From assembly GCF_002923755.1 (NCBI RefSeq), contig NZ_PGFZ01000006.1, forward strand, positions 118,956-182,955: DNA of 64,000 nucleotides. The letters are read 5' to 3'. Position numbers and translations under genes: made by a program. This DNA comes from Methylovulum psychrotolerans. GTDB taxonomy: Bacteria > Pseudomonadota > Gammaproteobacteria > Methylococcales > Methylomonadaceae. Below are positions 1-64,000 of the stretch, piece after piece (position 1 is the stretch's first letter; each line of letters opens with the position of its first letter). The notes beneath the pieces were generated by a model. It made no database searches. It saw only the letters and a program-made list of their open reading frames with translations, and was not told the origin of the DNA.

Positions 1-870
1 AAATTGGAGGGGTTGGTGGCGGCCCAGGCAACAATTCAGAAACACCCCTACGGTATGGGCAAGCAGCTTGCGGATGACACGGTTTGCCAAGTGCCAAAGG
101 TTACGCGCCCTGATCCGTTCGATGTGGAACCTTTCGGTCAGTTGCCCGATAACGGTTTCAACCAACCTTCGGGTGGCCGTCAGTTGCCTGACGAAGGCCT
201 TCGGGCGCGGGCCGTCCATGTTTTTCCGTAAGGGTGTCTGCAAGCTGATGCCCCGTTTTGCCAATTCTGAGTTGAGCCAAGGCCTGATATAGCCTTTGTC
301 GCCAATCAGCCACCCGCCAAGCCCTTCGGCAAGTTCGGGGACGACATCGCGTTCGTCAATGGGGGCGTTGGCGAAGGCAAAACCGCAGATGATGCCGTTG
401 CTGTCGGTCAAAAGGTGGCCTTCAAAACCGTAATACTTTTCATCCTTGGCGGCGCAGTAACCGTAACCCGCCTCCGTGCGGAAACAGCGGCTCCGGGCGG
501 CGCGGGTGATCTTGCAAACGGGCATCGGGAAACCGTCAACCAAATGGACGGTGTTCGTGTCCGCCCCAAGTTGTCTGGCCAGTTGCCCAAGTATACGCCC
601 CTTCACCACCCAAAGGTTCGCGGCTTGCTTGACAAAACTGCTGCGTGACCCTAAGTTAGGAAACAGGCCATGCCAATGGTTGCGGAAGTATTCCCAAATC
701 CCTTTGTCTTGGTCTTTGCCCATAAATTCGCCGACAATCTCCATCGTAATGGCTTCGCAGTCACTCAGTTTGGTCGGGAAGCCCCGCTTCCTCAGCGGGT
801 GGGGGGCCACTTTTTCATAGCAATCGCATACGCAACAATACACATAAATGATGAAATCTTCGACGGGCAT
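1..870 (-). CDS. IS982-family DDE transposase, 3' end beyond the window
   Basis: Read on the minus strand, an open frame begins at ATG 870 (MPVEDFIIYVYCC) and stays open for 290 codons to the left edge, so the stop and one end of the element lie outside. Features typical of IS982 transposases are visible: a first Asp in HLVDGFPMP, a second in LIGDKGY, and a Glu in the C-terminal stretch VETVIGQLTERFHIER followed by IRARNLWHL. All three expected acidic residues are present and no frameshift is seen, so it may be active. I could not assign terminal inverted repeats because only one end is inside the window. The right end should lie roughly between 870 and 920. It abuts AT-rich debris, consistent with an insertion hotspot at the end of the hydrogenase locus. 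Confidence 0.85.
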   Translation of the reverse strand, partial: MPVEDFIIYVYCCVCDCYEKVAPHPLRKRGFPTKLSDCEAITMEIVGEFMGKDQDKGIWEYFRNHWHGLFPNLGSRSSFVKQAANLWVVKGRILGQLARQLGADTNTVHLVDGFPMPVCKITRAARSRCFRTEAGYGYCAAKDEKYYGFEGHLLTDSNGIICGFAFANAPIDERDVVPELAEGLGGWLIGDKGYIRPWLNSELAKRGISLQTPLRKNMDGPRPKAFVRQLTATRRLVETVIGQLTERFHIERIRARNLWHLANRVIRKLLAHTVGVFLNCCLGRHQPLQF

Positions 871-919
871 GACGGCTTCTCCGGTAAGGTAGTTCGATTA
901 ACCTGAACCTAAGACAAGA

Positions 920-1141
920 ATGTCACCCTTAAAATTTCACGCCCTAAAAAGTCGAACATCGCGTAAGATATACGTTTTTATGGTTTTTAGTGCCATAGGA
1001 ATATTTTCAATTGGAATTGCTTATATTTATTGTGATAAGTTATCAAGATCTCAACTTATTTTCCTCTTATATGGAGGAATCATTGCGATGCTGGCGATTA
1101 TAACGATATATATTTTGTGTTTATTTGGATTCACCCGATGA
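920..1141 (+). CDS. small two-helix membrane protein, unknown
   Basis: A 73-residue ORF with a basic N-terminus (about residues 1-16) and two hydrophobic segments (about 18-36 and 45-69), so a small inner-membrane protein is predicted. It is distinctly more AT-rich than the surrounding genes and lies immediately beside the transposase gene, which suggests acquired or residual DNA. No family is recognised. Its TGA overlaps the ATG of the next small ORF. Expression is uncertain. Confidence 0.4.
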   Translation: MSPLKFHALKSRTSRKIYVFMVFSAIGIFSIGIAYIYCDKLSRSQLIFLLYGGIIAMLAIITIYILCLFGFTR

Positions 1142-1266
1142 TAAAACCTGCCGAATCCTTTAAAAACTGGGTGGGTGGCTTCACCGACTTCAACGTCACC
1201 ATAGGCTTTGCCGCCAACGGCAGCATTCCCGTCACCGCCGTCACCAGCGCGGGTAAAATCAGTTGA
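1138..1266 (+). CDS. 42-residue ORF, probable gene fragment
   Basis: Starts at ATG 1138, overlapping the previous stop (ATGA), and encodes a 42-residue peptide containing NWVGGFTDFNVTIG. The base composition returns to the GC-rich local norm here, so it looks like the broken end of a larger gene joined to the AT-rich ORF before it. No family is recognised and it may not be translated as such. Confidence 0.25.
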   Translation: MIKPAESFKNWVGGFTDFNVTIGFAANGSIPVTAVTSAGKIS

Positions 1267-1391
1267 GTGATAATTGATGTTTCCATTCGCGGATTTTATC
1301 AAAAGACCTTGAAACCCATAGAGAGCTTTGAATTTTTTAGGTGGGGTATCACTAAAGTTACACAGTAACCTTCTTATTTGCCAACCAATGG

Positions 1392-3719
1392 CTAGGTTTC
1401 GGGACTAATGCCCTGTGCCGCCGCAACAACTGCTTGCCCTAAGGCTAAGCCGCCATCGTTTAGGGGATAGGCTTGTGGTGACAGCACGGTTTTGCCGTGC
1501 TTGTGTAATTGCCCGGTCACCGCCTCCAAAAGCAGGCGGTTTTGAAACACCCCGCCGCTCAGCACGATGCGGTCAACACCTGTTTGGGTACTGAGTTGGC
1601 ACAGTACCCTGACGGTCACGTCAGCTAAGCTATGATGGATACGCGCGGCAATCCGGGCTTTATCGGCCCCGCGCTTTAAGTCATCTAACACCGCTTGGCA
1701 TAAGCCTTGGCAACTTAACACCGCCATGCCGTTATCCTCGGCTATCACCCAAGCCGCCGGGTAAGCCTGTTCGTCAGCAAACGGCGGGGTTGCCAACTTT
1801 TCCAAGGCTATCGCGGCTTGGCCTTCGTAGCTGATCTGCCCGCTATGCAGGCCCAGCAGGGCGGCGTAAGCATCAAACCAACGGCCACAAGAACTGCTTA
1901 GTGGGGAATTGAGCTGTTTGCTGACCATGGTCGCCAAGGTCTCCAAGGGTTTGCTGGCTAATAAGCGGATAATCTCCAACTCACCATAGGTTTGTTGCAA
2001 GTACGGCCAAGTAAAATAATGCAGCAAGTGCGCGTAGGCGTTGCGCCAAGGTTCGCGCATGGCTTGGGAGCCACCCGGCAAGGCCATTGGCTGCAAATGG
2101 CCGAGGCGGGTGTATTGGCGGTAATCGCCTAACAGAAACTCGCCGCCCCATAAGCCGCCGTCGTCGCCCAACCCTAAACCGTCAAATAAAGCCGCCAACA
2201 CGGGCGGGGCATCTAAGGCCACCCCCTGTTCGGCCAAACACGCTGCCAGATGGGCGTGATGGTGCTGCACGGGTATGACGGTTGCGCCGTAAGTGTCGGT
2301 CAGTGCATAACCGTATTGCGTCGATAAATAGCCGGGGTGGCGGTCAACGGCAATAACGCGAGGCTTAAAGCCATACAGCTTGCCGTAGTCCTCCAGCAGG
2401 TGGCGGTACTCTTGCTGGACGGCGGCGTTTTCCAGATCGCCGATGTGCTGGCTGACAATGGCCGTGCCATTGCTCAATAAACAAAAACTGTTTTTCAGCT
2501 CCGCACCCATTGCCAGAATGGCATTTGCGTCGCCAAAACCGGGCGGTAAGGCCAACACCTCCGGGCTGTAGCCCCGCGCCCGGCGTAACACGCGGGCTTT
2601 GCCCGCCATTACCCGCAGCACCGAATCGTCCAGACGGTTGACAATGGCACGGTCATGCAACAGCAGATAGTCGGCGATAGCCGTCAAGTTTACGCGGGCT
2701 TGCGTGTTGTCTGTGCAGGTCGGTTCGTCACTGAGATTACCCGAAGTCAACACGATAGGGGCGGCCAAATCCTGCATTAACAGCGTGTGCAGCGGCGTGT
2801 AAGGCAACATAAAGCCGAGTTTGTCATCATCTGGGGCAACGCTTGGCGCAAGCGTTGCGCCGTGTGCGTTCAACAAGATAATCGGCGCGGCTTTATCGTG
2901 CAGTAAGCAGGCTTCTTGCGCATTGACCTGCGCATACCGCGACACCATCCCGATATGCTTAGCCATTAAGGCGAACGGTTTGGCATCGCGCCGCTTTGCT
3001 GCCCGCAAGCGGCTGACGGCGGCGGCATCGGCGGCATTGCAGGCCAAATGGAAACCACCCACCCCTTTAATGGCAAGGATATGGCCTTGCCGGATCAGTT
3101 CGGCGGCTAAGCTTAGCGGGTCAGTACCCGCTAAGCGCTGACCGTGCTTATCCTCCAACCATAGCGCAGGGCCGCAGTCCGGGCAACAATTGGCTTGGGC
3201 ATGAAAGCGGCGGTCGTTGGGGTCTTGGTATTCCTGTTGGCAGTGCCAACACATAACAAAGTCAGCCATACTGGTGTGGCAGCGGTCGTAAGGCATCGCC
3301 CTGATGATGGACAACCGCGGCCCGCAGTGGGTGCAATGGGTGAACGGATAACGGTAGCGGCGGTTGTCAGGGTCGGCAATCTCGGCCAAACAATCGCTAC
3401 AAGTGGCGGCATCAGCGGCGATAGGGGTTTGCGCCCCGCCGTCTTGGCTGGCGGCAATGCGGAAGCTATCAGGAGCGGGCAAGCCAGCCAAGGTTTGCAC
3501 GTCCAGACTGTCCAGCCGTGCCAAGGGCGGGATATGCAGCGGTATTTGCCGGATGAAGGCGGCCAAGTTTTCGGCGCTGCCGAAGGCATGGACCATCACC
3601 CCTTGCCCATCGTTCCACACTTCGCCGCCTAATCGGTGTTGCCTAGCCAGCCGCCAGATCATCGGCCTAAAGCCGACCCCTTGAACCAGCCCGCGTATCC
3701 GTATGGCCTTACCCGGCAT
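1392..3719 (-). CDS. hypF: HypF carbamoyltransferase, [NiFe]-hydrogenase maturation
   Basis: HypF uses carbamoyl phosphate and ATP to make the thiocarboxamide on HypE that becomes the cyanide ligands of the NiFe active site. The 775-residue protein shows the full domain order: acylphosphatase-like N-terminus (RIRGLVQGVGFRP), two zinc fingers (CSDC...CTHC near 107-132 and CWHC...CPDC near 157-182), a YrdC-like nucleotide-binding domain, and a Kae1-like C-terminal domain with the HHHAH metal-binding motif. ATG 3719 was chosen because it overlaps the hypE stop (TAATG) and places the acylphosphatase motif at the N-terminus. An upstream in-frame start at 3755 would lie inside hypE. It is the last gene of the leftward hup/hyp locus. 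Confidence 0.96.
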   Translation of the reverse strand: MPGKAIRIRGLVQGVGFRPMIWRLARQHRLGGEVWNDGQGVMVHAFGSAENLAAFIRQIPLHIPPLARLDSLDVQTLAGLPAPDSFRIAASQDGGAQTPIAADAATCSDCLAEIADPDNRRYRYPFTHCTHCGPRLSIIRAMPYDRCHTSMADFVMCWHCQQEYQDPNDRRFHAQANCCPDCGPALWLEDKHGQRLAGTDPLSLAAELIRQGHILAIKGVGGFHLACNAADAAAVSRLRAAKRRDAKPFALMAKHIGMVSRYAQVNAQEACLLHDKAAPIILLNAHGATLAPSVAPDDDKLGFMLPYTPLHTLLMQDLAAPIVLTSGNLSDEPTCTDNTQARVNLTAIADYLLLHDRAIVNRLDDSVLRVMAGKARVLRRARGYSPEVLALPPGFGDANAILAMGAELKNSFCLLSNGTAIVSQHIGDLENAAVQQEYRHLLEDYGKLYGFKPRVIAVDRHPGYLSTQYGYALTDTYGATVIPVQHHHAHLAACLAEQGVALDAPPVLAALFDGLGLGDDGGLWGGEFLLGDYRQYTRLGHLQPMALPGGSQAMREPWRNAYAHLLHYFTWPYLQQTYGELEIIRLLASKPLETLATMVSKQLNSPLSSSCGRWFDAYAALLGLHSGQISYEGQAAIALEKLATPPFADEQAYPAAWVIAEDNGMAVLSCQGLCQAVLDDLKRGADKARIAARIHHSLADVTVRVLCQLSTQTGVDRIVLSGGVFQNRLLLEAVTGQLHKHGKTVLSPQAYPLNDGGLALGQAVVAAAQGISPET

Positions 3720-4762
3720 TAACAAATACGCGGCAATTGCTCGCCCACCGGCCAATCGACAATGCGCTTGCCGCCAAAAGCGGTGCGCATCTGCACAAAA
3801 CCGTGGGCATCGGCGACCACTTCGCCAATAATGGCGGCATCACGCCCCAAGGGATGTTCCCGCATGACCGCCAATAAACGTTCGGCAGCGGCGGCGGGGC
3901 AAATACAGACCAACTTGCCTTCATTGGCAACATACAGCGGGTCTAGGCCGAGGATTTCACAAGCGGCTTGCACGTCGGGCCTGATCGGTATCTGGGTTTC
4001 GTCGATGAGCATACCGACCCCCGACTGCTGCGCCAATTCGTTTAATGCCGTCGCCAAACCGCCCCGGGTCGGGTCACGCAAACAGAAAATATCGGCAGGC
4101 GCGGCGGCGACCATTGCCGCCACCAAACCATTGAGCGCGGCGGAATCGGAAAGGATGCGGGTGGCAAATTGCAGGTTTTCCCGCCCGGCCATAATGGCGA
4201 CACCGTGGTCGCCTATAGTCCCGCTCAGCAACACCGCACAACCCGGTTGGGCGCGGTGGCCGGCAATATTGACACCCTCCGGGACGATGCCGACCCCAGT
4301 GGTGGTGATGAACACGCCGTCACCCTTGCCGCGTTCGACGACTTTGGTGTCGCCCGTGACAATAGGCGTACCTGCGCTTTGGGCGGCAGCGGCCATACTG
4401 ATGACGATGCGCTCCAAATCCGCCAGCGGCAAACCTTCTTCGAGGATAAAGCCCGCCGCCAAATACAGCGGCTGCGCACCCGACATCGCCACATCATTGA
4501 CCGTACCATGCACCGCCAGCGAACCGATGTCGCCGCCCGGAAAAAACAACGGCGAAATCACATGGCCGTCGGTGCTGATCGCCAGCCGCCCGGCGGGTAG
4601 GCTGAGTAAGGCTTGGTCGTTGCGTTGGCGCAGCCAGTCGTTATCAAAATGTTTGATGAACAATTCGTCAATCAGTTGGGCCATTGCCCGCCCGCCACCG
4701 CCGTGGCTTAAATCGACTTTGCCCGTGCTTAGGTTGAGGCGTGAGGTGTAGGTTTTTTTCAT
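3719..4762 (-). CDS. hypE: HypE, thiocarboxamide dehydratase for cyanide ligand synthesis
   Basis: HypE accepts the carbamoyl group from HypF on its C-terminal cysteine, dehydrates it with ATP to a thiocyanate, and passes cyanide to iron on the HypCD complex. The sequence has the glycine-rich ATP-binding start (LSHGGGGRAM), the PurM/AIR-synthase-like core (FFPGGDIGSLAVHGTVND, VTGDTKVV) and the diagnostic C-terminal PRIC ending with the modified cysteine. ATG 4762 gives 347 residues, and a TTG six bases upstream is also in frame. It overlaps hypF (TAATG). In most genomes hypE directly follows hypD. Here an SPFH gene lies between them. Confidence 0.95.
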   Translation of the reverse strand: MKKTYTSRLNLSTGKVDLSHGGGGRAMAQLIDELFIKHFDNDWLRQRNDQALLSLPAGRLAISTDGHVISPLFFPGGDIGSLAVHGTVNDVAMSGAQPLYLAAGFILEEGLPLADLERIVISMAAAAQSAGTPIVTGDTKVVERGKGDGVFITTTGVGIVPEGVNIAGHRAQPGCAVLLSGTIGDHGVAIMAGRENLQFATRILSDSAALNGLVAAMVAAAPADIFCLRDPTRGGLATALNELAQQSGVGMLIDETQIPIRPDVQAACEILGLDPLYVANEGKLVCICPAAAAERLLAVMREHPLGRDAAIIGEVVADAHGFVQMRTAFGGKRIVDWPVGEQLPRIC

Positions 4763-4783
4763 TATCAAGGAATTTTTGTCATC

Positions 4784-5752
4784 TTACTTAACCCCAGACG
4801 GCAGCGTCATGGGGACAATAATGGCATTCTGCCCCGCACCGCCACCCGCACTGACCACTTGCGGGGCTTGCCCGTCCCATTGCAATTGGGCTTGGGCTTG
4901 CAAATAACGGATATATAATTCGGGGTTATTGTTAAACGCGGCAATTTCCAGTTTCAGGCGTGCGGCCTGCCCTTCGCCATCCAACTGTTGTTTGGTCTTA
5001 TTGGCTTCCGCTTCAATTACCACCGATCTGGCGGCCCCGGTTGCAGCTTCAATAGCGGAATCTGCCGCGCCTTTGGCAGCGATCACTTTTTGTTGCGCTT
5101 TCGCGGTTTCCACCACTTGCTTGTTTTGTTCCGCCACCGCATCGTTTTTCGCCTTCACGGCATTTTCGTTGGATTGCACAAACGTCGGCGAATAGACAAT
5201 CTGGGCAATTTGCAGGCTATGCGGCTGGAGGCCAAACAGTTCGACGACGGCACTAAAGACAATCGTGGTGACTTCTTCCTGTATGGCTTCGCGGTTTTGG
5301 GAAATGGTTGTGGTGTTCTTTTTGTTAAATACCCGTCCGGCACGGTCTTTGACAATGGGGATAATGCTGTCGGCAATATCGACATCCCCCGTTTTGCCGA
5401 CCTCGTAAAGCAAGTGGTTGACCTTGTCTTTAGGGATGGTGAAATTGAAATTCATATCTAAGGTGATCTTTTGATTGTCAATCGTGTTGACATCAAAAGG
5501 CGGGATATGCAGCGTGGTCAGGCTCACCTGCACTTTATCGACCGTATCAATAAACGGGATTTTAAAATGCGGCCCCGGCTTAATCGGCTGTTCATAAACG
5601 ACATTGCCTAAGCGGCGGACATTGGCCATTTCTGAGGGGTCAACCGTATACACGGTGTTATAGACCAGCAAAAGGGCCGCCAAACCGTAACCTAGCCATG
5701 ATTTGAATTGACTGGTTGAAGTCTCGGCAATATTCGACATGAGCATTTTCAT
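4784..5752 (-). CDS. SPFH/band-7 (prohibitin-like) membrane protein
   Basis: A 322-residue SPFH-domain protein: a short cytoplasmic N-terminus, one hydrophobic segment (about 20-37), an SPFH domain (VDPSEMANVRRLGNVVYEQ, GPHFKIPFIDTVDKVQ), then a long Ala/Lys/Glu-rich helical stretch (about 205-270) expected to form a coiled coil for ring oligomers, and a Gly/Ala-rich tail. Members organise membrane microdomains or chaperone membrane proteases (HflK/C, prohibitin, YdbN-like). It sits between hypD and hypE with the same orientation and only 21 bases before hypE, so it is probably co-transcribed. It is not a known hydrogenase maturation factor. Its link to the hydrogenase is inference from position only. 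Start ATG 5752 follows AGGAC. Confidence 0.85.
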   Translation of the reverse strand: MKMLMSNIAETSTSQFKSWLGYGLAALLLVYNTVYTVDPSEMANVRRLGNVVYEQPIKPGPHFKIPFIDTVDKVQVSLTTLHIPPFDVNTIDNQKITLDMNFNFTIPKDKVNHLLYEVGKTGDVDIADSIIPIVKDRAGRVFNKKNTTTISQNREAIQEEVTTIVFSAVVELFGLQPHSLQIAQIVYSPTFVQSNENAVKAKNDAVAEQNKQVVETAKAQQKVIAAKGAADSAIEAATGAARSVVIEAEANKTKQQLDGEGQAARLKLEIAAFNNNPELYIRYLQAQAQLQWDGQAPQVVSAGGGAGQNAIIVPMTLPSGVK

Positions 5753-5823
5753 AGTCCTACTTCTTAATGGTTCTTATAAGACACCTTTGGAGACAATTCC
5801 TACTTTATTGGCACTGAGCGGCA

Positions 5824-6954
5824 TCAAAGACTGTTACGCCGATACGACCAATACGCCGCACAAGCCCCCTCAGACGATACCATACACGATCCCATAGGGT
5901 TTTCCGGGGTACATACCGTGCCTAACAATTTGCAATCTTGCGGTTTTTTTACGCCGCGCAAGATGGCGGGGCATTCGCAGCCTTTGGTGTCGGCGGCTTG
6001 GATGGCGGGTAGGTTAAAGTGTCGTTCGGCATCAAAGTCGGCATAGTCGGCTTTCAGCGTTAAGGCGCTGTCGGCAATCAGCCCTAAGCCGCGCCATTCA
6101 AAGTACGGGCGCACTTCAAACACCTCCCGCATCAATGCCTGGGCTTTCAGGTTGCCTTGCGGGGTAACGGCGCGGCGGTATTCGTTTTCGACCTCGTGGC
6201 GGCCTTCATTGAGTTGGCGTATCAGCATCAAGGCCGACTGCATCACGTCCAAAGGCTCAAAGCCTGCAATCACAATCGGCTTGGCGTATTGTTCGGCAAA
6301 GCGTTCGTAAGGTTGGCTACCAATGACGGTACTGACGTGGGAAGGCCCTAAAAACGCATCGATTAACAGCGGAGGGGCGTGTGCCGAAGCGGCTGGGCGG
6401 GGTACGTCTAAGATGGCCTGCATGGCCGCCGGGGTCAGGACATGGTTGCAGAACACCGAAAAATTGTCCAGCCGTTCGGCTTGTGCCTGCCGTATGATGA
6501 CGGCGGTCGGCGGGGTCGTGGTTTCAAAGCCGATGGCGAAAAACACCACTTGCCGGGCCGGATTATCGCGGGCGATTTTTAAGGCATCTTGGGTCGAATA
6601 CACCATGCGTATATCGCCGCCGTTGGCTTTGGCTTTCAGCAAACTGTGGCGGCCTGTCGCGGGTACGCGCATTAAATCGGCATAAGTGCACAGGATCACG
6701 CCATGCTGTTCGGCCAGTTGGATGGCGTTGTCGATACGGCCTGTCGGCAATACGCAGACCGGACAGCCGGGGCCATGGATAAACTCGACATTGTCCGGCA
6801 TTAAATCTTGGATGCCGTAACGGAAAATGGCATGGGTATGCCCGCCACAAAACTCCATCAGCCGATACTGCCGCTCAGGGTTGACGGTTTGGGCAATCGC
6901 GTTGGCAAGCTGTAAGGCGAGCGTATGTTCGCGGAATTCGCTAATGTATTTCAT
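5824..6954 (-). CDS. hypD: HypD iron-sulfur scaffold for Fe(CN)2CO assembly
   Basis: HypD with HypC forms the scaffold on which the Fe(CN)2CO group of the hydrogenase is built. The 376-residue protein contains all conserved cysteine motifs: FCGGHTHAIFRYG, GPGCPVCVLP, and the C-terminal [4Fe-4S] cysteines (GCECPAIL, DCKLLGTVC, GSCMVSSEGAC). Length is normal for the family. Its start overlaps the hypC stop by four bases (ATGA), indicating translational coupling. Confidence 0.96.
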   Translation of the reverse strand: MKYISEFREHTLALQLANAIAQTVNPERQYRLMEFCGGHTHAIFRYGIQDLMPDNVEFIHGPGCPVCVLPTGRIDNAIQLAEQHGVILCTYADLMRVPATGRHSLLKAKANGGDIRMVYSTQDALKIARDNPARQVVFFAIGFETTTPPTAVIIRQAQAERLDNFSVFCNHVLTPAAMQAILDVPRPAASAHAPPLLIDAFLGPSHVSTVIGSQPYERFAEQYAKPIVIAGFEPLDVMQSALMLIRQLNEGRHEVENEYRRAVTPQGNLKAQALMREVFEVRPYFEWRGLGLIADSALTLKADYADFDAERHFNLPAIQAADTKGCECPAILRGVKKPQDCKLLGTVCTPENPMGSCMVSSEGACAAYWSYRRNSL

Positions 6955-7181
6955 GGCGCGGACAGTAAACCGGCTTCGGCAAATAAGGCCAAGGTTTTTA
7001 AAGCCTCCTCCTCATCGATTTTATTCAGCGCGTAACCGACATGCACCAACACATAATCACCGAGCGCGACATCATCGACTAAAGCCAACGACACCTCAAC
7101 GCTGACCTGATTAATCGACGCGGTGGCCATATCCGTAGCGGTGTCGATGGCAATGATTTGCGCGGGTAGGGCTAGGCACAT
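6951..7181 (-). CDS. hypC: HypC hydrogenase maturation chaperone
   Basis: A 76-residue HypC/HupF-family protein beginning MCLALPAQII, where the N-terminal Cys2 is essential for carrying the iron ligand complex and for contacting the large-subunit precursor. The beta-barrel consensus VALGDYVLVHVGYALNKID is present. It couples directly to hypD. A second member of the family, hupF, occurs at 12121-12429, so this locus carries both the general (HypC) and the large-subunit-specific (HupF) chaperone, as in rhizobial and Rhodobacter-type hup clusters. Confidence 0.95.
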   Translation of the reverse strand: MCLALPAQIIAIDTATDMATASINQVSVEVSLALVDDVALGDYVLVHVGYALNKIDEEEALKTLALFAEAGLLSAP

Positions 7182-7224
7182 AAGTTTAGGTTTTTTGTTG
7201 GGTTATAAGGCGTGTTTAAAACTA

Positions 7225-7515
7225 TTATAATCTGCCCTGCCAATACATCGGTTTTTGGTGTAAATGGCTTACGGCGATAATCAATATTTCATCGTCGCGT
7301 ATTTGATAAACCACGCAATAGGGAAACCGATGGGTAAGACAACGCCGGGTACGTTGGCCCAATGGTTGCCACGCTTCAGGGAAGTTGGCTATACGGCTGA
7401 CAGTCGCCTTTATTTCTATGAGAAACGCTTGGCCTAATCCTGTTTTTTTCAGATTATAATAATTTATGGCCGCTTCCAACTCCGCCTCGGCAACTTCAAG
7501 GAAACGGACTATCAA
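7225..7515 (-). CDS. ParE/RelE-family toxin
   Basis: A 96-residue type II toxin of the ParE/RelE superfamily: EAEAELEAAINYY-like N-terminal helix pair (residues 7-20), IEIKATVSRIANFPEAWQP in the middle, and the terminal strand signature RFPYCVVYQIRDDEILIIAV. The gene starts with TTG at 7515, overlapping the antitoxin TGA (TTGA), which fits translational coupling that keeps toxin below antitoxin. It lies between hypB and hypC, on the same strand as the hyp genes. Whether the target is gyrase (ParE) or ribosome-bound mRNA (RelE) cannot be told from the sequence. Confidence 0.88.
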   Translation of the reverse strand: MIVRFLEVAEAELEAAINYYNLKKTGLGQAFLIEIKATVSRIANFPEAWQPLGQRTRRCLTHRFPYCVVYQIRDDEILIIAVSHLHQKPMYWQGRL

Positions 7516-7727
7516 TTCGCTTCCAAGCGGTTAAAAACTTGTTCGGCTGGGCTTGAGCGCAGTTCGCCGCGCTCATACCCGTCAATTCGGCGTTCGGCTT
7601 CAAGCGCCAATAAATTATCAATTTCCCGAATGGGCGGATCCATGCTCGCCAACAACTGTTCAGCCAATGCCGCCCTGTCTGCTAACGGTAAGTTTAACGC
7701 CTCGTTAAATAATTGTTTCCTGTTCAT
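7512..7727 (-). CDS. addiction-module antitoxin (PF09720-type)
   Basis: A 71-residue protein (MNRKQLFNEALNLPLADRAA) with the short helical pattern of the putative addiction-module component family: LPLADRAALAEQLLASMD followed by an acidic, glutamate-rich C-terminus that would wrap the toxin. ATG 7727 was chosen over a longer frame beginning at 7781 because it has a strong Shine-Dalgarno (AGAGGT, seven bases before) and the longer frame would overlap hypB. It precedes and overlaps the toxin gene, the normal antitoxin-first order. Confidence 0.85.
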   Translation of the reverse strand: MNRKQLFNEALNLPLADRAALAEQLLASMDPPIREIDNLLALEAERRIDGYERGELRSSPAEQVFNRLEAN

Positions 7728-7767
7728 TTTAATAACCTCTACATGGGTAACGGCAAAACCTCTGCCA

Positions 7768-8553
7768 TCAAGCATAAGCAATCCGCTGCAAGGCCAGTTC
7801 AGCCTTTAGCCATTGCAGCCAACCGTCCATCCCTTCGCCCGTTTTTGCCGACAAGGACAAGACCTTAATCTTAGGGTTAACCTGCTTGGCGAACTGTATG
7901 CACTCTTCGCTGTTAAAGTCCAAATACGGCAATAAGTCGGTTTTGTTCAGGATCATCAAATCGGCGGCATGGAACATGTCAGGGTATTTGATGGGCTTGT
8001 CCTCGCCTTCGGTGACGGACAAAATCACCACTTTATGGGCTTCGCCCAAGTCGAAGGCCGAAGGGCAGACCAAATTGCCGACATTTTCGATAAATAACAG
8101 GCTGTGTTTGGGCGCTTGCAAGGTTTCTACGGCATGGCCGACCCGATGGGCATCCAGATGGCAACCTTTGCCGGTATTGATTTGCACCGCCGAAACTCCC
8201 GTGGCGCGGATGCGTTCGGCATCGCGGGCGGTTTGCTGGTCACCCTCGATGACCGTGATGGCGACCTCATTTTGCAAACGGGCGATGGTTTCGGTCAACA
8301 AAGAGGTTTTGCCGGAACCTGGGCTGGATACCAAATTCAGCACCAACATGCCGCGTTCGCTGAAATAGCGGCGGTTTTCGCTGGCATAACGGTTATTTTT
8401 CGCCAAAATATCCTGTTCGATTTGCACCATCCGCAATGGGCTTAAGCCGGGGGCATGGGCGTGTGAGTGTCCCGCACCGTGGTCGTGAGCATGATCATGG
8501 GGATGGTCGTGATCGTGCGAGTGACCCTCGCCGCAGCCGCAGACAGCACACAT
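7768..8553 (-). CDS. hypB: HypB GTPase, nickel delivery to hydrogenase
   Basis: HypB is the GTPase that, with HypA, inserts nickel into the large subunit. This 261-residue protein has the N-terminal high-affinity nickel motif ([10 protein letters not shown]), a strongly His/Asp-rich stretch (about residues 11-33) that can store nickel, and the G-domain: P-loop [11 protein letters not shown], metal-site ENVGNLVCP, and NKTDLLPY for guanine. Its start overlaps the hypA stop (TAATG). The His-rich stretch makes it a storage-capable HypB. Confidence 0.97.
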
Positions 8554-8894
8554 TATTCTACCTCCAATTCTTTGATACGCATTTGATCTCCGTTAGTGAT
8601 CTGTAATTGATAACTGCCGCAGTGCGGGCATACATCATATAATTGTTGCACGGTAACATGGCTGGCGCACGGCAAACACCACGCTTGGCCGGGTACGGCA
8701 ACCATTTCAAGGTGGGCTTGGTCGGCTAAAGAGCCTTGCATAACGACATCGAAACAGAACCGCAACGCCTCGGCATCAACCCCGGCCAACGCGCCGATTT
8801 CTAACCAAACGGTTTTGACTTTGTGGTAGTGCTGAGCTTCCGCCTGTTGCTCCAATACCTGCAAAATGCTTTCGCACAGCGACATTTCATGCAT
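8553..8894 (-). CDS. hypA: HypA nickel metallochaperone
   Basis: HypA delivers nickel to the hydrogenase large subunit together with HypB. The 113-residue protein begins MHEMSLCES with the nickel-binding MHE motif, and carries the zinc-site pair CLPC...CPHC (about residues 73-97). Length is typical. It lies six bases after hupK and overlaps hypB. Confidence 0.96.
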
Positions 8895-8900
8895 GTTTTT

Positions 8901-10088
8901 TTACCTGCCACTATCGGTTAGGTTTACGGTGTAACGGACGCAAGGGTCTAGCGCGTTAAGCAGCAACTCCGCCTGTAATTTTAGCTCAGCAGGGGCGGCG
9001 GGTTTTAATTGCAACAAGCTTTGGGCGGCCACCCCATCGGGATGGAAATTCCATTCGGTAGGCGCGATAATCCGGTAATCGTACACCTTATTTTGCCTCA
9101 ACACCAAGCGATGTATTAATAAACCGCGCGCTGCCTGGATTTGTGCCAAGGCGTGACCGTCACAGCTTATGCTGTGGGCAGATACCGCCCCAGCATCTTG
9201 GCAAGCTAACAACTGCCTTAAACGGGTCGGCGTATCGGCCACCGCCAATAAACGGGCCACTAGGCGCACGATCAGGCCGTTGCCATAACGGCCTTGCAAT
9301 TCGACTATTAACGGTTGCGCCCGTTGGCGGTTTAATAACGTCGTTTCAAAACAACGGCCTTGCCAGTGCGGCAAGCGGCTAAAGGCAGTTAAATCTTGTT
9401 GCCGGATATATTCTAGCCACGCCGCCGCCTCCAACGGCGGCAAGCAAGCGACCTGATTTTGGCCGGATGCCGCCCATTCCCTGTCATAAACTTCCGCCAA
9501 CAAACGCGCCGGCAAGGCATTGCTTTGCCGTAGCCAAGCGCGTAATTGCGCCTCCGTCCTTAGCTGCTGAAAGTCGGCCAAGCCACCGTTAAAAAGCGCC
9601 GTGTCAATCAGGTCTGCCAATCCGTCAATAAGCCGCTGTAGCGGCACAATATCGGTCTCGGCACGGCTATCGAGTTTGAACGCCTCGCCGTGCCGGAATA
9701 ACTGCTGCTTAAACAACGCTATGGATTGCAATAATGCCGCCAAGGGTTTTTTATCTGGAACCGCACCGATAAGACCCGGCCAAGTTAATAAAATTGGCCA
9801 TGCGTGTTCGCGTAAGGTTTCAAGTTGCACCAGCATGTTGTGGGCATTATCGGCGGCGGGGTCGGCTGCTATGCCTAAGGCGGCACGGCAGGCCAGTAAG
9901 GCGGTATAGGCTTGGGCATTGCCGCACAGCGTAAAGAGCAAGGCTACGGTGTCGAGCAGTTGCTCCGGGCTTTTGCCCAACAGCAGTTGGCTGGCCGCTA
10001 TTATAGGACGGCTGGAGGCTATCGCCACACGGCAGGGCTTGCCTTCTTGGTGGTAAAGATCAATACTGAGGGAGCCTGCCAGCGTCAT
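8901..10088 (-). CDS. hupK: HupK/HoxV-like hydrogenase assembly protein
   Basis: A 395-residue protein occupying the HupK position between hybE and hypA. HupK/HoxV proteins resemble the hydrogenase large subunit and act as a scaffold during active-site assembly of oxygen-tolerant uptake hydrogenases. Here the C-terminal LNALDPCVRYTVNL recalls the large-subunit DPCxxC motif but with only the first cysteine kept, as expected for a non-catalytic relative. The N-terminal half is poorly conserved and Ala/Leu-rich. Start ATG 10088 overlaps the hybE stop (ATGA). Confidence 0.85.
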   Translation of the reverse strand: MTLAGSLSIDLYHQEGKPCRVAIASSRPIIAASQLLLGKSPEQLLDTVALLFTLCGNAQAYTALLACRAALGIAADPAADNAHNMLVQLETLREHAWPILLTWPGLIGAVPDKKPLAALLQSIALFKQQLFRHGEAFKLDSRAETDIVPLQRLIDGLADLIDTALFNGGLADFQQLRTEAQLRAWLRQSNALPARLLAEVYDREWAASGQNQVACLPPLEAAAWLEYIRQQDLTAFSRLPHWQGRCFETTLLNRQRAQPLIVELQGRYGNGLIVRLVARLLAVADTPTRLRQLLACQDAGAVSAHSISCDGHALAQIQAARGLLIHRLVLRQNKVYDYRIIAPTEWNFHPDGVAAQSLLQLKPAAPAELKLQAELLLNALDPCVRYTVNLTDSGR

Positions 10089-10555
10089 TCAGGGCTGTTG
10101 CTACGCATAGAACCGCGCAATATATTCCGGCGGCTGATGCCGTGTGGTGCAGGCACTGCCAATAAGCCTTGCAAAGCCGTTTGTGCCGAAATGACGGCGG
10201 CGGCTTGGCTATCGAACAGGAACATCGGCGAAAACAGGGAACAGGCCGCATACAGGCCGATGGCCGCTTCGCTGGCTACGGTAAACTCAAACAGCCCATA
10301 AGGGAAATGCCGCTCGATTTTACCGCCCGGCACCAGCCCCTGCCAAGTGCCATGCTGTCCGGGCACTAACAGCAAGTTCATAAACCACGGCGTAACCACT
10401 ATACCCAGCCAATCTGTCTCAACCGCCCTAAAGCCAATGGCTTGTACAGACAAGGCGTTATTCAGCACCGGCATTTCCTGCATACGCGTCGCTAAAATGT
10501 TGTTAAACACCGTTTCCAAGGCACAACCGAGCTGCTTGCCATCCTGCCAACGCAT
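10085..10555 (-). CDS. hybE: HybE/HupJ-family [NiFe]-hydrogenase chaperone
   Basis: A 156-residue HybE-family (HupJ/HoxT) assembly chaperone, recognised by ETDWLGIVVTPWFMNLLLVPG and the FEFTVASEAAIGLYAACSLFSPM stretch. Such proteins help protect or proofread Tat-exported hydrogenase subunits, and in aerobic hosts support assembly under oxygen. ATG 10555 overlaps the rubredoxin stop (TGATG), so I prefer it to the in-frame upstream codon at 10612 that lies within the rubredoxin gene. The C-terminus overlaps hupK by four bases. Confidence 0.9.
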   Translation of the reverse strand: MRWQDGKQLGCALETVFNNILATRMQEMPVLNNALSVQAIGFRAVETDWLGIVVTPWFMNLLLVPGQHGTWQGLVPGGKIERHFPYGLFEFTVASEAAIGLYAACSLFSPMFLFDSQAAAVISAQTALQGLLAVPAPHGISRRNILRGSMRSNSPE

Positions 10556-10776
10556 CAGCCGTCTACCAATAAAAAATCTTGTTTTGCCGCGCCGCATTGC
10601 GGGCAGCTCCAATGTGCCGGCAAGTCGGCGAACGCCGTACCGGACGGGATTTGCCAGACTTCATCACCCACTGCCGGGTCATAGACATACCAGCATATTT
10701 TGCATTCCAGCGTAGTCTCCGGCGGCAAGCTTAAGGCATCGCCCGCATAAGACCCGGCAAAAAACGGCACGCTCAC
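10555..10776 (-). CDS. hupI: HupI-type rubredoxin
   Basis: A small rubredoxin with two CxxC iron-ligand pairs (LECKICWYVYDP and HWSCPQCGAAK) around a mononuclear Fe(Cys)4 site. Hydrogenase-linked rubredoxins (HupI/HoxR) are found with oxygen-tolerant group 1 enzymes and are thought to supply electrons for repair or assembly of the small-subunit clusters under air. GTG 10776 is preferred because it overlaps the hupH stop (GTGA) and gives 73 residues, close to family length. An ATG at 10812 would add twelve residues inside hupH. Confidence 0.93.
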   Translation of the reverse strand: MSVPFFAGSYAGDALSLPPETTLECKICWYVYDPAVGDEVWQIPSGTAFADLPAHWSCPQCGAAKQDFLLVDG

Positions 10777-11621
10777 CAGTAGACCTGCATAATGTCCTGC
10801 AAACGCTGGCAACTGTCAGCAATGTCTTCCGGTGAAGCGCAGGCTACGCTAGGCACATCGCTGACTTCCAAGGTATTGAGGATTAAGGTGTCTTGCGAAT
10901 TAAAATACTGCACCCACCAGACAAACATTGTACCCGTGGCGGTAATCCGGCAATTGCCGTAGCCCCGCGAGAGTATCGTCACCGTACCTGTGCCTAGCCG
11001 TTGCGCTAAAAACAGCAAATCTTGTTCGGTTTGCGGCAACAAACTCAAATTGATGGTATGCGCCTCCCCGCCCGGCTGATAATCGGCAATTTTGGCGTTC
11101 AGCTCCGCCAGTAACGGCGGCGCATTCATCACCCCCACAGGCAGTTCTGTCCAGTGGGTGTCGATTTGCGTTGCCATACCCGCAAACGCCCCGTGCAGGA
11201 GTTGTGCGGGGATAATGCCGACCTCCAGCGTGTCTTTGACGATGTGCCGTTCGCTATTGAGGGTCTGCAAACGCCAAACACCAGCCAGTACCGATTCTTG
11301 GATACGGATTTCTTGGCTACCCGAACAAATGGCGCTGACCTCCCCCTCTCCCAGCAGTTCGTCGATAAACTGGCGGTTATCGGCAGACAATCCGCTCAAG
11401 TCATTTTCTGCCGTCAACAAGGGGAAGGCATTCAAGGCCTGTTGCAATTGCTGCACCGCATTTTTGGCCTGTGGCAACTGCGTTAGGCTTAATTGCGTTG
11501 ATAACTGCGGCATCCGATACGTCGCCATATCCTCCGGCATCGGCAAATACTCCAAGGCAACGCCGTCTTGTTCAGGCGGCTGGCTACCTTGGCCAAAAAT
11601 TGGCAGAGAGATTGAAGTCAT
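10773..11621 (-). CDS. hupH: HupH/HyaF hydrogenase expression/formation protein
   Basis: A 282-residue member of the HupH/HyaF family: N-terminal LEYLPMPEDMATYRMPQL, central LLGEGEVSAIC, WRLQTLNSERHIVKDTLEVG, and the C-terminal half with TVTILSRGYGNCRITATG and WWVQYFNSQDTLILNTLEVS. Members are needed for correct small-subunit iron-sulfur assembly, notably of oxygen-tolerant hydrogenases. It lies between hupG (84-base gap) and the rubredoxin gene (overlap). Confidence 0.93.
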   Translation of the reverse strand: MTSISLPIFGQGSQPPEQDGVALEYLPMPEDMATYRMPQLSTQLSLTQLPQAKNAVQQLQQALNAFPLLTAENDLSGLSADNRQFIDELLGEGEVSAICSGSQEIRIQESVLAGVWRLQTLNSERHIVKDTLEVGIIPAQLLHGAFAGMATQIDTHWTELPVGVMNAPPLLAELNAKIADYQPGGEAHTINLSLLPQTEQDLLFLAQRLGTGTVTILSRGYGNCRITATGTMFVWWVQYFNSQDTLILNTLEVSDVPSVACASPEDIADSCQRLQDIMQVYW

Positions 11622-11704
11622 AATAATCGGGGTTTAAAAGGCTGAAAAGATAGGCTGGGGGGGCTTTGGTTATTTGGCAAAACCACAGGCTGTGCTGCCA
11701 CGAC

Positions 11705-12124
11705 TCAATGGGCGGCTTGGCAAACCCTATCCAAATCAAATTTGGGGGGTATGCTAGGGGGGCTACTGAGAATCTTGGCGGTTTCTTGCATAAATTCCTG
11801 CCAGTCGCGGATACCCGTAATAACGCCTAAATAATCGCCATTGCGCAAAAACACCAGCGACGGCCAACCCGTAAAGCGGAACCGCGCCTGTAATTCGCGT
11901 TCGATAGGTTTGGCGATCAGCGCCGCTTGCAACTGGCCACCAACCGCTTTCAGCAATTCCGGCAGGATCACCGCGACATCGTTGCTTTCGGGAAATTGGC
12001 TGGGGTCGTTACTGAAAAACAGCACCACGGTTTTATGGCTATAGACAAAGAAATCGTAATTGTCGGCATCCAGTACCGGATAACCGTACCGGGTAGTCAA
12101 TTGGGCAAGCAAGGGTGAACTCAT
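11705..12124 (-). CDS. hupG: HupG/HyaE thioredoxin-like hydrogenase chaperone
   Basis: A 139-residue HyaE/HupG protein with a thioredoxin-like fold but no CxxC active site: KTVVLFFSNDPSQFPESND, RFRFTGWPSLVFLRNGDYLG and VITGIRDWQEF match the family. HyaE-type chaperones bind the Tat signal of the small subunit before export. Its ATG overlaps the hupF stop (ATGA). Confidence 0.92.
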   Translation of the reverse strand: MSSPLLAQLTTRYGYPVLDADNYDFFVYSHKTVVLFFSNDPSQFPESNDVAVILPELLKAVGGQLQAALIAKPIERELQARFRFTGWPSLVFLRNGDYLGVITGIRDWQEFMQETAKILSSPPSIPPKFDLDRVCQAAH

Positions 12125-12429
12125 GATAATAAAAACTCCGGCAAGGGCGGTTCCCGACCGACCAAGTCGGCGAAAAGGTCATCTATTTGGCTTTGTTCTA
12201 TAGGGTGCTGGCCCATGATCAAGTGCATGGCTTCCAAGGCATCGGCGATTTGCCGGGCTTTTTCTTCACTCAGCACTTCCCTGGCGGTGTCAAGAAACAC
12301 CAACACCCAAGTGCCGACAGGTTGCGCACCGACCAACAGCAGATCAACCAGCGTATCACCGCCACGGTAGCGGCACAGGGCCGTATCGCCCTGTAGACCG
12401 ATAACTTGCATGGGCAGGCCGATACACAT
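12121..12429 (-). CDS. hupF: HupF, HypC-family chaperone for HupL
   Basis: A 102-residue HypC/HupF-family protein starting MCIGLPMQVIGLQG, with the functional Cys2 and the conserved VGTWVLVFLDTAREVLSEE. It is longer than HypC and ends in an acidic extension, the HupF form that stabilises the HupL precursor, particularly when oxygen is present. It overlaps hupD (TGATG) and hupG (ATGA). Confidence 0.94.
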   Translation of the reverse strand: MCIGLPMQVIGLQGDTALCRYRGGDTLVDLLLVGAQPVGTWVLVFLDTAREVLSEEKARQIADALEAMHLIMGQHPIEQSQIDDLFADLVGREPPLPEFLLS

Positions 12430-13100
12430 CAGTATTTGCCCCGATAATCGACATCCACCCGCAAAGTACAGCCTTCCGCCGAAGGCGGCGCAGATACGGT
12501 AAAATCAACGGCCTGTAAAACCCGCCCGTCACCCATCCGGCAAGCTTCGTCCGCACTGGGGCGTTCTTGTTCGTAACGGCGCAGATCCAGCACCGGGTCG
12601 GCCAAGCTAGCTACCGTCCGGGTAGGTTCGGCACTGATGCCAAAACCTGCCAGATAAACCAAAGCCATTGCTATAGCGGGTTGGATTTGGGCTTTAATCT
12701 GTGGCCGCAAGCTGCCGCCATAATCGTCCAATTCCACCGGCTGTACGCCAACCAACAACAAATGCTGCGGATAAGCGCCGAGCATTTGCGCCATCGCCAA
12801 CACTTCTTGGAAGCCGGTCTGGTGCAGGCTCATTTTTTTTGCGCCCAAAAAATTCGGCACATCGGCGTTTTCCAGGCATTTTAACGTTGCTGGCGGCAGG
12901 CCGTAATCGATCGCGTCGAACACGACCAAAATATCGGCGGCCTGCACATGTTCGACCAGATAGACACCTTGGGTGCCACCATCCAACACCGTGACGTTAT
13001 CAGGGAAACGGTAGTGCTGTTGCAGATGCCCGATGACCCGGACACCAAAGCCTTCATCAGCCCACAGCACATTGCCTATGCCTAACAGTAACACCTTCAT
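12429..13100 (-). CDS. hupD: HupD hydrogenase maturation endopeptidase
   Basis: HupD removes the C-terminal peptide of HupL after nickel insertion. The nickel-sensing residues are visible: Glu in NVLWADEGFGV, Asp in VVFDAIDYG, His in MSLHQTGFQ. The family core is about 165 residues. This one is 223, and the extra part after about residue 165 (RTVASLADPVLDLRRYEQER to the end) is a C-terminal extension. ATG 13100 was chosen. A TTG at 13106 overlapping the hupC stop is also in frame. Confidence 0.95.
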   Translation of the reverse strand: MKVLLLGIGNVLWADEGFGVRVIGHLQQHYRFPDNVTVLDGGTQGVYLVEHVQAADILVVFDAIDYGLPPATLKCLENADVPNFLGAKKMSLHQTGFQEVLAMAQMLGAYPQHLLLVGVQPVELDDYGGSLRPQIKAQIQPAIAMALVYLAGFGISAEPTRTVASLADPVLDLRRYEQERPSADEACRMGDGRVLQAVDFTVSAPPSAEGCTLRVDVDYRGKY

Positions 13101-13102
13101 AG

Positions 13103-13813
13103 TCAATGCACATCATCCAGCGGTTTATCGTCTTTAAACGTGCGCCAGCCCGTCACCATCGTCGATAAGAGGCTTTGCCGGGACACTTTATCCTCCCGCA
13201 CCGCGACATAAATATGGATCAGCACAAAACAGACGATCAGCCACATGACCAGATGATGCCAACTATGTACGCTTTGGCTACCGCCAAACAGCGGCAAAAC
13301 CCAAGAGCTGAATAAGCTATATTGCCAAGAGCCTTGCCCAGTCCCTTCGCCATACAGCGCAAAGCCAGTGATGACCATAAACAGCGAACCCCAGACAAAG
13401 GCGAAGTGCATGGCCAGCAAGGCCAAAGGATTATGGCCGGCATATTTGCGCGGCTCTTTGGCTAAAAAGGCGTACCAGAGGATTTCATGGCCGACACCTT
13501 GCCAAAACACCTTGGACAATAACGGCGGCTGAAAGATTTCCTTGGCATAGCCGTTCCCCGCGTACGCCCAGTACAGCCGGAACAACAAGCCTATCGCCAA
13601 CAGATAGCCAGCGGCAAAATGCCCGAAGCGGATGTAACCCATCAGAAAATGTTCGGAGGCTTCACCGCCTACCGAAGCCAGCGGCGCGGCGATGAAATAG
13701 CCTGTTAAGATCAAGGTCAGGATCAGCAGGGCGTTTAAGCCGTGCCATAACCGGATGGGTTTTTCATAGACATATACCGCTGGCAGCGGGGTGTTTACTG
13801 TAGGCTCGGTCAT
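13103..13813 (-). CDS. hupC: HupC, di-haem cytochrome b subunit of uptake hydrogenase
   Basis: HupC anchors the HupSL dimer in the cytoplasmic membrane and passes electrons from H2 to quinone. The 236-residue protein has four hydrophobic segments and the histidines expected to ligate two b haems (RLWHGLNAL, RFGHFAAGY, SWHHLVMWL), with the conserved LILTGYFI of helix 1. It lies between hupE (nine-base gap) and hupD. Confidence 0.95.
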   Translation of the reverse strand: MTEPTVNTPLPAVYVYEKPIRLWHGLNALLILTLILTGYFIAAPLASVGGEASEHFLMGYIRFGHFAAGYLLAIGLLFRLYWAYAGNGYAKEIFQPPLLSKVFWQGVGHEILWYAFLAKEPRKYAGHNPLALLAMHFAFVWGSLFMVITGFALYGEGTGQGSWQYSLFSSWVLPLFGGSQSVHSWHHLVMWLIVCFVLIHIYVAVREDKVSRQSLLSTMVTGWRTFKDDKPLDDVH

Positions 13814-13822
13814 GGCAATTCC

Positions 13823-14422
13823 TTAGGCGCTGAATAACAGCCAAACCCCGGTCAGGCCGGTCAGCGTACCGTAAAGGTGGAGCAAGCCGATCGCATGGCC
13901 GCGTCGGGCGACCCAGCCTAAAATCCACCCTAAGCCTAACAGGATTGCCGTAGCCGCCACCATTCCGGTCATATAAGCCACCCCGGACACAGCAAGCGGC
14001 ATTTCGCTGCCGTGCGCCAAGCCGTGCAGGGCGGCAAAAACCGCCACCGCCACCCAAAGCCAGGGCTGTGGTACCCGCTGCGTACCGCAGCCCAACGCGG
14101 TGCCGACTGCCAGCAACGAGACGATAAGCCCGGTCTCGACATAAACAAAGCGCCCACCCGCCAAGCCGAATAACGCCCCCGCCACCATGAACACCAAAAA
14201 TAGCAAAACGGCTAGGCCGGCCAGACGGTGGTTCTGGGTACTGGCCCACAGACCTAAACCTAACATCACCAGACAGTGATCCAGCCCCAAAAACGGATGC
14301 AGAAAGCCGTGGCTAAAGCCATCGGTAGCTAACAGGCCAGTATGTGCCGATACGCTATGGGAAAACGCCAACAAGCCGCCCAAGGACAAGCATTGCAACG
14401 TGATTCTGTGCCAATCGTTCAT
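13823..14422 (-). CDS. hupE: HupE/UreJ-family nickel permease-like protein
   Basis: A 199-residue integral membrane protein of the HupE/UreJ family, which mediates nickel entry in several proteobacteria. It has an N-terminal signal-like segment ending SVSAHTG, then the diagnostic HPFLGLDHCLVMLG with the metal-binding histidines and a second HGLAHGSEMP motif, and six or so hydrophobic helices. ATG 14422 has a clear GGAG Shine-Dalgarno. It lies eleven bases after hupL, so nickel supply is probably co-expressed with the enzyme. Confidence 0.92.
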   Translation of the reverse strand: MNDWHRITLQCLSLGGLLAFSHSVSAHTGLLATDGFSHGFLHPFLGLDHCLVMLGLGLWASTQNHRLAGLAVLLFLVFMVAGALFGLAGGRFVYVETGLIVSLLAVGTALGCGTQRVPQPWLWVAVAVFAALHGLAHGSEMPLAVSGVAYMTGMVAATAILLGLGWILGWVARRGHAIGLLHLYGTLTGLTGVWLLFSA

Positions 14423-14433
14423 AAAAAATCTCC

Positions 14434-16230
14434 TCAACGGACTTTGACTTGGGTTAATTCGCTGCCGTCCGGGCTGATGATATGCGTGGAACACGCCAGA
14501 CACGGATCAAAACTATGCAAGGTACGCAAAATTTCCACGGGTTCTTCGGGGCGTTCCACCTTGGTGTTCATTAAGGCGGCTTCAAAAGCCCCGATGTTGC
14601 CTTGGTCATCACGCGGCGAACCGTTCCAAGTGGTGGGGACTACGCATTGGTAATTGGCGATTTTGGTATTTTCGATTTTCAGCCAATGCCCTAACGCCCC
14701 ACGCGGCGCTTCGGTGAAGCCCACCCCTTTGACGCTGCTAGGCCAAGTTTGCGGGTCCCATTTGGTGACATTGGCCGTCGCCAAATCGCCCGCTTTAATA
14801 TTGGCCATCATTTTGTCCATAAAATAGCGCATCTTGCCAGCCGCCCATTGTGCTTCCAAACCCCGCGCCGCCGTCCTGCCTAAGGTCGAGAACAAGGCGG
14901 TGACGGGTACGTCCAGCGTTTTCAAAACAAAGTTAATTTGTTCGGTGATTTCCTTATCGCCTTGCGCATAACCGATGACATACCGCGCCAACGGCCCTAC
15001 TTCCATCGCATGGCCGCGCCAACGCGGGGCCTTGATCCAAGAATATTTGGCGGCTTCGTCCAGTTCTTTAATATGGGTGCGGTCGCCTTTGGTATTCGGC
15101 CCCAGCTTATAATTAGGTTCGGTGATGCCGTCCCAAGGGTGCAGGCCCAATGATTCGTCAGGGTAACGGTACCACGAGTGCGGGATGAACTCTTTGATTT
15201 GCTCAGGGTCGGTCAAATCGACTTCATGGACTTTCGTCAAATCGCCGTTGATGATCGCCCCGCGCGGCATCAGCAAATTTGCCGCCGAATAATCGTTGGC
15301 GTTATCGGGGATGTCGCCGTAAGACAACAGGCTTTGCCCGGAGATGCCGCCGCCGTACAGCCAGCCTTTATAAAACTGGGCAATCGCCAATAAATCGGGG
15401 ATATACACTTGGTCGATAAAGGTGATGGTGCGGTCGATAATCGACGACACCAAATTCAGGCGTTCCATATTGATCGCACCCACTGCGCCGATGCCATCGA
15501 TATTAATCGCGCAAGGCACACCACCGACCAGCCAGTTCGGATGCGGGTCTTTGCCCCCGAAGATCGTGCGGATTTTCATAATATCTTTTTGAAAATCCAA
15601 GGCTTCCAGATAGTGGGTCACCGCCATCAAATCGGCTTCCGGCGACAACAAATAAGCCGGATTTGTCCAATAACCGTTTTTAAACGGCCCTAATTGCCCG
15701 GATTCGACAAATTTTAACAAGCGGTTTTGAGTGTCACGGAAGTAACCGGGCGACGATTTAGGGTTATGCGGCGAGATGGACTGTTGCAACGCCGAAGTCG
15801 CCGCCGGGTCAGCTTTCAGGGCATTGACCGGATTCACCCAATCCAAGGCGTGCAAATGGTAAAAATGCACCAGATGGTCTTGCACTTGCAGGCTTAACTG
15901 CATCAGGTTGCGTATTGAATTGGCGTTTTCAGGAATCTGTATTTTTAACGCATCTTCCACAGCGCGTACCGAAGTCAAGGCATGAGTCCCGGTGCAGACC
16001 CCGCAGATACGCTGCACAAACGCCCAAGCATCGCGCGGGTCGCGGCCTTTGAGGATCACTTCCAAGCCCCGCCACATCGTGCCGCTGGAAATGGCGTTGC
16101 GGATGATATTATCCTCATCAATATTGACTTCACAGCGCATGTGGCCTTCGATACGGGTGACCGGATCGACTACAACGCGGCGGCCCGCGTCATTTAAGTT
16201 AAAGCCGTTAGGGGTTTTGGTGACGGTCAT
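14434..16230 (-). CDS. hupL: HupL, [NiFe]-hydrogenase large subunit
   Basis: The 598-residue catalytic subunit. The L1 motif [15 protein letters not shown] and L2 motif [11 protein letters not shown] supply the four cysteines that bind nickel and iron. The 15 residues after the final His ([15 protein letters not shown]) are the tail cut off by HupD. The length and [11 protein letters not shown]-type insertions match group 1 membrane-bound uptake hydrogenases. Its ATG overlaps the hupS stop (TAATG-type junction). The protein has no export signal and should cross with HupS by the Tat route. Confidence 0.98.
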
Positions 16231-17306
16231 TAGCGTTCTGCTCCTGGTTGTTTGGCACGGTTCAGTGCGGTCAAGCCCGCATGAGCGGCAATGCCGACCC
16301 CGACGACAGCCGCCGCCGTACCGCCGACCGTATCAGCGTTGGCTTCAATGCCGAATTGGTTAATATCGGTGAGGCGTTCATAAAAACTGCCTTTATCCCA
16401 GAAACCGTCTTCAGAACAACCGATACAGCCGTGACCGGATTGGATAGGAAAGGACAAGCCCTCGTTCCAACGCACGGTTGAGCAAGCGTTATAAGTGGTC
16501 GGCCCCTTACAGCCCATTTTGTATAGGCAATGGCCTTGCCTTGCCGCTTCATCATCCCAGTGTTCGACAAATTGCCCGGCATCAAAATGTGGCCTTCTAT
16601 AGCATTTGTCATGGATGCGCTGGCTGTAGAACATTTGCGGACGGCCTTGCCTGTCCAAAGTCGGCAACTTGTCGAAGGTCAACAAATACGCCACCACCGC
16701 CGTCATTACTTCGGCAATTGGCGGGCAACCGGGGACTTTGATGATCGGCTTGTCGGCCAGTCCCGGCACTTTATGTACGGGTGTGGCTTGGGTCGGATTC
16801 GGTTTGGCGGCTTGCACACATCCCCACGACGCGCAAGACCCCCAAGAAATGATGGCTTTGCAGCTTTCCGCCGCATATTTGAGCTGCTCGACAAAAGGCC
16901 GGCCCCCAATAATGCAATACATGCCGTCTTCCGCCAGCGGCGGATTGCCTTCCACCGCCAAGATATAGTTACCTTTATATTTCTCGACAATTTCATCAAT
17001 AATGGCTTCGGCATTATGCCCGGCCGCCGCCATAATGGTGTCGTCGTAATCTAGCGACAACATCGACAAGATCACGTCTTTGGCTAACGGGTGGCCGGAA
17101 CGGATAAACGATTCCGAGCAGCAGGTGCACTCCAAGCCATGTAACCACAGCACCGGGATACGCGGCTTGGTTTCCATCGCATGGGCGATTTTGGGGGCGA
17201 AAGCGGGGGCAAGCCCTAAGGATGCCGCCGTCAGGCTACAGAATTTAAGAAAACTGCGGCGGGTAATGCCTTGCCTACGCATGACATCGTAAAAAGTCTC
17301 ATTCAT
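16230..17306 (-). CDS. hupS: HupS, [NiFe]-hydrogenase small subunit, oxygen-tolerant type
   Basis: The 358-residue iron-sulfur subunit. It begins with a Tat signal ([12 protein letters not shown], cleavage near residue 43) and ends with a hydrophobic anchor (about 325-345). The proximal-cluster region holds six cysteines: C60, C62, C63 in [13 protein letters not shown]158 and C163 in [11 protein letters not shown], and one in VPGCPP. Two of these, C62 and C163, are the supernumerary residues that form the [4Fe-3S] cluster of oxygen-tolerant group 1d hydrogenases. Standard enzymes have Gly at both. Downstream cysteines for the medial and distal clusters ([11 protein letters not shown]) are present. 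First gene of the leftward locus. Confidence 0.98.
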
Positions 17307-17960
17307 TCAGGAACTCCTGGCGTTCTCAGTACCGCATTTCCGACCCGACTTTTTTCTTGATCTGCCGCCGCCTGATGGGGGCGGTGGCTTTGTCGCTTGG
17401 AAGCGCTGATGTATTTGCTTATTATTGTTTTGGCACAGTGATGGCTATTGCCAAATAGCTGATCCTGCGTTGCAGTCAAAAAGCAACATTTATGCCGGAT
17501 AAATGCCAGACTAAAAACCTTTATAAAAGCAGGGGAAATAGGGGATGCCGCCGCTGTAAAAGCGGTTATGTCATGTCGCTTATATGACAAAAGTGACAAA
17601 TGGCGGGGTGAATTGCTTGAAAGCCTACGCGGACGTTTCGGCTTCACCAAACGCCATGACCGTTATAGGACGAGGAAGCTGTTAAATCCGAATCTGGCCA
17701 GGATTGCCGCCAATAAACGGCAACGCTTGCCGGAATGGCGGTGTAAAAAGATAACCCCCCCCCGCTTACCTTAAATAACGGTTTCTTGTTGGTTAACAGG
17801 TAGTATCAAACAGGTGTTTTCTATCGGTTTGTGAAATCATACCTGAGTACAGATGTAGTTTATCACTAAAAATATCGAAAAATCATCAAGAAATAAACTT
17901 TTAGTTTTTTTAAAGGTGTTGACGGATTATACTGATGCCCCATCATAGAACAAGGGCGAC
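17307..17960. promoter_or_regulatory. 654-base divergent regulatory gap between hupS and the 585-residue protein gene
   Basis: No convincing gene is seen here. The region must hold the promoter for the leftward hup locus and one for the rightward gene at 17961. Visible structure: an inverted repeat TTTGGCA/TGCCAAA (17429-17435 and 17449-17455), and, inside it on the plus strand, TGGCAC-N5-TGGCT (17431-17446), one base off the sigma-54 consensus but pointing away from hupS. A TATACT at 17928-17933, 27 bases before the downstream ATG, could be a -10 element although no good -35 is present. The last 150 bases are AT-rich. Confidence 0.4.
17429..17455. repeat. inverted repeat TTTGGCA-N13-TGCCAAA, possible operator
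   Basis: A perfect seven-base inverted repeat with a 13-base spacer, about 123 bases upstream of the hupS start. Spacing of one to two helical turns between half-site centres would suit a dimeric LysR- or response-regulator-type protein. No regulator gene for it (such as hoxA or hupR) is in the window. Function is inference. Confidence 0.3.
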
Positions 17961-19718
17961 ATGTCTGCGTTTATTTTCAACTTTTTTGATAAGGAAACTA
18001 TGCTCATGAGTACAATCAGCCGTTTTTGGACACCCGCCAATATCCAAGACTTCAGCAACAATACCACCCAGCAAACTGCGATGGATGCGCAATGGAACAC
18101 CAACTTGAATGGTTTCACCCAGCAAGGCATCGCCGGCAATCCATGGAATGCCACCAATTCGCCCGTCGCCAGCAATTATTTTAATCCTTTGACGGATCCG
18201 TCGGCTTCAAGCAGCGCTTATGTGCAGATTACTTGGTCGGCTTTTCCGGGGCGGATTGCCGCGTATTTCCCGACACTGAGCAGTACCCAGCAATTGGAGT
18301 TGGGCGACACCGGGTATCTGTCCTCAAGCAATGCCGCCGGACAAACCGTTTACACCCCATTCGGCAATATTCCGCAAACCCCTTGCACACCCGTTGCCAC
18401 CGAACAAGTCCCTTATGGCCCTTATGGCCCGCGCGGTTGGCAAGACGAATATTGCGAATGGTCTGTTTACCGTGATGCTGCCACCAATAAAATCATCCGT
18501 ATCGATTTTACTTGCGAAAACCCCGAATATTGGAACACCTTATGGATGATAGACCCTGACCAAGTTTTAGCTTTGTACCAACAAACCTTAGGCAAGCCGC
18601 AAATCCAATTGGCGGACTTGCAACTCATGGGCAGCAACGGGCAGCCCGTCATTGACCCGTCCACAGGCCGCCCGGTTTACAACCCGCTCAACAAGTGGAA
18701 CTCAGGCCCCGTGTCCACTGACAGCTACGGCGGGGCGATGCACTTGACCAGCACACCTAACACCTTACAAACGGAGATTGGCCTGGCCGGGGCGGCAACG
18801 GTGCAGCGCATCCAAAGTTGCGAACCGAATGTCGGCAGCCCGCAAAATGATTTGATTTGCTGTGCGCAATATGGGCAATTGCACCGTAACAGCGATCCGA
18901 ACATTGGCTATCAGACGAACCAAACCGTCAGCGGCGGCTACAGCGTCAGTTTAGCCAACCCGCCCGGCCTGTATATCCAAACCCCGAATTTTTCGACGTT
19001 TGCCGTACCTGAGGGACAAACCGCCAATCCTGCTGATTTCTGGCAAGTGGTACGCGGTTCCGATAGTTTGGTAGATGAGTTCGGCAACACCATGCCCGGC
19101 AATTTTATTCTTCATGCGACTTATGAAGTGCCGGCGGAATTGGGTTTCACGGTAGGCGACATGACCATCCAAGGACAGCCGATCAATTGGGGAGGACAGA
19201 TCGTCCAGCAAATTCTTATGCAAATTGTCGCAATGGGCTATGCCGCTCCTGTCGCAGCGGCAGTCCCTTGCGTTGGCACCCCCGACGTGTCTTACGCACA
19301 GCCGGCGCAACTGTTCCATCAGGCCGTATTCACAGGGCTGTACGCCACTGGCATTTCCGGTGTCGATTTCCCGATGAGTTTGGTCAGCAATAGCACCCTC
19401 ATCGCACCGCTGGTGGCACAAGGGGCGGTCAACGTGCCGATGGTGCTGGTGTGCGCCACCGTCGCCTTGGGTGCAAGCGGCGAACTGCCCGCCGTCAGTT
19501 TTTCCGACCCGGCCATCAGCGTGTCAGTGGTGTCGGCCATGCCGGTCACTTATGCCGTACCTGGCAACACTTATCCGTCCGAATACACGGCTTTGAATAT
19601 TGTCGTGTCGGTCGGCGCCAGCGCAAGCTTAGGGTTGCAAGATGTCTATGTCACCAATGTCGGGCAAACGCAACAAGCCCCGATGCCATCGCTACTGAAT
19701 ATCGTCAGCGCCATCTAA
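17961..19718 (+). CDS. unrecognised 585-residue protein, partner of a haem protein
   Basis: I do not recognise a family. No signal peptide or membrane helix is seen, although the sequence is rich in Asn, Gln, Ser, Thr and Pro like many exported proteins. The N-terminal half has GPYGPRGWQDEYCEWSV and RIDFTCENPEYWNTLWM, with paired cysteines and many aromatic residues. A middle section has SCEPNVGSPQNDLICC. The C-terminal 150 residues are Ala/Val-rich short strands (VSVGASASLGLQDVYV), likely a beta-sandwich. Start: ATG 17961 (AAGGG four bases before) is reported, but ATG 18000 or 18006 after AAGGA are equally good and would remove 13-15 residues. It ends 65 bases before the haem-protein gene, so the two form a probable operon. 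Confidence 0.75.
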   Translation: MSAFIFNFFDKETMLMSTISRFWTPANIQDFSNNTTQQTAMDAQWNTNLNGFTQQGIAGNPWNATNSPVASNYFNPLTDPSASSSAYVQITWSAFPGRIAAYFPTLSSTQQLELGDTGYLSSSNAAGQTVYTPFGNIPQTPCTPVATEQVPYGPYGPRGWQDEYCEWSVYRDAATNKIIRIDFTCENPEYWNTLWMIDPDQVLALYQQTLGKPQIQLADLQLMGSNGQPVIDPSTGRPVYNPLNKWNSGPVSTDSYGGAMHLTSTPNTLQTEIGLAGAATVQRIQSCEPNVGSPQNDLICCAQYGQLHRNSDPNIGYQTNQTVSGGYSVSLANPPGLYIQTPNFSTFAVPEGQTANPADFWQVVRGSDSLVDEFGNTMPGNFILHATYEVPAELGFTVGDMTIQGQPINWGGQIVQQILMQIVAMGYAAPVAAAVPCVGTPDVSYAQPAQLFHQAVFTGLYATGISGVDFPMSLVSNSTLIAPLVAQGAVNVPMVLVCATVALGASGELPAVSFSDPAISVSVVSAMPVTYAVPGNTYPSEYTALNIVVSVGASASLGLQDVYVTNVGQTQQAPMPSLLNIVSAI

Positions 19719-19783
19719 AGGTATTATTGGCCTCTTGCCTTTACCACAAGAGGCCAAGCCCTACCCAATGACAGGAACGAATT

Positions 19784-21334
19784 ATGAATATCTACAGCGT
19801 ATTGTTAAGCGCAGTCTTGCTCGGTGTAGGCGGTCCGGTGTGCGCCTTGCAAGATACGGCCAAAGTGCCCGCAACGGCGAAAACCACCACCACGGCTGCC
19901 ACATCGATCACCTGCGGTACGGGCTTGCCGCCCGTCAGCATCAATTTCTCGTCCGCCGTGCCTTATGATCTGAAAACCTTTTCCAACCAACTGACCGTGG
20001 ATTGCTTTGCTTGGTCAGAATTTGTTTCGCTGAACTGGCCCACCAGCGGCACAGGGTTTGGTGATCCCGGCGACACCGCCCCCGTACAATGGCAAAGCTA
20101 TATGGATGCCGGATTACTGTTCCCTAGCGACGGCTCGACCCCACCGCCATGGGGTAGCCAACCCGCCTTGCCGGAAAATTGCGCCAGCCAAGCCAAGCTG
20201 ACCGCATCCAGCAAAAGAATGCGGGTTTTTTCAATGACGGGTAAAACCGATTCGCCGTTTTCGACAGGCCAGGCCGCCCCGCAAAATGCGCCGAACTGGT
20301 TAGGTGCGCAAAACGGCAGCAATGCGTGGTATGAAATAACCGTCAGCCAAGACGAATACAATTATGTCGTCAACAACGGCCTGTACAATGCCAACACCCA
20401 AGCCAGCTATGTCAACAACGGGCAAGGCTCCCCTGTAGTTTTGCCTAAAGGCTGCTCTACAGAGCTTGGGCAAACTTGTCCGAACGGCTCGATGCTCGGC
20501 GCGGTGGAAATGAAGGCGGCGTGGATGGAAGCGCCGGATTATGGCAGTAACCCAAAATGGAGCCGTTATAAAATCACCGAAGGTTTGGTCATTGATCCTA
20601 GCACCCAGCAATGCCGCCAGACTAATCTTGCCTTGGTCGGTTTGCATATCTTGCATAAAACCACTAACCAGCCAACTTGGGTTTGGGCGACTTTCGAACA
20701 TATTGACAATGTCCCTACGGCCAATGTGCAGGCACCTAGCGGCGGCTATAACTTTTATAACGCCAATTGCCAGACACAAGCACTCTCTGTGCCGGCGGCT
20801 TGCACCACTCAGGGCGGCAGCGGCACCGTTCCGGTCACGGTCAGTTGCACCGCCAACCAATCGCCGCCCTATTATTTGGGCCAAGGTTGCCCCAAGCCTG
20901 TGCCTATCCAAGTGACGCGCACCACCCAACTGGACAGTAATGCGCAAACGGCCAACCAAACTGTGCAAAACGGCATCAGGCAAAATTATCCGAATTCGGT
21001 TTGGCAATACTATCAGTTAGTTGACGTGCTATGGTCGACCAATCCCACGCAAGACCCCAGTAAACCCTATGCGGTACCGCACCCGTTGACCAGCATGACC
21101 TCAGGCAGTGGGGGTTTGGTGGCGAACACCACCCTAGAAACGTATGTGCAAAACACAACGTGTACAAGTTGCCACGAGTATGCCGCCATCGCGCCGAAAA
21201 CCGCCACTTGTCCACCAGCAAGTTCTGGCGGCAACAGCGGGTCGTGCAGTTCAGACTTCAGCTTTTTATTCGGGCAAGTAGGCCCTGCCCAAGCCAACGT
21301 GCTGGGGTTGAAACGTACATTTAAGACCCATTGA
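19784..21334 (+). CDS. exported single-haem c-type cytochrome-like protein
   Basis: A 516-residue protein with an N-terminal signal peptide (MNIYSVLLSAVLLGVGGPVCA) and one haem c attachment site, CTSCH at about residues 460-464, near the C-terminus. Before it lies a large domain with LNWPTSG, GAVEMKAAWMEAPDYG, LALVGLHILHKT and WVWATFEHIDNVP. Such a large domain with one late CxxCH is not a standard electron-carrier cytochrome, and it may be a redox enzyme or sensor in the periplasm. At least ten other cysteines suggest disulfides. AGGA precedes the start. It follows the 585-residue gene in an apparent two-gene operon. Known: CxxCH binds haem covalently. Inferred: the partnership and the location. 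Confidence 0.8.
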   Translation: MNIYSVLLSAVLLGVGGPVCALQDTAKVPATAKTTTTAATSITCGTGLPPVSINFSSAVPYDLKTFSNQLTVDCFAWSEFVSLNWPTSGTGFGDPGDTAPVQWQSYMDAGLLFPSDGSTPPPWGSQPALPENCASQAKLTASSKRMRVFSMTGKTDSPFSTGQAAPQNAPNWLGAQNGSNAWYEITVSQDEYNYVVNNGLYNANTQASYVNNGQGSPVVLPKGCSTELGQTCPNGSMLGAVEMKAAWMEAPDYGSNPKWSRYKITEGLVIDPSTQQCRQTNLALVGLHILHKTTNQPTWVWATFEHIDNVPTANVQAPSGGYNFYNANCQTQALSVPAACTTQGGSGTVPVTVSCTANQSPPYYLGQGCPKPVPIQVTRTTQLDSNAQTANQTVQNGIRQNYPNSVWQYYQLVDVLWSTNPTQDPSKPYAVPHPLTSMTSGSGGLVANTTLETYVQNTTCTSCHEYAAIAPKTATCPPASSGGNSGSCSSDFSFLFGQVGPAQANVLGLKRTFKTH

Positions 21335-21341
21335 AGCGATA

Positions 21342-21411
21342 AGGGACGGGCAGGAAATCATTCAGGCAAACGCGCTCCAAATTTGCCGAGGTTATTTTTA
21401 TGCCCGTCCCT
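21342..21411. terminator. 11-base inverted repeat after the haem-protein gene
   Basis: Perfect 11-base arms AGGGACGGGCA (21342-21352) and TGCCCGTCCCT (21401-21411), separated by 48 bases, lie just after the haem-protein stop and before the convergent MFS gene. The loop is long for an intrinsic terminator and no T-run follows, so it may instead be a dispersed repeat. Confidence 0.35.
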
Positions 21412-21520
21412 AAGCCGCCATGCTATAACTGGACTTTGCCCGGCACATTACTGCCTGCCGGGGCAGGGAAGCGGCGGTTTTTGACGGCTGGTATTTAAGA
21501 TCTGCCGTTACCGGGTAACG

Positions 21521-23128
21521 TCAGCTATGCTTAACCGCGATATAGTGGGACACTTTGCTGATGGCCGCTCCGATAAGGCAGCGGTTGATTTTATCCTGAA
21601 CCGCCTGGTCTGCTTTAGAGACGCGTTCATGTTGGCGTAGATGTTCAAGCCAAGATTCCACCATAAAGCATTCGATAAAATGATCCGCCTGCGCCGTATC
21701 TTGGAATAACTCCCAAAAATAAGCCCCATTTCTACGGCGCATTTTTTGTAGCGGCAAACTGAGGCGCAAAAAGTCCTGGCGCTTATCAAGGGCGACCGGG
21801 TATTCCAAGGTAATCAATACCGGCCCTTGGTCATGTTGTGGCGCTTGTTCGGTGATCGGTGCGGGCCAGTGCAGCGAAGGGGTGAAATCACAATTCTCAT
21901 AACCGCTAATACGTTGCCGCCAAGTGGCAAGAATGCTTAACAGCATCCCCGCCGCCGCCAACACCAAAGCACAAGGCAAGCCGCCAATGTCTGCCAGATA
22001 GCCCCATAAGATACTACCGCCCGCCATGCTGCCCATAAACGCCATCATAAAAACCGATATGCCCCGCGCCCTGACCCATTCCGGCAAACTGGCCTGAACG
22101 GCGACTTGTAGGGAAGAGATGACGATAAGCCAACTTGCCCCAATGATAAACATCAACACCCCCAGCAGGTACAGGTTATTCAGGCTCGCCAGCACCGCCA
22201 GTATGGCCGCATAGCCGAGTGAAGCCAGCCTAATGCTGTTATCACTGTCAAGATGCCGACGCAAATGCGGCAGGAGAAACGCGCTGGACACCGCGCCCAG
22301 CCCCACACAAGCCCAGAGTGCGCCATAAACCGAAGGCCCCGCCAGCAAGTGCTGGCGGACAAAAATAGGCAGCAATGCCCATAAGGCACTGGCAAACAGG
22401 AAAAATGCCGCCCCCCGGATCAGCGCCGCTTGCAGCATCTGGGAATGCCGGGCATAGCGTAAACCGGAACGGATGGCGCTGAACAAGCGCTCGGCGGGCA
22501 AACTGCTGGTACGGTAGTCCCTTTTCCAAGCGACCAACACCGCCAACACCCCAAAAAAGGAGACCGCATTCAACAAAAAGACACTGGCCGGGCCAAACGC
22601 GGCAATCAGCAGCCCGGCCAAGGCTGGGCCTATGGCACGGGCAATGTTGATACCTAGCCCGTTCAGGGTAATCGCGGCTTGCAGTTCGGCTTTAGGCACC
22701 AGTTCCGGCACAATGGCCGCCCAGGCAGGCAAGTTCATGGCGCTGCCGCAGCCGAGCATAAAAGTAAATGCCAGCAGCAACCAGCCCGTCGTCTGGCCTG
22801 TTAAGGTGCAAAAACCTAAACCCGCCGCCGCCAGCAGCATCCATAATTGGGTAATGAGCAAATAACGGCGGCGATCGACAATGTCCGCCAGCGCCCCGGC
22901 GGGTAAGGCCAGTAACACAATAGGCAAGGTGGTTGAGGACTGCACTAAGGCGACCATCAACGGCGAGGCCGACAGCGAGGTCATTAACCAAGCCGCCCCC
23001 ACATCCTGCATCCAAGTGCCGATATTGGACGCAATGGTCGCCAGCCATAACGCCCGGAATATTTTATGCCGCAACGGGCTCCAAGCTGAATAGGTCTGGC
23101 TATCATTAGGTGACGACGTTGCTTGCAT
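21521..23128 (-). CDS. MFS exporter (EntS-like) with C-terminal cytoplasmic domain
   Basis: A 535-residue protein: about twelve hydrophobic helices (residues 20-410) of the MFS_3/enterobactin-exporter type, with the signature PAGALADIVDRRRYLL after helix 2 and GIGINIARAIGPALAG-like helix 5 (NGLGINIARAIGPALAG). After residue about 420 comes a 110-residue soluble tail (ITLEYPVALDKRQDFLRLS, AYFWELFQD, FIECFMVESWLEHLRQHERV) resembling a dimeric ferredoxin-like monooxygenase (ABM) fold. This fused form recurs in proteobacteria. The substrate is unknown. ATG 23128 follows AAGG. An upstream in-frame start at 23167 is less likely. The gene is alone and convergent with the haem-protein gene. Confidence 0.88.
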   Translation of the reverse strand: MQATSSPNDSQTYSAWSPLRHKIFRALWLATIASNIGTWMQDVGAAWLMTSLSASPLMVALVQSSTTLPIVLLALPAGALADIVDRRRYLLITQLWMLLAAAGLGFCTLTGQTTGWLLLAFTFMLGCGSAMNLPAWAAIVPELVPKAELQAAITLNGLGINIARAIGPALAGLLIAAFGPASVFLLNAVSFFGVLAVLVAWKRDYRTSSLPAERLFSAIRSGLRYARHSQMLQAALIRGAAFFLFASALWALLPIFVRQHLLAGPSVYGALWACVGLGAVSSAFLLPHLRRHLDSDNSIRLASLGYAAILAVLASLNNLYLLGVLMFIIGASWLIVISSLQVAVQASLPEWVRARGISVFMMAFMGSMAGGSILWGYLADIGGLPCALVLAAAGMLLSILATWRQRISGYENCDFTPSLHWPAPITEQAPQHDQGPVLITLEYPVALDKRQDFLRLSLPLQKMRRRNGAYFWELFQDTAQADHFIECFMVESWLEHLRQHERVSKADQAVQDKINRCLIGAAISKVSHYIAVKHS

Positions 23129-23387
23129 ATCCCATACCTTCGCTAAACGCGAGCAGTGATTCCACAAAAATAACCAAAGAAAGCCTCGGCAAGGTTAGGG
23201 ACAAAGCTTCCCCTGCCCTTCGCCAAGGCCTTATTTGACCCTAGGCGAAATCATAACAACACGGGGCGTACTAAGTCCAACCTTAACGGGCGGATACCTT
23301 TAACTCGATCATCAAGTTTTTCATAAAGCCCGCCCTGAATAGGGTAGGGAGTTTGTTAAAAACACACGCGTGTAGGGTAAGACGGCT

Positions 23388-23540
23388 CCCTCCCCTGATG
23401 GGGAGGGCTGGGGTGGGGAGAATAAAATTAATGACTTATACTTATGGCTTAGAGATTTTAATCAGACTGCTTTCTGTCTGATTAATGAAAAAAGCCTTAT
23501 TTAGATTCTCCCCACCCCAGCCCTCCCCATCAGGGGAGGG
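23388..23540. repeat. large nested inverted repeat (MITE/REP-like)
   Basis: Two 33-base perfectly complementary arms, 23391-23423 and 23505-23537 (extendable a few bases with a mismatch), begin with TCCCCTGATGGGGAGGGCTG and its complement. Within the 81-base loop there is a second perfect hairpin, TTAATCAGAC (23458-23467) and GTCTGATTAA (23476-23485). No coding capacity is seen. The whole 23168-23804 interval holds no other gene. This is the form of a palindromic mobile or transcribed intergenic element. Confidence 0.75.
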
Positions 23541-23804
23541 GGACGGGTTCCATTGCAACTTGTTGTTTTAAATTAATTTGTTCAACTTTTTAATATCCGG
23601 TAGTTGAACTATTTATCCGAATGTTAAAAACTTGATAATCGAGTTTAAACAACCAGTCCGGTTTGTCGGCGGCGATAAGGCCGATGTAAGCAATTCGGTA
23701 GCGGGGGGCTGAATGAGTAGGTGACTATTTTTGGCGTTCGCATGGCCATTGGGCTGGCGGGTCGGGATACTCCCCATCGACCCGCCACTGAAAGCCCATA
23801 GAAC

Positions 23805-25901
23805 CTAGTTGCTTATCTGGATGCTGTGTTTGCCGGCCAGCTTCTTGTTTAGCGTGACCCACAGTTCTGATTGGGCGGGACGTACACTGACAAAATAATC
23901 GGTGTCGGCCACTAAGGCCACGCCATCTAAGGTTATTTGCACGGGTGGCGTGGCCAGGGTGTAGTTGTGGGCAACGATGATCGGCATGTCTAAGGTGGTG
24001 GGTGCGGTGTTGGACACACCGAAGTACAAGAGGACATTGTTATTGGCGGCATCAAGCTCCCAAGTGCCATAGATTGGGCTATACCCCACCGGGCTATAGG
24101 TTTGGTTATCGCTACGCCCCACACCCGCCACGCCTTTCGTACGCACGGTTCCTATGCTGGTGGTCAAGCTGGTCAGGCTGATGGTCTTGGCTTGCTGGGC
24201 GATGGCTTGGGTCGGCTTAGCCGAATGCGGGTCTAGCACGATATAAGTGCTGTAGCTCACTTTAGGCCAGCCGTGGACGCCATAACCGTTAGTGCTGATA
24301 AACGACCCATTGCCCAAAGACCCCCAGTCTGCACCCCAGGCCAAACGCTTGTTGCTGGTGGTCTGTGCCGCATTGGCAACCGAGTATTGCACCAGTTGGT
24401 AAGCCCAATCGCTAGTACAAGGCATTTTGTGGTTATACCCAGGCCCCGCCCCTTGGTCATTAATGCACAGTTGCCCCATATTCGCGCTGGTTTTGCCACG
24501 CCAGACTTGGGCTTGGTAATTGTTGTAGCCCCCCGCGTTTTGGTTGGCGATGAGCTGCGTTCCGGCCAGCCCCATTTCGGCATCGGTGCTTGATGTCCAT
24601 AAATAATCATAGGGCCCCCCCTGATTGAGTTGGGAATAATCCCAGGCGTTATTCATCGTAAATGGTTTTCCCGCACTGGCGAACACATATTTGTCGCCCC
24701 AGCCGACACCGCCGACCATATCCGCGCCGGTGCCCCCCTCCACATTCATGTCGCCATAAGGGGCGCGGAAATCGGAGTCCACCGCATGGTTGGGTATCTG
24801 TGATAAGTCGAACGTCACCGACCAGACCGGATAATTGCGGCCTGTAGCCAGCATCCAATGGATACGCACGGGCATGTTATAAACCGTGACATACTGGCGG
24901 TTAGGGTCTGCCGGACCGTAGATCCACGTCCACGGCTCGATGGATAGGTTGGTGAGCGCCGCTTGGGTCAGGCCATAGCGGACATAATTGAGCGTGTATT
25001 CGTGGATGGCGTGATGGTTGCCGACAAATAGCTTATTGCTGGTGGCGCCGCTGCCGGAACCCAGCGGCGAATCGTCCTTGCCATAAGCGGCGGCGAAAGA
25101 CGGGTTGCTCAAGTGCGCAACGACATAGCCGAAGCCTGCCGCGCCGTTAGAACTGGGGTTCACCGTCCGTATTGTGCCGTTCGGCAGCGTATAAGTGAAC
25201 TGCTTGGCATTGCCGCCCTTGCTGGCATCGTTGCGGGCCAACGCCACGTTGCGCGGTTTGCAGGTGCTGTCAGACCAAGTGTACTGGTCGTTCAAAAATC
25301 CGTTGATGGGCTTGCCCGCGTCAGCGACGCCAGAATCCACGGCCAACGCTTGGCAACCGCCCGCTAGGGCGGCGGAAACCAAGACCACATTGTCAACATT
25401 GAAGACGACACCGCCTTGGCCTAGCCCGTCTTGCAGATTGAGACGGTTCACCAAGGCCAAACCGCCGAGGCTGCTGACCGGAATGGTGACGCTGGACCAG
25501 GTGTTGGCGGCCAGCGGCGGTGTAGCGAAGGCAGAAAGCTTGGCGGCATTGCTCAAGCCGGTATCGTTTTGCAACGTAACGGAAAGTGCCGCCACCTTTG
25601 CGACATTCCCACCCGGATTGATGTCAAATTTGAGTGCGGACAAGGAACTCAGGTTTACACCGCCCGTATCCCAATGCAGCGCGAAACCGTTCCAAGCCTT
25701 GGCGATGTTGACATGCGCTGAAGCGGTACCTGATTTCTTCAAGAGGGTGTCGTTGGTGACGAGGGTGGTGGTATCCCAGCTCCAATCGCTCCAACCACTG
25801 ACAATGCTGTCGTTGTAAGCATAAATGTCGGCTTGGGCTACCGATAAGTTCATAACCAACAGCCAAGGGCTGCCGACAAGGATTTTTATAAAGGATTTCA
25901 T
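23805..25901 (-). CDS. large exported protein with beta-sandwich N-terminal domain, unknown
   Basis: A 698-residue protein with a signal peptide (MKSFIKILVGSPWLLVMNLSVAQA). Residues about 25-175 form a repeat-free beta-rich domain (DSIVSGWSDWSWDTT, GTASAHVNI, ALHWDTGGVNLS, LKFDINPGG, VVFNVDNVVLV) with the pattern of a carbohydrate-binding, galactose-binding-like module. The rest (NGFLNDQYTWSD, NHHAIHEYTLNYVRYG, FRAPYGDMNVEGG, GWGDKYVFASAGKPF) is not a family I recognise. The Trp/Tyr/Asp-rich character suggests polysaccharide binding or cleavage. ATG 25901 was chosen so that the signal peptide is N-terminal; the open frame continues 20 codons upstream. The gene is monocistronic. Conserved acids cannot be assigned without homologues. 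Confidence 0.75.
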   Translation of the reverse strand: MKSFIKILVGSPWLLVMNLSVAQADIYAYNDSIVSGWSDWSWDTTTLVTNDTLLKKSGTASAHVNIAKAWNGFALHWDTGGVNLSSLSALKFDINPGGNVAKVAALSVTLQNDTGLSNAAKLSAFATPPLAANTWSSVTIPVSSLGGLALVNRLNLQDGLGQGGVVFNVDNVVLVSAALAGGCQALAVDSGVADAGKPINGFLNDQYTWSDSTCKPRNVALARNDASKGGNAKQFTYTLPNGTIRTVNPSSNGAAGFGYVVAHLSNPSFAAAYGKDDSPLGSGSGATSNKLFVGNHHAIHEYTLNYVRYGLTQAALTNLSIEPWTWIYGPADPNRQYVTVYNMPVRIHWMLATGRNYPVWSVTFDLSQIPNHAVDSDFRAPYGDMNVEGGTGADMVGGVGWGDKYVFASAGKPFTMNNAWDYSQLNQGGPYDYLWTSSTDAEMGLAGTQLIANQNAGGYNNYQAQVWRGKTSANMGQLCINDQGAGPGYNHKMPCTSDWAYQLVQYSVANAAQTTSNKRLAWGADWGSLGNGSFISTNGYGVHGWPKVSYSTYIVLDPHSAKPTQAIAQQAKTISLTSLTTSIGTVRTKGVAGVGRSDNQTYSPVGYSPIYGTWELDAANNNVLLYFGVSNTAPTTLDMPIIVAHNYTLATPPVQITLDGVALVADTDYFVSVRPAQSELWVTLNKKLAGKHSIQISN

Positions 25902-26245
25902 CGTTATTTTATCCTGGGTATTGGGTTGCACGACACACTCTTGCTCAACCAATTTTACCACAGGATCTGTTTTTTAAGTATTGAATAAATCAAGTTAAAG
26001 CGTTGTTGAGTCGTCAATAGGTGTGAAAAAGTTTTTTAACCTAATTTTTCAGGACTAATGTCCTTTATTTTGACTACGAAATCAATAAAACGCCGTTCCG
26101 GCAAGAATTCGCTATCGCGCTCCTGTGAGTGCCGGAATGACGGTTTTTGCTTGCCAATGTTAAAAATATACGCACACCTACTTACCGCAACTATTTTAAA
26201 CTAGAGAGATAACAGACAGACGTTATGCATTGACGACAGGCCGAA
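25902..26245. other. intergenic region with one short inverted repeat
   Basis: No gene is seen. It contains TTCCGGCA (26096-26103) and TGCCGGAA (26130-26137), the core of a REP-like hairpin seen in many gammaproteobacteria, flanked by CCG and ACGG that extend pairing with a bulge. The rest is AT-rich and would hold the promoter for the exported protein gene to the left. Confidence 0.5.
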
Positions 26246-26923
26246 TTATCGTACTTCACCTTCCCGTTTGGTTTCCATTTCCAGATTTTGGTATTCGTGT
26301 TGTTCTAATTTGCCATTTTTGCCCGCATCGACCTTATCGAAGACTTGCAGCAGATAAGGATAGTTTTTCAGTTCGGCCTTAGTGACGTAATGGTCACCGT
26401 CACTGTCAGCCTGGGCAAATGTAGGCAATGCGCCATGGCCATCCGTCGGTTTGGTAACCGGCTCAACAGGTGGCGTTTTTTCCGCTAATGTGATGGGCTT
26501 ATCAGCGGCGGCCGGGCTGGCAAGGGCAACTGGGCTGGCAGGGGCGGCCGGGCTGGCAGGGGCAGCCGGGCTGGCAGAAGCAGCCGGGCTGGCAGAAGCA
26601 GCCGGGCTGGCAGGGGCGGCCGGGCTGGCAGAAGCAGCCGGGCTGGCAGGGGCGGCCGGGCTGGCAGAAGCAGCCGGGCTGGCAGGGGCGGCCGGGCTAG
26701 CAGGGGCAACTGGACTGGCAAGGGCGACCGGGCTGGCAGGGGTAACTGGGCTAGCAAGAACAGCTGGGCTGGCAGGGACGGTCTTATGGTCGGCGGCTAT
26801 GGGTTTGATATAGCGATAATTCGGATGGGAAGCTTCAGTTTCAGCCTTTACGGACAGGCTGGCAAAACCCAAGCTGGCAGCTATAACCAGCAAACAAAGG
26901 GGAAGGCTTTTTTGATTTTTCAT
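26246..26923 (-). CDS. exported EF-hand protein with Ala-Ser-Pro repeat linker
   Basis: A 225-residue protein: signal peptide (MKNQKSLPLCLLVIAASLGF, cleaved near residue 27), a central low-complexity region of about 15 six-residue repeats of the type ASPAAP/ASPAAS/ASPVAL (about residues 50-140), and a C-terminal calcium-binding pair: DSDGDHYVTKAEL is a good EF-hand loop, DAGKNGKLEQHEY a second one with weaker second position. The repeat should be an extended spacer that could span peptidoglycan or project the EF-hand domain. AAGGA precedes the ATG. Role unknown. Confidence 0.8.
   Translation of the reverse strand: MKNQKSLPLCLLVIAASLGFASLSVKAETEASHPNYRYIKPIAADHKTVPASPAVLASPVTPASPVALASPVAPASPAAPASPAASASPAAPASPAASASPAAPASPAASASPAASASPAAPASPAAPASPVALASPAAADKPITLAEKTPPVEPVTKPTDGHGALPTFAQADSDGDHYVTKAELKNYPYLLQVFDKVDAGKNGKLEQHEYQNLEMETKREGEVR
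26506..26776. repeat. 18-base tandem repeat array within the EF-hand gene
   Basis: About 15 nearly identical 18-base units (on the plus strand of the type GCCGGGCTGGCAGGGGCG or with GAAGCA at the end) encode the six-residue ASPAAP repeats. Because the unit is a multiple of three, copy-number change keeps the frame. The same array keeps the plus strand and the other minus frame open, creating false ORFs. Confidence 0.9.
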
Positions 26924-27008
26924 AACGGTTTCCTTTTTTAGGGCATGAAATAGGCTAATTGTTGAAAACGCCGTTTTAAAAGCGGCGGCTTTTATCTATC
27001 GTGTCACT

Positions 27009-27260
27009 TTAATCAACGATGTAATTAGGCGACACGGTCGACCACTCTTGCATGGCCTGATCGCCGGGACGGTCTACTTTCACTTTGCCACCCTCAGTCG
27101 AGACGACCCAACTGAGCGGAATATAATGGTGCTGACCATTTTCATCTGGCTTCAGCATGATATTGCCTTGCTCCTCCACTTGCTCGACAACGGCAAATTG
27201 ACCGTCTTGGGAGCAAACAACAGGCGTGTCGGGTTTAATCTCGTCAATATTTATCATCAT
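27009..27260 (-). CDS. DUF2171-type small protein
   Basis: An 83-residue protein with the DUF2171 pattern: DEIKPDTPVVCSQDGQFAVVEQVE followed by IMLKPDENGQHHYIPLSWV. Members resemble a PRC-barrel strand set, are cytoplasmic, and are often found in stress-associated loci. AAGGAAAC lies before two consecutive ATGs (27260 and 27257), either of which could serve. Function unknown. Confidence 0.7.
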   Translation of the reverse strand: MMINIDEIKPDTPVVCSQDGQFAVVEQVEEQGNIMLKPDENGQHHYIPLSWVVSTEGGKVKVDRPGDQAMQEWSTVSPNYIVD

Positions 27261-27603
27261 GTTTCCTTGGACATAGTCCGGGCAGTTTGGGTGGCTTATT
27301 TTTAGCGGCTACAGACAATTGCAACGCACGTCATTCGCTATCCCACAACACTTCGTTCTGTATTCTTATTGGGTGAATGGCACTAAAATGGCGCTTGTCG
27401 GCAGTACCAATATACACAACGGGTTAAATGCTATCTGTGCGGCGGCATACATAAAAACGGTTACTCTTAAAAATGGTTACTCTTAGATACTATAGGGGTT
27501 TCGGCGGCTGTTGCCGCCAATGTGCGGCAGCCGTTAATCGGTCTGGCGGTCAGGTAGGTGGCGGCAAGTAAAAAATCCGCCGCCCCTACCGCATCGCCCG
27601 CCC
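27261..27603. other. intergenic region without recognised features
   Basis: No ORF with coding character on either strand. It has two near-direct copies of GGTTACTCTTA (around 27459 and 27474) separated by a few bases, and otherwise nothing that I can name. The leftward DUF2171 promoter should be here. Confidence 0.4.
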
Positions 27604-28425
27604 TTAATTTCTGAGGAAAGCCAGCAAATCGGCATTCAGTTCGTCTTTGTGGGTGTCGGGGAGCCCATGAGGAGCATCGGGATAGATTTTTAACACCGCA
27701 TTTTTAATCAACTGATATGACGCATGTGCCGATGCGTCAATCGGGACCATTTGGTCTTGGTCGCCGTGGATAATCAGCGTTTCCACAGCGAACTTTTTCA
27801 GGTCTTCCCTAAAGTCCGTTTCCGAAAACGCTTTGATACAATCCAGCTCATTTTTCAGGCCACCTTGCATTGCTTGGAACCAAAAGGCGTTCCGTAGGCC
27901 TTTGCTGATTTTCGCCTCCGGCCTGTCGGCCCCGTAAAACTGTTTTGCCAGTTGCCTGAAAAACTGTGCCCGGTCGGCACTGACCCCAGCGCGGATAGCA
28001 TCGAACACTTTCATGGGTATACCGTCAGGATGGTCGGACGTTTTCAGTAACCCTGGCGTGACCGCACCGATCAGAACGACCTTAGTGACCCGCCCGCTAC
28101 CGTGGCGGCCAATGTAGCGGGCCACTTCGCCCCCGCCAGTGGAATGGCCGATTAAGGTGATGGCGTTCAAGTCCAGTTTGGCAATGAGTTCCGCCAAATC
28201 GTCCGCGTAAGTGTCCATATCGTTACCTTGCCAAGGCTGGCTGGAGCGGCCATGGCCGCGCCGGTCATGGGCGATGCAACGGTAACCGTTGGCGGCCAAA
28301 TAAACCATTTGGTTTTCCCAAGCGTCGGAGCTAAGGGGCCAGCCATGGCTAAACACCACAGGCTGCCCTGAGCCCCAATCCTTATAATAAAGTTCTGTAC
28401 CGTCGGTCGTGGTGAATAGGCTCAT
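27604..28425 (-). CDS. alpha/beta hydrolase, non-haem chloroperoxidase-like
   Basis: A 273-residue alpha/beta-hydrolase with the oxyanion motif [14 protein letters not shown], the nucleophile elbow [15 protein letters not shown] (Ser in GHSTGG), the acid in [12 protein letters not shown] and the catalytic His in [12 protein letters not shown]. This is the cofactor-free perhydrolase/esterase group often labelled chloroperoxidase. No export signal. AAGGA precedes ATG. It is the last gene of a three-gene leftward set (24-base gap to the dehydrogenase). The real substrate is unknown, and a detoxifying lactonase or esterase role is possible. Confidence 0.9.
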
Positions 28426-28449
28426 AGTCGTTGTCCTTAGGTTTATGGG

Positions 28450-29784
28450 TTAGTTTGATGGTTTGTGTCCGGTCGGTGGTGTCACCCGCCAGACGGTGTT
28501 GCCGACATCATCGGCGACCAGTAATGCCGCTGTTTTATCCAAGACGATGCCCACCGGTCTGCCAAACGCTTCGCCATCTTCGTTGACAAACCCCGTCAAC
28601 ACGTCTATAGGCACCCCAAACGGCTGGCCGTTTTTAAACGGCACAAAGATAACCCGATAGCCGCTACGCGGCGTACGGTTCCACGAGCCGTGCTGACCGA
28701 TAAAAACGCCATTGTTAAAGGGGGCAGGCCATAAGGCGTTCTTGGCAAACACCAAGCCCAATGAAGCGGTATGTGAGCCCAGCGCGTAATCCGGCACACT
28801 GGCCTTGGCGACCAAATCCGGGCGTTGGGGTTGCACACGTTCATCCCAATGGCGGCCAAAGTAGCTGTAAGGCCAGCCAAAAAAACTCCCGTCCGTGACG
28901 GAAGTCAGATAATCCGGCACCAAATCGCTACCGATTTCATCGCGTTCGTTGACCACTGTCCACAGCGTCCCGTTATCCAGTTCCCAAGCCAAGCCGTTCG
29001 GGTTGCGCAAACCGGAGGAGTAGATATGGTAGTTACCGTTTTTTAACTCCACCTCCCAAATCGCGGCACGTCCCAGTTCGTTGTCTATGCCGTTTTCCCC
29101 CGCATTGCTGTTGGAGCCGATAGTGACATAAAGTCTGGAACCATCCCGGCTGGCCAGCAGGTTTTTCGTCCAATGGTGATTAATGGGGCCGGCAGGCAAG
29201 TCCAGAATTTTAATGCCCGGTTGGGTTATTTGCTGCATACCGTCTTGATAAGAAAACTTCATCAGCGCATTAGTATTGGCAACATAGAAATCGTGGCCGA
29301 TTAACGCCATGCCGAAAGGCGAATTCAGCCCGTTGAGAAACACCGTCCGCGTTTCGGCGATACCGTCACCATTGGTGTCGCGTAATAAGCTGATACGGTT
29401 GGCACTGGGCACACCAGCACCCGCCTTAGCCATGAACTGTGCCGTTACCCAACCTTTGATGCTGTTGCCATCTTCGGGGCGTTGCGGGGCATTGGTCTCG
29501 GCGACCAAAACATCGCCGTTAGGCAAGACATAAAGCCAGCGGGGATGGTCCAGCCCTTGGGCGAAGGCATTTACTGTCATGCCGGAGGCGGCCATAGGTT
29601 GACCGGATGCCGGCCAACCTATGGCGGGGGCAACGTTTATCGTAGGAATGAGGGTCGGATGGGGCGGGGGTAATTGGGGATGGCGGCCAATACCTGCCGA
29701 AAGCGGTAATTGTGCCACGTCGCCACACGCCGCTAACGCCATCACCATAACCGCGAATGCGGTTTGTTGCAGAGACATGGCCAT
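28450..29784 (-). CDS. sorbosone-dehydrogenase-like PQQ-type beta-propeller, lipoprotein
   Basis: A 444-residue protein with a lipoprotein-type signal (MALAACGDV) and the beta-propeller pattern of the L-sorbosone/glucose dehydrogenase superfamily: [76 protein letters not shown]. Relatives oxidise aldoses with PQQ in the periplasm, but many homologues have unknown activity. ATG 29784 is chosen; GTG 29787 and ATG 29778 are alternatives. Ten bases separate it from the Csp gene. In a methylotroph, PQQ is available from methanol dehydrogenase biogenesis. Confidence 0.88.
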
Positions 29785-29797
29785 CACCCGGAAACGC

Positions 29798-30148
29798 TTA
29801 ATGCTTCATAGCCGCCATTTGCCGGCAACTTTCGGCGCAGGCCTTGCACGCGTCAACACAGTCGGCCATCCCGCCAATTTTTTCGCAATCCAACGCGCAG
29901 GCGGCGCAAATTTCGGAGCAAACGCCGCATACTTGGCTATGAAATTGTGAGCTGCTGAGCTGGAAATTGGCTGAAGTCTGGCAGATTTCGGCGCAATTCA
30001 TCAGCAAGCGGAAATGTTCCGCCGCCACATGCGGGCCTCCCGCCTCAAGACAATGGTTCATGGCGGTTTGCAGGCAAGTCTTATGGCAATGGCAACAGGC
30101 TGTTATACAGGCTTGCATGGCTTCTACGGAATGGGCAACTGGATTCAT
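29798..30148 (-). CDS. four-helix-bundle copper-storage protein (Csp3/DUF326-like)
   Basis: A 116-residue, Cys-rich, His-containing protein: 16 or so cysteines spaced on helices ([53 protein letters not shown]). This is the pattern of copper-storage proteins whose four-helix bundle is lined with Cys thiolates that bind many Cu(I). No signal peptide is seen, so it is the cytosolic Csp3 type rather than the exported Csp1 of Methylosinus. AAGGA precedes ATG. It heads the operon with the sorbosone-dehydrogenase-like and hydrolase genes. Confidence 0.9.
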
Positions 30149-30424
30149 CTGATTTCCTTAGTGGGGTATGGCGACAAGTGCGGCCAAAATAGCGGGCTAT
30201 CCTGACCAAAATAACGCTTATGTGGACGGGCTAAGGCCGCGTTATGACCTTGCGGATACTCTAGCGGCAAAAACTTATCCGGTCGGTACGTTAGCGCACA
30301 ATAAGCGTAAGGATAAAGCAGGCTTATGTGTCATAGCGTACCGATAACACAGCGTTTTGCTGTTACTGTCTAGTGCCATTCCCTGACGGCCACCCTGCCG
30401 CCGCCTAACACCCTTTGGAGCAAT

Positions 30425-32515
30425 ATGATGACCCAAGATACAACCGCCATTCCATCTGCACCAGAAGCAGCCCTCCTGACGATAGGCAACGGCGGCGAGT
30501 GGCACCAGTCTGCCGCCGGACACCCCGCCTTGACCACTAATCAGGGTGTGGTGATTGCCGATAACCAAAACTCCCTAAGAAGCCATCCGCAAGGCCCTAC
30601 CTTGCTGGAAGATTTCATCCTGCGCGAAAAAATCACCCATTTTGACCACGAACGCATTCCCGAACGCATAGTCCATGCGCGGGGTACGGGCGCACACGGC
30701 TTTTTTGAGCTGACCCACTCCCTGGAAAACTATACGACCGCCAAAGTGCTGACCGAAGTCGGCGTACAAACCCCCTTGTTCGCACGCATATCGACCGTGG
30801 CGGGCGGTTCGGGCTCTGCCGATACCCCGCGTGATGTCCGGGGCTTCGCGCTGAAGTTTTATACCAAAGAAGGCAATTGGGATCTGGTCGGCAACAATAT
30901 CCCGGTGTTTTTCATCCAAGATGCCATTAAATTCCCCGACCTTATCCATGCCGTGAAAATGGAGCCTGACCGGGGCTTCCCGCAGGCCGCGTCGGCACAT
31001 GACACCTTCTGGGATTTTATTTCCCTAACGCCAGAAACCATGCACATGGTGATGTGGATTATGTCCGACCGCACGTTGCCGCGCTCGCTACGCATGATAG
31101 AAGGCTTTGGCATCCACAGCTTCCGCTTGCTGAATGCCGCCGGCACAGCGACTTTCGTGAAATTCCATTGGCGGCCTAAATTGGGTCTGCAATCGACGCT
31201 TTGGGATGAGGCGGTTAAAATTGCCGGGGCGGATGCCGATTTTCATCGCCGTGATATGTTCGAAGCCATCAGCGCGGGCGATTTTCCCGAATGGGAGTTT
31301 TCTGTGCAATTGTTCACCGCCGCCCAAGCCGAGGCTTTCCCGTTTGACCATCTGGACGCGACCAAATTAATCCCCGAAGAACTGGTGCCCTTGCAAGTGA
31401 TCGGGCGGTTTGTTTTAAACCGCTGGCCCGACAACTTCTTTGCCGAGACCGAACAGGTGGCGTTCTGCCCGTCCCATGTCGTGCCGGGCATTGATTTTTC
31501 TAACGACCCCTTATTACAAGGCCGTTTGTTTTCGTATCTGGATACGCAGCTGTCCCGTTTGGGTTCGGCCAACTTTCATCAAATACCGATCAATGCCCCA
31601 CAATGCCCGTTCGCCAACCAGCAACGCGACGGCCATGCGCAAATGGCCCAACCGACCGGGCGGGTATCTTACGAACCCAATAGCTTGGCGGCAGATTCGC
31701 CGCGCGAACAAACATACAAGGGCTTTCGCAGCGTGGCGGCGGATGAAGCCGGCAGCAAAGGCCGGATTCGGGCAGAAAGCTTTGCCGACCATTACAGCCA
31801 AGCGCGGCAATTTTATCTCAGCCAAAGCGCCTACGAACAAGCGCATCTGGCCTCCGCGCTGGTGTTTGAACTGTCAAAACTCGACCATCCGCACATCCGT
31901 TCGGCCATTGTCGGCCATTTGCGCCATATCAACGAAAACCTCGCCATCCGCGTCGCTTCCGGCTTAGGCATGGAAGCCTTGCCTAACGCACCCGTGACGG
32001 CTATGCCTGTGCAAACCTTAGCGGCATCACCCGCCTTGCAGCTTATCGGCAAAATGCAGGACACGCTGAAAGGCCGGACTGTCGGCATTTTGCTGGCCGA
32101 CGGCTCGGACGCGGCAGGCATTAAGGCGGTCAAAGAAGGCGTGGCGGCGGCGGGTGCAAAGGTAAAGATAATCGCCCTGACCATTGGCGCGGTGAAACTT
32201 TCTGACGGCGTGATGTTAGCGGTGGACGGCCAATTGGCGGGGACGCCGTCTGTCCTGTTCGACGCTATCGCCATTATCCTCTCCCCAGCCCATGCCGTGC
32301 GTTTAGGTAAAGAAGCCGCCGCCATTGATTTCGTCCGCGATGCTTTCGGCCATCTGAAAGCCATCGTCTTTGATAAGGGCGGGGCAGATTTATTAAAAAC
32401 AGCGGGGATTACCGCCGATGCCGGGGTGATTGCCATTGAAGCCTTGGCGCTGTTCATTGCCGCCGCTAAAACCCGCCAATGGGACCGTGAGGTAAATGTC
32501 AGGACTTTAGCTTAG
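30425..32515 (+). CDS. katE: KatE-type large-subunit (clade 2) catalase
   Basis: A 696-residue monofunctional haem catalase that breaks down H2O2. The distal His lies in [15 protein letters not shown], the substrate-channel and haem residues in [19 protein letters not shown] and FVKFHWRP, the proximal Tyr region in [15 protein letters not shown]. The C-terminal 150 residues ([19 protein letters not shown]) form the flavodoxin/DJ-1-like extra domain that distinguishes HPII-type catalases. TTGGAG precedes the ATG. It is transcribed away from the Csp operon, across a 276-base gap that should hold both promoters. Confidence 0.96.
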
Positions 32516-32603
32516 AATAGGGTTCTTTTGGCAACACGTTTATTGGCATGAAAGCAGCATTATTATGGGTAAGCAGGGGCTTTTGCAAACAGGCGGCCAA
32601 CAG

Positions 32604-33248
32604 ATGCTGAATTGGCACGACTATTTGCAACTGTTGGCCGGGCTGGTTTCCGTGGTTAATCCCATCGGCGTTATCCCGATGTTTATTGCCCTGACCAATG
32701 ACCGCCCGCCAGCAGAAAGACGGCACACCGCTATCACCTGTGCTTTTTCGGTGGCGACGGTATTGGCCATTACGTTAGTGGCAGGTGAGCCGATATTGCA
32801 TTTTTTGGGTATTGGCCTGCCGTCGTTTCGGGTGGCGGGCGGCTTATTGATAATGATGATGGGGTTTTCAATGCTTCATGCCAATAATGACCGCGCCCGC
32901 CATACCCCGGAAGAACAGGCCGAATCGTTCGAAAAAGATTCTATTGCAGTAGTCCCTTTGGCGATTCCCTTATTGAGCGGCCCAGGTGCCATCAGCACGA
33001 TGATTGTCTATGGGCATAGCGGACATTCTTTAGGGCATTTTTTGTTGGTCGGCAGTGTGATTTTATCCGTAGCGGTTTTTGTGCTGCTGACCTTATTGGC
33101 CGCCCCGAAAATTGCCGATGTTATGGGCAGTACGGGCATGAACGTGGTGACGCGGGTGATGGGCTTATTTTTAACGTCCATCGCAGTGGAATTTATCGCT
33201 ACAGGTCTGGGCGAGCTATTTCCGGTTTTGCTAAAAACGGCGACTTGA
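32604..33248 (+). CDS. MarC-family integral membrane protein
   Basis: A 214-residue UPF0056/MarC protein with six hydrophobic helices and the family signature SVVNPIGVIPMFIALTND, plus AIPLLSGPGAISTMIVYG in the second repeat half. Function is unknown, and the E. coli member is not a multidrug transporter as once proposed. ATG 32604 is preferred because MarC proteins begin shortly before the first helix. An ATG at 32565 would add 13 polar residues. Part of a second, decayed marC lies at 44185-44340. Confidence 0.88.
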   Translation: MLNWHDYLQLLAGLVSVVNPIGVIPMFIALTNDRPPAERRHTAITCAFSVATVLAITLVAGEPILHFLGIGLPSFRVAGGLLIMMMGFSMLHANNDRARHTPEEQAESFEKDSIAVVPLAIPLLSGPGAISTMIVYGHSGHSLGHFLLVGSVILSVAVFVLLTLLAAPKIADVMGSTGMNVVTRVMGLFLTSIAVEFIATGLGELFPVLLKTAT

Positions 33249-33444
33249 AAGCTATGTTTTTCTGGTGACGGTAAAGGGGCATTTACGTTAACGTAGTGCC
33301 GAAACCCGGAACCCCGGCGAGTTTCATAAGCGATCAGTGCAGAAAAACGGTATTTACCGCCAAGCCACAAACCCATAAATGATAATATGCCCACCTTACA
33401 CCTAGCAAAAGCTCGGTTAACCTTACGATGGAAGCGTCGCGCAA

Positions 33445-36405
33445 GTGAAAAAAACTCAACCGCCAACCGTTGTGCCGCCAGAAAAAACGCCCCAAATAGC
33501 GGAACAGGCCGCCGCTGCCTTCCCTATTGTCGGCATCGGCGCATCGGCTGGGGGCTTGGAGGCGCTGGAAGAATTTTTCCGCAGCGTCTCCGCCGATAGC
33601 GGCATGGCGTTTGTGCTGGTGCAGCATCTGGACCCCAGCCACCCCAGCCTGCTGACCGAAATACTGCAACGCACCACCACGATGCCAGTGCTGGAAGCCG
33701 AGGATCAAATGACGGTTGCCGCCAATACGGTTTACGTTATCCCGCCAAACCGTGACATGGCGATTTTCCACGGTAAGCTGCAATTGAGCCTACCGGATGA
33801 ACCGCGTGGGCATCGCTTGCCGATTGATGCGTTTTTACGCTCACTGGCCGAAGACCAGCAAGAACAGGCGGTCGGCATCATTTTATCCGGCACTGGTAGC
33901 GACGGCACACAAGGTTTGCGGACTATTTTAGGTGTGGGCGGCATGACCTTGGTACAGAAACCGGAGACGGCAAAATATGACGGGATGCCTGCCAGCGCCA
34001 TCCAAGCGGGTTACGCCAGCCACGTTTTGGCGGTCGGCAAAATGCCGGAAGCCCTGTTAAACAATACCCGCAGCCTGTCCGCTGATATAACAACCCCCTC
34101 CCCGCTGCGGCCAACGGGCTGGATCAATAAGATTCTCCTGCAATTGCGCACCAGCATCGGCCACGATTTTTCCTTATACAAAAAAAGTACCATTGGCCGC
34201 CGCATCGAACGCCGTATGGCGCAACACACTATTGAAGACGCGGACGTGTATGTGCGTTACCTCAAAAATAATCCTGAGGAAGTGCAAGCCCTCTTCAAAG
34301 AACTGCTGATTAATGTCACCAATTTCTTCCGTGACCCTGAGGCGTTTACGGTACTGGAACAGGATATTTTACCGAAACTGTGTTTGGATAAACCGGACAA
34401 TTATGTGTTCCGCGTTTGGGTGGCCGGCTGCGCCACGGGTGAAGAGACCTACTCCATCGCCATCTTATTGCGCGAACTGATGGACAAGTCGCAGCAAGAC
34501 TTTAAGGTGCAAATTTACAGTACCGATCTGGCCGAAGCGGCCATTGCCTTGGCCCGTGCGGGTATTTATCCGCCCACTATCGCCCAAGATGTCAGCCCGG
34601 AACGGCTCCGGCGTTTTTTTATTAAGGAAGACAAAGGCTATCGGGTCAAAAAAGAACTCCGCGACATGGTGGTGTTCGCCCTACAGAATGTGCTGAAAGA
34701 CCCGCCGTTCACCAAACTGGATTTGCTCAGTTGCCGCAATCTGATGATTTATCTGGAAGCGGAACTGCAAAACCGGCTGATTCCGGCCTTTCACTACGCG
34801 CTCAAGCCGGGCGGGGTGCTGTTTTTGTCGCCCTCAGAAAGCATCGGCAACTATACCGATTTATTTTCCGCACTGAACCGCAAATGGAAATTTTATCGTG
34901 CCATCCATTCCCCCACCACTGCCCGTACGGTCATGACCCAAGTGGTGTCCTGGGCCGCAAAAACGGACGACAAGCCCGCCGAGGAAGTTATGCAAAAGCC
35001 TAAGGAAACCAATTTTGCCGAATTGGCCCGCCGGGTGCTGGTACAATATTACGCGCCGGCCTCAATCATCACCGACGGCAACGGCGACCTGCTGTATGTG
35101 CATGGCGACACCGGCAAATACCTACGCCCGGCCCCCGGACAGGCCAGCCTCAATATCATTGAAATGGCCCGCGAAGGTTTGGAGTTGGAACTGCGTACCG
35201 CCCTGCGCGGGGCGGCCAGTGATGGCGTAGCGACCCTGAATAAGGCCTTACAAGTGAAGACCAATGGCGGTTTCAGTGCCGTTAACCTCAGCGTCAGGCC
35301 ATTATCGGGCGCGGAAGCCACGCCAAACTTGCTGCTGGTCAGTTTTCAAGATATTGCCAGCCCGGCAAAACCTGCCCGCAAACGCCGTGCCAAACCTGCC
35401 GAACTGGGGCGCATCGAAGAACTGGAACGCGATCTGGCCTACCTGAAAGAAAACTATCAGGCCAGTCTGGAAGAGCAACAAGCCTCTAATGAAGAGCTTA
35501 AATCGACTAACGAAGAAATGCAATCCACCAATGAGGAATTGCAATCGACTAATGAAGAACTAGAAACCTCAAAAGAAGAATTGCAATCGGTCAACGAAGA
35601 ACTCATCACCGTCAATTCTGAACTGCAAACCAAAATTGAGCAACTGGCGGGTATGCAAAATGACATGAAGAACTTGTTTGACAATACCCATATCGGCACA
35701 GTGTTTTTGGATGCAAAAATGCTGATCCGGCGCTTCACGCGCGAAGCCACCCAGCTTTATAGGTTGGTGGCTTCGGATGTAGGCCGTCCGTTGGCCGACA
35801 TCAAGTCCAATTTCGACGGCGAAGACTTGCTGGCGAACGCGCAACAGGTGCTGGATTGCCTGACACCTTTTGAGCAAGAAGTACACACCCATAATGGCGC
35901 TTGGTTCCTCGTCCGTATCCAGCCTTACCGGACACTGGACAATATCATTGAAGGCGTGGTGCTGACCTTCACCGACATCAGTAAGCGCGTAGCCGCAGAA
36001 ACGGCGGTACAACTGGCTCGTGAGCTGGCGGAAAATGTTGTGGATACGTTGGACAAACCGCTGTTGGTACTGGATAGCCATTTACAAGTCGTGACGGCCA
36101 ACCGCGCTTTTTACCGCTATTTTCATGTGACGCTGGCCGACACCGTGGGGCGCAAAATTTACGATCTGGGCAACCGACAATGGAACATCCCCGCCCTGCG
36201 CGAGTTGTTAGAAATTATCTTACCGCGCGACCAAGCCGTTGAGGGCTATTTGGTAGAACATGATTTTCCGGCGATAGGCCGGCATAAAATCCGCTTGGAT
36301 GCCCGCCGCATTGTCGGCAAAACCAGCGAGCCGTCGTTGATTTTATTGACGGCAGAAGAAATCGATACCGTACCCGTTCCTGAATCCTTGGAGAATAAGG
36401 CATGA
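33445..36405 (+). CDS. CheB-CheR-PAS fusion protein without receiver or kinase
   Basis: A 986-residue cytoplasmic signalling protein starting at GTG. Order: CheB methylesterase domain (Ser in GIGASAGGLEAL, His in VQHLDPSHPS, Asp in LSGTGSDGTQGLR; about 25-210) without the usual receiver; CheR methyltransferase (RRIERRMAQH, SAM site VAGCATGEETYSIAI, DLLSCRNLMIYL; about 225-495); a coiled coil with repeated STNEELQ units (about 656-731); then two PAS domains (about 735-850, 858-975). The catalytic triad is complete. No histidine kinase or chemoreceptor gene is near. The coiled coil plus PAS arrangement is like a membrane-free sensor that modifies receptors elsewhere. Overlaps the next PAS gene (ATGA). 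Confidence 0.93.
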   Translation: MKKTQPPTVVPPEKTPQIAEQAAAAFPIVGIGASAGGLEALEEFFRSVSADSGMAFVLVQHLDPSHPSLLTEILQRTTTMPVLEAEDQMTVAANTVYVIPPNRDMAIFHGKLQLSLPDEPRGHRLPIDAFLRSLAEDQQEQAVGIILSGTGSDGTQGLRTILGVGGMTLVQKPETAKYDGMPASAIQAGYASHVLAVGKMPEALLNNTRSLSADITTPSPLRPTGWINKILLQLRTSIGHDFSLYKKSTIGRRIERRMAQHTIEDADVYVRYLKNNPEEVQALFKELLINVTNFFRDPEAFTVLEQDILPKLCLDKPDNYVFRVWVAGCATGEETYSIAILLRELMDKSQQDFKVQIYSTDLAEAAIALARAGIYPPTIAQDVSPERLRRFFIKEDKGYRVKKELRDMVVFALQNVLKDPPFTKLDLLSCRNLMIYLEAELQNRLIPAFHYALKPGGVLFLSPSESIGNYTDLFSALNRKWKFYRAIHSPTTARTVMTQVVSWAAKTDDKPAEEVMQKPKETNFAELARRVLVQYYAPASIITDGNGDLLYVHGDTGKYLRPAPGQASLNIIEMAREGLELELRTALRGAASDGVATLNKALQVKTNGGFSAVNLSVRPLSGAEATPNLLLVSFQDIASPAKPARKRRAKPAELGRIEELERDLAYLKENYQASLEEQQASNEELKSTNEEMQSTNEELQSTNEELETSKEELQSVNEELITVNSELQTKIEQLAGMQNDMKNLFDNTHIGTVFLDAKMLIRRFTREATQLYRLVASDVGRPLADIKSNFDGEDLLANAQQVLDCLTPFEQEVHTHNGAWFLVRIQPYRTLDNIIEGVVLTFTDISKRVAAETAVQLARELAENVVDTLDKPLLVLDSHLQVVTANRAFYRYFHVTLADTVGRKIYDLGNRQWNIPALRELLEIILPRDQAVEGYLVEHDFPAIGRHKIRLDARRIVGKTSEPSLILLTAEEIDTVPVPESLENKA

Positions 36406-37352
36406 CCAAAAAATATCCGGGGCATGAAGCCCGCCAGACGCTGCGGACAGAAGCCGAAAGGCTGGTGGTCAGCTTATCGCCGGAAGCACTGATCGCCCAA
36501 CCTAACGAAATCCTGCTGCATGAACTGTTAGTCCATAAAATCGAACTGGAAATGCAAAATGAAGAGTTACGCAGGGCCCATACCGCCCTTGAAGAAGCCC
36601 GCGACCATTTTGTCGACCTTTATGAGTTTGCCCCGGTCGGCTATATCACTATTACCCGCGACGGCCTGATGAGTGAAATCAATCTGACCGGAGCTGATTT
36701 GTTAAAAGTTGACCGCACAAAATTGCTGATGCGGCGGTTTTCGCAGTTTGTCGCCGCCCCTGACAAAGACCGCTGGTACCGCCTGTTTTTGAGCCTGATG
36801 ACCACCGCCCCCGCAGACAAACAGGCATTTGACCTGCAAATGCTCCATCCCGATGGTACGGTGTTCTATGCCCATCTCGATTGCCTGCGCCACAACCCCG
36901 CCAATGCCGAGCCAACCTTACGCGTCAACCTAACCGACATCAGTAAAAGCAAGCAAATCGAGCAAGAGTTGCGAATTGCCGCAACGGCTTTTGAATCGCA
37001 AGAAGGCATTTGGGTCACTGATACGGACTGGGTGATTTTAAAAGTGAACCTAGCCTTCACCCACATTACCGGTTTTAGCGCTGCCGAAGCCTTGGGCCAA
37101 ACCCCTAACCTATTGCGGTCAGAGCGGCACGATCAGGGCTTTTATGCCGCCTTGTGGCATACCGTCAACACCACGGGGGCTTGGCAAGGCGAAATATGGA
37201 ACCGGCGCAAAAACGGTGAGGATTATCCGGCCTGGACCAGCATCACGGCGGTATACGGCGACGATGGCGCAGTCATCTATTATGTCGGTATGCAAAGTGA
37301 CATAAGCCAACAAAAAACCGCCGCCGCCCCTATTGAACAGGGGCTTTCCTGA
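36402..37352 (+). CDS. double-PAS protein, output domain absent
   Basis: A 316-residue protein: N-terminal helical region (LLHELLVHKIELEMQNEELRR) typical of proteins that follow CheB-CheR fusions, PAS 1 (about 65-185; LYEFAPVGYITITRDG) and PAS-PAC 2 (about 195-308; GIWVTDTDWVILKVN, ITGFSAAEALGQTPNLL, EIWNRRKNGEDYPAW). It stops right after PAS 2 without kinase, GGDEF or EAL domain, so it may have lost an output domain or work by binding the overlapping CheB-CheR product. The last third of the gene is duplicated at 43437-43796. Confidence 0.85.
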   Translation: MTKKYPGHEARQTLRTEAERLVVSLSPEALIAQPNEILLHELLVHKIELEMQNEELRRAHTALEEARDHFVDLYEFAPVGYITITRDGLMSEINLTGADLLKVDRTKLLMRRFSQFVAAPDKDRWYRLFLSLMTTAPADKQAFDLQMLHPDGTVFYAHLDCLRHNPANAEPTLRVNLTDISKSKQIEQELRIAATAFESQEGIWVTDTDWVILKVNLAFTHITGFSAAEALGQTPNLLRSERHDQGFYAALWHTVNTTGAWQGEIWNRRKNGEDYPAWTSITAVYGDDGAVIYYVGMQSDISQQKTAAAPIEQGLS

Positions 37353-37397
37353 CAGCCAAAGGCAAACCAAAAAGTGTAACAACTTGTTACACTTTTT
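36993..37397 (+). repeat. 405-base direct duplication, left copy
   Basis: Runs from within PAS 2 of the double-PAS gene through its stop to the end of the palindrome. It matches 43437-43841 base for base in length with no gaps and, by my count, about 17 mismatches, most of them in the first half. The two copies bracket the Rhs island in direct orientation. Confidence 0.92.
37369..37397. terminator. 29-base perfect palindrome, copy A
   Basis: Arms AAAAAGTGTAACAA and TTGTTACACTTTTT around a central C. As RNA it is an A-tailed, T-tailed hairpin suitable as a bidirectional terminator between the PAS gene (+) and the Rhs-island genes (-). Two further identical copies are at 43813-43841 and 49058-49086, the third beside parAB, so a protein-binding role is also possible. 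Confidence 0.85.
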
Positions 37398-37445
37398 GCT
37401 GGGACAGCCAAGTAGCCGGGTAGATACGCTGTACCCTATCGGGCT

Positions 37446-37877
37446 TCAAATCTTTAACCCAACAAACGCTGATTCCAAAATCCGCTTTAGTTGATCAGGC
37501 GAAATTTCCATTTTCCGAACAAATTCGAATACCGGTTCAGTTAAGTAGAAAAAATCATTCTCCTCTGTATCCAGCAACGCACAAAACAGCAACCTGTTTA
37601 ACATTCCTTTCCGCGTTGTACTAGTATTGTTTCCGATGTCTCGATCCACCTCTTTGCGACTTAAATTCATAAGTTCATCAAAACCGTCATCCGCAAATTC
37701 TTCTCCGCGCAATTGCTTTTGCCGTTCCAATACGACATTCAACTCCACCTGAGATAACTCGTTTTTAAATAAAAGGAGCAACTCAATATAGACAAAAAGA
37801 AATGGTGCTATATCACTCAACTGCCAATATTTTTCCAAGTACGAGCCAAAATGTTTTTCTATAATTTTGAGGTTCAT
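37446..37877 (-). CDS. 143-residue protein downstream of the Rhs toxin, unknown
   Basis: An AT-richer gene than its surroundings, encoding a helical, Glu/Leu-rich protein (MNLKIIEKHFGSYLEKYW; FLFVYIELLLLFKNELSQVE; MLNRLLFCALLDTEENDFFY). No family is recognised. It is the third gene of the Rhs unit, 82 bases after the 122-residue gene, and could be an immunity or accessory protein. ATG 37877 is chosen; the frame is open upstream to 37991 but that would overlap the previous gene. Confidence 0.6.
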   Translation of the reverse strand: MNLKIIEKHFGSYLEKYWQLSDIAPFLFVYIELLLLFKNELSQVELNVVLERQKQLRGEEFADDGFDELMNLSRKEVDRDIGNNTSTTRKGMLNRLLFCALLDTEENDFFYLTEPVFEFVRKMEISPDQLKRILESAFVGLKI

Positions 37878-37959
37878 TACTAATAACCGCCTTAACTCTA
37901 CGCAATCCGGCCAAGATCGGGTGGCGGACGCAATTCCGTCACCTCCACCCGATCCGGGC

Positions 37960-38328
37960 TTATTCGCGTTCTTTTTCTCGCATAAGATCAAGTGCCGCCT
38001 TAAACTTACGCCGTTTCACCGCAGTCGAAGTACGCTTTTGATATTCAGAAACAGGAACGACCTCTATCAGTACGTTTTTCACATCAACATTAGTTTCTCG
38101 TGGTATTTCAACCACAGCAACGCGTTGACTATCAATTAAGACCCAATAAATATCCTCTCCCTGCTCAGGAAGCCAATTAATAAGTAAGGCAAAAGATAAC
38201 CAAGGAAAATAAAACCTAAGGGTCTCTAAAAGTATTGGGTTTATATCGCCTGAAAATAGATATGCCATTGATTCCAGCAGTTCTTTTCTCAGCAATTGAG
38301 TTTGCGGTCCGAATTGCCTATCGCTCAT
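37960..38328 (-). CDS. probable immunity protein for the Rhs toxin
   Basis: A 122-residue protein (MSDRQFGPQTQLLRKELLES; FYFPWLSFALLINWLPE; DVKNVLIEVVPVSEYQKRTS) starting in the Rhs stop codon (ATGA overlap). In polymorphic toxin loci the gene directly after and coupled to the toxin is normally its immunity partner, so the role is inferred from position and size. No conserved family is recognised. Base composition is lower in GC than the Rhs core, as usual for exchangeable toxin-immunity modules. Confidence 0.65.
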   Translation of the reverse strand: MSDRQFGPQTQLLRKELLESMAYLFSGDINPILLETLRFYFPWLSFALLINWLPEQGEDIYWVLIDSQRVAVVEIPRETNVDVKNVLIEVVPVSEYQKRTSTAVKRRKFKAALDLMREKERE

Positions 38329-41300
38329 TTTAGCATTCCTGGAAAAGCGGACTCTAACTCACCAAACTTGTTGGTTAATATTGTCATAGTTGATGTCTCC
38401 TGACCGCCGCTAAATTTATCGAAGCCAATAGCTCGTCCAGCATCAAACTCCCGAACGTAAAGCAGACCACCTTTAGTATCGATTGTTCGACTAACTGGCG
38501 TATTCACCACATCCTTACTTTGTAACAAGCCACGAACTTCACCTTCTGTTATTGAAAATTGGCTTGCATTAGTTTTACTGGACAAGTGACGGGCTACCAC
38601 ATGTTCCATCCCTTCATTTTTTAAGTTAATACGAGACTGAACTCGACCAGGAACAGCCACCGCACTAATAACCGGCTTAACTCCACGCAATCCAGGCATA
38701 GCTAATGACGCTGCGGTAGCGGCTGTTTTGGCAATCCCAATTGGGCTTAAAGGGCCATTCGTTGGAGTTCCTGTTGGCGGTGGACGTTGACCGTCTGTGC
38801 AATTTTCGGATTGTCCAAAACTTGCACAGACAAAAGTCCCCGTCGGGTCCGTATAATGCACCGGATTGCCGTCGGCATAAGTATACACGTTAACCCCGCC
38901 TTCCAGCTTGATAAGATCAGGCTGCAAGTACCGTCCGGTGCGGGGCTGGAAGTAGCGGGTGTGGTTGTAGTGCAGGCCGGATTCGGCATCAAAATATTGG
39001 CCCGGATAGCGCAGATTGAACGTGACCGGGCCGGTGGGTTTGGCGTTGCCGTAAGGGGCGACGGGCCATTCCCAAACCGTGGCGTTGTCACTTGCGCGGC
39101 GCAGGAAGCGTGGGGTGTTGGTGAAGTCGGTTTCGATGTAGTAACGGGCGGTAATGGTGCCGGCGGCATCCTGGTCAAGCACCGCCAGCGGGATGTCACC
39201 GAGCCAAACGTAGTTGCGCTGGCTACCGTCGGCGGCTTGTTCGTAAATGAGATGGTCGTTGGCATCGTAAAAATAACGCGTCTCGTTGCCGCTTTGTATT
39301 TTCAATACCCTACGGCGCCACCCGTCATAGACATAACGGGTTTTGTTGCCGTCAATCCCGAACAGGTTCAGGCTGCGGCTATGATCGTAACGGAAATTGA
39401 AACGGCCATGGGTTTTGACATAACCGGACAAATCATGGGTATAAGGGTCATTCCAGCCATCCAACCCGCCGTTTGGTGACGGGGAGATGGCCTCTTGAAT
39501 CAGCCGGTTGCGCAGGTACGGGCTGGTGACATACGTTAAGGTGTCTTTGGCTTGCAGGGCGTTATTGTTATCGTATTTGCGCCATTCGGTCAGGTTGCCG
39601 TTGTTGTCGTGTTCAAGTTCGGTACGCGCAGGGTTAGCCGTATCGATCAGCCCTTGCAGTTTCAGATGATCCAAATCGTCATAACCGAAAGTGATGTTCC
39701 CGTAACCGTTCACCCGGTTGCGTGCGTCATAGCGGACGGGGGCATAAAAGGCGTTTGACACACCATCCGCTTTGATAACGCGTACCCGGGACAACCGGCC
39801 ACCCGCGTCGCGGTCCCGCCAATACTGGTAATTGTTGCCGAAGGTTAGGCTGCGCAAGCGGTTTATTAATGGTTGCCAGGTGATGTCTTTGGCCACTTCG
39901 TAGGTAATGCCTCCTTTGATGGCGTTCACTTGATGCACCCTGCCATCGGAATTGTTATAAAGATAGTCTATGACCAAGCCGCCTGGATAGGTGAGTTTTT
40001 TTGGGCGGCCTGTGCCATCTGCCCCCACTGTGACTTCTATGCCTACTGTTTTGTCCGGTCGGCCATCAATGCTTTGGACTATGCTGGTTTTGTCCCCACG
40101 CTGGTTCAGCACATAGGCTTCAGAAACTTCCGCGCTGCCCTCTGGTGCGGCATTTAGGCGGGATATGGATGATAAACGTCCCTTGTAGTTGTCGGCAGAC
40201 CCCGCCTGACCTTCCGGCAACGCCGGCACATCCCACAGTTGGGTGAGGTTGCCGCCATCAGAATAGTCGGCCTGTGTTAGGCGATCCAGGTTGTCAAACG
40301 CTTTAGTGGCATCGTAGCCGTCAGGGTCAGTTTTGAAGGCTTCATTGCCCGCCAAATCAAAGTCAGCTTCCCGTTTGCCAAAATCGGAGGATTGCTCGAT
40401 AGTATGGCGACCTACTTCGTTGTTAGTGATGAAGGTGTTGATGCCCAACGGGTCGGTAACTTGATTGATCCGACCCGCCGGGTCGAATCCCAAGGTCAAC
40501 AATCGGGTTTTATTGCCTAACGTTCCGTCAGTGAGTCTCGCCGCAAAAAAGGTGCGCCACAATTCGTTGCGGTTGTTGTAGTCATTGATGTCACACATCT
40601 CGGAAACGGAATCATTGTCGTCAAGTTCGTCACTACGGCAGGTTTCCCGAAGCAGGTTATTGTCGTTGTAGGTATTGTTGACAGACCATTTGTTAGTGCC
40701 GTCTTTGCTGGTTTCCAGGCGGCCCTGGGTATCGAATGAATTGATCCAGGTTTGGGTTTCGGCGCCGTTGCGGGTGGCAATTATTTTGAGAATATGGCCA
40801 CGGCTGTCGCGTTGGTATTCTAGTTGGTCAATGACATCACCGGCTTCCCCTGCTTTGCGGCTTACTGTTTTGACGGAACCCGCCTTGGTATAGGTGTAAG
40901 TGAATACCGTACTATCTGGTTGGGTTAACGTTTTCAGGCGGCCATTCGTGTAATAGGTGTAACTGGTTTTATCACTGGCCACTGAAGAGGACACCAGTTG
41001 GCGCAAATTGTTGTAAACATTGTCGGTAACCCGTCCGTTGCTGTCTTTCAGTTGAGTGATTTGGCCGTGGGCATTTGTCGCCAACACTTCCGTGACATGC
41101 CCTTTGGCATCGGTGATTTTCCACAAGTCGCCGTTGTCGCGGTACTCGGTAATGGTCTGCACACCGGGGCGGGGGCCTTTTTTGATGGTTTTGGTTATTA
41201 CCCTATTTTCGGACGCTCCTATTTCGTTGGCATGGGCAATGTTATAATAGACATACATGTAATTGGTTTGGTGGCAGGTAAGTGAACCGACCGGACAATT

Positions 41301-42872
41301 GTCGCTGACCAAATCTTCCGAAGCGGGGCGGACAATTTCTTTTACCAGATGGCCATAATTGTTGTAACGCCATTCTTTGGCGACAGCGCCGCGTATTTCG
41401 GAGGTCATCAGGGGAAAGCGGGTATCCCAAGTGCGCGTCGTCACCCTCGCATCTGTGGTGTCTGCGGCTTCAGTTTCGGTCAACGGCAGGCCGCGCGTGT
41501 CGTTGACGAAGACGGTTTTGCGGTTAAGGTAATCGGTGCGGGTGAGGAGGTCGCCGGTGGTGCTGTAGGTGTAATTTTGGTAATCGTCATCGCAGCCGGC
41601 GCAGCGTGGCGAAACGGATTCGGGACGTAAAATCTGTGAATCTTGCAAAACTGGGCCATTTGCACTTATATATGTCCTTTTAATATCCAGAGATCGGTAT
41701 GCTGCAGTATCTGTATCTGCAAACAACTCTGCATTTGTAAAGAACTCCTCATGTCCTGGGTCGTAGTAATGAGTGCCAATCATTGGCCGGGCATTGTGAC
41801 CCGCTTTGGTAACTTTCGTATACCAAAAACCGCTTACTGCATAAATTGGGTCGCAGAACTTTTCATCTTGACCTCCCATGAACTCGATATTTAATTGGTT
41901 TATGCCAAGCTCGTCAATATTAGATAGGTAGCTATAGCCCATAAGATGGTTGCCTCCTCCAAGATGACATCCCTTAGAATCAACAGTATAGCTGCGTACT
42001 AATTGTGCACCTCCGTCATCAGCAGACGGAAAGGTGACCGTACCCGGGTCGGTGAGACGATCATAAGAATATAAAGCATAAGTGTAGAGATTGCCCGACG
42101 GGTCTGTAATAGATTGCAGATAAAATCCTGGCGAAGGGCTATACTGAAATACAAGTTGTCTCCCACTTGGCACATGGGTTACTGTGCTTAGTCGAGTCCA
42201 TTGGCTGCCAGTTGACGACGTCATCGTGATATAAGCGAGACGGTGTTCAATACCAGATCGGTCAAAGCGTGCGACCAACCGATAGTTGCTGTCATAAGCT
42301 TCGCGTATTCCGGTTTTAAATTGGGTATACACCCATGAATAGGCAACCCCATTTATTACACCGTTACGCACGAGGGTGTCACGAACATCTTGGCGCGGAG
42401 GCTTCAACGTTTCCCCAAACATCGTGCAGATGCCCATAGTGCATACCGTGATCGTCCGGTTACTGGATGGGCCGCCATAATTAAGATGGCTGACAAGGCA
42501 ACTGGAATAGCTGTGCGTCCAGTTTTCATATAGCCCTGCATCTTGGGCGCAATTAACTTCGCTAGTCGGCTGTGGCGAAGCATTGTAGCGTATAAACTCC
42601 AACGGAAACTGCCCCTCGCCCCTATAATCGGTTTCCTTAAGTAAAATGGAGCCAAACAACGGTTCAGTCTGAAACTCCACCTGCGGCACCCGGTTTTTAT
42701 CGGATTGCTCCACTCGTAATTCTCCGGGCAAACTTTCATAAGCAAGCCCAGGATTAGCTTCGGCAATGTTGATTACAAGGAAGATACCCAATAATAAAGG
42801 TAATCCAATAACTCTACCAAAGGATAAATGACGCTCCAATGTCGGGAAGATACTGTTTAGTGTACTCATCAT
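38325..42872 (-). CDS. Rhs-family polymorphic toxin with variable C-terminal nuclease-like domain
   Basis: A 1515-residue exported Rhs/YD-repeat protein. A signal-like N-terminus (GLPLLLGIFLVINIAEA) is followed by YD repeats (for example RYDARNRVNGYGNITFGYDD, GNLTEWRKYDNN) that build the hollow shell, the Rhs core end RYLQPDLIKLEGGVNVYTYA with DPTG near residue 1330, and a variable tail. The tail toxin (about 1405-1515) has EHVVARHLSSKTNASQFSIT and TMTILTNKFGELESAFPG, a pattern like the BECR-type RNase fold with a His pair, so an RNA-cleaving effector is my best guess. No VgrG or PAAR gene is near, so the signal peptide suggests a non-T6SS route. Start may be the second ATG (42869). Confidence 0.92.
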   Translation of the reverse strand: MMSTLNSIFPTLERHLSFGRVIGLPLLLGIFLVINIAEANPGLAYESLPGELRVEQSDKNRVPQVEFQTEPLFGSILLKETDYRGEGQFPLEFIRYNASPQPTSEVNCAQDAGLYENWTHSYSSCLVSHLNYGGPSSNRTITVCTMGICTMFGETLKPPRQDVRDTLVRNGVINGVAYSWVYTQFKTGIREAYDSNYRLVARFDRSGIEHRLAYITMTSSTGSQWTRLSTVTHVPSGRQLVFQYSPSPGFYLQSITDPSGNLYTYALYSYDRLTDPGTVTFPSADDGGAQLVRSYTVDSKGCHLGGGNHLMGYSYLSNIDELGINQLNIEFMGGQDEKFCDPIYAVSGFWYTKVTKAGHNARPMIGTHYYDPGHEEFFTNAELFADTDTAAYRSLDIKRTYISANGPVLQDSQILRPESVSPRCAGCDDDYQNYTYSTTGDLLTRTDYLNRKTVFVNDTRGLPLTETEAADTTDARVTTRTWDTRFPLMTSEIRGAVAKEWRYNNYGHLVKEIVRPASEDLVSDNCPVGSLTCHQTNYMYVYYNIAHANEIGASENRVITKTIKKGPRPGVQTITEYRDNGDLWKITDAKGHVTEVLATNAHGQITQLKDSNGRVTDNVYNNLRQLVSSSVASDKTSYTYYTNGRLKTLTQPDSTVFTYTYTKAGSVKTVSRKAGEAGDVIDQLEYQRDSRGHILKIIATRNGAETQTWINSFDTQGRLETSKDGTNKWSVNNTYNDNNLLRETCRSDELDDNDSVSEMCDINDYNNRNELWRTFFAARLTDGTLGNKTRLLTLGFDPAGRINQVTDPLGINTFITNNEVGRHTIEQSSDFGKREADFDLAGNEAFKTDPDGYDATKAFDNLDRLTQADYSDGGNLTQLWDVPALPEGQAGSADNYKGRLSSISRLNAAPEGSAEVSEAYVLNQRGDKTSIVQSIDGRPDKTVGIEVTVGADGTGRPKKLTYPGGLVIDYLYNNSDGRVHQVNAIKGGITYEVAKDITWQPLINRLRSLTFGNNYQYWRDRDAGGRLSRVRVIKADGVSNAFYAPVRYDARNRVNGYGNITFGYDDLDHLKLQGLIDTANPARTELEHDNNGNLTEWRKYDNNNALQAKDTLTYVTSPYLRNRLIQEAISPSPNGGLDGWNDPYTHDLSGYVKTHGRFNFRYDHSRSLNLFGIDGNKTRYVYDGWRRRVLKIQSGNETRYFYDANDHLIYEQAADGSQRNYVWLGDIPLAVLDQDAAGTITARYYIETDFTNTPRFLRRASDNATVWEWPVAPYGNAKPTGPVTFNLRYPGQYFDAESGLHYNHTRYFQPRTGRYLQPDLIKLEGGVNVYTYADGNPVHYTDPTGTFVCASFGQSENCTDGQRPPPTGTPTNGPLSPIGIAKTAATAASLAMPGLRGVKPVISAVAVPGRVQSRINLKNEGMEHVVARHLSSKTNASQFSITEGEVRGLLQSKDVVNTPVSRTIDTKGGLLYVREFDAGRAIGFDKFSGGQETSTMTILTNKFGELESAFPGMLK

Positions 42873-43373
42873 AATTCATACCATTTTATTGTGAATGTGA
42901 ATCAGGGATTACCAAAAGGCAATGCCATTTGATTGGGTTATGGTGTCCTGGCCACTACGATTAATGGGCGCGACATACACGCCCGGTTTATCTAATCTCA
43001 AGCCGGATTTGACGGCAGCTAAGTGAGGGTGCGCCGCGCATCATTAATAATTCCAACAAGGCCAAGCAGACTGGACAATGAATTCATCAGGGCAAAATAA
43101 CCAAAAGGTGTCCCGAAATTGAGCATTATTTGTACCAAATACACTAAGTCGCCTGTTTACTTAAGGACTACGCTGTTGCAATCCTTGATTTGCCTGCGAC
43201 AAAGTGTAGTAATCTAATTTAAAATAAAAAATTTTTTGGTATTTGTTTTTTTGGCGAATAATTGAACTAGGTTATTTAACCTATGTTGATGGGTGAAATA
43301 ACACATTGCGGTTAGTGCGTGTTTCAAAAGTGGTCAAATGTGGCTATGAGGTAAAATACTGAACATGTAGCGC
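42873..43373. other. intergenic region upstream of the Rhs gene
   Basis: No gene is seen. The AT-rich segment 43190-43300 contains a small palindrome AGGTTATTTAACCT at 43269-43282. The leftward Rhs promoter should be in the first 150 bases. The region joins the Rhs gene to the duplicated PAS fragment. Confidence 0.4.
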
Positions 43374-43796
43374 GTGAGCAGAAAGAAGCGCAGATCAAAA
43401 GTCAGTCGTTATCCTGTGTTGATTCAGATGAAAATGGAATCGCAAGAAGGCATTTGGGTCACCGACACCGACTGGGTGATTTTTAAAGTGAACCAAGCCT
43501 TCACCCATATTACGGGTTTTAGCACCGCCGAAGCACTGGGCCAAACTCCTAACCTATTGCGGTCAGAGCGGCACGATCAGGGCTTTTATGCCGCCTTATG
43601 GCATAACGTCAACACCACGGGGGCTTGGCAAGGCGAAATATGGAACCGGCGCAAAAACGGTGAGGATTATCCGGCCTGGACCAGCATCACGGCGGTATAT
43701 GGTGACGATGGCGCAGTCATCTATTATGTCGGTATGCAAAGTGACATAAGCCAACAAAAAACCGCCGCCGCCCCTATTGAACAGGGGCTTTCCTGA
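43374..43796 (+). pseudogene. duplicated PAS-PAC fragment
   Basis: From 43437 on, the sequence is the same as the final 120 residues of the double-PAS protein at 36402-37352 (GIWVTDTDWVIFKVN, EIWNRRKNGEDYPAW) and keeps the same stop. It has lost PAS 1 and the helical N-terminus. The open frame reaches back to GTG 43374 but the first 22 residues (basic, SRKKRRSK) are unrelated, so this is a truncated duplicate. It could still yield a 140-residue single-PAS protein, because the frame has stayed open. Confidence 0.75.
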
Positions 43797-43841
43797 CAGC
43801 CAAAGGCAAACTAAAAAGTGTAACAACTTGTTACACTTTTT
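43437..43841 (+). repeat. 405-base direct duplication, right copy
   Basis: Right partner of 36993-37397, of the same length, ending at the identical palindrome. Together the copies delimit the Rhs island at 37398-43436. Confidence 0.92.
43813..43841. terminator. 29-base perfect palindrome, copy B
   Basis: Identical to copy A (37369-37397) and copy C (49058-49086), arms AAAAAGTGTAACAA/TTGTTACACTTTTT. It ends the right copy of the duplication. After it, 43842-44184 holds no recognisable gene. Confidence 0.85.
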
Positions 43842-44184
43842 AAGCTGCCACCCCAAGTTTTTCCCATTCCCACGCCCTATATATTTCAGGGGTCATAAAG
43901 GGCCAACCACCGTCCGCTTGTGGCTTATCCCTTAGTGTGGCAAAACCAGCCCACCTCACACCAAACCATCGCACTATCCGTTGCTGAATTCAGCCCAGCC
44001 CTAAGCACATTCATCTTAATGCGCGATAACGCACAGACTTCGCCGTTCATTTCAGACAAACTGCAATGCCAAGGAATCATGGCGGCACAATAAGCGGCTG
44101 TTCGCGTGCCCAGACAGATATTTTTCACATTACCTCATCCCAAGCCATGCACTTTTATGCCCGAACACTTAAATGAGCGTACCG

Positions 44185-44340
44185 CCAAGCGGCTTTCGGG
44201 CACTCAGTGCCGCGATGGTTTATGGACAGGGCGGGCATTTTTTGGCGCATTACCAATTGGTGGGTAGCGTGCCATTGCCCGCCACCGCCGAAATTGCCGT
44301 GGCCGTTATCGCCAAAAGTTTGGCCGGGCCATCGTTATGA
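44185..44340 (+). pseudogene. decayed marC fragment
   Basis: With one frameshift, the sequence aligns to the second half of the MarC gene at 32950-33110: CTTTCGGGC then GATGGTTTATGGACAGGGC aligns with its LLSGPGAISTMIVYG coding, and the following frame reads VYGQGGHFLAHYQLVGSV against VYGHSGHSLGHFLLVGSV, then PATAEIAVAVIAKSLAG. It has no start and ends in a TGA that overlaps the ATG of the efflux outer-membrane gene. It is a relic of a second marC paralogue. Confidence 0.7.
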
Positions 44341-45779
44341 AGCTTATTTTATGGGCGGGATTAGGCATGGTTTTTTGCCCCTTAGTCGGCAATGCCGATC
44401 AAAACAGCAGATTTGCCGACCCTTTCGCCACACATCGGCAAGTCAGCCCAAGCCCAGGCCAACAACAGCACGGGGCGGATGATCCTTGCCGCCTCAATCC
44501 TATTAGCCATCCGGCGTGGACGTTGGTGGACGTCGTTAACCAAGCTTTGTGCTTTAATCCGCAAACCCGCCTCGCTTGGGCGAATGCACGCTATCAGGCC
44601 GGACAAGTCGGCATTGCCAAAGCGGCGTATCTACCGACAGTGACGTTAACGACCTCGTTGTCACGCGGCATCAATTCGTCGAGCAGCAGTAATTTACAGT
44701 CAACGACCATCAGCAACACCAGTTCCGGCAGTGCGGCACAAGCAATCAACCGCTTCACACCCGTCATCAGTTTAAATTATTTGCTTTATAACTTTGGCGG
44801 GCGGGAAGCGGTGCTGGAGACGGCGCAAAAAACCTTGGAAGCGTCCAATTGGACACAAGACGCGGTACTGCAAACGGTGATGTTCTCGGCGATACAAGCC
44901 TATTACCAAGTATTTGCCAGCCAAGCCGCCGCCGATGCGTCCTTAGTGTCGGAAAACGCAACGGGCGAAGCCTTGAAGGCGGCAAAAACCCGCCATGAAA
45001 TCGGTGCGGCGGCGTTGGCTGACGCGCTACTGGCGCAGACGGCGTTTGCCCAAGCCCGTCTCAACCACCAAAAAACCGCCGGTGAAGCCAGGGTCGCCAG
45101 CGGCAGTTTGGCAAATGCTTTAGGGCTAGAAGCCGACTATCCTTTGCAAATCGCGCCGCCCTCGGTACCCAAACCTAGCCGTGAGCAAGACCATAATATC
45201 CACCAATTGATTGCCCTAGCGAAAACCTTACGCCCGGATTTGGCGGCCGCCGAAGCCACTATCCAAGCGGCGGAAGCCAGCGTTAAAGCCGCCGAAGCGG
45301 GGCATCTGCCGAGCCTGTCTTTAGTCGGCACCGTGGGCTACAACCAAACCAGTTTGCCTAGCGAAACCCAAAGTTGGACAGTAGGGCTGCAAATCAGTGT
45401 GCCGTTGTTTACGGGCTTTAATGTCACTTATCAAGTCCGCAGCGCCAAAGAAAAGCTGGACGTACAACGTGCGAATTTTGACCAGCTCGACCAAACGGTC
45501 AGTTTGGATGTCTGGAAGGCTTATCAGTTAGTCAACATCGCCCACGACACCTTTAAAAGCAGTGAAGATTTGCTGGCGAGCGCGTTCCAAGCCGAGCGGG
45601 TGGCAATGGGGCGATATAAAGCCGGGGCGGGCAATATAATTGATCTGTTAAGCGCCCAAGCCAGCCACGCCACCGCCCGCCTACAAATCATCCAAGCCCA
45701 ATACACTTGGTTAACCCAAAAAGCCCAACTGGCTCAAGCCCTAGGGCGGCTGGATTTTGCTTCCCTGCCCTCAAGGTAA
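44337..45779 (+). CDS. TolC-family outer-membrane efflux protein
   Basis: A 480-residue outer-membrane factor with a signal peptide (MKLILWAGLGMVFCPLVGNA). Two homologous halves each give the TolC helical pattern: WTLVDVVNQALCFNPQTRLAWANARYQ at the start, LRPDLAAAEATIQAAEASVKAA and VPLFTGFNVTYQVRSAKEKL in the second. It forms the trimeric exit duct for the MacA-MacB pump encoded by the next three genes (gaps of a few bases or overlaps). Closest by type to the outer-membrane proteins linked with MacAB in proteobacteria. Confidence 0.93.
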   Translation: MKLILWAGLGMVFCPLVGNADQNSRFADPFATHRQVSPSPGQQQHGADDPCRLNPISHPAWTLVDVVNQALCFNPQTRLAWANARYQAGQVGIAKAAYLPTVTLTTSLSRGINSSSSSNLQSTTISNTSSGSAAQAINRFTPVISLNYLLYNFGGREAVLETAQKTLEASNWTQDAVLQTVMFSAIQAYYQVFASQAAADASLVSENATGEALKAAKTRHEIGAAALADALLAQTAFAQARLNHQKTAGEARVASGSLANALGLEADYPLQIAPPSVPKPSREQDHNIHQLIALAKTLRPDLAAAEATIQAAEASVKAAEAGHLPSLSLVGTVGYNQTSLPSETQSWTVGLQISVPLFTGFNVTYQVRSAKEKLDVQRANFDQLDQTVSLDVWKAYQLVNIAHDTFKSSEDLLASAFQAERVAMGRYKAGAGNIIDLLSAQASHATARLQIIQAQYTWLTQKAQLAQALGRLDFASLPSR

Positions 45780-45782
45780 TCT

Positions 45783-46931
45783 ATGGAACGTTCTTGGTTT
45801 AGTCGGCATATCGCCATTATTTTGCTGGTGCTGGCAGCGGTTCTTGCCGGGGGCTATTGGTTCGGCCCATGGCGGACGGCAGAAAAAAAGCCCGACTACC
45901 GCACAGAAATCCTCGTTAAAGGCAAACTCACTACGAGCATTTCCGCCAACGGCACCTTAAATCCCGTGGTGCTGGTCAATGTCGGCACGCAAATTTCCGG
46001 CGTGGTCAATAAACTGAATGTGGATTTTAACGACCGCGTCACCAAAGGCCAGATACTGGCAGAAATTGACCCCTCACTGATTAACGCCCAACTTGAACAA
46101 AGCCAAGCCAACCTCGCCAACACCCAAGCATCGTTGAAGTTGGCGCAATTGAACGCGCAACGCTCATACGGCTTGTATGCCCAAGATTACATCGCCAAAT
46201 CCGAACTCGACCAATCCGTGCAAGCCTTGGCGGTGGCAAAAGCCTTGGTCGATGCGGCGGAAGGGTTACTGAAACGCGATAAGACAAATCGGGGGTATAC
46301 CATTATCAAATCGCCGGTATCCGGTGTGGTCGTGTCGCGCAGTGTTGATATTGGCCAAACGGTCGCTGCCAGCTTTACAACCCCGACCCTGTTCACCATT
46401 GCCAAAGACCTAAAAACCATGCAAATCGACACCTCGGTCGCTGAAGCCGATGTCGGCGGGGTACGCAAAGCCCAAGCGGTCAACTTTAGCGTCGATGCTT
46501 ACCCAGACCGTGTTTTCACCGGCGCCGTCCGGCGTATCCGCCTAGATTCGACCGTTTTGCAAAATGTCGTGACCTACGACGTGGTGATTGATGTCAGCAA
46601 TCCCGATGAAATTTTACTGCCCGGCATGACGGCGTTTGTGAATATCGTTATTGAAGAAAGGGGCGACAGTTTAAAACTGCCCTTAGCCGCCTTAAAGTTT
46701 CGCCCTGTCGGCAGCGTTGCCAATAAATCTGCCAAAACGGTGTACCGTTTGGAAAAGGGTGCGGCGGTGGCAATCCCTGTGGAACTGGGCATTAATGACG
46801 GCAAATATGCCGAAGTCATTGGCGGGGCTTTACAAGCGGGTGACGCGCTGATACTGGAAAATAGCAATGCCAAGCCAAGTGCTGAAAAAACGGCGGCGGA
46901 CAAGCAAAACTTCCGTATCAAGGCGTTCTGA
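45783..46931 (+). CDS. macA: MacA-like periplasmic adaptor (membrane fusion protein)
   Basis: A 382-residue adaptor: one N-terminal membrane anchor (IAIILLVLAAVLAGGYWFG), lipoyl half-motifs around a helical hairpin (TQISGVVNKLNVDFNDRVTKG; IIKSPVSGVVVSRSVDIGQT), and a C-terminal beta-barrel and membrane-proximal domain (VRRIRLDSTVLQNVVTYDV). The hairpin (LEQSQANLANTQASLKLAQL) meets the TolC-type protein. AAGGT precedes ATG. The stop overlaps the ABC ATPase start. Confidence 0.92.
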   Translation: MERSWFSRHIAIILLVLAAVLAGGYWFGPWRTAEKKPDYRTEILVKGKLTTSISANGTLNPVVLVNVGTQISGVVNKLNVDFNDRVTKGQILAEIDPSLINAQLEQSQANLANTQASLKLAQLNAQRSYGLYAQDYIAKSELDQSVQALAVAKALVDAAEGLLKRDKTNRGYTIIKSPVSGVVVSRSVDIGQTVAASFTTPTLFTIAKDLKTMQIDTSVAEADVGGVRKAQAVNFSVDAYPDRVFTGAVRRIRLDSTVLQNVVTYDVVIDVSNPDEILLPGMTAFVNIVIEERGDSLKLPLAALKFRPVGSVANKSAKTVYRLEKGAAVAIPVELGINDGKYAEVIGGALQAGDALILENSNAKPSAEKTAADKQNFRIKAF

Positions 46932-47611
46932 TGCCCCGCCCCCTCATATCCGTCAGCGGTCTCTACAAACAGTATTTGATCAATGTCCCGGTGCTTAAGG
47001 ACATTAACTTTAACATCGGAAGCGGCGAATTTGTCGCCATCATGGGGCATTCCGGTTCCGGCAAATCGACGTTAATGAATATCCTCGGCTGCTTGGATAC
47101 CGCCACCGCCGGGCATTATTACCTACAAGACCGCGACACCGCCACCTTAAGCTCGGATGAACTGGCTAACCTGCGCAACCAATTGATCGGCTTTGTTTTT
47201 CAAGGCTTCAACTTATTGCCGCGCAGTTCGCTCTTAGAGAACATTGCCTTACCCTTGCTGTATGCGGGTAAAAGCAAACCCGAACGGCGCGAAAAAGCCC
47301 TGCAAATGCTCAGCCGGGTCGGCCTGGCAGAATTTGGCGAACGCCGTCCCAACCAATTGTCCGGCGGACAGCAGCAACGTGTCGCCATCGCCAGAGCCTT
47401 GGTGACCGATCCCAAACTCATTCTCGCCGATGAACCGACCGGCAATCTGGACACCCAAACCAGCGAAGACATTATGAAAATCTTCCAAACGATGAACGCA
47501 GAGCAAAAAATCACGATCATCCTCGTCACCCACGAACCGGATATTGCCGCCCATGCCCAGCGCATGATCCTGGTGCGTGACGGGCAAATCGCCAGCGATA
47601 CCCGCACATGA
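46931..47611 (+). CDS. MacB-type ABC transporter ATPase
   Basis: A 226-residue nucleotide-binding protein with Walker [11 protein letters not shown]-loop [10 protein letters not shown], signature [16 protein letters not shown], Walker [13 protein letters not shown] and switch His LVTHEP. It matches the LolD/MacB ATPase group. Unlike E. coli MacB, ATPase and permease are on separate polypeptides. Overlaps the permease gene by four bases. Confidence 0.95.
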
Positions 47612-48831
47612 TTATCGGGGCCTTATTGGGGGAAGGTTGGGCGGCCATGCTGGCGAACCGGATGCGCACCCTGTTGACCATGCTGGGGATGGTGTTTGGG
47701 GTCGGCGCGGTCATTATGATGATGGCTATCGGCCAAGGTGCGGAATTGATGGTGAATGAGTCCATCGCCTCCATGGGCAGCAATTTGTTTATCGTATTGT
47801 CCGGCTCCAGCTCGGCGGGGGGCACCCGGCAAGGTTCCGGCACCGTGCCGACATTAACCTTAGCCGATGCCCAAGCCATCAGCGAATTGCCGCAAATCGC
47901 CGCCGTCGCGCCGAATATTTTCAATTCTGCACAACTGATTTACGCATCCAATAATTGGAGCACCCAAGTCGCGGGCACCACACCAGCCATTATTGAAGTC
48001 CGCGATTGGCAAGTGGTGGCCGGGGAAGGTTTTAAAGACAGCGACATCCGTGCGGCGACGCGGGTGCTGTTGATGGGGCAAACGGTGGTGAAAAATCTGT
48101 TTGGCGATGAAAACCCGGTCGGGAAAATTGTCAGGGTCAAAAACAGCCCGTTTCTGATAGTCGGCATCTTGGCGCAAAAAGGCCAAAGTTTGGATGGGCG
48201 CGATCAAGACGATACCGTGTTAGTGCCGATCACCACTGCGCAACGGCAATTGTTCGGCAACCAATTCCCCGGCATGGTGCGGATGATTTTAGTGAAAGCC
48301 AAGTCCGCCGCCGTGATGGCGAAAGCCGAACAGGAAATGAATGATTTACTGCACACCCGGCACCGTATCCATGCCGATAAAGACAATGATTTTTCCGTCC
48401 GCAACCTCACCGCCGTTGCCCAAGCCGCCGCCAGCACCACCGCCGCCATGTCGACCATGCTCGGCGCCATCGCCTCGGTATCGCTCTTAGTGGGCGGTAT
48501 CGGCATCATGAATATCATGCTGGTATCGGTCACCGAAAGGACGCGCGAAATCGGCATCCGCATGGCTATCGGCGCAAAAAACAGCGACATCTTGCTGCAA
48601 TTTCTCTTCGAAGCGGTGATGATTTCCCTAGCCGGGAGTTTTATCGGCGCGGCTTTAGGGGTTGCCTGCGCTTATTTTTACAGCCAAATCAACGATACAC
48701 TGGTAGTGGTGACGCTTAGCTCGGTGTTGCTGGCGTTTGGGGTGGCGGCGAGTGTCGGGGTGTTTTTTGGCTTTTATCCGGCGCGGAAAGCCGCTAATTT
48801 AAAGCCTATTGAAGCCTTGCGGTTTCAGTAG
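47608..48831 (+). CDS. MacB-type ABC permease (FtsX fold)
   Basis: A 407-residue permease: N-terminal helix ([26 protein letters not shown]), large periplasmic domain (about 60-270), then three C-terminal helices ([21 protein letters not shown]-like, [50 protein letters not shown]). These match the MacB/FtsX family. With the preceding genes it forms a tripartite pump that may export peptides, siderophores or macrolide-like compounds. The substrate is not evident. Confidence 0.94.
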
Positions 48832-49057
48832 CGGGGGAGAAAAAAAGCCAATTTTCCTTGCCAGAAGACGAAAGTCGGCTTTACTTGGCGCCGTAACGGA
48901 CGGCCAAAGGCTGGGGCATTAAAAATAGCTATAAACCTGCTTATAGAGTCAGGCGTTAAGCAAACGGCAGGCTAAAGGTTGGTACACTCGGTTAGGCCAG
49001 CGTGCAATGGCTAAAGAGCATTGCACGAAGACTCACCCCGATAGCCAAAGCCCAGCT
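48832..49057. other. intergenic region between the efflux operon and parB
   Basis: No gene is seen. A direct GCACGAAG/GCACTTCG-type pairing and the repeated GGCTAAAG stretches near 48970-49015 (AGCCAGCGTGCAATGGCT, GAGCATTGCACG) form weak inverted repeats around GCAATG/CATTGC. No recognised terminator apart from the palindrome beginning at 49058. Confidence 0.35.
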
Positions 49058-49086
49058 AAAAAGTGTAACAACTTGTTACACTTTTT
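49058..49086. other. 29-base perfect palindrome, copy C, possible parS-like or terminator site
   Basis: The third identical copy of the palindrome with arms AAAAAGTGTAACAA and TTGTTACACTTTTT, 19 bases downstream of the parB stop. Six bases or so upstream are also shared with copies A and B (AGCCAAAG). A long perfect palindrome next to parAB suits a centromere-like ParB site, but the flanking T-runs also make it a good terminator between two convergent genes. The canonical chromosomal parS sequence is not present. Confidence 0.6.
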
Positions 49087-49104
49087 TAGGCCCGCTGCCC
49101 CCAG

Positions 49105-50010
49105 TTACAACGCCGTATCTGCCAACATCTGTTCTATAAAGTCTTTTAGGCGTTTTTCTTGCACTTCGTCGAGCAGTTTGGCGCTGAGTTTAATGGTAAA
49201 ATGATGGTTGGTCGAAGAAATATTGCCGACTTTTTTGCCGTCCCGAAAAAAATACTGCGCCATCTGCACATCGGTATCGATGTTGTTCGCTACCTCTTTT
49301 ATTTTTCTTTTGATAAAATCGGCCAATTTGGTTTGGTCGAGTTCCTTAGCCACCAATAAATCCCACGCCTCGGCACTCACTTGGTCAAGATACGGCGAAT
49401 CCTTATGGTCTTTCAAGACTTTTTTCAGGTCGTTGGCGGCGGAGCGGGACAGTAATCTGGGGTTGGCCTCCAAATCGGCCAAGATAAAATCCGGCAACTC
49501 ATTAAAGGCAAAATAGCGGTACATGTCTTCCCTGACCAAGCCTAGGGATTCGGCGAGTTTCTTTTTAGTCGGAAACAAGCCTTCAATTTGGCGTATGGCC
49601 AGGCTGATTTCATAATCGCTTAAATCTTCCCTATCGACATTTTCGGCCAAGGCAAACACCGCCATATCGCTGTCCGAGATATTGGTGACGATCGCTTCGA
49701 CCGTATTTTTATGCAGCAGCTTATGCGCCCGCCAGCGCCGCTCGCCTGCCGCTATCTGATAGCCATCGCCCGCTTTACGCAATAAAATCGGCTCCAATAG
49801 GCCAATCTCCGCGATGGACGCGGCGAGCTTGTCCAATTCGTCCTGAGGAAATACCTTGCGCGGCTGGTAAGGGTTGGCCTCAATGCTGTCAACCGGCACC
49901 AAACGGTATTCCCTGCCTTCGGCAAACTCCACCTCTTGGCCGGAAGCGGTATGGCGCAGGTTATTTTGCTGTAGCTTGGATTGCAGCATACCTTTTAAGT
50001 CTTTTTTCAT
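49105..50010 (-). CDS. parB: ParB-family partition protein, plasmid-type
   Basis: A 301-residue ParB/RepB-like protein: N-terminal ParB/Srx domain (VDSIEANPYQPRKVFPQDEL, then the GERRWRA box; about 35-125), a helix-turn-helix middle (PTKKKLAESLGLVREDMYRYFAFNEL; about 145-185), and a C-terminal region with KRKIKEVANN and a hydrophobic end (LSAKLLDEVQEKRLKDFIEQML) for dimerisation. The NYQPRK motif matches the ParB box I variant. It overlaps parA (ATGA). The CTP-binding motif GERRWRA suggests a functional CTPase-type clamp. Confidence 0.9.
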   Translation of the reverse strand: MKKDLKGMLQSKLQQNNLRHTASGQEVEFAEGREYRLVPVDSIEANPYQPRKVFPQDELDKLAASIAEIGLLEPILLRKAGDGYQIAAGERRWRAHKLLHKNTVEAIVTNISDSDMAVFALAENVDREDLSDYEISLAIRQIEGLFPTKKKLAESLGLVREDMYRYFAFNELPDFILADLEANPRLLSRSAANDLKKVLKDHKDSPYLDQVSAEAWDLLVAKELDQTKLADFIKRKIKEVANNIDTDVQMAQYFFRDGKKVGNISSTNHHFTIKLSAKLLDEVQEKRLKDFIEQMLADTAL

Positions 50011-50816
50011 AAAGGCTCATCTCCCACCGTAAGTTGCAGGCGTTCAACCAATAATTCCGCCAACCTTTTATATTCCCTAGCCACCTTCGATGTCCTGTCC
50101 AACTCGCGCAAACTCATTTGCGCAATCGCCGATTGGTTGACTTTGGTGCTGGTGGGGATTTTAATGTCGATCAATTTACCGATCTGCTCCCGCGCCGCGC
50201 CCTCAATTAATTTACAGACGGTTTGCCTTTCATCATGACGGACTAATAAAGCGCCAATCAATTCTAAGGCCGGATTAATGCGGCGGATTTTTTCAACCAA
50301 CCTCAGCAAATCGGTAACGCCGTACATGCCGTATTGCGAACCGGATTCGATAGGGATAATCAAATGGCTGGCCGCCGCAAGGGCATTGCTGGTCAACAGT
50401 TTCAAACTGGGCGGGCAATCGATTAAGATCACGTCATAAATGCCTTGCAAAGGCCGTATCTTATCGCGCAATTCCTCCGAAGGCCTAGGCACGACATCCT
50501 TCAATTCGTCTTCTGTCCTGCCCAACAAGAGTGAGCCATAAATTAACGACACCCCTTCAATATGGGTATCTTCATGGATGGCTAAGGGCAATTTTTCGAT
50601 TTCGGAGAGCAACAGTTCCGCACAGGTCACCGACACTTCGCTGGGATGTTTTTTGCCGATATGCAGGCTGGCGTTGGCTTGGGGGTCAAGGTCAATAACC
50701 AATACGGATAGGCCTAATTTTGCCAATTCCGCCGCAAGGTTAATCACAGTCGTGGTTTTGCCGCAGCCGCCTTTATGGTTGGATACAGCAATGGTTACGG
50801 TTTTTTTAGCTGACAT
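50007..50816 (-). CDS. parA: ParA-family partition ATPase
   Basis: A 269-residue deviant Walker A ATPase: NHKGGCGKTTTVINLA (P-loop with signature Lys), VLVIDLDPQANAS (Walker A'), VILIDCPPSLKLL (Walker B), and later KIPTSTKVNQSAIAQMSL. No DNA-binding N-terminal domain is present, so it is type Ib/chromosomal-like in size. ATG 50816 is chosen because the P-loop starts ten residues later, as in other ParAs. The frame extends upstream to 50912 without conserved sequence. It is read with parB as an operon. Confidence 0.92.
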   Translation of the reverse strand: MSAKKTVTIAVSNHKGGCGKTTTVINLAAELAKLGLSVLVIDLDPQANASLHIGKKHPSEVSVTCAELLLSEIEKLPLAIHEDTHIEGVSLIYGSLLLGRTEDELKDVVPRPSEELRDKIRPLQGIYDVILIDCPPSLKLLTSNALAAASHLIIPIESGSQYGMYGVTDLLRLVEKIRRINPALELIGALLVRHDERQTVCKLIEGAAREQIGKLIDIKIPTSTKVNQSAIAQMSLRELDRTSKVAREYKRLAELLVERLQLTVGDEPL

Positions 50817-51237
50817 GTGTGTACGGTATGAGTAAAATTTGTGTCCATTATAGGTGGGTAGGGATAAAAAAGACAGCCCTTTAAAATGCTGTTGACCGCG
50901 CGGCCGGCACATCTGCCGGGCCTATACCTTGCGCAAGTTGCTTTAAAATATTATTTGGCATACCATGAATAGAGCGGTTTATAGGGCTATCAGGCCTCTT
51001 TTCTGTCCCCTATTTAGTGCCCACACACTAAAAATCAGCGGCGGTGGGTAACGTTTAAGCAGCGGTTATCGCGGTGTACATAGGCAAAACCACAGTCGGT
51101 TTCCGTCAACCCGCCCTATCGGATCACACTGATTATACAAAAACCCATCCCCTCCGTATCCGCGATGCAATAGCCTAACGCTGTCAGCGGCCCTAAGAAA
51201 ATTTTTATCTACATAGACCTGTAATTTGGAGTTTGCA
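50817..51237. promoter_or_regulatory. intergenic region between parA and gpmI
   Basis: Divergent promoters for parAB (leftward) and gpmI (rightward) should be here. I see no gene. TTGGAG at 51226-51231 lies seven bases before ATG 51238 of gpmI as its ribosome-binding site. The segment 51080-51200 has a short ORF on the minus strand that I judge to be spurious. Confidence 0.4.
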
Positions 51238-52890
51238 ATGATTGAGTTGAAAAAAAATGTGGCTTTTACCGGCCCGCAAGGACCTGTGGTATTGGTCATT
51301 ATGGATGGGATGGGGATCGGTAAAAACCCGGCCAGCGATTTTGTCAAACAGGCCAATACGCCGAATTTAGATTGGCTGCATGAAAATGCCTTGTACACAA
51401 AATTGCGGGCGCATGGCGTAGCGGTAGGTTTACCGGATGATGGGGATATGGGCAATTCGGAAGTAGGCCATAATGCCATCGGTTGCGGGCGGATTTTTGA
51501 GCAAGGCGCGGCCTTAATCGGTAAAGCGATTGCCTCCGGTGCGATGTATGCCGACGGTTCGGTATGGCATGAGCTGATTACCCATGTCCATGACCAAGCA
51601 TCAACCTTGCACTTTATCGGCCTGTTGTCGGACGGTAATGTCCATTCCAATATTAACCATCTGGAGTCCATGTTACGCAAGGCGAAAGAGCAGGGCGTTA
51701 AGCGTGCGCGGATACATGCCTTGATTGACGGGCGCGATGTGCCGCCGACTTCGGCATTCGAGTATGTGGAACGCTTCGAAACTTTTTTGGATGCGCTCAA
51801 TGCCGACGGCACAGTCGATTATTGCGTGGCATCGGGTGGCGGGCGCATGAATATCACTATGGACCGTTATGATGCCAATTGGGATATGGTGAAGCGGGGC
51901 TGGGCAACCCATGTCAAAGCCGAAGGCCGGACGTTTGCGTCGATGCAAGAAGCCGTGACAACGTTCCGGGCGGAAATGCCTGGCATTCTCGATCAAGATT
52001 TGCCCGCCTTTGTCATTGAGCGCGACGGCGTAGCGGTAGGGCCGATCGTCGATGGCGACAGCGTCATTTTATTTAACTTTCGCGGTGATCGTGCCTTGGA
52101 AATTACCAAAGCCTTTGAAGCCGATGAGTTAAAGGAATTTGACCGGGGCGGCAAACCCGATGTGATGTATGCGGGCATGATGCAGTATGACGGTGATCTG
52201 GGTGTGCCGGCGCGTTATCTGGTGACACCGCCAGCGATTGACCGCACGATGAGCGAATACCTTTCCAATGCCGGTGTCAAGCAATTGGCCATTTCGGAAA
52301 CGCAAAAATACGGCCACATGACCTACTTCTTCAACGGCAATAATTCGGGTAAATTTGCTACCGAAACGTGGCAAGAAATTCCGTCTGATGTCTGCCCGTT
52401 CGAAGATGCGCCCCGCATGAAAGCCGATGAAATCACCGCTGCGGTGGTAAAGGCGATTGAGGGCGGCGAATACCAATTTATCCGCCTGAATTTCCCGAAC
52501 GGCGACATGGTGGGCCATACAGGTAGGGTGGATGCCGTCAAATTGGCGGTTGAGGCCGTAGATGAAGGGGTCGGCAAGATTATGGCCGCCCTGAAACAAA
52601 CTAACGGCATTATGGTGTGCTCGGCAGATCACGGTAATGCCGACGATATGTGCGAACTGGATAAGAAAACCGGCGCTTTGGTGCTGGATGAACAAGGCAA
52701 CTACAAACCTAAGACCGCGCATTCATTAAACCCGGTGCCGGGTATTGTCTATGACCCATCGGGGCTGGCCAACGCCCGGTTGGCTGACGTGCCCAACGCG
52801 GGTATTGCCAACCTCGCCGCGACCTGCATCACCTTGTTAGGCTTTGAGCCACCCGAAGATTATGCCGCGAGTTTAGTGGCCGTCGGTTAA
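51238..52890 (+). CDS. gpmI: 2,3-bisphosphoglycerate-independent phosphoglycerate mutase
   Basis: A 550-residue alkaline-phosphatase-fold enzyme that interconverts 3- and 2-phosphoglycerate. Metal and catalytic residues: LVIMDGMGIGKNPASDF with the first Asp, GLPDDGDMGNSEVGHNAIG with the nucleophilic Ser, LIDGRDVPPTSA, and the second metal site VCSADHGNADDM. Length is typical. ATG 51238 is chosen with the TTGGAG site, although a TTG at 51226 is in frame. Housekeeping gene of central metabolism; not linked to its neighbours. Confidence 0.96.
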   Translation: MIELKKNVAFTGPQGPVVLVIMDGMGIGKNPASDFVKQANTPNLDWLHENALYTKLRAHGVAVGLPDDGDMGNSEVGHNAIGCGRIFEQGAALIGKAIASGAMYADGSVWHELITHVHDQASTLHFIGLLSDGNVHSNINHLESMLRKAKEQGVKRARIHALIDGRDVPPTSAFEYVERFETFLDALNADGTVDYCVASGGGRMNITMDRYDANWDMVKRGWATHVKAEGRTFASMQEAVTTFRAEMPGILDQDLPAFVIERDGVAVGPIVDGDSVILFNFRGDRALEITKAFEADELKEFDRGGKPDVMYAGMMQYDGDLGVPARYLVTPPAIDRTMSEYLSNAGVKQLAISETQKYGHMTYFFNGNNSGKFATETWQEIPSDVCPFEDAPRMKADEITAAVVKAIEGGEYQFIRLNFPNGDMVGHTGRVDAVKLAVEAVDEGVGKIMAALKQTNGIMVCSADHGNADDMCELDKKTGALVLDEQGNYKPKTAHSLNPVPGIVYDPSGLANARLADVPNAGIANLAATCITLLGFEPPEDYAASLVAVG

Positions 52891-52895
52891 TAATC

Positions 52896-52928
52896 CTTGG
52901 GGCGCGGGCAGGATGCCCGCACCCCAAG
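52896..52928 (+). terminator. GC-rich hairpin after gpmI
   Basis: CTTGGGGCGCGGGCA and the complementary TGCCCGCACCCCAAG separated by three bases, with a one-base bulge, start just after the gpmI stop. No T-run follows. The GCGGGCA/TGCCCGC core recurs at 54550-54565, so it may be a dispersed repeat that also terminates. Confidence 0.5.
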
Positions 52929-53316
52929 AGCCGTAACCTCCGCCATGCTATTTATCCCCGCCAAAAAAGCCCCTGAACTTTCCCTATAAAGCCAAGTTAA
53001 AAAATTCCCCGAACCGTTTGCCCGCTCTATCAAAAAGAAGTGGGACGGATAGGGTTAAATAAGCCCCCTGCCTGATCCCTATCATGCGGACAGTGCTATC
53101 AGTTAATGCCACAGCACCGCTGTACGGCAATAACCGCCTATGTACGCTACCGTACCGTCAAAGCCCCCAAAAAAGTGTTTAATAAAGCCAATGGTTTTTC
53201 AAATCCGTTGCTTTCTGGCAATTATTTTAATAGTCCATCAGAACGCAATAATTGTTGCAACCGTGAACTTTTAACGGTTGTGTCCGATGCTTATATAACC
53301 CAATGGATAATATGTT
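52929..53316. other. intergenic region upstream of the lipoprotein pair
   Basis: No convincing gene. The segment 53106-53339 is open on the plus strand but overlaps the lipoprotein start and has no coding character. The promoter of the lipoprotein pair is expected near 53210-53300, which is AT-rich. Confidence 0.35.
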
Positions 53317-53697
53317 ATGAACAAAATGACCCACCCTAAAGCGAGCCTTCTGCTTAGCAGTGCGGCGCTTGCCTTACTGATCGCTGGCTGCGCCAGTGTT
53401 CCGCCGCCCGTAGAACAGATGGCCGTTTCCAAAGCCGCTGTCGATAATGCCAGCAGTGCCGGGGGAACGGAATTAGCGCCTATATTGCTTAAATCGGCGA
53501 TGGATAAAATGGATGCCGCCAACCGGGCGATGGACGACAAAGACTATGTAATCGCCCGGCAGCTGGCGGAGCAGGCACAAGTTGACGCGCAGCTCGCCAG
53601 CGCCACCGCCCGCTCTGCCAAAGCCCATACCGCCGCTGGCGCATTGCAGGAAGACAACCGTGTGTTACGTCAAGAACTTGACCGTAGCGCCCACTAA
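53317..53697 (+). CDS. small DUF4398-type lipoprotein
   Basis: A 126-residue protein with a lipobox signal (LALLIAGCASVPP, Cys at about residue 25) and a helical Ala/Asp-rich region with MDKMDAANRAMDDKDYVIARQLAEQA, the DUF4398 pattern. It should be anchored in the outer membrane, facing the periplasm. The next gene encodes an OmpA-like lipoprotein with a similar helical domain, and the two are likely co-transcribed (18-base gap). Confidence 0.8.
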   Translation: MNKMTHPKASLLLSSAALALLIAGCASVPPPVEQMAVSKAAVDNASSAGGTELAPILLKSAMDKMDAANRAMDDKDYVIARQLAEQAQVDAQLASATARSAKAHTAAGALQEDNRVLRQELDRSAH

Positions 53698-53715
53698 CCC
53701 ACACAGGAGCCCCTT

Positions 53716-54516
53716 ATGCAAAACCATCACTTTTTCCCCCTCTCCCTGATCGCTGTGGCACTGTTGTCAGGCTGTGGTTCCGTACCCAATCCGGCTCTGG
53801 ATGCCGCCCATAGCAACTTTAATACCGCGCGTAGCGATGCCGATGTGACTTCGTTGGCGGCTTTAGAACTGCAAACGGCGGGGGAATCTTTAACGAAAGC
53901 GGATACCGCTTTCGCTAATGACGAAGATGCCGGCACCGTTAACCAATTAGCGTATCTCACGACACAGCAAGTCAATATTGCCCAAGAAGTCGCCAACCGC
54001 AAAACCGCAGAATTGGTCGTCACCAATGCTGCCGCTAACCGTAATGCGGTGCGCTTAGATGCCAGAACGGCAGAAATAGACCGTGACCACGCGCTCATTG
54101 CCGAACAACAACGCCAGCTTGATGCCCTGAACGCCAAGAAAACCGACCGTGGCATGGTCATCACCCTAAGCGATGTCTTGTTCAACGTCGACAAAGCGCA
54201 GCTGAAATCAGGCGGTGTCCGCAATGTCCAAAAACTGGCGGATTTTTTGTCACAATACCCTAACTACAAGGTATCCGTCGAAGGCCATACCGACAGTACG
54301 GGCAGTGACGAACATAACCAAGACCTCTCCGAACGCCGTGCCGACTCGGTACAATCGGCGTTGCTCAATGACGGTATCGGCGGCGAGCGCATCAGCACGC
54401 ACGGCTATGGCGAGGGTTCCCCTATCGCCAGCAATGATGATGCCGGCAGCCGCCAACTGAACCGCCGTGTGGAAATTATCCTGTCCGATGCCAACGGTAA
54501 CATCACTCAGCGTTAG
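53716..54516 (+). CDS. OmpA-family lipoprotein with DUF4398 domain
   Basis: A 266-residue lipoprotein (LIAVALLSGCGSVPN), then a DUF4398-like helical stretch (LAALELQTAGESLTKADTAFANDEDAG; about 45-130) and a C-terminal OmpA peptidoglycan-binding domain (VSVEGHTDSTGSDEHNQDLSE, RADSVQSALL, YGEGSPIASNDDAGS, NRRVEIILSD; about 150-265). AGGAG precedes the ATG. Tethers the outer membrane to peptidoglycan. It pairs with the preceding lipoprotein. Confidence 0.88.
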   Translation: MQNHHFFPLSLIAVALLSGCGSVPNPALDAAHSNFNTARSDADVTSLAALELQTAGESLTKADTAFANDEDAGTVNQLAYLTTQQVNIAQEVANRKTAELVVTNAAANRNAVRLDARTAEIDRDHALIAEQQRQLDALNAKKTDRGMVITLSDVLFNVDKAQLKSGGVRNVQKLADFLSQYPNYKVSVEGHTDSTGSDEHNQDLSERRADSVQSALLNDGIGGERISTHGYGEGSPIASNDDAGSRQLNRRVEIILSDANGNITQR

Positions 54517-54549
54517 GCTTTAACGCAGCGGCGGTAAGAGGCTGGGAGC

Positions 54550-54565
54550 GCGGGCATCTGCCCGC
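54550..54565. terminator. short GC-rich hairpin between convergent genes
   Basis: GCGGGCA-TC-TGCCCGC between the ends of the OmpA-like lipoprotein gene (+) and cti (-). It is symmetric and so could terminate both, but no T-run is obvious and the same core occurs after gpmI. Confidence 0.4.
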
Positions 54566-54567
54566 CC

Positions 54568-56904
54568 CTACCTATTTTCAAAGCGGTTAAAATCAAACAA
54601 GCCCGCTTCTATCGGAAAGCTTTTACGGTAAGCGGCATGGAGCAAATCGGTATGTGGCCAAAATTGCGGGTTGGTGCGTCGGATAGCAAAACGGGCGCTC
54701 AAATCGGTATAACTGTCTTCAGAATTGAGATGCTGTATGGTGTTGATAAGATCCGGCAGTTGGTGTACCCCTAAGCGATAAAAAGCATTTGGGTAAGCGC
54801 CCAGAAAACCGGGTACTAACGTCAACGTATCTTCATCGGGCAAACGGCGGTCTTCTTCTTTGAACAGTTCGGAAACATTGCTGTGGGCGCTATTGCGTAT
54901 GAGCGTGAAATGCTGGGCGGGGTGTTGCGCGTCGCTGAGGGTGATGAACACAGTTTCCGGCAGATAAGAAACGGCTTTGCCATGCAGCCCGGCCAATTGT
55001 TTCAGCAAATCAAGCGGTAGGGTAGTGTCGGTCAATTCGTAGCGGGTGTCCAGCACGGGGCTGAGATGGCGTTTCCAAAGCCGCGTAAACTCAGGCCACG
55101 GCTCTTGGGTCTTATAAAGGATGCCGGTATTTTGCACATACAAACGCTGTTTATCATGCAAATGCGCCAACACGGCATCAGGCGCGTTGCGGTACCATTT
55201 ATCTTGCACCGCGCCGCGCATGGACAGCGGCAAAAAGGCCAGGGCATTTTGTTCCCCTTCCATCCGCAAAAAGTCCATATACAGCCGTGCCTGCAATTGG
55301 TGGGCAACGGTGCCGAACACATCAAACCCCGCCACCAGCAAATAATGGATGCGTTCCAGTAAAGGATAGCCAATAATCATCGCCGTTTGCGGCTGTTCGC
55401 CAACGAAGCCTTGGACGATACTGGCGTTGTCGAAATTTCTGAATACCGTCAGGGCGGCATTGGCATTGGTGCCGTCACCATCCCATAACAGGGACAAATT
55501 AGGCGCGTGTTGCCCGCTCAGCACCTTATTCATGAGGCTGCTTTTGGCCTGTAGATACTGGTTTTCCTGTGCCGCATACGTCCGCCATTTTAACACACTG
55601 CCCAAGCTTTGGTCGCTGATAGGCAGGTCGGTTTGCTGGAGGGCGGCGGTCAGCAACTGTTGGCTGTTCTGATCTGGGTTATCGGGATGGGCAAAACCGA
55701 TCCAGAAATAATCGTTGATGACATTGATCGCCACTTGCCCACGGCAAACCGGGCCTTTAATGAAACCCATCACAGTAAACTGCGCTTCGTCCAGCATCAG
55801 CCGATAACGTGAGCGCACCGGCAGTTGTGCGAAGGCGACGAACGGATTGGCGGCGATTTCCGGCGTGTACGAAGGCAGGGCCGTTACGGTATAGGGTGCG
55901 TCCAGGAACCAGCCCTTAAGGCGCTGCATCCGTGCCGCATTAAGGGCGTAAGGCAAGTGGGTTTTGCTCAGCACCGTCCCTTGCAGCGGGCGCAAACGGT
56001 AGTAGACCCTCGCCACTTGCGGGTCGTCAAAGGGGCGGCGCGAAGCGATCAGGCCGATGGCCTGGCCGGGCGGGGTGGTCGAGCGCACCAGCTCAAAAAA
56101 TGCCGTTTCCGGCAAATCAGTAAAATACAGGTGTGCCAAAAACCAGTGTTCGTAAATATAGCGGGCCATTAACTGTGCCTTCAGGCTATCGCCGTTTAAA
56201 AACACTTCCCACTGTTGCACTTCATCTAACTGGTTTTTGGCCAAAGCGGTCGGCGCTTCAACAGGTGCCCCCGCCTCTAACCAGCGCATTAACGTTTGCT
56301 GTTCCTTATCCGTTAACGGCGGCAAGCCATAAGGCATCCCCCATTCGGGATGGTCTTTGGCATAATCGGCCATCTCTTCAAGCGCCGGACACGCTTGGTC
56401 CCTATACAAAGAAAAGTCAAAACGCCCGGCGGGCAACAAACCCGCTTTAGGGAAGTCGTGCCGCTTTTTCAATTGCAAAAGTTTAGCCATGACACTGGCT
56501 TCCCGATTGGTGGCCGGGTCAGGCTGGCGTTCGTTAAGCACCGGGGTAAAGCCCCGCAAACGCCATTGCTGATTGGTTTGGGCATCGGTAAACAAGCGGC
56601 TCGGCGCCATCATCGATAGCCTTAAGTCGCTATAAATCTTTTCTTTGCTCGCCCCACGCGTAATGCCTTCGTAACTGCCCATTTGTAATTGGCAAGGCGC
56701 GTCGAAACAGCCGTGGCAAACCGCACAACGGCTATCGGTGATGGGTTTGACATCACGGCGGTAACTGACGGCAGACGCGGTGCTGATGGGGTGGCCGAAA
56801 CGGGCAGGATCGGCGGCGCCATACTGTTGGTCGAGTTGGTAACGGGTATAAGCCGCGCAACTTGCCAGCAATAATAGCAATAAACAGAGCAGCAGCTTGC
56901 GCAT
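54568..56904 (-). CDS. cti: fatty acid cis/trans isomerase, haem-containing
   Basis: A 778-residue Cti: periplasmic cytochrome-c-type enzyme that converts cis to trans unsaturated acyl chains of membrane phospholipids under solvent or heat stress. It has a lipobox-like signal (LLLLLASCAAYT), the CAVCHGCF haem motif (about residues 56-63), PDPATNREASVMAKLL, and [24 protein letters not shown]. Length matches Pseudomonas and Vibrio Cti. It is separated by a 96-base gap from ydbL and reads the same way, so cti and the YdbH set may form one unit on the membrane-lipid theme. Confidence 0.92.
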   Translation of the reverse strand: MRKLLLCLLLLLLASCAAYTRYQLDQQYGAADPARFGHPISTASAVSYRRDVKPITDSRCAVCHGCFDAPCQLQMGSYEGITRGASKEKIYSDLRLSMMAPSRLFTDAQTNQQWRLRGFTPVLNERQPDPATNREASVMAKLLQLKKRHDFPKAGLLPAGRFDFSLYRDQACPALEEMADYAKDHPEWGMPYGLPPLTDKEQQTLMRWLEAGAPVEAPTALAKNQLDEVQQWEVFLNGDSLKAQLMARYIYEHWFLAHLYFTDLPETAFFELVRSTTPPGQAIGLIASRRPFDDPQVARVYYRLRPLQGTVLSKTHLPYALNAARMQRLKGWFLDAPYTVTALPSYTPEIAANPFVAFAQLPVRSRYRLMLDEAQFTVMGFIKGPVCRGQVAINVINDYFWIGFAHPDNPDQNSQQLLTAALQQTDLPISDQSLGSVLKWRTYAAQENQYLQAKSSLMNKVLSGQHAPNLSLLWDGDGTNANAALTVFRNFDNASIVQGFVGEQPQTAMIIGYPLLERIHYLLVAGFDVFGTVAHQLQARLYMDFLRMEGEQNALAFLPLSMRGAVQDKWYRNAPDAVLAHLHDKQRLYVQNTGILYKTQEPWPEFTRLWKRHLSPVLDTRYELTDTTLPLDLLKQLAGLHGKAVSYLPETVFITLSDAQHPAQHFTLIRNSAHSNVSELFKEEDRRLPDEDTLTLVPGFLGAYPNAFYRLGVHQLPDLINTIQHLNSEDSYTDLSARFAIRRTNPQFWPHTDLLHAAYRKSFPIEAGLFDFNRFENR

Positions 56905-57000
56905 AATGTCCCTTGTCGGTTAGCGGATGATAGGCCTTATCCGCGCAGGCTTGCAAAAGGTTATGCAGGGTTTGAGTGGGCAAGCCTCCAGCAGGTTCGG

Positions 57001-57339
57001 TTAACGCTGTTGCCAACCCGATCCGGTGTCGACAAATTGCCCTGAGGGGGTTTTACCGATGATTTTCTGTGCGGCAAGTTTGGCGACGGTGTCGGCAGTG
57101 ACCCCGTTTTTATTGGCTATGCGCTGATATTCCGCCAACCGCTGGGCATTGATGCTTTCCACCAAGGCTTTCACATCGGCAGGCGCGGCAGGATTGACCA
57201 CCCCCAAAAAACCGCTTATTTTTTCGCCAATGAACCCAGCCGCTTTGGCCTGATCCAAATCGGCGGCGGCAATCGGTAAAGAGACCAGTAATAGCCCTAA
57301 CAGCACAGACCGTAAGCAGTGCAAGCGTGTTTTTTTCAT
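57001..57339 (-). CDS. ydbL: YdbL-family (DUF1318) periplasmic protein
   Basis: A 112-residue exported protein: signal peptide (HCLRSVLLGLLLVSLPIAAA), then DLDQAKAAGFIGEKISGFLGVV and AQRLAEYQRIANKNGVTADTVAKLAAQKII, the DUF1318 signature. In E. coli, YdbL works with YdbH-YnbE, probably as a chaperone-like partner that controls their assembly. Located nine bases after ynbE. Confidence 0.9.
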   Translation of the reverse strand: MKKTRLHCLRSVLLGLLLVSLPIAAADLDQAKAAGFIGEKISGFLGVVNPAAPADVKALVESINAQRLAEYQRIANKNGVTADTVAKLAAQKIIGKTPSGQFVDTGSGWQQR

Positions 57340-57348
57340 TGATATCTC

Positions 57349-57546
57349 CTAAAATAAGCCTTTTTGCGTGGAAATCAGATCATCGACATCTTTTTCAATC
57401 TTCAAGCGGATTTCATGTTCGATTTTTATATTCATATTGATTTCTATCGGTTTGTCGGGAGCTTCAAATTTAACCGTTGGCGCACAGCCAAACAAGTGCC
57501 AAGCACCCGACAAAATAAGCACACGTTTTGCAGTTGTCCATTTCAT
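57349..57546 (-). CDS. ynbE: YnbE-family outer-membrane lipoprotein
   Basis: A 65-residue lipoprotein with a lipobox Cys at about residue 21 (HLFGCAPTVKF) followed by KPIEINMNIKIEHEIRLKIEKD. YnbE multimers extend the C-terminus of YdbH to the outer membrane. The gene start overlaps the ydbH stop (TAATG). Confidence 0.9.
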   Translation of the reverse strand: MKWTTAKRVLILSGAWHLFGCAPTVKFEAPDKPIEINMNIKIEHEIRLKIEKDVDDLISTQKGLF

Positions 57547-59417
57547 TATGGTCTCCGTTCCGCTGGCGGCGGCTTAGGTGGATGATCCCCATGAGTGGGG
57601 GTAACAGGTTGTTTAATAGGGGCGGCTTGGCTTTTGGCTTCTTTGAGGATAGCCCGCTCAAAGTCACCCGCCATGATACCCCTTTGCAGCAGTTCGGGTA
57701 ACTGTCCGCTTAAATTAAGGTTAAAGGCCAGCGGATGCCCTGACAACACCTCAGGATTGCTGCCTTCCAAACGCAAACCGACATGATAGTCGCCATTAGG
57801 ACGGTAATTGACCTTGGCCTGTAAGTTGTGGTACTGCAAATTGCGTAACGCCCTAAAGGCCACGTTCTCCTTATCGGCAACCGGGCCTTGATAGTGTAAC
57901 ACCCCTGGACGGGTACCGGTCAGCGTACCGTCAAGCACTTCGATAGCCGTGGCGGAAATGCTCAAAGGCAGCTCACCGTCGACAGTGCCGCTACCCGACA
58001 GGCTATCGGCATTGAGGGTAGCCAGCAGTTGCGCCACATCAACGCCGCGCACTTGTAACGTCAATAAAATGGGACGTTGCTTAAGGTCAAAAGTCGCCGG
58101 CAGCACGGCCAGTTGGCCGCCAAACAGCGTGCCTATGCCTTGGCCTACCGTCAATTTGCCGTCTTGATAGTCGGCCTTAAGGTTAAGGTCGCGTAGCGCC
58201 ATCTTTTTACCGAACGCCAGCGCTGGGACAGTGACCGAGACCGCCACCGCCTGACGGCTGAGATCGGCCACATCCAGCATGATTGTCACTTGATTAAGTT
58301 CGGTCTGATCCGCCGTTACCGCCAAGTCGAAGACGCTAAAATGCGCCGTACCCGCCAGAGGCCGCTGGGCTTGCCAACGTAATTGTACCGCGCCTTGGAC
58401 TTGCCCGCCGTGCAATTGCCAGCCGCGCGTCACTTCGGGTTGCCAAGGTCCGATAAAGCCGAGCAGGGTTGCCGCCGTCATATCCAGATAGGCCGTGGCA
58501 TTCACGGCACCCGACGCGGCCATTGCCCATTCTGTCTTGGCAAGATAACCGCCATCACGGGTCAGCCATATCACCCCGTGTGGGCTGGCGGCCTTGTCAG
58601 TTGCTTGGACGGTTGCCGTCACTTTCGCCAAAGCCAATTCAGGCGTTAGCCACGCTTTTGCCAAGGTGGCCATTTTTGCCCGTGCCTGTTCAGGCACCAA
58701 AGGGCTGGCCGTTAGCCATTGCCCTAACGCGCCCATATCACCTTGTAAATGCGCCTGCTTATCCGCTTGATCCAGATGGCTAATATCCAAGGTAAACACG
58801 GTTGCGCCGGTTTGTTGTTTGCCCAGCACTTGGGCACTGCGCAAACCCGCACTAAAAACAAGGCTTAAGGCTTGGTCAGCTGTTGCAAAGCTTGCTTGGA
58901 GTAAACCCGTGCTGGCACGGCTGATGTCAGCCTGCCCGACGATATGGCTTAACCCCCATGGGCTTATGGCGGTTAAATCCAACTGCTTGATACTGACTTG
59001 CTCCAGCGGATAAGCCAGGGTACCGAAGGGGGTAGCACTGTTAACGGCGGCTTTATCAGGCGTATGGTAAACAAAGTTAAGCTGTGCCTGCCCGATAGCG
59101 ATTGCCGACACTTTAGGGACACTCAGATCGTAGCTTAGGGTGACATCCGCCAATGTGGCGGATAACAAGCCTGCCCCAGTTTCCAGTCCCCACGTCATTT
59201 CCGCCAAATTGGCTTGGCTAAAGCCAAATTGTAAGCCGGACAGTTTCGGCGCTAACAAAGGTGTCCGGGCAAGCAAGCGCACTAACACCTCTTCCATGAT
59301 AAAGGCACGGTTCCACCAAACGCCAATGCCCACCAGCACCATACCACAACAGACTGCAATTAGGCTGTTCCTGATGCGGTGTGGTGGCTTAAGGCTGGCG
59401 GCTGTAGAGGGCTTCAT
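57546..59417 (-). CDS. ydbH: YdbH-family AsmA-like intermembrane phospholipid transport protein
   Basis: A 623-residue protein with one N-terminal membrane helix (SLIAVCCGMVLVGIGVWW) and a long beta-rich periplasmic body ending in the YdbH C-terminal signature (YRPNGDYHVGLRLEGSNPEVLSGHPLAFNLNLSG). YdbH with TamB and YhdP carries phospholipid between membranes. It is shorter than the roughly 880-residue E. coli protein, so the groove may span less of the periplasm. It forms an operon with ynbE and ydbL. A Lys/Pro-rich tail follows. Confidence 0.87.
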   Translation of the reverse strand: MKPSTAASLKPPHRIRNSLIAVCCGMVLVGIGVWWNRAFIMEEVLVRLLARTPLLAPKLSGLQFGFSQANLAEMTWGLETGAGLLSATLADVTLSYDLSVPKVSAIAIGQAQLNFVYHTPDKAAVNSATPFGTLAYPLEQVSIKQLDLTAISPWGLSHIVGQADISRASTGLLQASFATADQALSLVFSAGLRSAQVLGKQQTGATVFTLDISHLDQADKQAHLQGDMGALGQWLTASPLVPEQARAKMATLAKAWLTPELALAKVTATVQATDKAASPHGVIWLTRDGGYLAKTEWAMAASGAVNATAYLDMTAATLLGFIGPWQPEVTRGWQLHGGQVQGAVQLRWQAQRPLAGTAHFSVFDLAVTADQTELNQVTIMLDVADLSRQAVAVSVTVPALAFGKKMALRDLNLKADYQDGKLTVGQGIGTLFGGQLAVLPATFDLKQRPILLTLQVRGVDVAQLLATLNADSLSGSGTVDGELPLSISATAIEVLDGTLTGTRPGVLHYQGPVADKENVAFRALRNLQYHNLQAKVNYRPNGDYHVGLRLEGSNPEVLSGHPLAFNLNLSGQLPELLQRGIMAGDFERAILKEAKSQAAPIKQPVTPTHGDHPPKPPPAERRP

Positions 59418-59518
59418 GGGCAGGACATGCAGTGAAAATACTGCCCATCATAGTGCAGCTTATCTGGATTCGGCTAATTTTTTCGAAAAACCTGTTTCAG
59501 TGTGGCCTTAACGCCCAC

Positions 59519-59761
59519 TTATCTTCTGTAACGGCCTCTTGCGCGGGGTTGGGTAATAACGTTACCGAGAAGCCCACCCACCGCCGCACCGCCAATCGTC
59601 CCTACCGCACTACCGCCCGTCAGGGCCGCACCGCCTAACGCGCCCGCACCGGCACCGAGCAAAGTACCCTGGCCTTGTCTGGACATCCCCGCGCAACCGG
59701 TCAGGCTAATAAACATAGCGACAATAAGAGTGGTTTTTATAGCTGATTGTCTGTTTTTCAT
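59519..59761 (-). CDS. glycine-zipper lipoprotein (OsmB/YMGG-like)
   Basis: An 80-residue lipoprotein: signal with lipobox (ISLTGCAGMS) followed by a Gly-rich zipper (GTLLGAGAGALGGAALTGG, VGTIGGAAVGGLLGN) that spans or oligomerises in the outer membrane, and a basic tail (RARGRYRR). Similar small proteins respond to osmotic or envelope stress. The role here is unknown. Confidence 0.85.
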   Translation of the reverse strand: MKNRQSAIKTTLIVAMFISLTGCAGMSRQGQGTLLGAGAGALGGAALTGGSAVGTIGGAAVGGLLGNVITQPRARGRYRR

Positions 59762-60114
59762 GATGTCATCCTTATATATGGGGTTTCCGGCATATTAGGC
59801 CGGTCGATTTGGGACGGTGAGTGACCCCGCCGTTCCTGCACTTAGGCAGTAGCCCTTAGGCTATATTGCCACCGTCAGCTTAAGTTTATCGCTCCGGTTC
59901 CCGCCTGTCCGTCCGTTAACGCACATAGGCGAAAGACCGTGCCTCAAACACCGCGCTGTGTTTGCCCTACCGTACTGAGGCGATAACAGCTTACGACTAA
60001 GAGCCTTTACCGTAGCTGAATGGCAGGCGTAGTCTTGCCAGTAAAGTAGGTTATGGGTTTGGGGATGGGGGGTATCTTGTCAAACAAAAGGTACAGATTT
60101 CAATATATACTGTG
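59762..60114. other. intergenic region upstream of the glycine-zipper gene
   Basis: No gene is seen. It contains GC-rich segments with no clear promoter and a G-rich run near 60058-60075. The next 300 bases hold the tandem hairpin repeats. Confidence 0.35.
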
Positions 60115-60245
60115 AACGGCCAAGTTTTCGGCTTTTACAATTCACCGTAGGGTACGCTGTGCGTACCTTTTGCACTGATTTTTATGAGGATTTTTTAAAG
60201 GTACGCACAGCGTACCCTACCAAAAAAACCGAAAACTTGGCCGTT
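60115..60245. repeat. hairpin repeat unit 1 (MITE-like)
   Basis: Outer arms AACGGCCAAGTTTTCGG (60115-60131) and the exact complement (60229-60245), and inner arms of 24 bases (60147-60170 and 60197-60220, both including GGTACGC and its complement). This nested double inverted repeat folds into one long stem. It is preceded by TATATACTGTG. Confidence 0.85.
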
Positions 60246-60261
60246 TGAAGTATATACTCTG

Positions 60262-60382
60262 AACGGTCAAGTTTATTTACTGTAGTACCTTTTGCACTGA
60301 TTTTATGATGGTTTTTAAAGGTACGCATTTATGCCCCTGAGGGTACAGCGTACCCTACCAAAAAACCGAAAACTTGACCGTT
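60262..60382. repeat. hairpin repeat unit 2 (MITE-like)
   Basis: A diverged second copy, tandem to unit 1 and again preceded by TATATACTCTG. Outer arms AACGGTCAAG and CTTGACCGTT are retained with a compensating G-to-A change on both sides (GGCC to GGTC, and GGCC to GACC), showing that pairing is preserved. The inner arms contain an insertion (TTTATGCCCCTGA) in the right arm and a loss in the left. Confidence 0.8.
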
Positions 60383-60509
60383 TGAAGTCTATACAGAAAT
60401 GATTTGATTAGGCTTAAGCGCCACCTTTAAGGCTTGTAGTAAAGGTGGCGGCAATGTAAAGATAAGCGGTATTAGGACATGCTGATAAGCTCAACCATCT
60501 TGGGCGTAC

Positions 60510-61904
60510 TCAAGCTTCACCGGCGGCTAACAATAGGCGGGCTAATTTTTCGGCTTGCCCACGCAGTTCCGGTACTGCCGTCGTTTCCCATAAACGGCCT
60601 TTTTGCGGTGGCCCCAAGGTGAAGAGCTGTTTGGACACCTTGCCCCCGGCATCAATCAGCGCCCCGTCCGCCGCCACATCCAAGCCAAGCACCAAGGGAT
60701 CAGGGCGTATCAGGTGCTGGTTAAGCAAATCTTGGACGAGAGGGTTAGTCAGTTTACGGTAATTGCTTTCAGATCCGGTACAATTCGCCACAGCACCGAC
60801 TACCAAGGTTTGGGTTTTTGTTTGGCCTCGCGCCCGAAACACCACTTCAACGCCTTGCCCGTTGTCATGGCATGCTAAGACCCGCCCGCTGTGTTGGCGC
60901 AATTGCCCGGTATTGAGCAGGTCGTCTAGCCGACTACCCACCACAGGCGCCAAACGGTGGCGATGGCAATCCCAATAAGTGCGCAAATGCCGGAGAAACC
61001 GCCGCTGTTCGGATAAGGGCAAAGCCTCCCATAGGCTTTGGCTGACAGGCCTTAACGCATCAAGCACCGCCCGCCAATCATGATCAGATACCTGAATAAG
61101 CCGCCGGATTTGCCGCAAGCAACGGCGTACCGATGTGGGGGCGGCAAAGGCAAGCGGCGTAAGCCTTTTCTGGCACGGCCGATGCACTTGCGGCATCAGG
61201 CCGTGCCTTGATATGCTATGGATTTGGCCTTGATAGCCCACTTCTGACAGGGCGATAGCCCAATCCACCATTGTCAGTCCGCTACCCACTAACAAACACG
61301 AACGGGTTTCCAGCAGTGCCGCCAGCGCGTCAGTTTGCCAAGGGTTACTGAAATAGCGGCCACTGGCCGTAAAATCAGTGCCGTTTACCCAGCTATCGCT
61401 AGGCGGAAAATTGCCTATCGCCAAGACCGCCTTTTGCGCCGACAACAGCCCGCCCGTGTCCAGTTTAAGTGCGATATGTCCTGGTTCTAGGGTGATGCCA
61501 ATGACGTTAGCGGTTATTTTTTCCAAACGGCAATGATTAGCGGCCTGTTGTTCGGTCTTATCCAGCAAATCAACTAAGTAGTCGCCATAAACGCGTCTGG
61601 GTAAAAAAGCATTTGGCGTCACTTCTGTTACCCAGCGATTTTCTAACAGCCCGCTTTCCCTAGCTTTTGCCCAGGTAAAAAAATGTGCCGGCTCATCCGG
61701 CAAGGCGCTCATATTATGAGCCGGCACATTCAAAAGATGGCAATCCTGATCGGTGCTATAGGCTCTACCCCGCCCGACTTGCCGCAAATTAGGTTCAATT
61801 AAATACACCGTCAGCGGCTGCCGGGTTTGCCGTAACAATTGCACGGCCACCATCGTGCCGCTAAAACCTGCGCCGATAATAGCGATTTTATGGGTATAGC
61901 TCAC
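60510..61904 (-). CDS. FAD/NAD(P)-binding protein of PF13454 type
   Basis: A 464-residue flavoprotein-like enzyme. Dinucleotide motif IAIIGAGFSGTMVAVQLL, then GRAYSTDQDCHLLNVPAHNM and FLPRRVYGDYLVDLL, NAD-site VGSGLTMVDWAIAL, ISRHGLMPQVHR, and VANCTGSESNYRKLTNP near the C-terminus. This is the FAD-NAD(P)-binding family of unknown substrate, often annotated hydroxyacylglutathione-like or as a monooxygenase. Cytoplasmic. It stands alone, with repeats on both sides. Confidence 0.85.
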   Translation of the reverse strand: MSYTHKIAIIGAGFSGTMVAVQLLRQTRQPLTVYLIEPNLRQVGRGRAYSTDQDCHLLNVPAHNMSALPDEPAHFFTWAKARESGLLENRWVTEVTPNAFLPRRVYGDYLVDLLDKTEQQAANHCRLEKITANVIGITLEPGHIALKLDTGGLLSAQKAVLAIGNFPPSDSWVNGTDFTASGRYFSNPWQTDALAALLETRSCLLVGSGLTMVDWAIALSEVGYQGQIHSISRHGLMPQVHRPCQKRLTPLAFAAPTSVRRCLRQIRRLIQVSDHDWRAVLDALRPVSQSLWEALPLSEQRRFLRHLRTYWDCHRHRLAPVVGSRLDDLLNTGQLRQHSGRVLACHDNGQGVEVVFRARGQTKTQTLVVGAVANCTGSESNYRKLTNPLVQDLLNQHLIRPDPLVLGLDVAADGALIDAGGKVSKQLFTLGPPQKGRLWETTAVPELRGQAEKLARLLLAAGEA

Positions 61905-61948
61905 AACTCACCTTTAACATAATGCGTTTTCATGGTTTATAGATATGA

Positions 61949-62001
61949 CAACGCCAATAGTGCCGCCCAGTGGTAATGGATGGGGCGGCATATTGGCGTT
62001 G
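61949..62001. terminator. large GC-rich hairpin between the FAD-protein gene and ribBA
   Basis: Arms CAACGCCAATA-TGCCGCCCA (from 61949) and TGGGGCGGCA-TATTGGCGTTG (to 62001) pair over about 20 bases with a one-base bulge, and a T-rich tract follows on the plus strand. It lies 45 bases upstream of the FAD gene and downstream of ribBA, so it could end ribBA transcription. Confidence 0.6.
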
Positions 62002-62156
62002 TTTCGTGTTGATTTTTTCTAAGGAACTTGCATAAAATTAAGTGGGCGTTATATTGCACCTCAGCGTGTTAAACCCCGCCCCAGCCCTCTCGGCAACCGC
62101 TCCTTGCGTTGCTCTACCTTCTTTACACCCCTGAGGGTGTGCATCCATGCAGTCGC

Positions 62157-62223
62157 CCTTGGCAGGGGCTTCCCCGTCGTACAGGCGAAAATCAGGGGGA
62201 AAAAGCCCCTCCCCCTGCCAAGG
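62157..62223. repeat. 12-base inverted repeat in the ribBA downstream region
   Basis: CCTTGGCAGGGG (62157-62168) and CCCCTGCCAAGG (62212-62223), 43-base loop, in a GC-rich stretch with AGCCCTC and GGGAGGGGG runs that recall the repeat at 23388-23540. This is a related but degenerate REP-like element. The rest of 62002-62332 holds no gene. Confidence 0.55.
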
Positions 62224-62332
62224 CGGAGGCTGGGAGGGGGTTGCCGTACTTTCGCCTATTCAACAGATTTTATTTCATGCACGATCCTAAGATACGCTTT
62301 TCTTAAGGCAGCGCATTTATGGCATAAGACAT

Positions 62333-63559
62333 TCAGCCCTTCCCAAGCCCCAGAGTACCTAAACTCAGCATGTGGCCCATTTTTTCGGACTTGGTACGCA
62401 AATAGACAATATTTTCGCAGTTGGGGGGCGGCTCCAATGGCACCCGGTCAACGATTTTGAGCCGGTAGCCCGATAATTGGCTGAATTTTGCCGGGTTATT
62501 ACTCATTAAGCGCATCGTCGTCACCCCCAAATCGGTCAATATTTGCGCCCCGACATCATAGCTTCTGGAATCTATCGGCAAACCCAATTCTTCATTGGCT
62601 TGCACGGTATCCCGCCCTTGATCCTGCAACCCATAGGCACGGAGCTTATGGCCTAAACCAATGCCCCGGCCTTCATGGCCGCGTAAGTAAACTAAAACGC
62701 CGCTACCCGCCTGTTCAATTTTGCCCAGCGCCATTTTCAGTTGGTTACCGCAATCACAGCGTAAAGAATCCAAAATATCGCCAGTCAAGCATTCCGAGTG
62801 GACACGGACTAAAACATTCTGTTGCCCGGTTATTTTGCCTTTAACCAAGGCAAGATGTTCAAAGCCGTCCAATACCGAACGGTACACATGGGCGGTGAAA
62901 GTCCCTATCGCCGTGGGTAGCCGCGCTTCGGAAACGTGTTCCACCAGTTGTTCGTTACGGCGGCGGTAGGCAATCAAGTCGGCAATGTTAATAAACGGTA
63001 ACTGATGTTGTTTGGCAAAAGCCCGCAACGCCGTGCCGCGCATCATACTGCCGTCGTCATTGACCAGCTCGCACAGCACCCCAGCCGGATACAATCCGGC
63101 CATACGCGCTAAATCACCTGCCGCCTCGGTATGTCCAGGCCGTTTTAAGACCCCGTGTTTTCTCGCGCGTAAAGGGAACACATGCCCAGGCCGGGCAAAA
63201 TCGGCGGCGACCGTGGTGGGGTCTGCCAAAGCGCGGATGGTGGCGCTCCGGTCGGCGGCGGATATGCCGGTACTGGTGCCTTTGTTCAAATCCACCGAAA
63301 CGGTAAAGGCCGTACCGTAGGGATCGGTATTGCGGGCAACCATCGGTTCAAGCCCTAGGGCATCGACCCGCTCTTCGGGCAATGACACGCAGACCACACC
63401 GCTGCTGTGACGGACTAAAAACGCCATCAGTTCGGGCGTTATTTTCTCGGCGGCGATAATCAAATCCCCTTCATTTTCTCTGCCAGCGTCATCGGCAACG
63501 ACAACAAAGCCGCCGTTGGCTATGGCCTGAATGGCTGTTTCGATCGTATCGTAAATCAT
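62333..63559 (-). CDS. ribBA: bifunctional RibBA: DHBP synthase and GTP cyclohydrolase II
   Basis: A 408-residue riboflavin-biosynthesis enzyme. N-terminal RibB domain makes 3,4-dihydroxy-2-butanone 4-phosphate from ribulose 5-phosphate ([39 protein letters not shown]; about 1-205). The C-terminal RibA domain opens GTP ([20 protein letters not shown] with the zinc cysteines; [18 protein letters not shown]; about 210-375). All RibA zinc cysteines (C-x10-CxC) are kept, so the cyclohydrolase is probably active. No FMN riboswitch is seen upstream. Confidence 0.96.
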
Positions 63560-63681
63560 GGCGATAACCTTAAAAGTAAATGCCGTAAGACGGCTGGCCC
63601 CGCTTCGCCTTTATTGGGGCGTTGGCCAACCGCTAGGCGGGCGGGGTGTTTTAAACAACCCCCGTTCCTTAGTCATTCAGC

Positions 63682-64000
63682 TTATTCGCCACCTGCTTCA
63701 AATAATTCTAAAGGCAAGCCCACCAAATCTTTGCCTATCCATTCGCGGGCGATATTGTTGGATGGCCCCATCGCTATGCCCGCCCTGGCATCACGGAAAA
63801 TGCGCTCTATCTGGCCTTTTTTATAGCCATAACCGCCGCTGACATCCATGGCATTGCGAGCCGAAATATTGGCAACTTCCGACGCATGTACCTTAAACTC
63901 GGTTAACGGCAACAGCAATTTCCCCTGCGGTTGCCCGTCCGCTTGTAATTGATCCAGTTGGCGGGCCAAATCGTGCTGCCACGGGCGCAAGCTTTCCACC
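63682..64000 (-). CDS. acyl-CoA-dehydrogenase-like protein, C-terminal part
   Basis: The frame is open from the right edge leftward to 63682, so the N-terminus is outside. The visible 106 residues show the C-terminal domain with the FAD-binding signature: AMDVSGGYGYKKGQIERIFRD followed by ARAGIAMGPSNNIAREWIG. The GGYGY...RDAR pattern is typical of acyl-CoA dehydrogenases, although the sequence between may reflect a divergent subfamily. The stop lies 122 bases before ribBA, and both read leftward. Confidence 0.75.
   Translation of the reverse strand, partial: VESLRPWQHDLARQLDQLQADGQPQGKLLLPLTEFKVHASEVANISARNAMDVSGGYGYKKGQIERIFRDARAGIAMGPSNNIAREWIGKDLVGLPLELFEAGGE

Follow-up and report, generated by a model that had tools for sequence, protein, structure and literature searches.

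The 29-bp palindrome AAAAAGTGTAACAACTTGTTACACTTTTT, which lies beside the parAB operon of Methylovulum psychrotolerans analysed here, is very probably a parS, the centromere-like sequence on which the plasmid-type ParABS system encoded next to it would act. The stretch analysed (hereafter the window) has a length of 64 kb and corresponds to C56:118956–182955, C56 being one contig of the draft genome. The preliminary description had proposed the palindrome as the cognate ParB site. Judged from sequence, this proposal is strongly supported by the architecture downstream of parB, by the letters of the site, which track the DNA-contacting region of ParB, and by the presence of its 19-bp core before parA in a second Methylococcaceae genome.

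Three identical and perfect copies had been described in the window, and they were recovered exactly at 37369–37397 (parS1), 43813–43841 (parS2) and 49058–49086 (parS3); as palindromes they are given no strand. None was obtained in 100 shuffles, i.e. none is expected by chance. parS3 is indeed adjacent to parB, 18 bp beyond its end (49105). parS1 is at the left border of an Rhs island, 16 bp after a PAS gene, and parS2 is at the right border, in the second copy of the block that contains parS1. The 19-bp core, GTGTAACAANTTGTTACAC, is found five times in the genome (5,189,422 bases, 97 contigs), always on C56 (positions 156329, 162773, 168018, 222821 and 244418, parS1 to parS5), and no sixth copy exists within 3 mismatches in the whole 5.19 Mb. 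All five are the full A5...T5 29-mer; in those at C56:222821 and C56:244418 the strand of the centre base is reversed. The five copies are all intergenic, while intergenic DNA makes up 14.7% of C56 according to a simple ORF call. Two hundred further genomes of the family were sampled, and none has the exact core.

The operon is on the minus strand. parB (49105–50010) matches ParB_N (PF02195, E 2e-26) and encodes, as previously described, a protein of the ParB-CTPase type with the GERRWRA motif, followed by a helix-turn-helix (HTH) with V159-R160-E161 and S190 and by a C-terminal domain. parA (50007–50816, or from a possible longer start at 50912) encodes a Walker-type ParA ATPase (AAA_31, PF13614, E 4e-43; also PF01656), and the two reading frames share 4 bases. 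The predicted structure of ParB (AlphaFold, pLDDT 84.6) has Noc (7nfu) as its best Foldseek match; further matches are ParB/Spo0J (6sdk, 6t1f and 1vz0) and KorB (8qa8/8qa9). The ten closest ParB relatives in the family sample are 59–64% identical and are carried by contigs of 5 to 131 kb, among them the 128-kb plasmid of Methylotuvimicrobium alcaliphilum 20Z. In PLSDB 1,813 records match the window ParB, 287 of them at E 1e-30 or better: 192 of these are from Acinetobacter and the rest mostly from Burkholderiales and Moraxella. Three features of type I ParABS are thus present: a ParA ATPase, a ParB with the ParB_N/CTPase fold and an HTH, and a palindrome beside the operon which is repeated on the same replicon. 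By these testable features the system is a type I ParABS, and it is predicted to work like one through the binding of ParB to the palindrome.

To place the site among homologous operons we scanned 57 ParB-homologue loci, the window being one of them, for [N]TGT-N5-N-N5-ACA[N] with at least 8 of 9 symmetric pairs, from –40 to +300 bp of the parB stop. This threshold was used because a scan for perfect palindromes misses sites with one asymmetric base. Two loci were left out, one with a broken parB (L101) and one with a chromosomal ParB (L102); four (L137 to L140) were taken from the 80 kept out of 593 of a contig search, mostly far relatives outside the clade. L101 (G027:C4:2035–2918) is a second parB, broken in two frames, and an intact parB is found on the same 67-kb contig.

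A palindrome of the GTGT-N5-N-N5-ACAC type follows parB in 38 of the 57 loci, and 19 loci carry one 600–1500 bp before the parB start, i.e. in the region upstream of parA. Either place is occupied in 43 loci. The 14 remaining loci have mostly more distant (35–46%) or truncated ParBs. When the same downstream scan was applied to 124 other ORF ends, more than 3.5 kb from parB, only four were positive, and all four are parS types of those same plasmids. Sites with GTGT outer arms number 73 in 567 kb, against 0–3 for each of nine control tetramers; the tenth, CTGT, which is itself a variant of the motif, gave 24. The window operon has no site upstream of parA (50817–51225), in contrast to the 19 loci just mentioned, and autoregulation through parS may thus have been lost in this operon.

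The outer arms recur, and the inner five bases vary with the ParB clade: AACAA in the window, and elsewhere AGCAA, CGCAA, ATCTA, CCAAT, GGCAA, CTAGA, TCCAT and others. The AGCAA arm is shared by Methylococcales, Chromobacterium, Iodobacter and Acinetobacter. On a ParB tree (44 rows and 21 label states, proteins of 240 residues or fewer being left out) the inner-arm label requires 23 changes; after shuffling the mean is 32 and the minimum 27, and none of 1000 shuffles is as low. The exact 19-mer of the window recurs in L137, a locus of a Methylococcaceae metagenome-assembled genome, 58 bp before the start of parA, with parB next; the ParB of this locus is 53% identical to that of the window.

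The preliminary description had retained a competing reading, a bidirectional terminator, on account of the flanking T-runs; the palindrome would in this case be an intrinsic terminator (a hairpin with a T-run) repeated by happenstance. The local signals agree with it: the RNA fold is stable (–12.3 kcal/mol, z –5.0), T-runs stand on both flanks, copies 1–3 come after gene ends, and copies 1 and 2 are also minus-strand hits of a terminator scan. The reading fails on number and placement. A terminator family, for which dozens of copies always after genes had been named as the sign, should leave many 3'-end copies genome-wide, but there are just five on a single contig, parS5 lies between divergent ORFs and upstream of both, and parS4 is 163 bp beyond a gene end. 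Nor does a terminator fit the 19 loci with a site upstream of parA, or the AAA...TTT flanks, which are present at only 26 of 72 sites. It also leaves unexplained why the inner letters vary with the HTH residues of ParB, as detailed below. Copy number, placement and co-variation together led us to reject the terminator family, and this reading of the palindrome is very unlikely, although a secondary terminator role at copies 1–3 is possible.

Co-variation was measured as the mutual information between each usable ParB column and each inner base (x1 to x5) for 44 ParBs, or fewer where half-sites tied. Base labels were drawn from all half-sites, ties being dropped, and the ranking is raw, i.e. 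it ignores the kinship of the ParBs. Residue 161 ranks first of 263 columns for x1, residue 159 first of 261 for x2 and residue 190 first of 263 for x4. For x5 (38 A, 6 T) columns 188, 154 and 158 rank highest, also in the HTH region, although the ParBs with T at x5 are the more distant ones. At x3 (39 C, 4 A) the highest-ranking columns are outside the HTH region.

In a phmmer alignment to Spo0J (6sdk), V159/R160 line up with the S/R of LGKSR, and S190 lines up with the G in LSMGHGR. According to the available text of PMC7383237, parS contacts in Caulobacter ParB include G170, K171, S172, R173, N178, G201 and R204. By letter pattern V159 would correspond to Caulobacter S172, R160 to R173 and S190 to G201, and E161 would adjoin the R173 equivalent. 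From this alignment and the contacts included in that text, residues 161, 159 and 190 are at or beside known DNA-contact positions of ParB.

AGCAA goes with N159/E161, CGCAA with N159 and Q161 (T161 in one case), and ATCTA with Q159/E161/N190. For AACAA the partners are V159/E161 in the window and G159/E161 in L137, and a hybrid AACAA/AGCAA site in genome G097 accompanies N159. G159 is ambiguous: the arm is AACAA in L137, but ACCAA or AGCTA elsewhere. Several plasmids carry both CGCAA and CTCAA. As read from these sequences, the residue-to-base code is not one-to-one. A prediction rule was fixed before ten further plasmid loci were retrieved. Nine of them have a site, the exception being a locus of Paraburkholderia fungorum, and the rule was correct at 25 of 27 base positions (x1 9/9, x2 8/9, x4 8/9), the x2 prediction allowing two bases ("C or T", from S159) in four of the nine loci. 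Five of the nine are from Acinetobacter, which the training set also contained, so that the result is supportive rather than independent proof.

A role as operator, either of another regulator or as a KorB-like operator through which ParB would control genes, is still less probable. ParB-fold regulators such as KorB do exist, 8qa8/8qa9 are among the structural matches, and the site upstream of parA in some relatives suggests autoregulation; but on C56 three of the five sites come after gene ends and none is before parA. The KorB operator is a 13-bp odd palindrome, TTTAGCSGCTAAA, found at promoters, and its sequence differs from that of the window palindrome in a comparison by eye only.

The borders of the Rhs island carry two copies of a 405-bp block, both on the plus strand and 95.8% identical: the left one (36993–37397) includes parS1 together with the 3' end of the PAS gene, the right one (43437–43841) a fragment of the PAS gene and parS2. 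The earlier suggestion that the palindrome was carried to the borders by duplication thus holds for copies 1 and 2. That the five copies are a dispersed repeat from duplication or transposition, without function of their own, has this shared block in its favour but is the least probable reading and was rejected on copy number, placement and co-variation. The flanks of copies 3–5 look unrelated beyond the 29 bp (nothing in common within 60 bases on either side), and homologous operons have diverged palindromes at a conserved position. The right end of the palindrome is precisely where the duplication stops, which gives the impression that the palindrome marks the junction.

C56 measures 306,074 bp. 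It encodes two Rep_3 initiators between parS4 and parS5, at 225.2–226.3 and 235.3–236.4 kb (L007:2272–3375 and L007:12298–13419 in coordinates of their own locus, independent of the window), the first being preceded by 21-bp iteron-like repeats. Short direct repeats stand in front of both genes, which are about 10 kb apart; the pair suggests a fused or two-origin replicon. The cumulative GC skew of C56 is V-shaped, with its minimum at 202.7 kb and its detrended maximum at 36.9 kb, about half a circle apart, a pattern found in none of 5000 block permutations. The five sites span 88 kb (156–244 kb) of a contig that is not closed, a wide spread which counts against the parS reading, as a random circular arrangement gives a P of only 0.035. 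Only one doubtful tRNA, a tRNA-Asp, was found on C56, which is weak evidence. It is likely that C56 is a secondary replicon, either a megaplasmid or a chromid, whose origin would be surrounded by the parS sites. If the origin is near the skew minimum, the five sites are all G-centred on the leading strand, possibly by chance with n=5.

Two observations count against a secondary replicon. The ends of C56 do not overlap, and the iPGM gene next to parA, at 51226–52890, is the sole iPGM copy found in the genome, while in a single-contig genome of the same genus iPGM is on the 4.69-Mb chromosome. C56 could possibly be an integrated plasmid. If it is a secondary replicon, as it appears, a core glycolytic gene may be located on it. 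When seven relatives of the genus (11 stretches) were compared in search of an empty site, iPGM matched in each and no parAB flank could be aligned; beyond iPGM, matching pieces appear only further along and in two relatives, G050 (2.3 and 1.0 kb) and G158 (157 bp).

Other ParBs are present in this genome, which has four ParB_N matches and five matches with a ParB protein query. Three are of the plasmid type, on C56, C89 and C18. The best-scoring ParB is on C23 and is presumably the chromosomal one; C23 also carries a cluster of canonical chromosomal parS, TGTTCCACGTGGAACA, at 83.5–84.0 kb. The canonical 16-bp consensus, TGTTNCACGTGNAACA, has no counterpart on C56 within 2 mismatches among the matches listed. 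GTGTN11ACAC gives 39 matches in the genome versus 18 for the reversed control. Twelve sites are perfectly symmetric and belong to three types only: AACAA (five, on C56), CCAAT (four, on C89) and ATCTA (three, on C34). In a further four the symmetry extends to 8 of 9 pairs: an ATCTA/ATCGA site beside the C18 parB, and C1:122421, C5:43632 and C89:2464, which look like chance occurrences or have no explanation. A CCAAT site adjoins the C89 parB, and the asymmetric ATCTA-type site adjoins the C18 parB. The C18 ParB has Q159/E161/N190, the residues paired with ATCTA in seven other ParBs, while the pairings of the window and C89 ParBs are represented by one example each.

The three perfect ATCTA-type palindromes of C34 are grouped within 350 bp (C34:257830–258184, locus L134). 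This contig of 427 kb, of which 400 kb were examined, appears chromosome-like, as it carries two tRNAs and its GC skew rises over most of the length, and these 400 kb contain no ParB or Rep match. As the ParB of the ATCTA type is on the small contig C18, the chromosome may bear parS sites that serve the ParB of another replicon.

Among the closest known systems is the plasmid ParABS of 20Z (NC_016108), whose ParB is 62% identical to the window ParB. The parA-parB order is the same and so is the 19-bp odd-centred architecture after parB, to which a site before parA is added. The arm is CGCAA with N159/Q161, whereas the window has AACAA with V159/E161; in the 75 kb examined out of 128 kb, four sites are found at no more than about 7 kb from parB, compared with five over 88 kb on C56. 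In Chromobacterium violaceum a homologous parAB (53%) of pChV1 is located between repeats of the GTGTAGCAA type. The pChV1 paper (PMC5871888) prints a 19-bp repeat flanking parAB, for which its authors suggested circularisation or recombination, and no mention of parS was found in the available portion of its text. A search of the open-access literature for 14-mers of the AGCAA, CGCAA and AACAA forms gave a match in this paper alone, and no paper naming the 19-bp odd-centred class as parS was found in that literature. The parAB modules of A. baumannii plasmids are described without a parS sequence in the accessible text of PMC7315799.

Canonical chromosomal ParB-parS and Noc-NBS likewise involve a palindrome read by the HTH of a ParB fold, with a specificity set by few residues according to the sections available of PMC7383237. 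Canonical parS is a 16-bp even palindrome, here on C23, whereas the C56 site is a 19-bp odd-centred one. In IncC, 14 parS-like copies are scattered on the plasmid and also used by SGI1, and three probes bound ParB by EMSA (PMC10954446, in its available part). The IncC parS is an even palindrome with core TTTCACATGTGAAA, unlike the odd-centred C56 site, and copies are scattered in both. The Bsr parS of the secondary replicons of Burkholderiales are replicon-specific palindromes with cognate ParB-parS pairs; as given in the text available of PMC5450999 they are 16-bp long with a central CG, as opposed to a 19-bp core with a single central base on C56.

If the palindrome is a parS as we propose, a dimer of ParB would read its two half-sites (GTGTAACAA) with the helix-turn-helix and load there. 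Loaded ParB with CTP would then become a spreading clamp, and the ParA ATPase would move the ParB-parS complex so that each daughter cell gets the replicon. The replicon served would most likely be the ~306-kb C56, as a secondary replicon, with five parS around its apparent origin, two of them in the 405-bp duplication that encloses the Rhs island.

ParB-parS specificity underlies partition-based plasmid incompatibility. It seems rather more probable than otherwise that odd-centred GTGT-N5-N-N5-ACAC palindromes form a large class of plasmid centromeres, in which many types are generated through a ParB code at residues 159, 161 and 190, and that the rare AACAA/V159 type of the window would permit coexistence in one cell with two ParABS of the same class (CCAAT and ATCTA). 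If this is true, the partition specificity of such plasmids would be readable from sequence. Putative ParB-parS pairs that have diversified naturally are found here in plasmids from methanotrophs, Acinetobacter, Moraxella, Chromobacterium and Burkholderiales; they yield a concrete residue-to-base prediction, and a site of this parS type would be a marker for spotting secondary replicons in draft genomes, C56 being an example.
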